Both the position numbers and the translations under genes were made by a program. From Candidatus Puniceispirillum sp. (GTDB lineage: Bacteria; Electryoneota; RPQS01; DYHQ01), in NCBI GenBank assembly GCA_020724065.1, contig DYHQ01000004.1:1-47751 (forward strand): DNA of 47,751 nt, read 5' to 3'. A model generated the notes under the pieces. It was not told the origin of the DNA and ran no database searches. It saw nothing but the letters and a program-made list of their open reading frames with translations. This document shows, one piece after another, positions 1 to 47,751 of the stretch (the stretch's first letter is position 1; every line of letters starts with the position of its first letter).

Positions 1-165
1 GCCGTCCCCAAAGTTGACGACATTCACCAGCCAAAAGCCTTTTGACGCCCTCAGCAGAATGCGAAAGTTCTCGCGCAGGCTCAGGGGTTTTTCTTCTGTC
101 GTCGTCGTATCCTCCTTGCTCGTGTTTCTATGAAAATGCGCTCAACGCTCGCTGTTGCCAACCTC

Positions 166-193
166 GTAGGGGCATGGCGCGCCATGCCCGTAC
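166..193. repeat. Palindromic repeat GTAGGGGCATGGCGCGCCATGCCCGTAC, copy 1
   Basis: Near-perfect palindrome; an inverted near-copy lies at 438-465. Confidence 0.75.
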
Positions 194-231
194 TTCCAAT
201 GTCGAACAAACCTTTTCGGAAATTGCGCCAA

Positions 232-278
232 GCGGGACGCTCCCGCGTCCCGCACCCCCCCACCGAGGACGGTGGGGG
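232..278 (+). repeat. Composite double-hairpin repeat, copy 1 (GCGGGACGCTCCCGCGTCCCGC + CCCCCCCACCGAGGACGGTGGGGG)
   Basis: Two adjacent palindromes; reverse-complement copy at 5312-5361. Confidence 0.8.
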
Positions 279-437
279 ATAGTAATTGATGAACAACTCG
301 ACTTTTCGATAAACGGCACTAAGATAGCAGGATGTTAGGAGAAATGCAAGAGAAACCGGCGCCTTGTAGGGTGTGGGTCTGCGACCCGTCCGATTGTTGC
401 GGGCGATCAAGCGATCTGCCTCGGCGAGAATAGGCAC

Positions 438-465
438 CGACGGGCACGGCGCGCCATGCCCCTAC
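438..465. repeat. Palindromic repeat CGACGGGCACGGCGCGCCATGCCCCTAC, copy 2
   Basis: Inverted near-copy of 166-193. Confidence 0.75.
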
Positions 466-1244
466 CTTCCGGAGAAATTGGCGGGGCGCTTCTCGAGGAA
501 GGCGGACAAGCCCTCTTTGGAATCGGCAGTGGCGATGGACAGGCCGAAAAGCGTCGCTTCGAGATTCAGGCCATCTTCAATGGACATTTCCAAGCCCTTG
601 TTCGCTGCTTCGAGAGTGTAGCGAACTGCCATCGGACCAACTTTGAAAATCTCGCGTGCGATGTTGCGAGCTGTCGGAATCAGCTCCGCTGGAGAAGTCA
701 CGCGGTTGACCAAACCGATTCGATAGGCTTCGGCGGCGTCCATCATCGCCCCCGTTGTCAGCCATTCAATCGCGCGACCAAGTCCAATGAGTCTCGGAAG
801 GCGCTGCGTGCCACCATAGCCGGGAATGACGCCCAATTTCACTTCGGGCTGACCGAATTTCGCGCTTTCGGACGCGATGCGAATGTGGCATGCCATGGCA
901 ATTTCGCAGCCGCCGCCGAGAGCGAAACCGTTCACTGCGGCGATTGTGGGCTTCAGCATGTTCGCAAGATGATTGCATAGTCTTTGTCCTCGCAGACAAA
1001 AATCGCGCGCCCCGACGGGCTCCAGTTTCGCAAGCTCACTGATGTCCGCGCCGGCGACAAAAGCTTTTTCACCTGCACCGGTCAGAATCAATGCACCGAT
1101 GGAATCGTCCGATTCGACGCGAACGCATACATCCAGCAACTCTCTGATGACACCGCCACTCAAAGAATTCAGAGCCTTTGGCCGATTGATTGTAACTAAT
1201 GCAATTCGCCCGTCCAATTCCCAGAGAAGATTCTCGTAGCTCAT
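462..1244 (-). CDS. Enoyl-CoA hydratase/isomerase (crotonase) family protein
   Basis: 260 aa; crotonase motifs INRPKALNSL, AGADISELA, NGFALGGGCEIAMACHIRIAS, PEVKLGVIPGYGGTQRLPRLIG. Confidence 0.95.
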   Translation of the reverse strand: MSYENLLWELDGRIALVTINRPKALNSLSGGVIRELLDVCVRVESDDSIGALILTGAGEKAFVAGADISELAKLEPVGARDFCLRGQRLCNHLANMLKPTIAAVNGFALGGGCEIAMACHIRIASESAKFGQPEVKLGVIPGYGGTQRLPRLIGLGRAIEWLTTGAMMDAAEAYRIGLVNRVTSPAELIPTARNIAREIFKVGPMAVRYTLEAANKGLEMSIEDGLNLEATLFGLSIATADSKEGLSAFLEKRPANFSGR

Positions 1245-1307
1245 AGAAACTCCTATCGTTGTTCTCTTTTCAATTTGATGTGGATGGTGAAGATCGAAGG
1301 TGTTTGT

Positions 1308-1335
1308 AAGTTATCATTTTCACATTCAAAAGCAA
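1308..1335 (-). promoter_or_regulatory. Putative sigma70-type promoter for the crotonase gene (TTGCTT-N16-TAACTT)
   Basis: -35 at 1330-1335 and -10 at 1308-1313 on the minus strand, upstream of the 1244 start. Confidence 0.35.
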
Positions 1336-1435
1336 GTAAGATAACGGGGGGAACATTTTGAATTGGGATATTGTTTAAGAAAAGGAATTTTTTTTACTGA
1401 AGAGAATTAGCGAAACTTTTCACAAAGTGTTCGGC

Positions 1436-1464
1436 TTGCTTTTCTGGAATATTTCTTGTATAAT
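1436..1464 (+). promoter_or_regulatory. Putative sigma70-type promoter for PFOR (TTGCTT-N17-TATAAT)
   Basis: -35 at 1436-1441, 17-nt spacer, consensus -10 at 1459-1464. Confidence 0.6.
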
Positions 1465-1577
1465 TCAAAAATTGAGGGAAATAGGCCTCTAATCAGTGAA
1501 TTTTCCACAACTAATCCATTGATAATTCGCGTCTTCCATCATGGACGGCGCTGACCATAGAATTCAGGAGAACGACA

Positions 1578-4500
1578 ATGGCACGACAGACGGTAACGAT
1601 TGACGGGAATGAAGCGGCCGCCTATTCCGCCTATCGAATCAACGAAGTCTGCGCAATCTACCCGATTACGCCATCATCGAATATGGGCGAACATTGCGAT
1701 GATTGGGCAGCCGCAGGAATGAAGAACATTTGGGGTACAGTCCCTATTGTCCAAGAGATGCAGAGCGAGGCGGGCGCGGCGGCGGCGGTCCACGGCGCGC
1801 TGCAAACCGGCGCTCTGACGACGACTTTCACCGCGGCACAGGGATTACTGCTCATGATTCCGAGTATGTTCAAGATTGCCGGAGAACTCACTCCGACGGT
1901 TTTTCACATATCCGCGCGAACGGTGGCAACGCACGCCCTCTCCATTTTCGGAGATCACAGCGATGTGATGGCAGTGAGGTCCACCGGTTTTGGGTTGATT
2001 GCCTCCAACTGTGTGCAGGAAGTCATGGATTTCGCTCTCATCGCGCAGGCGGCATCGCTGAAATCGCGTGTCCCTTTCATCCATTTCTTCGACGGTTTCC
2101 GCACTTCGCATGAAGTGCAGAAAATCGAAGTGCTCGAACCTGACGACATGCACTATATGATTCCGGATGAGCTCGTGCATACGCATCGCCAGCGGCGCAT
2201 GACTCCCGAGCGGCCAATTCTGCGCGGTTCATCTCAGAATCCTGATGTTTTCTTCCAAGCGCGCGAAACCTGCAATCCCTACTACTTAGCTTGCCCGGAT
2301 ATTGTGCAGGAGACGATGGATCAATTCGCGAGTCGCGTCGGACGCCGTTACCATCTGTTTGATTTTGTCGGTGCACCGGATGCGGAACGGATTGTCATCC
2401 TCATGGGCTCGGGCGCGGAAACCGCGCAAGAAACAACGGAATGGTTGAATGCCCGCGGAGAGAAAGTCGGCGTGATTAAGGTTCGTCTGTACCGGCCGTT
2501 TTCAGTCAAGCATTTCATCCACGCTCTGCCAAAGACGGTCAAAGCGATTGCCGTTTTGGATCGGACAAAGGAGCCCGGAAGTATCGGTGAGCCGCTCTAC
2601 CAAGATGTCATCGCGGCTATTCAGGAAGGCATCACGGCCGGCGAAGCGTCTTTCTCTGCATTCCCGCGGGTCATCGGTGGTCGCTACGGCCTCAGCTCAA
2701 AGGAATTCACTCCGGCGATGGTCAAAGCCGTATTCGATGAGCTTGCCAAGACGAATCCGAAAAATCATTTCACGGTCGGAATCACGGAAGATGTAACTCA
2801 CAGCAGTCTGGAATGCGATCCCGCTTTCTCCATCGAACCGGAAAATGTCTTCCGCGGCAAATTCTATGGACTGGGTGCCGATGGCACCGTCAGCGCGAAC
2901 AAGAATTCCATCAAAATCATCGGGGAGGGCACCGATTTCTTTGGACAGGGCTTTTTTGTCTATGATTCAAAGAAGGCGGGCGCGGTAACGACTTCGCATC
3001 TTCGCTTCGGTCCACAACTCATTCACTCGACCTACCTGGTGGACAAAGCGAATTTCGTGGCCTGTCACCAATCGGTATTTCTTGAACGCTACGACATGCT
3101 TTCGGACACGGTTCCGGGCGCCATCTTCCTCCTCAATACCCAGGCTCCGCCCGACAAGGCATGGGACACTCTGCCGCGCGAAGATCAGGCGGAGATTATC
3201 AAGAAGAAGATGAAATTCTTTGTGATTGACGCCTACAAGGTGGCACGCGAAACCGGAATGGGAAGCCGCGTGAATACGATTATGCAGACTTGCTTCTTCG
3301 CACTTTCCGGTGTGCTCCCCAAAGAGGAAGCCGTGAAAAAAATCAAAGATTCCATCAAGAAGACTTGGGGCGCGCGAGGGGATCAAATTGTGCAGATGAA
3401 TTTCGCCGCGGTGGACAGCGCTCTTGCCAACCTGCATGAAGTCAAAGTGCTCGACCGAGTGACGAGCAATTTTTCGAGGCCACCGGCTGTGCCCTACGAA
3501 GCCCCCGATTTTGTAAAGGATGTCCTGGCAAAGATCATCACGGGCAAGGGTGACGAGATTCCCACCAGCGCGATGCCTGAGGACGGCACCTTCCCCACTG
3601 CGACAACCCAATGGGAGAAGCGAAATATCGCTCTCGAAATTCCTGTGTGGGATCCGGAGACCTGTATTCAAGACGGCAAGTGCGTTTTGGTCTGTCCTCA
3701 TGCGACCATCCGCCAGAAAGTCTATCTTCCTGAAGAATTGGCTGGCGCACCGCCAACCTTCAAATCCACGGACTATCGTGGAAAGGAGTTTCCCGGTCAT
3801 AGATACACTTTGCAGGTGGCTCCCGAGGACTGTACCGGTTGCCGTTTGTGTGTCGAGGTCTGTCCGGCCAAGAACAAGCGCGAACCCGGGCGAAAGGCAA
3901 TCAATATGGAGCCTCAGCCGCCGCTGCGAAAGGCCGAGCGTGAGAATTACGCCTTCTTCCTCGCATTGCCCGAAGTGGACCGAGGCAAGGTGAAGATCAA
4001 CACAGTCAAAGGTTCCCAGCTACTGCAGCCGCTCTTTGAATACTCGGGCGCCTGCGCAGGGTGCGGTGAGACGCCGTATGTCAAGCTCGTTAGCCAGCTC
4101 TTTGGAGACCGTGCTGTCATTGGAAATGCGACGGGTTGCTCGTCTATCTATGGCGGCAACCTACCGACAACGCCGTGGTCTGTCAATCGTGAAGGACGCG
4201 GCCCGACATGGAACAATTCGCTCTTTGAAGATACGGCGGAATTTGCCTACGGCTTCCGCCTCACTCTTGACAAGCACAAGCAATACGCCGAGGAACTACT
4301 GAAGAAACTGGCTGGGAGAATTGGCGATGCGCTTGTTGGAGCTCTACTCAACTCAGATCAATCCACAGAAGCGGGAATTATTGCTCAGCGTGAGCGTGTT
4401 GAGTTGCTCGGGAGCAAGCTGCTTCAACTCGACTCGGATGACGCTCGCAATCTGCTTAGCGTCTCAGATTATCTTGTTCGCAAGAGCGTCTGGGGGATTG

Positions 4501-5192
4501 GTGGAGACGGATGGGCCTACGACATCGGCTATGGCGGCTTAGACCATGTGTTAGCTCAGGGGCGCGATGTCAATCTGCTCGTGCTCGACACCGGTGTCTA
4601 TTCTAATACGGGTGGGCAATGTTCAAAGGCAACGCCAATGGGTGCGGTGGCGCGATTCGCTGCCGGAGGGAAGCCGACGCCACGCAAAGACCTCGGACTC
4701 ATGGCGATGAGCTATGGAAGCGTCTATGTCGCTCAAATCGCTATGGGGGCAAATGATTTGCAGACCTTGAAGGCGTTGTTGGAAGCGGAAAGCTATCCGG
4801 GACCGTCTCTCATCATTGCCTATTCCCACTGCATCGCCCATGGAATTGACATGGCGAGGGCCATGGAAAATCAGAAGGCGGCCGTCGAGAGCTGCGCTTG
4901 GCTTCTCTACCGATATGACCCGCGCCTGACACAGCAAGGCAAGAACCCCCTGCAGCTCGATTCGAAGGCGCCGAAGATTCCCGTTGAGCAATGGGCTTAC
5001 ATGGAAACCCGTTTCAAGATGCTGACAAAAAGCAAACCCGATGAAGCGCGACGGCTGATGGAACTGGCTCAGAAAGATGTGCTGGCCCGGTGGAATTTCT
5101 ACAAGCAACTTGCGAGCATGAAGTATGAGCTGAATGCCGAACCCGTGCAGGAAGAGCCCGCGTTGAAATCGGCAGAGACGGTCTCGTCGTAG
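1578..5192 (+). CDS. nifJ: Pyruvate:ferredoxin (flavodoxin) oxidoreductase, fused single-chain form
   Basis: 1204 aa; ITPSSNMGE N-terminus, two 4Fe-4S motifs (CIQDGKCVLVCPH, CTGCRLCVEVCPA), C-terminal TPP-binding region (GACAGCGETPYVKL, GGDGWAYDIGYGGLDHVLA). Confidence 0.97.
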   Translation: MARQTVTIDGNEAAAYSAYRINEVCAIYPITPSSNMGEHCDDWAAAGMKNIWGTVPIVQEMQSEAGAAAAVHGALQTGALTTTFTAAQGLLLMIPSMFKIAGELTPTVFHISARTVATHALSIFGDHSDVMAVRSTGFGLIASNCVQEVMDFALIAQAASLKSRVPFIHFFDGFRTSHEVQKIEVLEPDDMHYMIPDELVHTHRQRRMTPERPILRGSSQNPDVFFQARETCNPYYLACPDIVQETMDQFASRVGRRYHLFDFVGAPDAERIVILMGSGAETAQETTEWLNARGEKVGVIKVRLYRPFSVKHFIHALPKTVKAIAVLDRTKEPGSIGEPLYQDVIAAIQEGITAGEASFSAFPRVIGGRYGLSSKEFTPAMVKAVFDELAKTNPKNHFTVGITEDVTHSSLECDPAFSIEPENVFRGKFYGLGADGTVSANKNSIKIIGEGTDFFGQGFFVYDSKKAGAVTTSHLRFGPQLIHSTYLVDKANFVACHQSVFLERYDMLSDTVPGAIFLLNTQAPPDKAWDTLPREDQAEIIKKKMKFFVIDAYKVARETGMGSRVNTIMQTCFFALSGVLPKEEAVKKIKDSIKKTWGARGDQIVQMNFAAVDSALANLHEVKVLDRVTSNFSRPPAVPYEAPDFVKDVLAKIITGKGDEIPTSAMPEDGTFPTATTQWEKRNIALEIPVWDPETCIQDGKCVLVCPHATIRQKVYLPEELAGAPPTFKSTDYRGKEFPGHRYTLQVAPEDCTGCRLCVEVCPAKNKREPGRKAINMEPQPPLRKAERENYAFFLALPEVDRGKVKINTVKGSQLLQPLFEYSGACAGCGETPYVKLVSQLFGDRAVIGNATGCSSIYGGNLPTTPWSVNREGRGPTWNNSLFEDTAEFAYGFRLTLDKHKQYAEELLKKLAGRIGDALVGALLNSDQSTEAGIIAQRERVELLGSKLLQLDSDDARNLLSVSDYLVRKSVWGIGGDGWAYDIGYGGLDHVLAQGRDVNLLVLDTGVYSNTGGQCSKATPMGAVARFAAGGKPTPRKDLGLMAMSYGSVYVAQIAMGANDLQTLKALLEAESYPGPSLIIAYSHCIAHGIDMARAMENQKAAVESCAWLLYRYDPRLTQQGKNPLQLDSKAPKIPVEQWAYMETRFKMLTKSKPDEARRLMELAQKDVLARWNFYKQLASMKYELNAEPVQEEPALKSAETVSS

Positions 5193-5222
5193 GTTTTTCT
5201 GGCTGCGGTCTGAGTTCTGACG

Positions 5223-5255
5223 AAAGCCCGAAACGAACTGTGCTTCGGGCTTTTT
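5223..5255 (+). terminator. Rho-independent terminator after PFOR
   Basis: AAAGCCCGAA / TTCGGGCTTT stem followed by a T-run, 31 nt after the stop. Confidence 0.8.
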
Positions 5256-5311
5256 CGCGAGAAGACCTCGTGCCGTTTCTCGAAAGGTTGTGTCACTTAT
5301 TGATCCACTGG

Positions 5312-5361
5312 CCCCCCACCGTCCCCGGTGGGGGGGCATGCGGGACGCGGGAGCGTCCCGC
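5312..5361 (-). repeat. Composite double-hairpin repeat, copy 2 (inverted relative to copy 1)
   Basis: Reverse complement GCGGGACGCTCCCGCGTCCCGCATGCCCCCCCACCGGGGACGGTGGGGGG aligns to 232-278 with few differences. Confidence 0.8.
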
Positions 5362-5403
5362 CCAGTAAATCAGGAAAGCCAATGCGAATTCAGACCGCTT
5401 TCA

Positions 5404-8238
5404 TCAACGAATAACCACAAACTTCCCGACTTGAATATTGCCGAGGTTCAGCTCTGTGTGATCCTCGACACTGAACAGATATAATCCGGAAACAATCTGC
5501 TGCGTGTTGCGTGAGTTCAGGTCCCAGCTTTCGCTGCTTGGAGAGTACCAGCCGATGTTTTTGTCTCCGGCGATGTTGTGAGGGATTATGGCGACCAAAT
5601 CACCGGCCACCGTGAAAACGCGAATGAGGCATTTTTCGGGCAGGTTGACGAAGTCAAGACGGCGATCCGTTTGCGGAAAAAACTCCGTCGTGCCGTCATC
5701 CTGATTTTCCCAGCGGAGGCCGCCGGAATGATTCGTCGTGTAGTCCTGGTAAGCCCGATAGGGATTCGGCACGGCGCGCACCTTGCCTTTTTCGTCCTGC
5801 GCGGGTGCAATCAGCACGGCGTTTGCTGCCTTGGCGTTTTCTTGGGGTGGAGTGCCGGTGTGCGGGTCACCGAAATCGTACGCCGTCACCGCATACCATC
5901 GCGGAAAAAGTGGCGCCGCGCTGCGAATCCGGTATTCGTAGGTCGAATCGTCAAAACGGATTTCGCTCATTCCAATGTTCGGGCCAACCGGCTTTCGATA
6001 ATAGGTTTGTCCGGCAAACGAAGTCTCCGCGGGCGCATTTTCGCGGATGTCAGGAATTGTTGCCAAACAGTCCAGCACAGAGAAGTAGGCCCAGTCCACA
6101 CGGTCGTGAACGGCCAAGAGTGAAAAGGAATTTTCATGATTCTCATTGGCCACATAGACTTGATAACCCTCGAAATCCTGTATGTCGGAGAAAGGATCTG
6201 TATATTCGGGATTTTCCGAGGAGTTTCTCGACCATCGCAGTAGGATATCCCGACCCACGATCTCATACCCCAGCCCTCCGACATTGTGAGTATTAGGGTG
6301 CTTCAGCAGAGGATACAGGAGTGCCGGTACAGGCGGCGGAGGTGGACCGCTGAAGTCCGGAATTCCATCGCCTTCATCCAACACACCGTTACCGTTCATC
6401 CATCCCAAATCGAGCGTCCCATATTTTGGGTGTTCGATCATGAGAGTGGTAGGGATAAGGTTGTCCTCTCCAGCGTCCAATCGTCCATTTCTCTCGGTTC
6501 CATCAGGATCCGGCCCCAAATAGATTCCTCGAAATGCACCAAAATAGGAGACGCTGTCTCCGATATCCAGCGAATAGAGGCCATCCGTTCCGACATCTTC
6601 GCCAAACCAACCATCATCATCCGAGTCCACCATCGGATTGTCGTAGACGCGAGCGGCCCAGGCCGCCGTATAGCGGAAGCCCGAGAAGTCGAACTTCCCG
6701 GGGTCAATGTCCGGCCAACTGTTCTGAGGATTATTGAAGTCGTGGAAACTTCTTCCGGCAACATAGGCGACGGTCATATTGAACTTTTCACCGGGGTTCA
6801 GGCGATAGACGCGATTACTATCCAAATCAATGTAGTCAAAAATACCCAAAGGCCCCCAAGACAGAAGATACCGTGTATCATAACCATTGGCGAGATCGGT
6901 GGTCAGTTCGGCGGGGGTCGCATCGTCTTGTCCGGGGATGCGCCAATCGTGCACCTCTAATTCGTGCGTAATCGGATTGATGAAACTCTGAGTGCTGGCG
7001 GCGATGTAAGTCGGATCATCTACCCAGACCTGGTCATAATCAAATTCCCGATTCGACAGGATGAAATATCTGCGGTCATCTCCAATCGGAGTGCCGTAAA
7101 CGCGAGTCCATTCACCCTCGGCATCGTCGTCTTTCCAGGAGGGACCAAAATCCAAATCGGAAACACCGTTCGAGATCCACCAATTGAAACTCGTTCGCAG
7201 GCGTGGATTTGGCGCTCGAACGACGCGCGAGCCAGTGATATGCGGGCTGGCAAAATCGCTGCCGGTATAGACCTCGTACGGGCGGCCATCATTGTCCGCG
7301 ATCCAGGCAACATGGATGATCACACTGTCGGGAGCGCCGTCCGGTCGGTCGAAATAGTAGTAGCGCTGAAAACCGCAGATGTCATCTTCAAACCAATGCG
7401 GCTGCTCCCACTCCGCCCCGACATCGGCGTCAATATAGAAACCGATATAGAGATTCCGAAGGTATTTCGAGGCGATGTTTTCAATCTCGTAGTCAATGAT
7501 GATGAAATCATGCGCGTAATTGTTCGACCATGAGTAGGACTTCTGCACGACTTTGATCCCCAGAGGAGCGTGCTTGTCCCCTACGAAGTGGTCATCTTCG
7601 ACCCAGTAAGGATCCGTCAGCGTGTCCGTATAGGTAATGACAAAATCCTGGTCAGAAACAGCCATGGTGTCGCTCACATATTCCCCGAGGCGATTGAAAG
7701 CTCGCGGCCGAGTGGATCGTTCGACGATTCGCCCCTCTTCCCCTTCGGCAGGCCAGAATTCCGCAATCGTAGGTGTTTGCCATCCATCGGTACCCGTGGA
7801 AACCCGCGGAAACTCGTATCCATGTTCGAGGATGATCGCCCCGATCCAGAGAGCTCCTTGGTAGAGATATTGCACATTCCCGCCTCCCGGAAATTCGCAC
7901 TGCGGCGCCCAAGTTCCCGGATATTCCGGATCGTCCATGCCGCTGCCGCCCCAAAGGGAATAGTTGCCGAAATAGCCGTAATTCGTGAAATTCATCCACA
8001 GATTCCCCGCTCGATGCACCCGATTCTGGACATTCGGATTGGCGACCGCAATCCGCTCAGGGCCACGGGGAGCTGCATACTCCTCACTGTTTTCCCCCCA
8101 TAGAGGGGAAATCCAGGAGAAAGAAATCAAGAGAAAAAGAATGGCCGACCGACCTATCCCCATTTGTGAAACGGCCATATCTGAGCGTTGCTGCCTATTC
8201 AATCCAGCGCGCCGAGAAGAACGGACAAAGATGCTCAT
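5404..8238 (-). CDS. Large secreted protein of unknown function with C-terminal T9SS-like sorting domain
   Basis: 944 aa; signal peptide after internal Met (MAVSQMGIGRSAILFLLISFSWISPLWGE, so start probably 8178); C-terminus AVPNPYRAY...SGLYLFSVED...NIQVGKFVVIR. Confidence 0.8.
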   Translation of the reverse strand: MSIFVRSSRRAGLNRQQRSDMAVSQMGIGRSAILFLLISFSWISPLWGENSEEYAAPRGPERIAVANPNVQNRVHRAGNLWMNFTNYGYFGNYSLWGGSGMDDPEYPGTWAPQCEFPGGGNVQYLYQGALWIGAIILEHGYEFPRVSTGTDGWQTPTIAEFWPAEGEEGRIVERSTRPRAFNRLGEYVSDTMAVSDQDFVITYTDTLTDPYWVEDDHFVGDKHAPLGIKVVQKSYSWSNNYAHDFIIIDYEIENIASKYLRNLYIGFYIDADVGAEWEQPHWFEDDICGFQRYYYFDRPDGAPDSVIIHVAWIADNDGRPYEVYTGSDFASPHITGSRVVRAPNPRLRTSFNWWISNGVSDLDFGPSWKDDDAEGEWTRVYGTPIGDDRRYFILSNREFDYDQVWVDDPTYIAASTQSFINPITHELEVHDWRIPGQDDATPAELTTDLANGYDTRYLLSWGPLGIFDYIDLDSNRVYRLNPGEKFNMTVAYVAGRSFHDFNNPQNSWPDIDPGKFDFSGFRYTAAWAARVYDNPMVDSDDDGWFGEDVGTDGLYSLDIGDSVSYFGAFRGIYLGPDPDGTERNGRLDAGEDNLIPTTLMIEHPKYGTLDLGWMNGNGVLDEGDGIPDFSGPPPPPVPALLYPLLKHPNTHNVGGLGYEIVGRDILLRWSRNSSENPEYTDPFSDIQDFEGYQVYVANENHENSFSLLAVHDRVDWAYFSVLDCLATIPDIRENAPAETSFAGQTYYRKPVGPNIGMSEIRFDDSTYEYRIRSAAPLFPRWYAVTAYDFGDPHTGTPPQENAKAANAVLIAPAQDEKGKVRAVPNPYRAYQDYTTNHSGGLRWENQDDGTTEFFPQTDRRLDFVNLPEKCLIRVFTVAGDLVAIIPHNIAGDKNIGWYSPSSESWDLNSRNTQQIVSGLYLFSVEDHTELNLGNIQVGKFVVIR

Positions 8239-8314
8239 TCATCGCTCTCGGAATTAGAAGAATCCCAATAATGAAAAAAACGCAGATAATACATTCCATG
8301 GCAAAGGCACAGTA

Positions 8315-8343
8315 AATATACACAAAACTTCTCTATGGTGCAA
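8315..8343 (-). promoter_or_regulatory. Putative promoter for the 944-aa protein (TTGCAC-N17-TATATT)
   Basis: -35 (minus) at 8338-8343, 17-nt spacer, -10 at 8315-8320. Confidence 0.5.
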
Positions 8344-8346
8344 GGC

Positions 8347-8375
8347 TTGCTTCTGATGGACGCTTTTCGTAATTT
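8347..8375 (+). promoter_or_regulatory. Putative promoter for the S8 protease (TTGCTT-N17-TAATTT)
   Basis: -35 at 8347-8352, 17-nt spacer, -10 at 8370-8375. Confidence 0.5.
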
Positions 8376-8441
8376 AGTTGTAGAAAGACGCTCCAGAGCC
8401 AAACAAGTAGTCTCTGAAACCATCCAAAGAAGAGCACCAAA

Positions 8442-10139
8442 ATGAACTATTTCCGGATGTTCCCCATACTCGTCCCTTTCTTTCTTATTAGCCTCCTCTC
8501 TGCCCTACCGCTGCGATCAGATAGCGTGGACGGCCCATATTGGATTTTCTTTGCCGATAAAGGGAGTGAGAGAACAGCGCTGCCAAAGGCATTGGATGAC
8601 TCACGCGCGACATTGGACTCCCACGCTCGCTGGCGACGAGCCAAAGTGCTGCCGCATCTCGTTGATGAACTCGACTTGCCTGTCGCACCACACTATCATG
8701 AGGCCGTCTCGTCATGCGGGGCACACCTGCGTTTCACAAGTCGTTGGCTGAATGCTGTCAGTGTGGATGCCGACGCCGAGGCCTTGGACAGAATCTGCGG
8801 TCTCCCTTTTGTTCGGAAGGTGCAGCCTGTCGCGAAGTATTGGCCGTGCGACCGAAATCTCAGATGTGAGCCATCCAGCGTTCTGGGAGAGGAGAAGACC
8901 AATTCTCACTTCGATGACCCCGATTACGGTCCCTCGTTCGGTCAACTCGAACTGTGCCATGTGCCGGCCATGCACGCACGAGGTTTGACCGGTAATGGCG
9001 TTCGGCTGTGCCTCCTTGATACAGGCTATTGGCTGGAACACGAAGTCTTTGACAGTGCGAATGTCATCGCGACGTGGGATTTCATCAACGGAGACAGTAT
9101 CGTCTGGAATGAGGACGGACAAGACACGGTATTCCAGCACGACCATGGGACCATTACGCTCTCCGTTGCTGCGGGGAAAAGAGACGGCAGCCTCTACGGC
9201 CCGGCTTTCGGTGCGGAACTCATTCTCGGCAAGACGGAGGATGTTCGCAGCGAGACCCCGATTGAGGAGGATTACTATGTGGCAGGTTTGGAATGGGCAG
9301 ACAGCTTGGGAGCGGATGTTGTCTCCTCAAGTCTCGGCTACTTAGATTGGTACACCTTTGAAGACATGGACGGAAACACGGCAGTGACCACAATCGCAGT
9401 GGACATCGCCGTCTCGCGGGGCATGATCGTCTGCACAGCGGCCGGCAATGAACGCTTGTCAGAATGGGGACATATCATTGCACCGGCGGATGCCGACTCT
9501 GTGATAGCTGTTGGAGCTGTCGACAGCTTAGGGGATATTGCTTATTTTTCCTCGCCGGGCCCCACATTCGACGGACGTATCAAACCGGAGGTCTGCGCGC
9601 ATGGTTTTGGCACCTACGCTGCTATACCCTGGTTTGGCCCCAGCGGTTATCTGCGCGCTTCGGGTACTTCACTCTCGACACCTATTATCGGTGGCATCTG
9701 TGCGTTACTCTTAGAGGCTCACCCGGATTGGACTCCCATGCAGTTGCGCGAGGCTCTGCTGATGACCGCGAGTCAGGCCGTGTCGCCTGACACCAATTAT
9801 GGGTGGGGAATTGCGAACGGTCTGGCCGCGTTGGACTATTTCGAGACGGTTCCGCACCAAATAGCGTTCGCTCCTCAAAAGGGGATCCTTATCGAAGCTT
9901 ACCCTAATCCGACCAACAGCCTTGTCACTTGGAACATCAAAATCCCGGAAAGGCTGATTGGCTCTTTCACTGTAATGGACATTCTCGGACGCAACGTTGC
10001 ACACATGCCAAGGAGCCAATGGGTCTCAGGCCGTCATCGCCTTCCTCTCGATGCAACGAATCTGCCGTCGGGCATGTATTTTGGTCGCTTTGAGACAGCG
10101 ATTGGACAGACAGTCGGCAAGGTCGTTGTGCTCAAATAA
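8442..10139 (+). CDS. Secreted S8 (subtilisin-like) serine protease with T9SS-like C-terminal sorting domain
   Basis: 565 aa; signal peptide; S8 motifs LLDTGYWLEHEVF (Asp), DHGTITLSVAAG (His), GTSLSTPIIGG (Ser); C-terminus EAYPNPTNS...LPSGMYFGRF...VGKVVVLK. Confidence 0.9.
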   Translation: MNYFRMFPILVPFFLISLLSALPLRSDSVDGPYWIFFADKGSERTALPKALDDSRATLDSHARWRRAKVLPHLVDELDLPVAPHYHEAVSSCGAHLRFTSRWLNAVSVDADAEALDRICGLPFVRKVQPVAKYWPCDRNLRCEPSSVLGEEKTNSHFDDPDYGPSFGQLELCHVPAMHARGLTGNGVRLCLLDTGYWLEHEVFDSANVIATWDFINGDSIVWNEDGQDTVFQHDHGTITLSVAAGKRDGSLYGPAFGAELILGKTEDVRSETPIEEDYYVAGLEWADSLGADVVSSSLGYLDWYTFEDMDGNTAVTTIAVDIAVSRGMIVCTAAGNERLSEWGHIIAPADADSVIAVGAVDSLGDIAYFSSPGPTFDGRIKPEVCAHGFGTYAAIPWFGPSGYLRASGTSLSTPIIGGICALLLEAHPDWTPMQLREALLMTASQAVSPDTNYGWGIANGLAALDYFETVPHQIAFAPQKGILIEAYPNPTNSLVTWNIKIPERLIGSFTVMDILGRNVAHMPRSQWVSGRHRLPLDATNLPSGMYFGRFETAIGQTVGKVVVLK

Positions 10140-10167
10140 TCCGCAACGATAACTCCGAATCCTCGCC

Positions 10168-11401
10168 ATGACTTTGCTCAAGAAGGTGCGTACCCAATTC
10201 TCTCCCGGGCTCCTTCCGCTTTGGCTCGCCGGTTTCATCTCGACCTGTGGTGACGAAATCAGTTGGATCGCGTTTCTTTGGCTGCTCTATGATCTGACCG
10301 GTTCGAAACTGGCGACGGGATTGGTTTGGTCGCTCCAATTCCTGCCGGTCATCTTGTTTGGGCTTTTTGCGGGAGTCTTGGTGGATCGATTCAACCGTCG
10401 TCGTGTTATGATGGTCGCCGATTTTGCACGAGCGCTCCTGATCGCAGCGATCCCTCTGCTGCTTGTCTCGGGCCACCTCAGAGGAATTCACTTGGGCATC
10501 GTTGCGTTCATGATTTCCGCCTTCTCAACCGCTTTCATGCCCGCCCGCGATGCTCTCGTTCCCGAGCTCGTCGAAAGAGAGAAGCTGACTCAAGCCAATG
10601 CGCTCATCCAAGGCTCCCACAACCTTGCTTTTTTGATCAGCCGGATTGGCTGCAGCCGCACTGCCTCTCCTGAAGCTTCAGGGCCTCTTCTACATGGATG
10701 CCCTTTCCTATTTGGCCTCGCTTGTTTGTATCTGGCGAATCAAGAAATCTCAAGATGCTCGCCAATTAATGCCATCGGCGACATTGGAGACCGAGCTGCC
10801 GCCACCACACTCCCTGCGAGAAGGACTTGCCTTTGCCTTGCGCGACGGCCGCATCCGCGGATTGCTTTTCCTTACCGCGGTGAACAATCTTTTCATCATG
10901 GGGCCTGCCATCGTCGGATTTCCCATCTATGTGAGGGATCACCTCGGGCGTGGGCCGGAGGGTTTGGCCAGCATGGATGCCGCGTTCGCCGCCGGCATGA
11001 TTGTGGGAAGTTTCGTTCTTCATCGCTGGGGAAAACGACTGCCCAAAGGCCGCGTGATTCTGAGCGCGATTGTCTTTGACGGACTCACCTTCATTCCTCT
11101 GCTATGGACAAACGAGCTCTGGGCAAGCATGCTCCTCATCTTCATCCACGCTCTCGGGGTACCCTTCATCATTGTTCCCCGCACCACCATGATTCAAGAA
11201 ATCGTGGCGCCTCGCATGCAAGGACGCGTCTTCAGCATGCTCAACCTGGCTGTCTTCGGACTCACGGCTCTGAGTGCCGCCCTAACGGGAATCGCAATGG
11301 AATGGGTCTCCATTGCTGAACTCTACGCCATCATTGGCACGCTGGCTGCATGCGTTGGACTTGCGGGCTGGACACTCCGCGACCTGCGCTGTGCAAGATA
11401 G
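10168..11401 (+). pseudogene. MFS transporter split by an apparent +1 frameshift near 10636-10645
   Basis: N-terminal half in frame of 10168 (GLLPLWLAGFISTCGDEISWIAFLWLLYDLTGSKLATGLV...ALIQGSHNLAFLI); C-terminal half in the frame of 10646-11401 (LAAAALPLLKLQGLFYMDALSYLASL...); removing one base near 10639 gives a continuous MFS protein. Confidence 0.8.
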
Positions 11402-11688
11402 GCCTGTCCCCCGACAGAAATAGGCCCCTCTCGACCTCCCCTTCCATATTATAACCTCCCATCGGGCATGAAATCCACTGCGATCCACGGGTGCGACCTT
11501 TTCATCGCAGTCATGTCTCGGAAGAATCACTTTTGCAGATATTGCCGGCTATCGTATTTGTTCAACTCTCGATTCTTCAACGGGCATCAAAAGTTGGAAC
11601 CTGCGTATTTCCCTTTCCCAACTATAGGCTGCGTCGTTTGCGTCTATAGTCATTCTCAAAAGTCGGCTGCGATGTCGGGACCCGCCGA

Positions 11689-11714
11689 GCCGGGTTAAGT
11701 CTTCGCAACCCGGC
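11689..11714. repeat. Hairpin GCCGGGTT/AACCCGGC
   Basis: 8-bp perfect inverted repeat around a 10-nt loop. Confidence 0.5.
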
Positions 11715-11839
11715 CCGAATCAGAAACAGATATCGCAACTTACTTTTGGGAATCACTATATGTGTGCGCTGATTTTAGCACGATTTCAGTTTGTTTTATG
11801 GCGATTCTTGAAAGTCCTCCGACATGTCAGGTCGCTGGA

Positions 11840-11859
11840 CAAGGGGTTGAAACCCCTTG
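11840..11859. repeat. Palindromic hairpin CAAGGGGTTGAAACCCCTTG
   Basis: Inverted repeat in an intergenic hairpin-rich region. Confidence 0.6.
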
Positions 11860-11911
11860 CCTTTTGCCCGGGGAAGCGGCTTTAGCCCCTTGCGATGTCG
11901 GCCCACTTTTG

Positions 11912-12072
11912 GGGCGTGTTGCCCAAATCGCAGGCAGCCCGCCCTTTGTCCAATTCAGGGGATGCCGGAAGTCTCGGGTTGTCTCAGAACGACTCGAAAC
12001 GCTCTGCTGTCTCTCGGATTCCGGCCGGGCGAGGACGCCCGGCTCGGCGACCTCGATCTGGGCAACACGCCC
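11912..12072. repeat. Long-range inverted repeat (arms 11912-11930 and 12054-12072) enclosing hairpin GCCGGGCG-AGGA-CGCCCGGC at 12024-12043
   Basis: GGGCGTGTTGCCCAAATCG vs reverse complement of CGATCTGGGCAACACGCCC, 18 of 19 matching. Confidence 0.65.
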
Positions 12073-12199
12073 TTTGAGAACCGCTATAATATGGATAGAC
12101 TTCGGCATGAGTGCTTGCGTGCGATGAAGTGAGTGGGGAGGTCGTGGAGGGCCGAGAAGGCGGTGGCGTGGGCTGCCGCCTTTTTCATTGTGGGTGGAG

Positions 12200-14248
12200 T
12201 TATGAAATCGTGGGAGGAGTTGTCTCGGTTCCCTGGCCGATGGCGGCTCGTCTGAGCCACCACCATCCCGCTGCGAAAAGCACGATGGCGACAGCGACAA
12301 ATCCCCAAGGCAGAAGTTCCCTTTCGTCCAGCCGAAGGCCGCTCATCTTTGAAAGAGCCTCCTGCTGTCGCTGACCAAAGAAGGCCAAGGCGTTGCACAA
12401 GGCATGACCGAACATGGCAGGCAAAATCGATCCCGATTCAACGGCCAAAATCGCCAAAACGAATCCCAAGAAAGCCGTAGGCAACAAGCGATAGGGATCC
12501 AGATGGAGGATGCCGAAAACGACGCTGACAGCAAGCACGGCTCGGGCCTTGCCCAATCGCGGCAGCCAGGCTCGCAGCAGATAGCCTCGACACAGCAATT
12601 CCTCGCAGACTCCTGGAAGAACGGCAATGTACATCAGTGCGTGCCAGGGCGGCAAGGCGTTGAATTGAGCGAAGAGACCTTCAAATTGTTCGAGAAGGCT
12701 ACTCGGGAAAGGAAAAATGAGGTTTTGTAGTGAGGCAAGTTCGACGGCCAGAAGCCATCCCCCCACAGCGAATATCAGCGAAGGGAGCCAAGCGATCGTG
12801 GGCGGTATTGCCAGTCCAAGAGAACGGCGCATGTCATGCCGACCCCATCGGAGCGCAAGAAGGGGTGGCAGAAGAATCAATAGAATCTCTGTCTTAAGCA
12901 ATCCACGCACCAGATTCGCGCTCTGCCATCGGGAACCGACGAAGAAAACCAGAATCAGGACAACAATAAAAATGAAGAGAGCCCCCGAGGCGCTGGGAAG
13001 AGGTTGAGCGATGAGCGGACGCCTAAAGGGGGACCAGCGTACCTCCTCGGCATGGCGAAAAAGCACCGACTCACGCCGAAACTGCGAAATCGCCCAATGC
13101 AGTGATAGCCCCGCGAGAAGGCAAGATGATAAGAAAGTCAACACAGACTCAACAAACGGGTACCGACCCACAAGAAATTCTTTCGTCAAGAGAGAAATGT
13201 TGATAATCGGAACAAGCGAGAGGGATGGAGAGATTTGCGTGCCGGGCAACGCCGAGACAATCGCCGGAAGAATCACCACCATATAGAGAGGCGTCAGAAG
13301 ATTCTGACCTTCTTTGTAGCTGCGAGCCGGCGTGGCCACCGCCATGCAAATGGCACTGAAAAAGACAGCCATCGGCAACAGGATTAGGGCAACGGAGACC
13401 AGGGCGAGCGGCGTGATTCCAAAGCCAAAGTGCCCCATTGTCGTCCCGGCCTCCCCAAGTCTCATTCCCCATGAAAATGTCAGTCCCATCGAGCCAATGT
13501 TCAAGAAAGTCGTGATCAGCGAGATAGAGAGAATGGCAATGAATTTCCCATAGACGATTTCGCTGCGATACGCCGGAGAGACGAGCAAGGTCTCCAGTGT
13601 GCCGCGTTCCTTCTCCCCCGCCGTCAGGTCAATGGCGGGATAAAATGCTCCCATCATGGCCATGATGATCAGAAGATAGCCCAGAAACTTCCCCAAGACG
13701 AATCCCGACATCTCCTCGCTCGTCGCGACATTTTCAAGACGCGTGACAAAGGGCCGCAAGAGCGATGTGTCTGCCGCCAGCGCTTCGAATCGTTTGGCGA
13801 CAATCGCCTCCTGGTAATACCGAAGCGCACGCTCGACCTTGGTTCGCGCCTGTCCGGAGCGTTCCTTGGCGGCATTGTAATGGATCGTGAGAGAAGTCGA
13901 ATGATGAGCCTGGATGCTGTCGCCAAATCCCGGCGGAATCTCGATGGCGGCATGAAGCTCGCCTGCCCCCAGCGCATGCCTCCAATCCGCAACCGGCGTC
14001 ACATGAATGGCGACCGCCGAATCGAGGGTCGTGCGAAGCTCAACCGGCGCTTTCTCCCCGATAATCGCTATTCTGGCTTCTTCCTCCTCCAGTTTTTTCG
14101 TTTGCAGGATGGAAAACTGGATGACGCCAATCATAAGCAAAGGATAGAGAAGAATTGGGAGGACAATCATCACAAAGAGAGTGCGTCGGTCGCGCAGAAT
14201 GTCGCGCATCTCTTTCAAATAGATTGTCTTGAGCTGGGGGAAACGCAT
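12200..14248 (-). CDS. NatB-like ABC-2 type permease fused to CPBP (CAAX-like) intramembrane protease
   Basis: 682 aa; N-terminal TIYLKEMRDILRDRRTLFVMIVLPILLYPLLM and GEKERGTLETLLVSP; C-terminal CPBP motifs PGVCEELLCRGYLLR, FGILHLDPYRLLPTAFLGFVLA, MFGHALCNALAF. Confidence 0.88.
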   Translation of the reverse strand: MRFPQLKTIYLKEMRDILRDRRTLFVMIVLPILLYPLLMIGVIQFSILQTKKLEEEEARIAIIGEKAPVELRTTLDSAVAIHVTPVADWRHALGAGELHAAIEIPPGFGDSIQAHHSTSLTIHYNAAKERSGQARTKVERALRYYQEAIVAKRFEALAADTSLLRPFVTRLENVATSEEMSGFVLGKFLGYLLIIMAMMGAFYPAIDLTAGEKERGTLETLLVSPAYRSEIVYGKFIAILSISLITTFLNIGSMGLTFSWGMRLGEAGTTMGHFGFGITPLALVSVALILLPMAVFFSAICMAVATPARSYKEGQNLLTPLYMVVILPAIVSALPGTQISPSLSLVPIINISLLTKEFLVGRYPFVESVLTFLSSCLLAGLSLHWAISQFRRESVLFRHAEEVRWSPFRRPLIAQPLPSASGALFIFIVVLILVFFVGSRWQSANLVRGLLKTEILLILLPPLLALRWGRHDMRRSLGLAIPPTIAWLPSLIFAVGGWLLAVELASLQNLIFPFPSSLLEQFEGLFAQFNALPPWHALMYIAVLPGVCEELLCRGYLLRAWLPRLGKARAVLAVSVVFGILHLDPYRLLPTAFLGFVLAILAVESGSILPAMFGHALCNALAFFGQRQQEALSKMSGLRLDERELLPWGFVAVAIVLFAAGWWWLRRAAIGQGTETTPPTIS

Positions 14249-14378
14249 CGCTTTCCTGAGTGGGCAGAGGATAATGTCTGAAGGGACTTACAGGGTGATA
14301 ATATGCACTTTTGTCTCTATTTTCGCAAGTGCACAAAGGAAGTAGGAGAGAGTTTGTGAGAGGAGGCTACCGAAATGG

Positions 14379-14822
14379 CTACTCAATCCGTCCCGCCAGG
14401 CGGGCGTCAGCGATAATCTTGGCATGGTCAAAAGCCATTTCTGGCGGCAACTGGTCCAGCGCGAACCATTGCACTTGAGCCGCGTCATCGCCAGCACGAA
14501 TCTCCCCGCCGGGCTCGGCAGTGAAAACCACCGTCAGAGTATGGAACCTTGGGTCGCGCCCCGGCTGAGAATAGACTCGAAACTGGCGAAGATTGCGCAT
14601 CTCCAGGCCCGTCTCTTCTTTCGCTTCCCGTGCGGCGGCTTGCTCGGCCGACTCGCCATAGTCAATGAAGCCGCCCGGCAGTGCCCAACCGAATGGCGGA
14701 TTCTTCCGGCGGATGAGTAGCACTTTTCCCGGACGATGAAAAAGAATATCCGCCGTCGGATAGGGATTGCGGAAAGGCTCGATTGCACCACCGCAATGGG
14801 GACAAATGATCTCGTTTGTCAT
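14379..14822 (-). CDS. NUDIX hydrolase
   Basis: 147 aa; Nudix box GGFIDYGESAEQAAAREAKEETGL; N-terminal CPHCGG zinc knuckle. Confidence 0.93.
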   Translation of the reverse strand: MTNEIICPHCGGAIEPFRNPYPTADILFHRPGKVLLIRRKNPPFGWALPGGFIDYGESAEQAAAREAKEETGLEMRNLRQFRVYSQPGRDPRFHTLTVVFTAEPGGEIRAGDDAAQVQWFALDQLPPEMAFDHAKIIADARLAGRIE

Positions 14823-14863
14823 GGCAGTTCGCTTGGGAATGTGCCATCGGCTTCTCGCTGCAC

Positions 14864-14900
14864 AAAAAACCGGCCGCAGTGCAGACAGTACTGCGGCCGG
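14864..14900 (-). terminator. Rho-independent terminator downstream of the PDZ gene
   Basis: Minus strand CCGGCCGCAGT-ACTGTCTGC-ACTGCGGCCGG followed by TTTTTT; perfect 11-bp stem. Confidence 0.7.
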
Positions 14901-14976
14901 TCAAAAGGATGCGCCGAGTGGCGGCACGAAGGTTCAGGGGAGGCTCCCTTCGCGCCTCTCCAAGCTTCGGCGCATA

Positions 14977-16002
14977 TTACATCTTCTGTTGTTGAGATTT
15001 TTCCTCTTTGAGCCGCTCCAGCTCTTTCTCAAGCTCCTGAAGACGACCCTTCAGCTCCTCGAGTTGTGGCTGCAGCTCAAGTCGAAATTCGTAGGCTCTC
15101 TCTCGGATCTCGTCCGGATCCACTTTTGGAATTGAACCCGGAAGGTCGTCCAGAAGTTCCCGACATTTTTCATCACGAAATATTTTGCAGCGCCCCATGG
15201 GCAGCCCTAATCCGAGACCATAGAGATCAACACATCCGAGCTCATCAAGCCGCCCCTCAAGTTCAACTTCAATGGCCTTTTTCTCCCCTCTGCGAACGAC
15301 CTCGAATTTGGCCTTCTCGCCCGGCTCGTGGCATCGGACAAGGCGCTGGACATCTCCCGCATCATCAGTTTCGATGCCATCTATACGAATAATGACATCT
15401 CCCGCCTCAATTCCAGCCTTCTCCGCCGGACTTCCTTTTTCAACATCTGAAATCAGAACACCTTCTTCCACACTGAAATACTTGGCCAATCCCTCGCTCA
15501 GCTCCTGCAAGTGGATACCTGCATAGGCGCGTTTCGGGGCTTTGTGCGTCATGAGTGGCGGCCAGTCGCTTTCCTTCTCATCGTTGTCGGTCCGTATCTT
15601 AATGCGCTTGGATAATTGGCGCGCCCCAAGCGTTGCCTCAACCGTCTGCTCCTTACCACCCCGAATGATCCCGATCTGAACAACATCCCCTGAGCTTTTC
15701 TCTCTGAGCATCTCCCGCAGATTGTCTGGGCTCTCGACAGGATTCCCGTCAAATTTGACGACAATATCATTGGAGCGCAGTCCGGCTTCCTCGGCAGGAG
15801 AATCGCTCGTGACCTTCCGCACCAGAGCACCATGCCCTGTTTCGACACCATAGTCGGCAGCAGCTCCTTCCGTAACCTCGTCCAGTACCACCCCTAAGAA
15901 AGCCCGCTTACCTTTTTCGACTGACATACCTGCAAAGACCGCTGCGGCGCCGGCGACCAGGAGAATCGCCCCCAGAATCAAGATTGGATACCTGCGAAAC
16001 AT
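14977..16002 (-). CDS. Membrane-anchored protein with two PDZ domains and a C-terminal coiled coil
   Basis: Start reassigned to MFRRYPILILGAILLVAGAA (ORF extends to 16113); PDZ motifs VTSDSPAEEAGLRSNDIVVKFDGNPV and VEKGSPAEKAGIEAGDVIIRIDGIET; no protease triad seen. Confidence 0.85.
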   Translation of the reverse strand: MFRRYPILILGAILLVAGAAAVFAGMSVEKGKRAFLGVVLDEVTEGAAADYGVETGHGALVRKVTSDSPAEEAGLRSNDIVVKFDGNPVESPDNLREMLREKSSGDVVQIGIIRGGKEQTVEATLGARQLSKRIKIRTDNDEKESDWPPLMTHKAPKRAYAGIHLQELSEGLAKYFSVEEGVLISDVEKGSPAEKAGIEAGDVIIRIDGIETDDAGDVQRLVRCHEPGEKAKFEVVRRGEKKAIEVELEGRLDELGCVDLYGLGLGLPMGRCKIFRDEKCRELLDDLPGSIPKVDPDEIRERAYEFRLELQPQLEELKGRLQELEKELERLKEEKSQQQKM

Positions 16003-16299
16003 GATACCTCCGTGGACTCGTTGGATTCGTTGGTCCCTCCGCAGCAAGGGCCTGGCTTCTATCCAATCCGACGAGGTACGACGCAAAAAGTTCCCGGCGC
16101 AACCGACCTGCAAAGAAGGCCTATTGCAATTCGGTGAAATTCAAAGCGAAGTCGGCAAACACTCGACATCTTCTTCTCTTTTCGTTCGCCCGAGAGTTCT
16201 TCAGAATTGGGAGTGCATTTGCGATTTCAGGATATTTCAGCTATGTTATGCGTTACATTTGGAGCAGGGGAGTCAGCACAAAAACTATTGGGATAAACC

Positions 16300-17847
16300 A
16301 TGTTACCCGAATTCCGGAATGAGTCTCTTACGGATTTCTCTGTAGAGTCCAATCGCAAAGCATTTCAAACGGCCCTGGAAAAAGTCCAGTCGGAACTTGG
16401 ACATGAATGGCCGATCCTCATTGACGGGCAACGGAAAACCACGGGGCAGACCTTTGCCCGTCTCAATCCTGCTCAGACTGCGGAGACAATCGCAAGATTC
16501 GCAAAAGGGACAAAGGAGACAGCCCTTGAGGCCGTTGCGGCCGCCGACAAACACTTTCAGGAGTGGAGCCACTGGGAGCCAGAGGCTCGGGCGCGAATCC
16601 TCCTTCGAGCGGCAGCGATGCTGCGTCGCCGCAAGCACGAGTTTTCAGCGACGATGGTCCTTGAAGTGGGCAAGAACTGGGCGGAAGCCGATGGAGACAC
16701 TGCTGAGGCCATTGACTTCATGGAGTTTTACGCCCGCGAGATGATGAGGCTAGCCGAACCGCAGCCGCTCGTGGGCATCGCCGGCGAAGAAGAGAATCTC
16801 TATTACATGCCTCTTGGCATCGGCGTTGTGATTCCCCCGTGGAACTTTCCACTGGCAATCCTCGTCGGGATGACAACAGCCTCACTGGTTGCGGGGAACA
16901 CCGTCATCCTCAAGCCCGCCTCTGCATCACCCTTCATCGCTTGGAGATTCTACAATCTTCTGGAGGAAGCCGGGCTGCCTCCCGGTGTATTAAATTTCTT
17001 GCCCGGCCATGGGAGCGCAATCGGCGATACGATTGTCAGCCATCCTCGGACTCGCTTCATCGCTTTCACGGGCTCCAAGGAGGTCGGTCTTCACATTCAG
17101 CGCCTGGCTGCCGAAATCGCACCCGGGCAGATTTGGATCAAACGCACCATTCTCGAAATGGGCGGCAAGGATTGCATTCTCGTGGATGAATCCGCGAATC
17201 CTGAAGACGCGGCGCAAGGCATCTACGCATCGGCGTTTGGATTTCAGGGACAAAAATGCTCGGCCTGTTCGCGCGCAATCATTCACGAGAAGCTCTATGA
17301 TGATGTCGTCGGTCGCGTTGTCGAGATGGCTCAGAAAACGACGATAGGACCCACGAAAGACTGCGGCAACTACCTTGGACCGGTCGTTGACGAGGCCGCT
17401 TTCAACAAAATCATGGAGTACATCGAAATCGGCAAGAAGGAAGGCAAGCTCCTAACTGGCGGCGAGCGGGGCCACACGGGAGGCTGGTTCATCAAGCCGA
17501 CCGTCTTTGGAAACATCGGGCCGGAGGCGCGCATCTTTCAAGAAGAGATATTCGGGCCGGTGTTGGCGTGCACGAAAGTCAAGAGCTTCAAGCAAGGTCT
17601 GGAATATGCCAATGCGACCGACTACGGTCTGACCGGCGCCCTCTACTCCAACAATCGCCAACACCTCGAGATCGCCCGCCGCGACTTCCATGTCGGCAAT
17701 CTCTATCTCAACCGCAAGTGTACCGGCGCGCTGGTCGGGGCACACCCCTTTGGCGGTTTCAACATGAGCGGCACCGACTCCAAAGCCGGCGGACGCGACT
17801 ATTTGCTGCTTTTCACGCAGGCCAAATCGGTGGCCGAGAGGTTTTAG
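16300..17847 (+). CDS. L-glutamate gamma-semialdehyde (1-pyrroline-5-carboxylate) dehydrogenase
   Basis: 515 aa aldehyde dehydrogenase; EMGGKDCILVDESAN, FGFQGQKCSACSRAI (catalytic Cys), EIFGPVLACTKV, FGGFNMSGTDSKAGG, typical of the RocA/PruA group. Confidence 0.93.
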   Translation: MLPEFRNESLTDFSVESNRKAFQTALEKVQSELGHEWPILIDGQRKTTGQTFARLNPAQTAETIARFAKGTKETALEAVAAADKHFQEWSHWEPEARARILLRAAAMLRRRKHEFSATMVLEVGKNWAEADGDTAEAIDFMEFYAREMMRLAEPQPLVGIAGEEENLYYMPLGIGVVIPPWNFPLAILVGMTTASLVAGNTVILKPASASPFIAWRFYNLLEEAGLPPGVLNFLPGHGSAIGDTIVSHPRTRFIAFTGSKEVGLHIQRLAAEIAPGQIWIKRTILEMGGKDCILVDESANPEDAAQGIYASAFGFQGQKCSACSRAIIHEKLYDDVVGRVVEMAQKTTIGPTKDCGNYLGPVVDEAAFNKIMEYIEIGKKEGKLLTGGERGHTGGWFIKPTVFGNIGPEARIFQEEIFGPVLACTKVKSFKQGLEYANATDYGLTGALYSNNRQHLEIARRDFHVGNLYLNRKCTGALVGAHPFGGFNMSGTDSKAGGRDYLLLFTQAKSVAERF

Positions 17848-17904
17848 CAATGACTTCCAAACTGAATCCTTGAGAATCGCGTTCGCAGGCGCTGAAACAA
17901 AGAG

Positions 17905-17938
17905 AAAACCCCGATAGCAGTCTGTTCGGGGTTTTTCT
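17905..17938 (+). terminator. Terminator between convergent genes
   Basis: AAAACCCCGA / TCGGGGTTTT with flanking A and T tracts, possibly bidirectional. Confidence 0.75.
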
Positions 17939-17959
17939 TATGCTTATCTATGAGTCAGA

Positions 17960-19849
17960 CTATTTCCCCATCACATGTTCATCGAGAAACTCGACCATCC
18001 GCGTGTAGGCCTGGATTCGGTTGGGGAGCTTGACGATTCCGTGTCCTTCATCGGGGAATATGATGTACTCCACGGGAATGCCGCGAGATTTGACGGCTTC
18101 GTAAATCTGCTCAGCCTCGGATTTCGGCACGCGCGGGTCATTGGCTCCCTGCACGATGAAAAGCGGCGCCCGAATATTGTCCACATGCGTCAGAGGTGAG
18201 ATTTCCTTGAGCAAGACAGTATCCTTCGCCAAGCTCCCATATTCCGCTTCGCGAAGGGCGCGGCGCCACGGCCCAGTATTCTGCAAGAAGGAAATGAAAT
18301 TGGAGATGCCTACGATGTCCGCACCGGCAGCCCATCGTTCCGGATAGGTCACCAAGGACGAGAGAACGGCGAATCCGCCATAGCTGCCACCGAAAATAAC
18401 GAGTCTGTTTGAATCAATGTCGCTCTGAGAAACGAGCCACCGCGCGCCGTATTCGATATCCTTGACCGCATCCATGCGTTTCTCGAGATTGTCTGAGTTT
18501 GCATAATCCTTTCCATAGCCTGTCGAGCCGCGTATGTTCGGTTCAAACACCGCATACCCGCGACTGAGAAAATACTGAAAAAGCCCCGAGAAATTCGGAC
18601 GAGCCTGCGATTCCGGACCGCCATGCACATGAACAATGACGGGCATCCTCCCTTGAGAAACCCGCGGCTTATAGAGAAGGGCCGGTATCTGTCGGTTATC
18701 GAAGGTCGTGTAGTGAACCAGCTCCGGTTTGACGAAAGTCTCGGGCGGAACGCCGCCGCGCGAGCTTCGTGTAATGGGAGTCAATTGGTCGCGCCCGATG
18801 GTGTATAGATAGATGTCATCCGGTTCTTTGCCCGAACCGAAAGTGATAAGCAAATGCTTTGAGTCCGGTGAGAATTTTAGGCCGCGCACAATCCCTTTGG
18901 GCAGCCGATAGGGGCGAACTTGCACGCCTGTCCACATATCCAGGAGATGGAATTCCGAATATCCATCCGCATTGACGGTCCAAGCTCTCTTGAATCCATC
19001 CCGCGACACGGCCACTCTCTCTACATCCCAATCCGGTGTTTCAACCCACTCCATCTTCCCCGAGTCAACATGCATGGTGGCCAATCCCACGAACTGCCGA
19101 CCCATGTTGGATGTGAGATAGAAAGACTTGCCATCCGGAAGCCACTTAGGACCGGAGAAAAGCGCGTCTCCCTCGTGGGCGGTCATCAGTTTGACTTCCG
19201 CCGTCAGAGAATCATAGATATAGAGGTCGCTGTTCGCACTGGAATGATTTTTCAGCAATCCCAGATAACGGCCATCCGGAGACCAATTCGATGCCACCCA
19301 GTGCCCATCGCCTTGGTGAATCATCCTTGCTTGTCTCGTCGGTACATCAAGGACATAAATGTCGAAAATCGAAGCGACACGCTCGTTGGAAGCATAGGAG
19401 ATTTTGCGCCCATCCTGCGTCCAGTCCCCGAACTGATAGATGGCATTGTCGTCCTTCGTCAACTTTTCCCAGGACCCGCCCCGAGGATCCACAAAATACA
19501 ACTGGTCGCGCTCGTTGCCTCCTCGGTCTGCAGCGATCAGCAACCGGTGTTTCTCCGTTGGTGACCATACGCCGTATGAGACGCCATTCGTATCAAAGGT
19601 TATTTGCTCCGGCCAGCCTCCGGAAATTCGCGTAGTCCAGACCTGCGGAACACCTGTGATGTTCGTCACAAAAAGGATGTCTTCACCGGTCGGCGCAACA
19701 TCGGGCGAACGCGCCCATCGAATATTCAAGTATTGCCAAAGCGGAAGAGGTTCCGTGCCTGCACCAAGAACGCAGGAGGTTCCCGAAAAGAGCAACAGCA
19801 ATGGGATGAGAAATCGGCAACGGCAAATCATAGAAACACTAATCTCCAT
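17960..19849 (-). CDS. S9 family (prolyl oligopeptidase-like) peptidase with N-terminal beta-propeller
   Basis: 629 aa; signal peptide; WSPDGRYLGLL propeller repeats; VIFGGSYGGFAVLSSL nucleophile elbow, QGANDPRVPKSEAEQ, PDEGHGI. Confidence 0.93.
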   Translation of the reverse strand: MEISVSMICRCRFLIPLLLLFSGTSCVLGAGTEPLPLWQYLNIRWARSPDVAPTGEDILFVTNITGVPQVWTTRISGGWPEQITFDTNGVSYGVWSPTEKHRLLIAADRGGNERDQLYFVDPRGGSWEKLTKDDNAIYQFGDWTQDGRKISYASNERVASIFDIYVLDVPTRQARMIHQGDGHWVASNWSPDGRYLGLLKNHSSANSDLYIYDSLTAEVKLMTAHEGDALFSGPKWLPDGKSFYLTSNMGRQFVGLATMHVDSGKMEWVETPDWDVERVAVSRDGFKRAWTVNADGYSEFHLLDMWTGVQVRPYRLPKGIVRGLKFSPDSKHLLITFGSGKEPDDIYLYTIGRDQLTPITRSSRGGVPPETFVKPELVHYTTFDNRQIPALLYKPRVSQGRMPVIVHVHGGPESQARPNFSGLFQYFLSRGYAVFEPNIRGSTGYGKDYANSDNLEKRMDAVKDIEYGARWLVSQSDIDSNRLVIFGGSYGGFAVLSSLVTYPERWAAGADIVGISNFISFLQNTGPWRRALREAEYGSLAKDTVLLKEISPLTHVDNIRAPLFIVQGANDPRVPKSEAEQIYEAVKSRGIPVEYIIFPDEGHGIVKLPNRIQAYTRMVEFLDEHVMGK

Positions 19850-20471
19850 TCTTCTGGGTCAGTCGAGGCATTACCTTGCTCCACCACGCTCGATTGACGG
19901 CTTCCTTCAATTCTTTCTTGTCCCCACTGTTATGGATGACCAGATTGGCGCGACGAGCCTTTTCCTCGGGCGGAATCTGTGCTCGAAGTCGCGTGCGGAT
20001 CTCTTCTGGGGAAAGCCGACCACTGCGCGCCATGCGAGCCTCCGCGACCTCGGGCGGCGCAATGACAACCCAAGTCAAGTCGAATTCCTTCTCAATTCCC
20101 CATTCAAAAATCATGGCAGCATCCACGACAACGGCCGGATGCGTCCGGCTCAGGCGATGAATGTCGCGGCGAAGAAGTTCATGGATTCTCGGAAACATGA
20201 GAGCATCCAACCAAGCAGCTTCTCCTTCTCGTTCGAACACGAGCCGACCCAACGCTCTGCGTCTCAGCCTTCCGCTCGCTGTAAAAATGGCATCGCCATA
20301 GCGATGCCGAAGTGCCTCCTTAATTTCCGGGAATCGGCGCAGCACACGCCGACCAAGTTCATCACCGCAGATCACACCCGTGCCTTTCGCTCTCAGGAAC
20401 TCGGCGACCGTTGATTTTCCCGCTCCCGGTCCTCCCGTCAATCCAATCAGCAAACGAGATTTGGTTTTCAC
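19839..20471 (-). CDS. coaE: Dephospho-CoA kinase
   Basis: VKTKSRLLIGLTGGPGAGKSTVAEFLRAKG P-loop and CoaE pattern; GTG start at 20471 inferred from domain position (ORF runs to 20684). Confidence 0.92.
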   Translation of the reverse strand: MKTKSRLLIGLTGGPGAGKSTVAEFLRAKGTGVICGDELGRRVLRRFPEIKEALRHRYGDAIFTASGRLRRRALGRLVFEREGEAAWLDALMFPRIHELLRRDIHRLSRTHPAVVVDAAMIFEWGIEKEFDLTWVVIAPPEVAEARMARSGRLSPEEIRTRLRAQIPPEEKARRANLVIHNSGDKKELKEAVNRAWWSKVMPRLTQKNGD

Positions 20472-23400
20472 CGCAGAATCGCCAGTTTGCCGCGGCGGGT
20501 TTGGTGGCCGTCGTCTACAGTGTACAGATAAACGCCTGAAGCAACGCTCTCCCCTGCCTCGTTTTCGAGGCACCACGGAAGACCGCCGTCCGAGTTGACT
20601 CCCGCGAGTTTCGTTACAAGGCGACCCTGCAGCGTGAACACATAGACGGCGGCCTCTTTGGTCAATCCCGCGAACATCACGCAATCCGTTCCGTTAGCGC
20701 CAACACCCTTATAGGGATTCGGATAGACATAGACATCATCAAGGGTCAAAGCCGTCGCTTCGATGAGCGCGGTGCCATTCGCCGAATCAAGTGACACCCC
20801 TTCGGCGCTGTGAACACCGGATACATACAGACACAGACTTCGCCCAACCGCTCCAACCGGCCACCGCTCATCCAAAGATAACTGCAGCAGGTCTTTGTCC
20901 GAGGGCGTGGCCTCAATCGAAACGACTCTGCCGACGGGCGTCATTCGATAATTTGCCGTGTCCAGAACGGATTCGCTCATCGGCTCGGAATAGCCCAGCT
21001 CAAGCAAAGTCGGGCCCAAAATGGCGAGCGATGTAATATAGGGACCGATGGGCGGCTCTTCAAGGACGACAAATTCAACCCAACCGCTGTCGTTGGGAAG
21101 AACCGAATTCTGGGCATCACGCAGGCCTGTCAGCTCCATTCGGTAGCGGCGCGGCTGAAATCCTCCCTCGAATTCAAGGAACGCGGCTCGCTCACCTTCG
21201 GCTGTCGTAATCGTGCGCGGCATGCGATGGTCATCCAGCCGATAGGAGCGCTGTTCGAAAATGGACGGCCCCATCGTCTCGGAGAATCTGATTTGAACGA
21301 AATGTGGCGGGACGAAGCTCGCTTCATGTTCGAGAGCCGGAGGTTGGTTGGCAACGACCATAAGAAATGTGGAAAAGGCGCTTTCACTTTGAGGAGAATC
21401 ACGGTCAAGCGCCGTTACCGCATAGACATACGGCACATTTTCCGGAAGACCGAAAATCACCGTTGTCGTTTCCGGCAACTGATAGAGGACCTCGAGGGCC
21501 TCGCTCGTCTCACCCTTCCAAACACGATACAAGTCAGCACCGGCAACAGACCACCATGCCAATGAGATTTCGTGTGGGCCCAAGGGCACTCCTTCAAGGC
21601 CCACAGGAGGAAGGGGCTGCGTCCCGGCAACTGCCGCCGCTTCGCTACGTCGCCATCCCTGGCCATCACCGAAGAAGAACTCGCGCACTCCATTGTGATT
21701 CCAATCGCACACGAGAATGGCATTGCCTTCACAGGGAGCGAAGTAGCCCGCCGCATCACAATCGGCTGTGATTGGATTGTATTTGATGATGTAGAGGTCG
21801 GGAAAAGCCGATACAAGGAACTCCGCTCGCCCGTCTCCGTCCACATCTCCAGCCGCTACAGCCGCGTCGCGATCCCCTGGACTCTCCGCACCCGAAATCA
21901 GCACGGTGTCCACGGGCGCGAAAGAATCATTTCCGACGCGATGAAAAACGAAATATTCCCAATGCCGCGCCCGCATCTGACTTTCGGTGGTGCCTTCGCC
22001 TTCAAAGCGACACCCGGCGATGAACTCGCTCACGCCATCCCCATCGGCATCACCCGCCGCCAGCCAAGTTGTCGCGTCTTCATAGGGCAATCTGCGGTGC
22101 CACGGTGCGCTTATCCGCCAATCCGTCCCCAATTCGCAGAAGATGACATCTCCGTCATAGTCACCATACAGGAAATCCGTTCGTCCATCCGCGTCAAGGT
22201 CTCCCACAAGAACATAGGGCTGCCCCAAGGAATTGTAGCCGTTGGTTGGATTAGGCAGAGTATCCAGAAAAACCGGAACAGGCCCCGGGTCCATGCGGAA
22301 AAGCGCATACCTTTCCCTTTCCTGTTCCCCGAACCTGCGCCAAGCGAGGAACTCCGTTTGACTGTCTTGTGGATCAAGGTCGAGCAGCGCGCAAGCGTAG
22401 AAATCCGTCGTGTCCCGCCAGATGAGGGTGTCAGGAAAATGACCCGGTGCCTGCTGTTCGAAAAGATAGGTGATACCATAGGCGCGACTCACGAATTCCA
22501 GAAGGCCATCGCGGTCATGGTCAGCAATGTCCTGCGGAATCATCAGGCCGTAAGAATTGCCGACATCTCCAAAATCGCTCCCTGTCCACTCGAAGATGCG
22601 CAGGTCGCTGAAGCCGCCATTGTCAAACTGATTCATGAGAATTTCGGGGCGACCGTCACCATCAAAATCCGCTGCCTTCGGCAGAAGATAGCCAAAGGGC
22701 AGGTTCGTAATTTCGGAAGACCAATAGTTGGATGCGAAAGGCGGGTCATTGACCAGAAAGGTGCTCTCCTCGGTCCAAGTGGAGAGATTCGCGCGGTTCG
22801 TGCAACAAACTCGGTAGTTCCAAGTGCCGGGGAAATCGAACTGCGAAAGAAAGACGGTGTGCGACCTTGAGACATAACCGAAATCCTTGCACACCGAATC
22901 GCCCTGGTCGTTCGTGAGAACAAGCGATGCCGAGGTAATATCGTCCGTCTTGATGCGAATAAGTTCTCCAAAATGGGCGGCATCTAACATCTTTTGAGCG
23001 CTCATCTCCAAGATATGAGGCGCCGTGTGATCAATGAAGATACGGGTATGATCTACCGATCGCGTCCCGTCTATCGCTTCCACCTCTAAGTGCACAACAA
23101 TCATGGTATCTTCATCAGGCACCTTCACCTTTTCAAGAAAGCCTCCAATAATGCGCTCCTCACTTTGCGAAATCGAGTGCCAAATTTGTGGATTCTCGCC
23201 GATCCCGTAAAGCAGCTCCCAACTTCGCATCGCGGGCCCCGCGGCGGTGCCAATGACATCGAACGGGGCGTGGAATCCGTCATCCACCTCCGGTGAAACA
23301 ATTCGAGCGATGACTCCTGAAGTGAACGCGGCCTCTTCAAGGGCACGCCGCGCATTAATGCGGCCATGCACTGTGAGGCTATCCCAACCCGGCGGGTAGA

Positions 23401-24643
23401 GGTCGTCGGCAGTCTGCCGAATCAGATTCAAGACTTGTTCTGGTGTGATTTGCGGGTTCACACTCAAAATGAGTCCGGCCAAACCGGACACCATGGGCGC
23501 TGCGTAGCTTGTGCCGCTGTTCCAGCCGCCCCATGTTCCGATAGTCCCACCGAGCTCGGTCGAGAGAAAGCTGGTCCCCGGTGCAAGCACATCCACCGAA
23601 GGACCATAATTCGAGCGAGGCTCGCGTTGGTCGTTTTGGGTGCTCATCCCGACGGCAATGACCTCGGAATAACCCGATGGATAATGAGCCGCATTGGAAT
23701 TGTCATTTCCGGCCGACGCCACAAGCACAACACCCGCATCATGAACAAGGCGTACCGTTTCGCCCAGCAGCGGCGAGGCTGCCACATCACCAAAGCTCAT
23801 ATTGACCACTCGCGCGCCATTTTGCGTCGCATAAAGGAGCGCGGCGGCCACATCATCCTCTTCAAGCCATCCATGCAGATTGCCTGCACGAATACACATC
23901 AGCCGACATCGAAAACCAATCGAGGCCACACCGATTTGATTGTTCGTAGTGGCCGACGCGACGCCGGCGACGAAAGTGCCATGACCCATCTCGTCCATCG
24001 GATCATTGTCGCGGACAAGATCGTCGCCCCCCGCGAGCAACGACGGCGCATCCACAAAATCCCAGCCAATCGTGTCATCAATGAAGCCATTATCATCATC
24101 ATCCATGCCATTGGCCGGAGTCTCCTCTCGGTTATGCCAGAGATTCGCCGCGAGGTCGGGATGCAGATAATCAATTCCGGTGTCAATGATGCCAATGATT
24201 ATCGAGCTGTCGCCTTGCGAAATGTCCCAAGCGTCGAGCGCCTCGATGATCTGCAATTGCCACTGAGAAGCGAAGCCGCTATCGTTCGGAGTGAAATTCG
24301 GTTCAAAAAGATGGTTGTAGCTTACCCATTCGACTCCAGCATCGCGTTCAAGCTGACTCATCTCGCTCTCGATGTCTATGTCTTCAGGATAACGCAACAG
24401 GAGATAGTTGTCTAAACCCTGCACGGTCTTGCGAAATGCAGAGAAAGGTTGCGAGGCTTCCGCTCTCCCTACCAGCAACAGAGAATCAATTCTCTCGATG
24501 CCCACGACGGACACACCGTCCAAGGTCGTTTGTCGAGGAGGAGAGGTCAATTTGACAATGAGTTCTCGCGGAACAAAGTTGCTCGCACTCGCCGAGGCAA
24601 AGCAAAGCACCAGCGCGAGAACTACGAGCGAAACGCGCTTCAA
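20468..24643 (-). CDS. Secreted S8 subtilisin-like protease with FG-GAP/VCBS-type repeats and T9SS-like sorting domain
   Basis: 1391 aa; GIIDTGIDYLHPDL, MGHGTFVAGVA, GTSYAAPMVSGLAGL; repeated DxDxDG (DFDGDGRPEIL, DLDADGRTDFL, DADGDGVSEFI, DVDGDGRAEFL); C-terminus YVYPNPYKG...ASGVYLYTVDDGHQTRRGKLAILR. Confidence 0.92.
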   Translation of the reverse strand: MKRVSLVVLALVLCFASASASNFVPRELIVKLTSPPRQTTLDGVSVVGIERIDSLLLVGRAEASQPFSAFRKTVQGLDNYLLLRYPEDIDIESEMSQLERDAGVEWVSYNHLFEPNFTPNDSGFASQWQLQIIEALDAWDISQGDSSIIIGIIDTGIDYLHPDLAANLWHNREETPANGMDDDDNGFIDDTIGWDFVDAPSLLAGGDDLVRDNDPMDEMGHGTFVAGVASATTNNQIGVASIGFRCRLMCIRAGNLHGWLEEDDVAAALLYATQNGARVVNMSFGDVAASPLLGETVRLVHDAGVVLVASAGNDNSNAAHYPSGYSEVIAVGMSTQNDQREPRSNYGPSVDVLAPGTSFLSTELGGTIGTWGGWNSGTSYAAPMVSGLAGLILSVNPQITPEQVLNLIRQTADDLYPPGWDSLTVHGRINARRALEEAAFTSGVIARIVSPEVDDGFHAPFDVIGTAAGPAMRSWELLYGIGENPQIWHSISQSEERIIGGFLEKVKVPDEDTMIVVHLEVEAIDGTRSVDHTRIFIDHTAPHILEMSAQKMLDAAHFGELIRIKTDDITSASLVLTNDQGDSVCKDFGYVSRSHTVFLSQFDFPGTWNYRVCCTNRANLSTWTEESTFLVNDPPFASNYWSSEITNLPFGYLLPKAADFDGDGRPEILMNQFDNGGFSDLRIFEWTGSDFGDVGNSYGLMIPQDIADHDRDGLLEFVSRAYGITYLFEQQAPGHFPDTLIWRDTTDFYACALLDLDPQDSQTEFLAWRRFGEQERERYALFRMDPGPVPVFLDTLPNPTNGYNSLGQPYVLVGDLDADGRTDFLYGDYDGDVIFCELGTDWRISAPWHRRLPYEDATTWLAAGDADGDGVSEFIAGCRFEGEGTTESQMRARHWEYFVFHRVGNDSFAPVDTVLISGAESPGDRDAAVAAGDVDGDGRAEFLVSAFPDLYIIKYNPITADCDAAGYFAPCEGNAILVCDWNHNGVREFFFGDGQGWRRSEAAAVAGTQPLPPVGLEGVPLGPHEISLAWWSVAGADLYRVWKGETSEALEVLYQLPETTTVIFGLPENVPYVYAVTALDRDSPQSESAFSTFLMVVANQPPALEHEASFVPPHFVQIRFSETMGPSIFEQRSYRLDDHRMPRTITTAEGERAAFLEFEGGFQPRRYRMELTGLRDAQNSVLPNDSGWVEFVVLEEPPIGPYITSLAILGPTLLELGYSEPMSESVLDTANYRMTPVGRVVSIEATPSDKDLLQLSLDERWPVGAVGRSLCLYVSGVHSAEGVSLDSANGTALIEATALTLDDVYVYPNPYKGVGANGTDCVMFAGLTKEAAVYVFTLQGRLVTKLAGVNSDGGLPWCLENEAGESVASGVYLYTVDDGHQTRRGKLAILR

Positions 24644-25725
24644 ATCTCGATTAACTCCTTCGGGAAAGAAGTCATGACCTCACACCCACCCCGCTTGATG
24701 CGAATATCGTCCTCAATGCGCACGCCACCCCATCCGGGGATATAGACGCCCGGTTCAATCGTGATGACCATGTTTGGTTTCAGTTTCGTATGGACAAGGC
24801 GCGATACGCGCGGGAAGGCATGGACTTCCATGCCGACGCCGTGCCCAAGGCCGTGACCGAATTTGCGCCCATAGCCCGCCTTCGTTATGATATCGCGAGC
24901 TACTTTGTCCAAATCATATCCGTCCATCCCCGCTTTGGCCGCCCGGATCGCCTTCTGATTGGCGCGCAGAACAAGGTCGTAGATCTTGCGTTGCTTTGGT
25001 GTCGCCTTGCCTATGACGAAGGTGCGCGTGATATCGCTGGCATATCCTTCATAGACGCAGCCAATATCGAAAGTGACAAAATCACCTTTCTGAATCTTCC
25101 TCTTCCCTGGCTCAGCGTGCGGCAGAGCGCTATTCTTGCCCGAGGCGATAATGGCATCGAAGCTGTCCCCTGTGGCGCCATATTTTCGATGGCGATACCT
25201 CACCTCGGTGGCCAAATCCGCTTCCATCAAACCCGGGCGAAGCATGCCCACCATCTCGGAAAGCACTCTCTCTGTTATCTTGATGGCCTGTTGAATCTTC
25301 GCAAGCTCCTCCAGCTCCTTGCACGCCGCGATTTCTTCGACGACATTGATGAGCGGCTGGAGCTGAGCATGTTGATTGAAAGACTTCAGCGCTTCAAAGA
25401 AATCCACCGTCATGTGGTCTGCTTCAATCGCCACCTTGCCTTCCAAGCGAAGGTGACGATTCTTCTTCAACTCATCCATCAAAGTGCCGCGGTGAATGAT
25501 GACCTTGGCGCCGCGCACCGCATTGTGCGCCGCGGTCTCATAGCGGAAATCCGTCACAAATACCGCGTGATCCGGCCAGACGATTCCGAAGCCTGACGAC
25601 GGCATGAAATTGAAGAGATAATGAAGATTGGAAGCCCGCACGACAAAGAATGCGTCTACCTTTCGTCGGCGCATCTCCGCCTGCAATTTCGCGACTCGCT
25701 TCCAGTCACGAGTTCTGGCACGCAT
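24640..25725 (-). CDS. M24 family Xaa-Pro aminopeptidase/dipeptidase
   Basis: 361 aa; FVTFDIGCVYEGYASDITRTFVIG, HGLGHGVGMEVHAFPRVS, VITIEPGVYIPGWGGVRIEDD. Confidence 0.94.
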   Translation of the reverse strand: MRARTRDWKRVAKLQAEMRRRKVDAFFVVRASNLHYLFNFMPSSGFGIVWPDHAVFVTDFRYETAAHNAVRGAKVIIHRGTLMDELKKNRHLRLEGKVAIEADHMTVDFFEALKSFNQHAQLQPLINVVEEIAACKELEELAKIQQAIKITERVLSEMVGMLRPGLMEADLATEVRYRHRKYGATGDSFDAIIASGKNSALPHAEPGKRKIQKGDFVTFDIGCVYEGYASDITRTFVIGKATPKQRKIYDLVLRANQKAIRAAKAGMDGYDLDKVARDIITKAGYGRKFGHGLGHGVGMEVHAFPRVSRLVHTKLKPNMVITIEPGVYIPGWGGVRIEDDIRIKRGGCEVMTSFPKELIEI

Positions 25726-25832
25726 AAATGACTCCTAAAAATTTAACGCACAAAAAGAGCGTGTGGTTTCAAAGGAAAAGGCTGACTTATAGTCGCAACC
25801 CGATGGAAATGACAAAACGGATTTTTCGCCGA

Positions 25833-25852
25833 GGCGGCTCTCCAGAGCCGCC
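25833..25852. repeat. Palindromic hairpin GGCGGCTC-TCCA-GAGCCGCC
   Basis: Perfect 8-bp stem with 4-nt loop in the intergenic region. Confidence 0.6.
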
Positions 25853-25930
25853 CGGAATCGGTCTTAAGCTGGGGGAATCGTGAGATTCGCCGCCGCGACT
25901 TCAGAAATTCGTTACAACGAGAATTGGACT

Positions 25931-26608
25931 CTACGGTTTTGCCTTGGCGAATGCCACGGCACCAACCCATTTTGCTCCGGCTTCCTTGAGCGTCCGAGCG
26001 CATTCTTCCATGGTGGCCCCGGTCGTGATGACATCGTCAATCAGGACGAGGCTTTGCGGAACGGGATGCCTTTTTGACACTCGAAACGCATTGCGCACAT
26101 TCGCTCGACGCTCTGCCGGTGTCAGATGGGTTTGGGAGCGCGTGTGCTTGATCCGATACAGCAGCCGCGTTTCAATGGGCAGTCCGATCTCTTTCTGCAA
26201 GCCTTTCGCCAGAAGCAGACTCTGATTGAAGCCTCGCTGCAAGCGCCGAGCCCAGTATTGCGGCACGGGTATCCATACGGCGCCCACATGCAAGAAGTCA
26301 GGAGGAAAGCAACGCGCCCATCGCTGACTGATGCGTCCTGCCAGAACTCGGCGACGATCGTATTTGAGCGAGTGTACAATGGTGCGCACCGGGTCTTCAG
26401 GACGATGATGCATGAGGAAAGCGGCGGCGTAGCGATCAACAGACTTGAACGACGGCAGGTCACTCGCGCGGGCGACTTCGCAATTGTCCCAGCAACAACC
26501 ACAGAAAAGCAAGTCCCCCTTTGCGAGGGGATGGTTGCAAAGGCTGCAAAGCGGGGGAAAGAAAAAATCCCAGAGCCAACTCGATTGGACGAGGGCGGAT
26601 AGATTCAT
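25931..26608 (-). CDS. comF: ComF family protein (phosphoribosyltransferase-like)
   Basis: 225 aa; N-terminal zinc knuckle CSLCNHPL...FCGCC; WARRLQRGFNQSLLLAKGL; LVLIDDVITTGATMEECARTLK PRPP motif. Confidence 0.93.
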   Translation of the reverse strand: MNLSALVQSSWLWDFFFPPLCSLCNHPLAKGDLLFCGCCWDNCEVARASDLPSFKSVDRYAAAFLMHHRPEDPVRTIVHSLKYDRRRVLAGRISQRWARCFPPDFLHVGAVWIPVPQYWARRLQRGFNQSLLLAKGLQKEIGLPIETRLLYRIKHTRSQTHLTPAERRANVRNAFRVSKRHPVPQSLVLIDDVITTGATMEECARTLKEAGAKWVGAVAFAKAKP

Positions 26609-29004
26609 CGTTTCCGAGAAGTGCGAAGTAGAGCCAGATGCAAGACTTCGTCCACGCGGTCAACAAAAACGAACTTCATCTGCTGGCGGATATTTTCAGG
26701 CACCTCTTGAAGGTCTTTCTTGTTCTGCCGGGGGAGAATCACTTCATGGATATTGGCTCGATGAGCCGCCACGACTTTCTCACGCAATCCTCCAATGGGC
26801 AGCACCCGACCGCGCAGCGTGATCTCTCCCGTAAGTGCGACATCATTGCGCACAGGAACATTCAGGAAGAGAGATGCCAGCGATGCGCAGAGCGTAATAC
26901 CGGCGGAGGGCCCGTCTTTAGGTGTCGCTCCTTCCGGAATATGAATGTGAATATCCCGGCGGCGGAAAATATCTTCTGCAATGCCGAAACCCGCCGCGTT
27001 GGCGCGCAAATAGGAGAGAGCAATTGCGGCGCTCTCTTTCATCACATCCCCCAGCCGTCCCGTGACCTGCAAATCCTTCGAGCCGGGCATCCAAGTGGAT
27101 TCAATCGCCAGGATGTCGCCTCCAAAGGGTGTCCACGCAAGACCTGTCGCTCGGCCCACTTCGGCCTCCTTGGTCGCCTTGTCCTCCAAGAAGCGAAATA
27201 CGCCCAGAAAATCAGCGACATTTTTTGGAGTAATAACAACCTTTGTCTTACTTCCTTTGGCCAAAGTTCGAGCCACTTTGCGACAGACACCGGCAATCTG
27301 CTGTTCCAACGCTCGAACCCCCGCCTCGCGAGTGTATTGAGCGATAACGCTCTCCAATCCCGAGACGGTGAAACTCAAATCACTCTTCTTCAGTCCATTC
27401 GCTTCGAGTTGGCGGGGTACCAGATAGTGCTTGGCAATCTCGACCTTCTCGGGGCTGATGTAGCCGGGCAATTGAAGAATCTCCATTCGATCCCGCAGAG
27501 GCAAGGGAATCGCGTGCATATCATTGGCCGTCGTAATGAACATGACCCGCGAAAGATCAAACGGTACATCCAGGTAATGGTCCTGGAAAGAGAAATTCTG
27601 TTCCGGGTCCAAGACTTCCAGGAGTGCTGACGATGGATCCCCTCGAAAATCTTGACCGAGTTTGTCAATTTCATCGAGCATGAGCACAGGATTGTTTACC
27701 GCCACGCGACGAACGGATTGAATGATGCGCCCCGGCAGCGCTCCGATATAGGTGCGACGGTGCCCACGAATCTCCGCTTCATCGCGCATGCCTCCGAGAG
27801 ACATCCGATTGAATTGCCGGCTCATCGCGCGGGCTATGGAACGACCCAGCGAGGTCTTCCCGACTCCGGGTGGTCCCACAAAACAGAGAATCGGACCTTT
27901 CATCGTCTTCCTCAACTTGCGCACCGCCAAGAACTCGAGAATCCGTTCCTTCACATCATCCAGGCCGTAATGATCCTCATTCAAGATTTTCTCGGCCACT
28001 TCCACATCCAGGCGGTCTTCAGACGACTTCGACCACGGCAGAGCAATCAACCATTCGATGTAAGTGCGAGAGACCGTGTATTCGGCGGAAGCGACACTCA
28101 TGTTTCGCAGCCGCCCGATTTCCTTGAGAGCGACCTCCTGCGCCTCCTCCGACATCCCCACTTCCATGACTTTCTTCTCAAATTCCTTGAGCTCGGCGCC
28201 CAGGTCCTCCTCCTCGCCAAGCTCGCGTCGAATCGCCTTCAGTTGTTCTCGAAGAAAATATTGGCGCTGGCTCTTTTCCAGCTCCCCTTCGACTTCGGTC
28301 TGAATCTTCGAGCCGAGCTGGAGCAGCTTCAATTCATGATGAACCAGGGAGGCGACTTTTTTCAACCTCTCCTCAAGTTCAAAGGTCTGCAAAACCTCTT
28401 GCTTATCCTCGATCTTGACACTGAGATTGGATGTGACGATATCACCCAGGACTCCCGGATCCGCGATGTTGTAAATCGCAATCTTCACCTCATCGGGGAT
28501 TTGGTGAGAATAATCAATGACGCGGTGGAATTCGTCCGAGATTGTCCGCATGAGCGCCTCGATTTTCAAGCCTCGGCGCCGGTCAGCACCCATGGCTTCA
28601 ATTCGGACCGTCAGATAGGGATCGGTTCCGAGGAGTGTCACCCACCGGATGCGTGCCAATCCCTGTACCAAGAGACGAATGGATCCGTCGGGGACGCGAA
28701 ACATTTTCAGTATCTGAACCGCCGTTCCGACTCGGTAAAACTGATCCTCGGCGCTTTCGCTCACCGGCTGCGGGATTCGAGTAAAAGTGGCGATCATCTT
28801 CGAGCCGCTCAAGGCATCGTTTACGAGTTTCACCATTCGTTCATCCGTAACTACAAGAGGCACGATGACATTGGGGAAGATAATCACATCGCTCAAAAGC
28901 ATCGCCGGAAGCATTTCGGGTATCACCAGGGTTTCCGGCTTTTCCCCTGCTGATGGCGGCGCGGCGGCAGGCGGTGGCATAGTTGAATGATCCATCTCAG
29001 GCAT
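26605..29004 (-). CDS. lon: ATP-dependent protease Lon
   Basis: [63 protein letters not shown] (catalytic Ser); start inferred at MPEMDHS (ORF extends to 29076). Confidence 0.97.
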
Positions 29005-29473
29005 TGGGATTCTCTCCTCCGTCGGCGCCGAGAGATGAGGACTTACGGGTGTGGGAAATCTGTTTCGGCATAACAACTTCCAGTAGGCCGTCGCAATAAT
29101 GTGCTTCTATCTTGTCAACATCAACAATCCGCGGCAAGTGGAAACGGCGTTCAAAAGGTCCGAAATCCATTTCCATCAAGTGGTAGTGTCTCTTGGGATA
29201 CTTCGAGAGTTCTCGTCGAAGGCCACGAATGGTCAGTGTGGACCCCTCAATCTTTACGGACACCTCCTGACGATCTATGCCGGCGATGTCCATAATAACG
29301 ACCAAAGCTTCCTGAGTCTCAAAGAGGTCCGTCGGTGGAAGCCATCGCTTGTCTGTCGCAATGAGGCTCGGTCCTTTGACACGATAATAGTGCCGAAACA
29401 GAAATTCAAGTTCCTCGCCTTGTCCCGCGGCACAGACGGGAACATCTCGATCCACCTGGACGAAGGAATGCAT
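28997..29473 (-). CDS. Small heat shock protein, Hsp20/alpha-crystallin family
   Basis: 158 aa; PPTDLFETQEALVVIMDIAGIDRQEVSVKIEGSTLTIRGLR...FGPFERRFHLPRIVDVDKIEAHYCDGLLEVVMPK. Confidence 0.92.
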   Translation of the reverse strand: MHSFVQVDRDVPVCAAGQGEELEFLFRHYYRVKGPSLIATDKRWLPPTDLFETQEALVVIMDIAGIDRQEVSVKIEGSTLTIRGLRRELSKYPKRHYHLMEMDFGPFERRFHLPRIVDVDKIEAHYCDGLLEVVMPKQISHTRKSSSLGADGGENPNA

Positions 29474-29671
29474 TGCTGGTTCTCACAGTTATATGAGTAA
29501 AGAATTGCTACAGGAATCCCGTGAAGCTCCCGCTGTTGGCCGAATCACACGAAACGGAGCGTCTCCTCGTGCTTTGGCATGCGCTTTGTAATTGCAATAA
29601 TATAACCACCCCTCCTCACAGTTGCAAGTGGGCATTCACACGCAAGAAGGGGGGCTTGTGGAATTTTTTTC

Positions 29672-29700
29672 TTGCTTTCGGCCATTTTCTGGATTAAATT
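29672..29700 (+). promoter_or_regulatory. Putative promoter (TTGCTT-N17-TAAATT) upstream of the EEP-family protein
   Basis: -35 at 29672-29677, 17-nt spacer, -10 at 29695-29700. Confidence 0.45.
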
Positions 29701-29853
29701 AATATAGTCGGCGGGCATGAAATCCCCCTGGACTACTTTGTTGCATCCAGCATGCCAACTGGGAGAGAACAAAGACGGCCGCTATCTGTCCGCGGAAACC
29801 GAGACGCTCGGGCCGCTGGTGTGTACGATATTGATTTGAATAGGTTTGCGAAG

Positions 29854-32784
29854 ATGCTGCACGAAAATGAGTCGAGACTCAAAGGAAGAGCGAAAGTGAG
29901 AAATCGTTTAGTGCGTAAGCAACTTGCTTTCGTCGTGTTGCTCTTTTTTGCAGCACCGACGATGATAAGGGCACAGAATTATGATACTCTGCGCATTGTA
30001 ACCCATAACGCATTGAGCTTCTGTGGTTCGACTTGTGCCGTGCGCGTCCCGGCCTTCCGCACCGTTCACCAAGCCATTAACGCCGACATCGTGGTGACTC
30101 AAGAACAGGTGTCTCAGTCCGGAGTCGATCAATTCCTGAGTCATGTTCTGAACTACGGGCAGCCCGGAACCTACGCGGCCGCCCCGTGGGCGAACGGACC
30201 TGATACCGATAATGCCCTTTTCTATAAAGTGAATAGTGTCGCCGTCGTCTCGACTCTGCAAATCCCCACCGAGCCCTCAGGCGGCATCCGGGACATTAGC
30301 GAATATGTGCTCAAACCGAAGGGCATGGACGCCACAGGAGAATTCCGGATCTACTCACTTCACTTGAAGGCGGGAAACACTTCCGGCGATGAGGACATTC
30401 GCCTCATCGAGGCGACGATTCTGAGAAATCACCTGAATGCGTTGCCCGACGGTAGCAACTTCCTGGTCATGGGGGACTTCAACTGCTATTCCAGTGACGA
30501 TGCCGGATACCAGAAGCTCATTGCTTCGGAAGGAGACAATTCCGGTCGGTGCTACGATCCTATCAATACCCCGGGCGACTGGAACAACTGCAGTTTCGCA
30601 AGTGTCCACACGCAGTCCACTCGCACGACCGTCTTGAATCCCTCGGATGGAGGGACGACCGGAGGAATGGACGACCGATTTGACCAAATCCTCTCCTCGC
30701 AGGCTTTCCTCTCTTCGGGGTGGTTTGAATGCCTGACTGCATCGCATACAGCATATGGCAATGATGGCAATCATTGCAATGATTCCATCAACGACCCGCC
30801 CAACACCGCCGTCGGACAAGACATTGCCAATGCGCTTCAACGCGCCTCAGACCATATCCCGGTGTACATGAACTTTCGGCATCCTATTCCCACCATCATA
30901 GTCACTACCCCAAATGGTGGGGAATCCTGGTCTGTCGGTCAATCTGACACAATCCGCTGGACCGGTACTGGCCTTGCCGGCAATGTAACGATAAGCGTCA
31001 ACCGGAACTACCCCTCAGGAAACTGGGAACCCTTATTCTCAGGAACAGCGAATGATGGCGTGCAGCCCTGGACGGTAACAAGTCCTACAAGCGCACTGTG
31101 CCGGATTCGCATTGTCGGCGACTCGCATGCGCCCGCCCGTGATTCCTCCGATGCCAACTTCACAATTACGGATCCCTTTGTCACCGTATCCTCTCCGAAC
31201 GGCGGTGAAAATTGGTACTGGGGTGAGCCACACAACATACTTTGGAGCTCAGGAGCCGGCGGAACGGTGGACATCTCGCTCAATCGAGATTTCCCTTCCG
31301 GAGAATGGGAGCCAGTCGTTTCAGGAACGCCCAACGACGGCAGTGCGCCGTGGACCGTAAGCAGCCCGGCAACGGCAAGCGCTCGAATCCGAATTGTCAG
31401 CACTGCCAATCCTGCGATTCGCGATTCCTCCAACGCGAACTTCGGAATCTCCGACCCGTATCTCATCCTCATGACCCCTCATGGAGGAGAGGTTTGGACG
31501 GCAGGGCAGACTGAGACCATTGAATGGGAAGGTGCGGGTTTGCTCAGCTCGGACAGCATCGAGATTGAACTGAATCGAAACTGGCCGGGCCCAGTATGGC
31601 AATCCATTGACACGGCCATATACGATTGGTTTGCGCAGGACTGGCTGGTGTCGGGGCCGGGAACCGCTTCGGCACGCATGCGCATCACTTGTTTGCGAGA
31701 ATCCATGATACAAGCCGAGTCAGAGGCCAATTTCATCATCGTAGGCAGCAACGAGCCTCCCTTCATCCTTCACGACCCATCGCATGATGGAGCGCCTGGA
31801 AATATCACGGTTGTCGCGAGCGTGTTTGATGAAGATCCGGGGCCTACCGCAAAGCTTTTTCATCGAGCGGTCGGTTCCGGCATCTATGACTCCACTGCAA
31901 TGAGCCTCACAGGCAATCCCAATGAACTCGCTGCAACAGTGGGACCCCTCGACGAAGACAACTACGAATACTTCATTCGTGCCCAAGACGCTGATCTTCA
32001 GATTTCGGAGACAGAAGTCTATGATTTCCAGTTGGCGTCACCTTGTGGGACAAGCGTTGGTTATGATAACGGAAGCGCAGACCGGTACAATTGGGCGGGG
32101 GGTGAGGAATTCCGCTGGGCAGTGAGATTCACACCCACCAGCACTTTCATCCTCTGCGGCGCCCAGTTTGCTGTTTCTCGTATCAAACCCGATTCGGCGC
32201 ATCAACGCATCGCTATCGAAGTGTATGATGACGATGGTTTCGGTCTCCCGGGACTGCAGCTCTTGGTCGACACGACGGGCTCAGTTGGGAATGTCATGGG
32301 GGGTCTGCCAGAAGACACGACCCTTTGGGCGACGGCTATCTTCCGTGATGAAGCAGGCGAGCCGTTGGTTCTGACCGGCGACTTTTTTATCGCCGTCGGC
32401 AATCCGGACACTCTGCAATACGAGGCTTTTGCGCGCGACACGACTAGCCCGAACTCCGGCCGAAGCTACCTCTACGATGGGTGCGAGGAGGCGTGGTTCA
32501 ACGAAAATGACGGATGCGACAATTGCCGAGTCGGCAACCGACTCATCCGCGCCATCGGTTTCTATCAAAGCTCTCCGCAAATTGTTGTCTCACGAGCCGG
32601 CGATGACGCCAAGCTGGACTGGACATCCACGGGAGCTCCCTACTATCGCGTTTACAGCTCTACGGAACCTTTCGGCAGCTATGCTCTGGAGGGAAGCACC
32701 TCCCAGCCGACTTTCACTGACAACAACGCCATCGTGCAAGAGGTTAGGAAATTCTACCGGGTCGTCTCGTCCACCCAACCCTGA
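29854..32784 (+). CDS. Secreted endonuclease/exonuclease/phosphatase (EEP) family protein with tandem NGGE-type beta-sandwich repeats
   Basis: LRIVTHNALSF, FLVMGDFNCYSSDD, ASDHIPVYMNF; at least three repeats (TTPNGGESWSVGQSDTIRWTG, SSPNGGENWYWGEPHNILWSS, MTPHGGEVWTAGQTETIEWEG); start ATG 29854 or GTG 29896-region is uncertain (ORF begins 29752). Confidence 0.85.
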   Translation: MLHENESRLKGRAKVRNRLVRKQLAFVVLLFFAAPTMIRAQNYDTLRIVTHNALSFCGSTCAVRVPAFRTVHQAINADIVVTQEQVSQSGVDQFLSHVLNYGQPGTYAAAPWANGPDTDNALFYKVNSVAVVSTLQIPTEPSGGIRDISEYVLKPKGMDATGEFRIYSLHLKAGNTSGDEDIRLIEATILRNHLNALPDGSNFLVMGDFNCYSSDDAGYQKLIASEGDNSGRCYDPINTPGDWNNCSFASVHTQSTRTTVLNPSDGGTTGGMDDRFDQILSSQAFLSSGWFECLTASHTAYGNDGNHCNDSINDPPNTAVGQDIANALQRASDHIPVYMNFRHPIPTIIVTTPNGGESWSVGQSDTIRWTGTGLAGNVTISVNRNYPSGNWEPLFSGTANDGVQPWTVTSPTSALCRIRIVGDSHAPARDSSDANFTITDPFVTVSSPNGGENWYWGEPHNILWSSGAGGTVDISLNRDFPSGEWEPVVSGTPNDGSAPWTVSSPATASARIRIVSTANPAIRDSSNANFGISDPYLILMTPHGGEVWTAGQTETIEWEGAGLLSSDSIEIELNRNWPGPVWQSIDTAIYDWFAQDWLVSGPGTASARMRITCLRESMIQAESEANFIIVGSNEPPFILHDPSHDGAPGNITVVASVFDEDPGPTAKLFHRAVGSGIYDSTAMSLTGNPNELAATVGPLDEDNYEYFIRAQDADLQISETEVYDFQLASPCGTSVGYDNGSADRYNWAGGEEFRWAVRFTPTSTFILCGAQFAVSRIKPDSAHQRIAIEVYDDDGFGLPGLQLLVDTTGSVGNVMGGLPEDTTLWATAIFRDEAGEPLVLTGDFFIAVGNPDTLQYEAFARDTTSPNSGRSYLYDGCEEAWFNENDGCDNCRVGNRLIRAIGFYQSSPQIVVSRAGDDAKLDWTSTGAPYYRVYSSTEPFGSYALEGSTSQPTFTDNNAIVQEVRKFYRVVSSTQP

Positions 32785-32813
32785 GGTGAGCTTACGAAAA
32801 GTGAAGTTTTCGC

Positions 32814-32842
32814 TTGACATATCGAGCGAAATTCATTATATT
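32814..32842 (+). promoter_or_regulatory. Sigma70-type promoter upstream of tatA (TTGACA-N17-TATATT)
   Basis: Consensus -35 at 32814-32819, 17-nt spacer, -10 at 32837-32842. Confidence 0.65.
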
Positions 32843-32879
32843 TGCTATGTCTTTTGTCAAATGAAGAAGGAGACCCCTT

Positions 32880-33044
32880 TTGAGATTCGGCTGGCTTGAA
32901 ATCGTTCTTATCGTATTGGTTCTTCTGCTTCTGTTTGGCGGACGCAAGATCCCGGAGCTGATGCGCGGGTTAGGACGGGGTGTCAAGGAGTTCAAAGAGG
33001 GAATCAAGGAGGGTGAAAACGACAAAAAGGACTCCCCTCCCTAA
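32880..33044 (+). CDS. tatA: Sec-independent (twin-arginine) translocase TatA-family protein
   Basis: 54 aa, TTG start preceded by [61 protein letters not shown]; classic Tat[22 protein letters not shown]; absent from the supplied ORF list. Confidence 0.9.
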
Positions 33045-33132
33045 ACTGTCACGACGCCCTCCGGCTTCTTTTTCCCTTGATTTGCACTTGAAAACATCAA
33101 ATACTCCGCCACCACAAGTAGGATATTGAATC

Positions 33133-33729
33133 ATGGCTACCCAGGTGGGACAGAATATGTCCGAGCAAAAGTTCTACTCCTCAAAGGAAGTCTGCGACGA
33201 CCTCCAAATTTCCAAATCCACGCTGTTCAAATGGGAACGAGAAGGCCTCATTACCCGGGTTCGGCGCGACTGGAGAGGCTGGCGGCTGTATGACCAGCAC
33301 AATATCGAGGAAATCAAGCGCAATATCGAACGCCAAAAGATGCAAGATGTCGGCAATCGTAGCAATTTGATTTTAGTTGTGGACGATGATCCGAGCATTC
33401 TTCAGGTAATGAGCCAGCTTTTGAAGACAGCCGGCTACGAGGTCATTACGGCAGCTACCGGCGAAGAGGCGGTCCAACTCCATACAGAGAGACTCCCTGG
33501 GCTGACCTTTCTCGATGTGAAACTGAAAGGCAAGAGCGGCATTGATGTTTTCAGGGAGATTCGCGGCGCAGATCCTCAGGCGACCGTTATCATTCTGACC
33601 GGCTATCCCAAAATCGAGGATACGGTTCAGGTCATTAAGGAAGGTGCTTACAACTATCTGACAAAACCCATCAAGACTGACGAGCTCCTCGAGATGGTTC
33701 AGGAGGTTCTTGGGGAAGCAGCCACCTAA
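33133..33729 (+). CDS. Regulator with N-terminal MerR-type HTH and C-terminal response-regulator receiver domain
   Basis: 198 aa; KFYSSKEVCDDLQISKSTLFKWEREGLITRVRRDWRGWRLYDQHNIEEIKR; receiver VVDDDPSILQVMSQLLKTAGYEV...TFLDVKLKGKSGIDV...ILTGYPKIEDT...YNYLTKPI. Confidence 0.9.
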   Translation: MATQVGQNMSEQKFYSSKEVCDDLQISKSTLFKWEREGLITRVRRDWRGWRLYDQHNIEEIKRNIERQKMQDVGNRSNLILVVDDDPSILQVMSQLLKTAGYEVITAATGEEAVQLHTERLPGLTFLDVKLKGKSGIDVFREIRGADPQATVIILTGYPKIEDTVQVIKEGAYNYLTKPIKTDELLEMVQEVLGEAAT

Positions 33730-33771
33730 TCGGCCTGCGAGAAGGTCTTTCTCTTAGACAGGAATTTGCTC

Positions 33772-33803
33772 AGCCCCGTTGTTACCTGCGGGGCTTGCTT
33801 TTT
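33772..33803 (+). terminator. Rho-independent terminator after the HTH-receiver gene
   Basis: AGCCCCG / CGGGGCT stem followed by TGCTTTTT. Confidence 0.7.
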
Positions 33804-33875
33804 CAACGGCGGGAACATTCGTTCTCGGCGCGAGATTTAATCTATTGGAAGTGATGTTAATACATCGGAGATTTC

Positions 33876-35141
33876 GTGATGGTTTCCCCTGACATCTGGC
33901 TTTTTTGGTGGGCATTTTGGTGCTACTTGGCTGCCTTTGCTCTCTTTTCAGTCTATCTGGGAACGGGAAGAGAGCGCATCGGCTGGATTGGAGCTGCACT
34001 GACCGGGTGCGGACTTGTGCCTCAAACCGTCGGGTTCTTTGTGCGCTGGGTGCTTTCACAGCACTATCCGCTCTCCAACATGTACGAGTATCTTGCGATT
34101 ATGAGTTGGATGGCGGCTTTGACGATGGGAATTGTGCTGTGGCGGTATCGCCGGTTGAAGATGGCCGCACTGATTTCGCCCATCATCTTCATGTTGATGG
34201 TGACAGCATCGCTGCTCCCCAAAGAAATCAACATGCAACTCCTGCCGGCTCTCCAAAGCTACTGGCTCACTATCCATGTGACTCTTGCGGCGATTGGCTC
34301 GGGCGCGCTGGCCGTGGGTGCGATAATATCATTTCTTTATCTTGTGCATGACCCTGACCTGGCTGCGAAGGAAGGACCGCTCGACGGCGTTCGAGGGCGT
34401 GTTGCTTTGGCCACAGCCATCGGGATTCCTATGGCTCTGGTCATCCTTCTCAGTCTGGCTCATGCCCTACCTGCCAGCGCGGCGGTGTTCGGGCGTGGTG
34501 ATAATGCGGTCAATGGAATTGGCTCAATTTTCGCAGCACTCGGCATCGGAGCTCCACTGGGAGCCACTGGCTGGGGCCTTGGCTACCGCCGAGTGGTTCG
34601 CCGGAATGCCCAAGCCGCTGGTGGAGGGTACCTGTTTGCCGTGGCCTTTTTGAGCTTTCTTCTGGGCGCGTTGCTGACGGGAATCCTCGTCAAACTGAAT
34701 CTGTTCAGAGTAACGGCGGGGAGTCCGTTTCGTATCTTTGAATTCTTCGGACTGTCTTGGCTCCTGGCCGTGCCACTGTTTCTCCTTCTGAACCATTTTT
34801 TCCGACATGGCAGGCGACTGACAGGGCTTAGACTGGATCGCAGACTCCTGGACGAGATCTCTGCGGGAACCATCAAGCTGGGTTATCCGCTTTATACAGT
34901 GGGGGCTCTCTTCGCCGGGGCGATTTGGGCGGAGCAAGCCTGGGGGTCTTTCTGGTCGTGGGATCCTAAGGAAGTGGGAGCCTTAATCATCTGGCTTTTC
35001 TATTCGGGTTTTTTGCACGCCCGACTTCAGCGCGGTTGGACCGGCACAAGGTCAGCGACTCTCTCCTTGGCCGGTTTCGGAATGATTCTTCTCTCGTTTT
35101 TCGGCAATTATTTTTTTGGTGGTTTGCATGCCTATGCATGA
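33876..35141 (+). CDS. Cytochrome c biogenesis protein, CcsA/CcsB (ResC) family
   Basis: 421 aa multi-TM; LSNMYEYLAIMSWM, AEQAWGSFWSWDPKEVGALIIWLFYSGFLHARLQRGW tryptophan-rich heme-handling motif. Confidence 0.92.
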   Translation: MMVSPDIWLFWWAFWCYLAAFALFSVYLGTGRERIGWIGAALTGCGLVPQTVGFFVRWVLSQHYPLSNMYEYLAIMSWMAALTMGIVLWRYRRLKMAALISPIIFMLMVTASLLPKEINMQLLPALQSYWLTIHVTLAAIGSGALAVGAIISFLYLVHDPDLAAKEGPLDGVRGRVALATAIGIPMALVILLSLAHALPASAAVFGRGDNAVNGIGSIFAALGIGAPLGATGWGLGYRRVVRRNAQAAGGGYLFAVAFLSFLLGALLTGILVKLNLFRVTAGSPFRIFEFFGLSWLLAVPLFLLLNHFFRHGRRLTGLRLDRRLLDEISAGTIKLGYPLYTVGALFAGAIWAEQAWGSFWSWDPKEVGALIIWLFYSGFLHARLQRGWTGTRSATLSLAGFGMILLSFFGNYFFGGLHAYA

Positions 35142-38100
35142 CGGGCGGCATAAGCAGGGCGAGCCTGACCGAGGATGCCTGCTCTTCGCTCAATTCCTGA
35201 TTCGCAGTCTCGGATTTCTTCTCTTGCTCGCACCTGGCCTTGTCCAAGGCGAATACTTTGGAAAAAACAAGGTGCAGTACGAGACTTTCCATTGGCGCTA
35301 CATCCAGTCGGAGCATTTCGATGTCTATTTCACGGAAGAGGGAGAGGAGATTGCTGAATTCGTCGCGGAAACAGCCGAACAGGCTCTGGAGAATCTCCAA
35401 CGCAGTTTCGACTACAGACTGGACGATCGCATCACGATTATCACCTATCTATCCCACAACAACTTCGAGCAAACGAATGTCACGATGGAACTCCCTGAAG
35501 AGAGTCTCGGGGGATTCACGGAGTTCTTGAAGAATCGCGTCGTGATTCCCTTTCAGGGCAGTTATGAAGAATATCGCCATGTGATTCACCACGAGCTGGC
35601 TCACGCGGTCATGCTACGGATGCTTCACGGCAGTGGATTTCAGTCCATTCTCATTGGGGCCGCCACAATGCAATTGCCGCTCTGGTTCAGCGAGGGGCTG
35701 GCCGAGTATGAATCGCGGAATGGCTGGGATACGGAATCGGACATGTTCATGCGAGATGCGACCGTCAGCGGCTACCTGCCCGACATGGAGATGCTGAACG
35801 GCTACATGGCCTACAAGGGAGGCCAGTCCATCCTCTACTTCATTGATCAGCGCTACGGTTCTCAGAAGGTCGGCGAAATCCTCAACAAGCTGCGCAGCAA
35901 TCGCGATCTGGAAAAATCCATTAAGGCGGCGATTGGCCTGGATATGGAAGAATTCAACAGACGCTGGAAAACCTCGTTGCGCCGTGCCTATTGGCCACAA
36001 GTTGCCGATATGAAGGCTCCCGAGGAGTTTGCCGAACGACTGACGGACCATACCAAGTGGCGCAATTTCGTTAACAATGGTCCCGCGATCTCACCGGATG
36101 GCGAGCAGGTCGCGTTTCTTTCTGACCGAACAGACTACTTTGATCTTTATCTACTCGATGTGAACACGAAGAAACTCCGAAAGCTCTTGCGCGGTGAGCG
36201 AAGCGGGAACTTCGAGGAACTCAAATGGCTGGATTCGCGCATCTCGTGGTCTCCCGACGGTCGGATGATCACCTTCGCATCAAAAGCAGGCCAGTCGGAC
36301 GCCATCTATCTGCTCGATGTGAAGAAACGAAAGATTCGTCGTTCTTTTCGGTGGTCTCTGGATGCCGTATTCAAACCGGTTTGGTCACCGGATGGCGAGA
36401 AGATCGCGTTTGTCGGTGTGAACAGAGGTCGTTCGGACATCTACTACTTTGATATCGCCGACGGACAATTGCGGAAAGCTACGGATGATATTTTTTCCGA
36501 CGACGACCCATCATGGGCTCCGGACTCTAAGTCCCTTACCTTCGTATCGGACCGGCGCGATTCTTTGAGAGTGCGAGGCTATGAAACACACATCGCCATG
36601 CATCGTATGGACTATCGCCAACAGGATATTTATGTTCTCCGATTGGGTGATGATCGGGTTCAGCGCATCACTTCCACCGAAGCAAACGAGCGCTCTCCCG
36701 TTTTCACACCGGATGGCAGGAACCTCGTCTATTCCGGCAATTCCAGTGGAGTGTACAACCTCTACCGACTGAATCTCGAAACGACGGAGAGCGAGGCGTT
36801 CACCAACTGTCTGACCGGCTGCCTCCAGCCAAGCTATTCAGCGAATACTCGCCGCCTGGTATTTACAGCATTGTATGATGGGGGCTATGACATCTTTCTT
36901 CTGAAGAACGGATTGGAAAAACCCGCGGTGACGCTCGTTCCAACGCCTTTCCGACAAAAAGGGACGGTTGACTTCGAGGAAATCGTGGCAAGTCCCGGCT
37001 CCACATCGGGTGGAGTTTCAGGTCATTCGCGCACTTACGCGCACTATGTCTTCGCGACCAGCGGTGGACTGGATACCAGAGCAACGGCCAGCGACAGCGC
37101 CGAGACGACCACGAGCCGCTTGCCCGAGGGAGGTTTTGCCTCCAAGAATTACCGAGTGAAGCTGACTCCAGATTTCGTCTACGCTACCGCCGCTTATTCC
37201 AGTTTCTTCGGAGTCCAGGGTTCCAGCCAGATTCTCTTCTCGGATGTCTTGGGGAATCACCTCATCTTTCTTAACACAGATCTCTACTATGATTTCAATA
37301 ATTTGGATAATACCAACTTTCAGGTCGAGTACTACTACTTGCCTCGCCGCCTGAACTACGGAACCAGTTTTTGTCGCAATGTGTACTATCTTGATGGTGG
37401 ACTGGTGCGGGACCGCACTCTTCAGCTTGGATTCTACCTTGCGTATCCTTTCACAAAATACTCACGAATGGAATTCGACTTCGCCGGGCACATGGTGGAC
37501 CGGGATCATTATGATTTTGACAGGGGAGAGTATCGGTATACCTCAAAGCGCCGAACACTGCTTCCGCGACTCGCGTATGTCTATGACGCCGCTCTGTGGG
37601 GAATGACCGGACCGGTCAATGGGAGTCGTTATCGAGTCTCCTATGCCTACAGTCCGCGGCTGCAGAGTGCCTCATCACAAGAGTCATGGGGCGCCAGTTT
37701 CTACATACTGAAAGGGGATTTTCGACACTACATGCGTCTCCGCCAGGGCTACACTTGGGCGTCAAGGATTGCCGGTGGATTGTCCGGCGGCGAGAAACCG
37801 CAGCTCTTCTTTCTGGGAGGCGTCTGGAATTGGATCAATCGTGAGTATCAAGGGGACTTGCCTGTTGACGATATTGACGATTTCTACTTCGCCTCCTTTG
37901 TAGTCCCCTTTCGTGGCGGGAAGTATTTCGAATATCAGGGCACACGATTCTTCCTCACCAATCAGGAGTTTCGATTCCCGATGGTTCGCGACCTGAAACT
38001 CGGGTGGCCTCTCCCTCTCGAAATCCGCAACATTCAGGGAACGCTCTTTACCGACATCGGAGCAACCTGGAATGGCGACAGCCTGAAGATCACCGAGGAT

Positions 38101-38262
38101 ACACCGGCGGGAAGACATCTGCGCGACTTGCATGTCGGTTTTGGATTTGGACCTCGCTTGCGATTGGGCTTCTTGCTTCTGCAGTGGGATGTTGCCTGGA
38201 GGACAGATTTGCTCGAGACCTCGAAACCGAGTTATTACTTCTCTCTGGGCGCAGAATTCTGA
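35116..38262 (+). CDS. Outer-membrane protein: gluzincin-like (MA-type) peptidase domain + TolB/WD40-like propeller + C-terminal beta-barrel
   Basis: 1048 aa; HHELAHAVMLRMLHG...LPLWFSEGLAEYESRNG; repeats ISPDGEQVAFLSDRTDYFDLYLLDV, WSPDGEKIAFVGVNRGRSDIYYF; barrel-like C-terminus ending YYFSLGAEF. Confidence 0.85.
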   Translation: MVVCMPMHDGRHKQGEPDRGCLLFAQFLIRSLGFLLLLAPGLVQGEYFGKNKVQYETFHWRYIQSEHFDVYFTEEGEEIAEFVAETAEQALENLQRSFDYRLDDRITIITYLSHNNFEQTNVTMELPEESLGGFTEFLKNRVVIPFQGSYEEYRHVIHHELAHAVMLRMLHGSGFQSILIGAATMQLPLWFSEGLAEYESRNGWDTESDMFMRDATVSGYLPDMEMLNGYMAYKGGQSILYFIDQRYGSQKVGEILNKLRSNRDLEKSIKAAIGLDMEEFNRRWKTSLRRAYWPQVADMKAPEEFAERLTDHTKWRNFVNNGPAISPDGEQVAFLSDRTDYFDLYLLDVNTKKLRKLLRGERSGNFEELKWLDSRISWSPDGRMITFASKAGQSDAIYLLDVKKRKIRRSFRWSLDAVFKPVWSPDGEKIAFVGVNRGRSDIYYFDIADGQLRKATDDIFSDDDPSWAPDSKSLTFVSDRRDSLRVRGYETHIAMHRMDYRQQDIYVLRLGDDRVQRITSTEANERSPVFTPDGRNLVYSGNSSGVYNLYRLNLETTESEAFTNCLTGCLQPSYSANTRRLVFTALYDGGYDIFLLKNGLEKPAVTLVPTPFRQKGTVDFEEIVASPGSTSGGVSGHSRTYAHYVFATSGGLDTRATASDSAETTTSRLPEGGFASKNYRVKLTPDFVYATAAYSSFFGVQGSSQILFSDVLGNHLIFLNTDLYYDFNNLDNTNFQVEYYYLPRRLNYGTSFCRNVYYLDGGLVRDRTLQLGFYLAYPFTKYSRMEFDFAGHMVDRDHYDFDRGEYRYTSKRRTLLPRLAYVYDAALWGMTGPVNGSRYRVSYAYSPRLQSASSQESWGASFYILKGDFRHYMRLRQGYTWASRIAGGLSGGEKPQLFFLGGVWNWINREYQGDLPVDDIDDFYFASFVVPFRGGKYFEYQGTRFFLTNQEFRFPMVRDLKLGWPLPLEIRNIQGTLFTDIGATWNGDSLKITEDTPAGRHLRDLHVGFGFGPRLRLGFLLLQWDVAWRTDLLETSKPSYYFSLGAEF

Positions 38263-38287
38263 GTCAACTCGCACTTTCTACGAACTC

Positions 38288-39085
38288 ATGAAATCGCCTG
38301 TCAACCAAACGACCTTGCCTGATACCATCGCCAGAGTCGGGCAGCTTGCGCTCGACTTTTTTAATGAAGCGGGAACCGCCGCCATTCTCATGTTTCGCAT
38401 TCTGGCAGGCGGCAAGAACCTGTGGAAGGATCGAAAGCTCTTCTTTGAACAAGCACTTCGCCAAGGAGTCCGAAGCCTGCCCCTCGTTATGTTAGTTGGA
38501 ATTTTCACAGGCGCCGTGACGGCCTGGCAGGGAAATTATCAGTTGAAGGGCTATGTCCCGCTCCAATATCTTGGCGTAGCCACCTTGAAAGCCGTTGTTA
38601 TTGAATTGGGGCCCGTGTTGACTGCCCTCATCATCGCCGGCCGCGTATCCGCTTCCATTGCCGCTGAATTGGGAACCATGAGAGTTACTGAGCAAATAGA
38701 TGCTTTGGAATCCATGGGTATCAGTCCCATTCGTTTCTTGGCGGTGCCTCGCTTCTTCGCCAATCTCCTCATGATGCCGGTTCTGGTTGTCCTGGCAGAT
38801 TTCATCGCCATGGTGGGGGCATCCTTTGTGGCCACGGCACTCCTGGGGATGACGGCAGCGATGTTCTGGAATCAAATTCCGACTTTCTTTGAGGTCTTCG
38901 ACATCGTGGCAGGTCTTATCAAGGCCTTTGTCTTTGGAGCGATTACTGCCGTGATGGGTTGCCATATCGGATTCACCACTCGCGGCGGTGCGGAAGGAGT
39001 AGGTATGGCCACGATTCGCGCTTTTGTCTGGTCGTGTCTTCTCATTCTTGTCATGGACTATGTCCTGGCGATGATACTTTTCTGA
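38288..39085 (+). CDS. mlaE: MlaE-family lipid ABC transporter permease
   Basis: [65 protein letters not shown]; start inferred at MKSPVNQTT (ORF extends to 38132). Confidence 0.93.
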
Positions 39086-39122
39086 GCGACAAAAAGGCCG
39101 GCTTCGAAATTGGGCAAGCGTT

Positions 39123-39884
39123 GTGATTGAAATAAGGAATCTGTACAAATCATTTGGTGTCAAATCGGTTCTGTCCGGAACCGCGCTCACCATCGCCAAA
39201 GGAGAATCTCTGGCCATTATTGGCCAATCGGGTTGCGGAAAATCTGTTCTCCTGAAGCACATCGTTGGACTTCTCAAGCCGGATGCGGGTGAGGTTATCG
39301 TGGAAGGAGAAAATATCTGGCAGGTCTCGCTGGAGCGCCTCTATGAAATCCGACAGAAATTTGGAGTCTTGTTTCAGGGAGCGGCTCTTTTCGACTCCAT
39401 GAATGTCGCGGAGAATATCTCCCTCGGCCTTCGCGAGCACACGCTCATGAGCGAAACGGCGATCGCTGCGCGCGTGAAGGACTGCCTGGCCATGGTTGGT
39501 CTATCCGGCAGTGAAGATATGAAGCCGTCCGAGCTTTCCGGCGGGATGAAGAAGCGAGTAGGCTTGGCGCGGGCGATTGCGATGAAACCGAGCTATGTAC
39601 TTTACGACGAGCCGACGACAGGTCTCGATCCCATCACCGCCGACACCATCAACGACCTCATTATCCGATTGAACGAACGGCTCCATGTAACGACGGTTGT
39701 TGTGACGCACGACATGGTCAGTACCTACAAAGTGGCTGATCGCATTGTCATGCTGCACGATGGCAAAATCATTTACTCCGGGACGCCTTCGGAGGTTCGT
39801 GAAACCGATAATCCCGTCGTTCGTCAATTCATCGAAGGTCGCGCTGAAGGCCCCATCAAGACGGCTACTACCCGCGCGACATAA
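39123..39884 (+). CDS. mlaF: MlaF-family ABC transporter ATP-binding protein
   Basis: 253 aa, GTG start; Walker [14 protein letters not shown], signature [17 protein letters not shown], Walker [14 protein letters not shown]. Confidence 0.94.
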
Positions 39885-39913
39885 TCAAGTCGCTGCTACC
39901 AACAGGAGAAGAG

Positions 39914-39945
39914 AAGGCCACGCCATTCTGTATCGGTGTGGCCTT
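39914..39945 (+). terminator. Terminator after mlaF
   Basis: AAGGCCAC / GTGGCCTT stem followed by TTC; short U-tract. Confidence 0.5.
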
Positions 39946-39993
39946 TCAACATTCCGGGCGGGTCAGGCGACACCGCCTTGGCGGCTATAAATC

Positions 39994-40998
39994 CTATTGG
40001 ACTCGGTTTAGGATATAGATTCCGTCCTCATCGTCGAAATAGATTCGACTTCCGTCCGAGGTAGGCTGGGGGCGCGTTCCGGTCGCCGTCAATTGCTGCG
40101 CCCCTCCTCCCGTTACAGGAATTGTCCAGATTCCCGCGGCTGAAGCTCCCGATAGCTTTACGAAAGCCGCACAGTTCTCCTGCAAGAAAGCCGCAGGCAT
40201 AGATGCCCCTATGGCAAGCAAGTGCGGTGAATGAGGCGAGGTCACCGAGACCGCATAGAGATCAAGAGCCCCTCCCTCCGTGAACTCGTAGACTATTTGC
40301 TGGGAATCCCACGCCCACGAGAAACTACCGCTAAAGAAGGCGAGAAGTTCTTCAGTGAGGCTATCCATTGTCAGACTATGCAGCGACCACCCCTGAGAAC
40401 CTACTTGTGAAATTTGAAACGCAATCCGCCGCCCGTCAGGAGATACCTCGGGTGCCCGACCCTGCTCGGCAATACGAATCCGCGTCGAAGGGCTGCGACT
40501 GTTTCGAAAGATTCCTTCGTTGTCTGTTCCATCTTCAGGGCCCGCGCAATAGAGGACATTTGAATCGTCAGGTTCCCATGTTGGCGCCGAACCTCTGTCC
40601 CACAGTTGCAGTAGCTCCAAAGTCTCAACATCAATCATCCAAATTCCCGCGTTCTCTGTGCCGACCTCGCCTGGTGCGGAGAAAGCCAGATATTTCGCGT
40701 CGCCTGACCACACATAGTCCCACGAATGAGGTGGCGAGCCAGCTGCAAGCTGAATGACCGTATCCGCCCTCATAAGATAGATTCCCGCCGTGTGATTCGG
40801 TGTCCCCTCCGCGGCAAATGCCAGTAGGTCTCCGTCCGGTGATGGAACGGGTCGCTGTCCGAAGTCAACAACGCGAGCGAGCTCCCAGGATTTCGTAGCG
40901 GGAATCTCTTCGTCCTCCGAGCATCCAGAGAAAGAAACCGCTACGCAGAAAAAAAGGAGTAGCGCCCAGCTTGCTGGGCTATGAAATCGCATAGACAT
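39994..40998 (-). CDS. Putative lipoprotein with TolB-like beta-propeller
   Basis: MSMRFHSPASWALLLFFCVAVSFSGCSEDEE signal peptide with lipobox-like FSGC; propeller motifs PVPSPDGDLLAFAAEG, APEVSPDGRRIAFQIS, PQPTSDGSRIYFDDEDGIYIL; ORF-track start (41019, TTG) judged too far upstream. Confidence 0.8.
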   Translation of the reverse strand: MSMRFHSPASWALLLFFCVAVSFSGCSEDEEIPATKSWELARVVDFGQRPVPSPDGDLLAFAAEGTPNHTAGIYLMRADTVIQLAAGSPPHSWDYVWSGDAKYLAFSAPGEVGTENAGIWMIDVETLELLQLWDRGSAPTWEPDDSNVLYCAGPEDGTDNEGIFRNSRSPSTRIRIAEQGRAPEVSPDGRRIAFQISQVGSQGWSLHSLTMDSLTEELLAFFSGSFSWAWDSQQIVYEFTEGGALDLYAVSVTSPHSPHLLAIGASMPAAFLQENCAAFVKLSGASAAGIWTIPVTGGGAQQLTATGTRPQPTSDGSRIYFDDEDGIYILNRVQ

Positions 40999-41031
40999 TA
41001 CAGCATTCCGGCCCAGCAAGCTGGGCGCTAC
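40959..41031. repeat. Perfect 21-bp inverted repeat GTAGCGCCCAGCTTGCTGGGC ... GCCCAGCAAGCTGGGCGCTAC, each arm itself a hairpin
   Basis: Arms at 40959-40979 and 41011-41031 are exact reverse complements; 31-nt spacer. Confidence 0.9.
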
Positions 41032-41068
41032 GATGATTCAAGAAGCAAATTCTTCCGCTGCCTTACTT

Positions 41069-42529
41069 TCATGATGCCTTATCGGGTACTCCAATTTGAA
41101 TGTCTCGGAATCGAGCCGGAGAAGCTCCGTGCGACATCGCAGCAACCTGTCCCGGCTGTCCCTTGCCGCAGTTGACAACTCCCCAGAGCGTCCACCATGC
41201 AGGCCCAGCAATGGCATCGCACGCCCCCCAGAACTCAGGCGTCATACTCTGATAAGTCGGATTCTTCACCAAATCCTGCAACTTCCCTCCATGAATCTCG
41301 CGCCCAAGCTCGCAGGTGAATTGGAAGTTCAGTCGCTTCTGATCAATAGACCAAGACTTATTTGTCTCCATGTAGATTCCATCGTCAACTTCGGCAATCA
41401 TATCATTCAAGTTGCGGTCGCCGGGTTCGAGAGAAAGATTTCCGTTGCGAATAATGGGAATATGCGACCAATCTTCCGCACGACAATTTCCCGTCGAACG
41501 AGGCCTGCCCAAAAGCCCGGCTATCTCTCGAGAAGTTTGATACCCAACAAAAATCCCGTTCTTCACAATATGCCAGCGCTGAGCTCGGACGCCGTCATCA
41601 TCGAAGCCGAAGGTCGCCAAGCCTCCGGGGATCGTGCTGTCGCAATAGAGATTCACCATGTCGGATCCGTAGCGAAAACTCCCCTCTTTCTCCAAAGTGG
41701 CAAAGCTCGTTCCCGCGAAATTGGCCTCCATTCCCAAGACTCGATCAAGTTCCGTGGCGTGCCCGACCGATTCGTGAATTTGCAACGCAAGCTGCGAACC
41801 GCCGAGAATCAGCGTCGTCCTTTTTCGAGGACAGGATTTGGCCGAAAGCAGAGCCATTGCCTCTTCGCGAACGCGCTCGGCCTCACGCAGAAGGTGCAAG
41901 CCTCGCACAAGTTCATAGCCCAATGCCATATATTGCCCGCCAAAGGAATTCGGATAGCTGCGGATTTGCACCTCGGACCCATCCACAGCAGTTGCCGAGT
42001 AACCTGCGCCGGAAAGAAGCAATCTCTGGTCAGCGAGAGTTCCCTCGCTCGTTGCCAGAATCCGATGCTCGCGGTCGAAGCGCATGCCGCTCTCGGCGAC
42101 TCTTATCCGAGGCGACTTCCGGAGAACCTCGTCCACGGCAAACAGCAGCTCCAATTTCTCACTCACAGGAACATTGAAAGGATCCTCAACGGAGGGAGCA
42201 AGCCAAGTCTCTTGGGCGGGAGACTCCGGAGACAAAACGACATCCCTCTCCTTGGCCGTGCTGCTGGCGAGCGCGATCTCCACCGCCAGAGCTGTCACGC
42301 GTCTCACTTCGGATTCCTCGACGCGTGAAGAAGCGGCAAATCCCCAAGCGCCTCGGCAGATGACACGCACGCCGAAGCCTTCGCTTGTCGAAGAGTCCAT
42401 GTTGGCGATATTGCCGTTGCGGATGATAATGTTCTCGCGCTCTTTGGTGATGAGGCGAATATCCGCGTAGGTTGCTCCAAGTCTTTTTGCCTCACTTAGC
42501 GCGATGGATGTCAGGGAATTGGATTTCAT
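41069..42529 (-). CDS. tldD: TldD family metallopeptidase
   Basis: 486 aa; QIHESVGHATELDRVLGMEANFAGTSF with HExxxH motif. Confidence 0.93.
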   Translation of the reverse strand: MKSNSLTSIALSEAKRLGATYADIRLITKERENIIIRNGNIANMDSSTSEGFGVRVICRGAWGFAASSRVEESEVRRVTALAVEIALASSTAKERDVVLSPESPAQETWLAPSVEDPFNVPVSEKLELLFAVDEVLRKSPRIRVAESGMRFDREHRILATSEGTLADQRLLLSGAGYSATAVDGSEVQIRSYPNSFGGQYMALGYELVRGLHLLREAERVREEAMALLSAKSCPRKRTTLILGGSQLALQIHESVGHATELDRVLGMEANFAGTSFATLEKEGSFRYGSDMVNLYCDSTIPGGLATFGFDDDGVRAQRWHIVKNGIFVGYQTSREIAGLLGRPRSTGNCRAEDWSHIPIIRNGNLSLEPGDRNLNDMIAEVDDGIYMETNKSWSIDQKRLNFQFTCELGREIHGGKLQDLVKNPTYQSMTPEFWGACDAIAGPAWWTLWGVVNCGKGQPGQVAAMSHGASPARFRDIQIGVPDKAS

Positions 42530-42588
42530 GCAGATTTAGACTTCGTTCTATTCATGGATTGTGACAAAACAGTTTTGAAAAAGTCCTA

Positions 42589-43941
42589 TTAGAATTCCGT
42601 CCCGCTCGAGAAATTGAAGCGGCGGATTTTCAGAGCAGGAGCCGTATAGGCACCGGGACCCCAATCCGCGAGCATCGTCTCCGGTTCCCGCGAAATGAGC
42701 TCGACTTCATTCAGCGCGTCCACGACAGATTGGGTGAAACGCAAATTCTTCAAAGGAGATGTTACTTCTCCATTCTCTATCAAGAATGTCCCGTCGCGAG
42801 TCATGCCCGTCAGAACGAGCTTCATCGGTTCGACCAAATTCGTGTAGTGAAACCGAGTCACCAAAATGCCGCGCTTGGTCGAAGCGATCATCTCTACAAC
42901 GGATGACTCTCCGGACGCCAAGATGAGATTCAGGGGCATGGGCCCCTCGACGCTCGGCTGTGGCAACGCATGACCTGTTGTCTCCGTGTGAGCTCTCTGT
43001 GCCGTCACTCGATCGTGAACTACTGCTTTGGCAACACCCTTTTCGATGAGAGTAACAGGCTGCCGTGGGAGTCCCTCAAAATCAAAGGGAAGCCCGCGTT
43101 GCAGGGGATGGAAGGCATTGTCATGTATCGTTATGTTTTCTCCGAATATCCGCTGCCCAAGCCGTCCCGCCATGAAAGTACGGTCTTCCACAAATCCTAA
43201 GCCCCCAAATCCAAACCAGCCCATGAATTGAAGAACCTCAGCCACCGCCGCCGGCTCCAGGACAACCGTGTAGAGCCCGGGATCAATGCTGCGAGCATTT
43301 CGACTCGCCTCGGCTTTCTCACGAGCGACGGCCACAAGCTTGTCTACATTAATCTCGCCGAAGTCCCTGTGCGAGGCTTCCGCCCATCCCGACGAATCCC
43401 CGGTCTGCACCGACACACTAAAGGTCGCGGTCGTGTCTTTGTGCGAAACGAGCAGCCCTTTTGTGTTGGCAACTGCAACGGCTCCCCAGCCCGTTGAACA
43501 AATCCCCGCCGCCTGCAATCCCGCTTTCTTGCATTTCGAGATGGCTTTTAACACTGCAGCGGCGCGGGCTTCAGCTCGAAGCTCCGCTGTAAAGAATTCA
43601 TAGGCCGGGATCGGCTGGACAGGCCGGGGATTCGGCAATGGCAGCATGTCCGCGGATTCCTTCTGGAGAGTTACCAGCGTGCGCGCTTTCTCGAAAGCAC
43701 GCTTCAGACTCGCCGCGTCCCTGCTGTTGGTCGCAATACGAGCCGAACATTTTCCTTTAACTACTCTTATGGTAATGGCCAATCCTTGGCGGGATACATT
43801 CTGAGATATGGCATTCCCTGCGAAGCGCGTCACTGCGCTTTCCGACAATGTGGCAATGACCTCAGCATCGCTACCATCGGAGTGGTGCAAGGCATTGCGG
43901 GCAATTTGCTCAATCTCAAGAGAAGGCTCAAGCATATTCAC
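42589..43941 (-). CDS. TldE/PmbA family protein
   Basis: 450 aa; partner-type sequence without HExxxH, directly upstream of TldD; IARNALHHSDGSDAEVIATLSESAVTRFAGNAISQNVS. Confidence 0.9.
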   Translation of the reverse strand: MNMLEPSLEIEQIARNALHHSDGSDAEVIATLSESAVTRFAGNAISQNVSRQGLAITIRVVKGKCSARIATNSRDAASLKRAFEKARTLVTLQKESADMLPLPNPRPVQPIPAYEFFTAELRAEARAAAVLKAISKCKKAGLQAAGICSTGWGAVAVANTKGLLVSHKDTTATFSVSVQTGDSSGWAEASHRDFGEINVDKLVAVAREKAEASRNARSIDPGLYTVVLEPAAVAEVLQFMGWFGFGGLGFVEDRTFMAGRLGQRIFGENITIHDNAFHPLQRGLPFDFEGLPRQPVTLIEKGVAKAVVHDRVTAQRAHTETTGHALPQPSVEGPMPLNLILASGESSVVEMIASTKRGILVTRFHYTNLVEPMKLVLTGMTRDGTFLIENGEVTSPLKNLRFTQSVVDALNEVELISREPETMLADWGPGAYTAPALKIRRFNFSSGTEF

Positions 43942-44033
43942 CTCATGCAGCTATCGAGAGGCACAGTGACCGCCTCCAGTCAATTCTGCCTTTTAGAGCG
44001 GGAGAAAAAGGCTGTGATAATGTAAGCTATTAT

Positions 44034-44063
44034 AATATAAACAGTTAAGGAATTTGATTTCAA
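44034..44063 (-). promoter_or_regulatory. Putative promoter for tldE-tldD (TTGAAA-N18-TATATT)
   Basis: -35 (minus) at 44058-44063, -10 at 44034-44039. Confidence 0.35.
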
Positions 44064-44074
44064 GAAAAAATCTC

Positions 44075-44103
44075 TTGACTCGCAAGGTTTTCTATATTAC
44101 ATT
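44075..44103 (+). promoter_or_regulatory. Putative promoter for the mraZ/dcw cluster (TTGACT-N17-TACATT)
   Basis: -35 at 44075-44080, 17-nt spacer, -10 at 44098-44103. Confidence 0.45.
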
Positions 44104-44140
44104 AATAGGCGCAAATTGGATTATATTGGAAGGAGTTGGC

Positions 44141-44656
44141 TTGGATCAGACCGACGCTACCTTTCTCTTCCTTGGGACCCATCCGGGGACTCTGGACGAA
44201 AACGGCCGTCTCAGTATTCCTGCTGATTTCCGTCATGTCATGGAAGAATGCGGCGAAAGCGAACTTGTGTTCACTCCAGGCCGCAAAGATTTCATTTATT
44301 CCTTTCCGCGCAAGTTCTACAATTCCTACTTGAAGTCAATTGATCCCTTCAATACACTGTTTAATAAAGAAGACAGCCTGCATATCAACATCGCCATTCA
44401 TGCCTCATCCGTGCGCAAGCCAATTGACAGCCAAGGCCGGGTCACCTTGCCTCTGACGCTTTTCCAGCGTTACGGAATGAAGCGTGATATTGTATTCATC
44501 GGGTGTGGCAGTCATTTCTTGATTTGGGAAAAGGCTGCCTATGAAACCTTCGCCCGGGAAAATGGCATAACCTCCGGCGAAGCGTGGGAACGGCAGCAGC
44601 AGATGCAGGAACGCACAAAGGAGCTCCTCGATGCCTATTTGCGCAGAAATCAATGA
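44141..44656 (+). CDS. mraZ: Transcriptional regulator MraZ
   Basis: TTG start after GGAAGGAG; two conserved DxxxR motifs TLDENGRLSIP and PIDSQGRVTLP; followed by dcw genes. Confidence 0.93.
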   Translation: MDQTDATFLFLGTHPGTLDENGRLSIPADFRHVMEECGESELVFTPGRKDFIYSFPRKFYNSYLKSIDPFNTLFNKEDSLHINIAIHASSVRKPIDSQGRVTLPLTLFQRYGMKRDIVFIGCGSHFLIWEKAAYETFARENGITSGEAWERQQQMQERTKELLDAYLRRNQ

Positions 44657-45032
44657 ATCCTGCGGAATTGCATCTATCCATTTGACCGGCACCCTGACCG
44701 CGGATGCCATGCGCGAGATCGAAAACTTGTTCGTGAAGCTTGGCGACCATGGAGCCAATCGCGTGCTCCTCGACATGGCCGATGTGACCACGGTAGAGAT
44801 TCACGCCATCGCTATCCTCATCGGGATCGTCGTGGCCTTGCGAGCCAGCGGTGGCGAGCTCCGTATTGTCAATGCTGGAAGCGGGATTCTCGACATACTC
44901 GGTAATAGGCACTTTCGGCAGTTCTTCGGCATCAGCCCGTCTGTCGAAAAAGCGCTTCATCGGCTGACCAAACACAATCCTTACCGGTTCCAACACCGAC
45001 ACCAAGCGGCCCTGCTGGCAAAGCTCGCGTGA
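44631..45032 (+). CDS. STAS-domain (anti-sigma-factor-antagonist-like) protein
   Basis: 133 aa; IHLTGTLTADAMREIENLFVKLGDHGANRVLLDMADVTTVEIHAIAILIGIVVALRASGGELRIVNAGSGILDILG. Confidence 0.85.
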   Translation: MPICAEINESCGIASIHLTGTLTADAMREIENLFVKLGDHGANRVLLDMADVTTVEIHAIAILIGIVVALRASGGELRIVNAGSGILDILGNRHFRQFFGISPSVEKALHRLTKHNPYRFQHRHQAALLAKLA

Positions 45033-45943
45033 CCACTGTTTTTCACCAGCCGGTGCTCCCGGATGAGGTGGCAGATTTGCTCGTCCACGATCCCACCGGG
45101 ATTTATGTTGACGCCACCCTTGGGGGCGGGGGTCATGCAGAGGAAATCCTGAATCGCTTGACAACAGGCCGCCTGATTGGTTTCGATTGCGATTCTGATG
45201 CCATCCGTTGGTGTGGAAAGCATCTGAACAAGAACATTGTCCTTGTTCACGCTCGGTTTTCAAATCTGTACGAAAAACTCTTGCCCCTTGCTCCCTCCAG
45301 AGTGCAGGGCGTGCTTTTTGACTTAGGAGTCTCCTCCTTCCAGTTGGAGAATTCCGATAGAGGATTTTCCTATCTGAGAGACGGTCCGCTCGACTGTCGG
45401 ATGGACGCCACTTCAGGACGAACCGCGGCGGCTCTCATCAATGAATTGAGTCGCCAAGAGCTCCGGCGGCTACTCCGAACCTATGGTGAGGAACCTCAGG
45501 CAGCTCGCATCGCGACAGCTATTGAGTACGCGCGCAAGCGAGAGCCGATTAACAGGACGCAGCAACTGGCAAGTATCATCGCGGCCGCTGTGCCGGCTGC
45601 GGGAGTCAAAGCTCTGGCTCGCACTTTTCAGGCGTTACGCATTGCCGTGAACAACGAACTCGAAGAACTGGACCGCGGTCTTGAGGCTGCTTGGAAAAGT
45701 CTTGCTTCCGGCGGACATCTTGTCGTGCTTGCGTACCATTCTTTGGAAAGCCGAAGAGTCAAGGCTTTCTTCGCCGACAAAACTCGCGGCTGCACCTGCC
45801 CGCCCAATTTGCCAGTCTGTTCGTGTGGTGGTCAGGCGCAGGCTGTTCGCCTGATTCGGAGAGCGATTCGCCCAACGCTGGGCGAAATTCGCGCCAACCC
45901 ACGCGCTCGGAGTGCCCAGCTTCGGGCCATCAAGAAATTCTAA
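45029..45943 (+). CDS. rsmH: 16S rRNA (cytosine1402-N4)-methyltransferase
   Basis: GTG start; FHQPVLPDEVADLL, YVDATLGGGGHAEEIL, GVLFDLGVSSFQLENSDRGFSY, VLAYHSLESRRVKAFF. Confidence 0.97.
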   Translation: MTTVFHQPVLPDEVADLLVHDPTGIYVDATLGGGGHAEEILNRLTTGRLIGFDCDSDAIRWCGKHLNKNIVLVHARFSNLYEKLLPLAPSRVQGVLFDLGVSSFQLENSDRGFSYLRDGPLDCRMDATSGRTAAALINELSRQELRRLLRTYGEEPQAARIATAIEYARKREPINRTQQLASIIAAAVPAAGVKALARTFQALRIAVNNELEELDRGLEAAWKSLASGGHLVVLAYHSLESRRVKAFFADKTRGCTCPPNLPVCSCGGQAQAVRLIRRAIRPTLGEIRANPRARSAQLRAIKKF

Positions 45944-45977
45944 TTGATTTAATATAGCAATTTCCTGTTCAAAAGCA

Positions 45978-46388
45978 ATGCTAATTCTTCCCGTTTCGCG
46001 GATTTCTGTGGCGCAGTTGTCCCCTTCTCGCGGCCCGGCAGCAGCCGCAACGGCGCATCCGCGAATCAGACCACTGCGTCTCCTGCTCTTGGCCGTGCTC
46101 GGGGGTATGCTGCTGCTGACCATTCCATGGAAAAACATCGAAATCAAGCGCGTGAATATTGATCTTGCGAAGTCCAGAAGAGAATTAGCAGGATTGAAAA
46201 AGGCTCAAATCCAGCTCTCGGGAGAAATAGAAGCACTGGCTTCGTATCCGCGCGTTGCCGCGTGGGCAGAAGAGAAGTATGGCTGGACACTCGCGTCCAC
46301 GCCTCCGCACAGAGTCGTTCTTTCACGGCAGGAACTGAGTCTCGAAGCCGAAAGCCGCTGGAGTATTCTGAAGGTCAGAAATGAATAG
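45978..46388 (+). CDS. FtsL-like cell-division protein
   Basis: 136 aa; short N-terminal region, one TM helix (LRLLLLAVLGGMLLLTI), coiled coil; located between rsmH and the PBP gene. Confidence 0.75.
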   Translation: MLILPVSRISVAQLSPSRGPAAAATAHPRIRPLRLLLLAVLGGMLLLTIPWKNIEIKRVNIDLAKSRRELAGLKKAQIQLSGEIEALASYPRVAAWAEEKYGWTLASTPPHRVVLSRQELSLEAESRWSILKVRNE

Positions 46389-47751
46389 TCAGGACTTCAT
46401 TCGCCGCCGCGAGCACTTCATTTCCCTCCTGGCCATTCTCGGAGTGGCCCTTCTCATCGCTCAACTGGTCCGCATTCAACTTGTCGGTCATGATTTCTGG
46501 GAAAGGGAAGCGCGAAAACAGGAATTGGTGTGGGTCAAGCAGCGAGCGTCGCGTGGCGATATCTTGGACCGAACCAGACGCCCTCTGGCGATTTCTCTTC
46601 CGCTCACCTATGCCATCGGGTTCCGACCTGACGAATGCTCTGACAGAACTTCGCTTCTGAGGCAACTCGAATCCTTGCTCGATCCGATGAACAAAGACTG
46701 GAAAACGCGCGTGCTTCATGGCAGCAAGTTCACTTATTTGGAGCGTCGCGTTGGCCGACAAACTGCCGAGAAGATAGAAACGCTGAAGCTCGCATGCCTG
46801 GAGCTTTGTCCAGAACCGCGCCGCAGCTATCCTTGCGGCAATCTTGCCGCCTCCGTCATCGGATTTGCAGACATAGATGAAGCCGGTCGGGAAGGGATTG
46901 AATTGGCATTCGACGAAGTGCTGCAAGGAGATGACGCGCAGGAACTTGTCTGGCGAGATGCCAATGGCCGACCTTATTTGGCTCTGTCGAACAATGGAGA
47001 AAGTGTCTCGATCGGAGCCGACATTCAACTGACCATTGACATCGCATTGCAGGCAATTGTCGAAGAAGAACTTCGGGAGGCGATGCAGATTCAAAAAAGT
47101 GCGCGAGCTTGCGCTCTATTGACGGATCCACGGAGCGGCCAGATTCTGGCTTTGGCCACCTACCCCGGCTTCGATGCCAACCGTCCGGGTCTCGCTCCCG
47201 CAGAGAATAAGAAATGTTGGCCCATCACCGATGTTATGGAACATGGGAGCACACTCAAACTCTTCGCTTTCGCCGGTGCGCTTTCAACGAATCTCTTCAG
47301 TTCAGATGAGGTAGTTTTTTGCGAGAACGGTCGCCTGTCTATGCCGGGCACTGTCATCCACGATGCGACGCCACATGGCTATTTGACTTTTGCCGAAGTC
47401 TTGCATAAGTCGTCCAACATCGGGACCGTGAAAATCGCTCAGCGGCTGGGCAAAAATAGTCTCTATGAAATGGCCCGCTGCTTTGGCTTTGGGACACCGA
47501 CGGGGATTTCTTTCCCCGGCGAGCAAGCCGGCCAGCTTCCACCGCCTCACCAGTGGTCAGGAACGAGTCTGGCGAATTTTCCTATCGGCCACGGGCTCAT
47601 TGCAACTCCTCTGCAAGTAGCCATGGCATACGGCGCTGTCGCCAATGGCGGATACCTTATGAAGCCCCTTATTGTCAAGCGAATCTATCATCCGTTGGGC
47701 ACGATTGAAGAAGTGAATCCCACGATTATCCGCCAGGCTATTCCGACTTCG
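46381..47751 (+). CDS. ftsI: FtsI-type peptidoglycan transpeptidase (PBP), truncated by window end
   Basis: Open frame of 457 codons: MNSQDFIRRREHFISLLAILGVALLIAQLVRIQLVGHDFWEREARKQ...RGDILDRTRRPLAISLP...MEHGSTLKLFAFAGAL (SxxK)...HKSSNIGTVKIAQRLG (SxN). Confidence 0.9.
   Translation, partial: MNSQDFIRRREHFISLLAILGVALLIAQLVRIQLVGHDFWEREARKQELVWVKQRASRGDILDRTRRPLAISLPLTYAIGFRPDECSDRTSLLRQLESLLDPMNKDWKTRVLHGSKFTYLERRVGRQTAEKIETLKLACLELCPEPRRSYPCGNLAASVIGFADIDEAGREGIELAFDEVLQGDDAQELVWRDANGRPYLALSNNGESVSIGADIQLTIDIALQAIVEEELREAMQIQKSARACALLTDPRSGQILALATYPGFDANRPGLAPAENKKCWPITDVMEHGSTLKLFAFAGALSTNLFSSDEVVFCENGRLSMPGTVIHDATPHGYLTFAEVLHKSSNIGTVKIAQRLGKNSLYEMARCFGFGTPTGISFPGEQAGQLPPPHQWSGTSLANFPIGHGLIATPLQVAMAYGAVANGGYLMKPLIVKRIYHPLGTIEEVNPTIIRQAIPTS

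Follow-up and report, generated by a model that had tools for sequence, protein, structure and literature searches.

The palindromic repeat pair at positions 40959–41031 was very probably produced by the insertion of a REPIN into a tldD–lipoprotein operon; the insertion would have cut through the signal peptide of the lipoprotein, so that the start codon and roughly half of the signal peptide would now be encoded by the element. The window (i.e. the whole stretch of DNA that was analyzed, 47,751 nucleotides) belongs to a metagenome-assembled genome (MAG) of 2.33 Mb that is 88.7% complete. On the minus strand, tldD comes first, followed by the element and then by the lipoprotein gene. The features are as follows.

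39994–40998, minus strand: lipoprotein gene, 334 codons from the ATG at 40998 (MSMRFHSPASWALLLFFCVAVSFSGC...), a PD40/TolB-like propeller
40959–40979, plus strand: gene-side REP arm, GTAGCGCCCAGCTTGCTGGGC (from the exact sequence, its 74 genome matches, and translation)
40980–41010, unstranded: inter-arm spacer, with homology to those of the other short copies
41011–41031, minus strand: tldD-side REP arm, an exact inverted copy of the first (from the sequence)
41032–41058, unstranded: outer tail on the tldD side, consensus GACGACTCAACAAGCATACTTTTTCGC, common to other short copies
41028–41072, minus strand: stub ORF, MKVRQRKNLLLESS followed by a stop (direct reading)
41069–42529, minus strand: tldD-like gene, directly upstream in the operon (NCBIfam TldD model and synteny with the nearest genome, G001)

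An earlier note on this DNA had described two exact, inverted 21-bp arms, and this was borne out: the arms are 100% complementary and are separated by 31 nt. The further claim that each arm is self-complementary holds for the 16-nt core, GCCCAGC-TT-GCTGGGC, and fails for the GTAG-C head. A separate hairpin (7-bp stem, TT loop) is present in each arm beside an unpaired GTAG and one C, an arrangement within the structure of GTAG-type REPs, i.e. an unpaired GTAG with a palindrome whose stem is 5–13 bp and whose loop is 2–20 nt. Because the arms form an inverted repeat, the pair folds as a 21-bp stem in RNA or DNA, and the RNA fold (z = -5.1) only restates the repeat. The element reaches about 25 bp past the outer arm, and its total length, including the outer tail, is about 98–101 bp. 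This 27-nt tail matched its best sibling at 18 of 27 positions (shuffle p about 0.001); in the same test, no tail matching those of siblings was found next to the gene (p about 0.69). A search for the element's boundaries identified no duplicated target site.

That the palindrome is dispersed and not unique, as the earlier note supposed, was confirmed by a whole-genome search with the arm. The MAG contains 74 matches at three or fewer mismatches (46 of them exact), compared to 0 for a reversed control pattern, and none of the window shuffles reached the observed count of GTAGNGCCCAGC matches; a chance palindrome was ruled out on these grounds. Most copies are head-to-head pairs with GTAG on the outside, and about ten are single arms; single arms lacking the shared outer tails also occur. 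The pairs fall into two length classes, the short ones being mostly 72–74 bp (one is 66 bp) and the long ones about 104–140 bp. Between copies, the arms are 94–98% identical and the spacers 64–69%. Spacer identity within the short class averaged 0.69, versus 0.49 for shuffled spacers, and the short-class spacers are clearly related to that of the window (TATGAAATCGC...), which has an identity of 0.56–0.75 to single short copies. The repeated unit is accordingly an inverted REP doublet with conserved ends and a variable spacer, as in REPINs. Its location is mainly intergenic: besides the window, 33 of 38 surveyed loci had no overlap with a gene called by a simple codon-score gene caller, and in two of the five that did (L038 and L045), the REP touches the gene end only. 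The TAG of the REP's GTAG serves as the stop codon of the adjoining gene clearly in L045 and likely in L038.

In three short copies (L049, L041, and L042) and three long ones (L005, L007, and L026), the spacer has the opposite orientation to the outer tails when set against the remaining copies, as if the DNA enclosed by the inverted arms could flip. In two further copies, both arms share one private mutation (GTAGCGTCC in L046, contig G000:C21; GTAGCGCCG in L050, contig G000:C133), which suggests inter-arm correction or spread as a unit.

The gene-side arm, read on the minus strand, falls within the codons for the signal peptide of the lipoprotein, as (S)PASWAL(L); the S-P-A-S-W-A-L-L of the earlier note is recovered in full when the flanking bases complete the codons of the first S and the last L. 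Its placement of the second arm in the leader was likewise correct, as the tldD stop (TGA, 41071–41069) precedes the outer arm. The lipoprotein frame is shut upstream by a TGA at 41040–41038, and the lipobox Cys codon is at 40923–40921. Between that TGA and the Cys codon, the sole ATG, GTG, or TTG starts are TTG 41019, which is held by the tldD-side arm, and ATG 40998 and ATG 40992, both located in the spacer. All three are inside the element, and the spacer ATGs arose through small changes from the family consensus. With no stop in the lipoprotein frame and with these ATGs on offer, the element keeps the gene open on this strand, and translation can start within it. The N-terminal sequence (MSMRFHSPASWALLLFFCVAVSFSGC) has the pattern of a lipoprotein signal peptide, with a predicted n-region, h-region, and lipobox Cys. 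Should this signal peptide be in use, the element must encode the first half of it, MSMRFHSPASWAL, because every start available to the frame is located there.

The following course of events would account for the arrangement. The palindrome pair is best read as a REPIN, a head-to-head dimer of GTAG-type REPs and a non-autonomous miniature mobile element of the kind linked to RAYT (Y1, HUH) transposases, and it would have entered the lipoprotein gene within its opening codons, presumably by transposition. Before the insertion, the signal peptide would have been of the type MKVRQ(L)LFFCVAVSFSGC. The insertion would have severed it, leaving the old ATG to read MKVRQRKNLLLESS until halted by the TAG of the REP. 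The lipoprotein gene would have stayed open, owing to the stop-free frame of the element, its two in-frame ATGs, and one TTG. Translation would now begin within the element, with the arm contributing residues of a new signal peptide, MSMRFHSPASWAL-LLFFCVAVSFSGC, of which roughly half would be element and half original sequence. At the sequence level, there is support for an inserted, dispersed palindrome that now encodes part of the signal peptide; the new signal peptide may work, in which case the element would have been exapted. The hairpins may also regulate translation initiation, as the earlier note proposed, and translation is probably lowered by the strong stem that surrounds the start.

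The stub ORF looks like the severed original start and signal peptide of the lipoprotein. Its ATG at 41072 overlaps the tldD stop (ATGA), and it ends at the TAG (41030–41028) carried by the GTAG head of the tldD-side arm. When the flanks were joined with the outer boundary of the element placed at 41056 or 41059, both of which are close to the end of the tail homology, MKVRQLLFFCVAVSFSGC or MKVRLLFFCVAVSFSGC, respectively, was restored. This agrees with the stub being the old start, but chance alone would put a third of all boundaries in frame, and for this reason the identity of the old start is something that we infer. A TTG start comparable to that of G001 (TTTGCATCTTGAGT) was considered for the window at TTTGCTTCTTGAAT and was rejected; because the bases concerned belong to the outer tail that sibling copies also have, the ATG at the tldD stop was favored.

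The mature part of the lipoprotein is conserved and could be aligned with homologues throughout the order. The nearest genome, G001, is of a different genus and is the family's sole other genome. Its lipoprotein orthologue (56% identity) also follows tldD, and its junction has no palindrome, with about 20 bp from the tldD stop to a TTG start. (The tldD-like gene of the window matched the NCBIfam TldD model at 1e-39, below the curated cut-off.) The earlier note had named two outcomes that would refute it, a repeat unique in the genome or orthologues that keep the same N-terminus without the palindrome. Neither occurred: the repeat is dispersed, and the G001 orthologue, which lacks the palindrome, has a different N-terminus. 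A divergent N-terminus alone proves little, as signal peptides vary freely. Further, with the nearest genome being of another genus and the orthologues 56% identical, the absence of the element from G001 may conceivably reflect its loss there.

The exact arm is abundant (49 matches) in G006, a genome from another family of the same order; it is sparse in a few further genomes of the order, and no match was found in the 48 genomes searched outside of it. A scan of a large genome collection, which may leave out the window's own records and close relatives, returned the exact arm in three other bacterial MAGs only. Among relatives, the stem variants are compensated (both sides change together), while GTAGCG and TT are fixed. 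On contig C69 of G006, tandem arrays of the arm are located on both flanks of a gene for a 164-aa RAYT with MPNHFH and REYIANNP motifs, and these arrays pair the exact arm with a stem variant, GTAGCGCCCGACTTGTCGGGC. This protein matched the NCBIfam model "REP-associated tyrosine transposase" (NF047646) at 3.6e-19 and 69.1 bits, below the curated cut-off of 80. The RAYT association known for GTAG-type REPs is thus seen in G006, and by their position the arrays link the arm family to REPIN mobilization. No cognate RAYT was found beside the arm in the window's own MAG (88.7% complete). None of its four Y1_Tnp genes, nor its one broken RAYT, adjoins the arm, and so the cognate enzyme would have been lost, be missing from the assembly, or have been replaced by another RAYT.

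Other repeats were noted in the same MAG. The four Y1_Tnp genes (L031–L034) adjoin repeats having no GTAG tag, e.g. GCGGGCGGATCAGGAGATCCGCCTCGGCGAG, and these lie on both sides of at least some of the genes. An inverted pair belonging to a second GTAG REP family (GTAGGGGCATGGCGCGCCATGCCC) is present in the window at 166–191 and 440–465; repeats similar to it flank and interrupt the broken RAYT gene (L150, G000:C157). Further inverted repeats at 232–278 and 5313–5361 of the window, 5 kb apart and 93–96% complementary, feature GCGGGACGCTCCCGCGTCCCGC beside a CCCACCG..CGGTGGG hairpin.

The main rival to a functional, element-encoded start is that the insertion broke the gene, in which case the lipoprotein is poorly translated or dead and the start within the element is fortuitous. 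The original-looking start is indeed cut off after 14 codons, and the ATGs are looped out by a highly stable stem and have no obvious Shine-Dalgarno sequence. Against this, the 334-codon ORF is intact and aligns over its length with the orthologues (a result compatible with recent damage to the gene as well as with its use), and the new N-terminus is laid out like a lipoprotein signal peptide. We therefore regard a damaged gene as unlikely, while giving it more weight than any other alternative.

Two other explanations concern the nature of the element. Spread mainly through recombination between repeats, or as a MITE of another transposase, in place of a RAYT-moved REPIN, would fit the outer tails that copies share beyond the GTAG heads, the flipped spacers of several copies, and the lack of a cognate RAYT in the window's MAG; the shared tails and flipped spacers do imply that recombination acts on the element. 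The GTAG head, the hairpin, the head-to-head dimers, and the RAYT-flanking arrays of G006, however, all fit a RAYT/REPIN origin, and single arms occur without shared tails, making this alternative improbable. Far less credible still is a conserved regulatory hairpin of the operon (an attenuator or RNA switch) whose overlap with the start is incidental. Its strong RNA fold and its location in a leader between two genes would suit such a role, but the dispersal of the palindrome already contradicts it, with dozens of copies adjoining unrelated genes; the hairpin is also absent from the G001 operon. No Rfam family came near its gathering score, and a known regulatory RNA family was rejected on that basis.

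With an inserted REPIN retained as the best explanation of the window copy, it was considered whether the family is a recurrent source of start codons and parts of signal peptides for exported proteins. On the GCCCAGCAAGCTGGGCGCTAC strand of the arm, none of the three frames contains a stop, and the consensus of the short class gives IMLHYRKRFHSPASWAL, in which a start codon precedes a basic stretch. In L048 (G000:C106:22831–22851), a single arm is part of the sequence coding for the N-terminus (MPSKLGAAMVAM...) of a secreted protein of outer-membrane type, whose G001 orthologue (L203, 74% identity) is without the arm; it is possible that the start of the L048 gene is downstream of the arm. 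Such a general role is judged improbable.

The biology of RAYTs and REPINs is itself established, and GTAG REPs, REPINs, their linkage to RAYTs, stops supplied by GTAG, and REPs inside proteins have all been published (PMC3733652, PMC3116915). What the window copy adds is a signal peptide in which the insertion can be read with unusual clarity: a short mobile hairpin seems to have taken the place of a gene's start codon and of part of its export signal, with what looks like the severed old start beside it. No direct precedent for REP elements in signal peptides was found in the open-access literature. A REPIN is a REP doublet that forms a hairpin (Bertels and Rainey 2011, PMC3116915), having conserved ends and a drifting spacer (PMC3116915). 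The window family likewise consists of REP pairs inverted about a spacer, in dispersed copies whose ends are conserved, and REP arrays beside a RAYT gene, described for REPINs, were seen here in the relative G006; unlike REPINs (PMC3116915), it has shared outer tails, two spacer length classes, and no cognate RAYT seen in its own MAG.

The window family also resembles the GTAG REP super-family (PMC3733652), by features as opposed to sequence comparison with the named classes. Common to both are the unpaired GTAG tag, the 7-bp stem, and the 2-nt loop; head-to-head dimers 20–100 bp apart, in a family of 20–100 units that are mostly intergenic; the use of the TAG of the tag as a stop; and the placement of some units inside ORFs, including at N-termini. 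Most N-terminal REPs were suspected of reflecting misannotated starts (Di Nocera and colleagues 2013, PMC3733652). The window copy differs from most of those (PMC3733652), as its start cannot lie downstream of the element. It offers a concrete way to test if REPs at N-termini represent genuine protein sequence or the annotation errors that the literature mostly assumes. Rickettsia palindromic elements (RPEs) are, like the window element, palindromic repeats that become parts of proteins, and N-termini decorated with RPE-1 were reported to be expressed in vivo (PMC3733652). The window element is of another sequence family than the RPEs, and it takes over the start, with a portion of the signal peptide, in a single lipoprotein while being otherwise intergenic.
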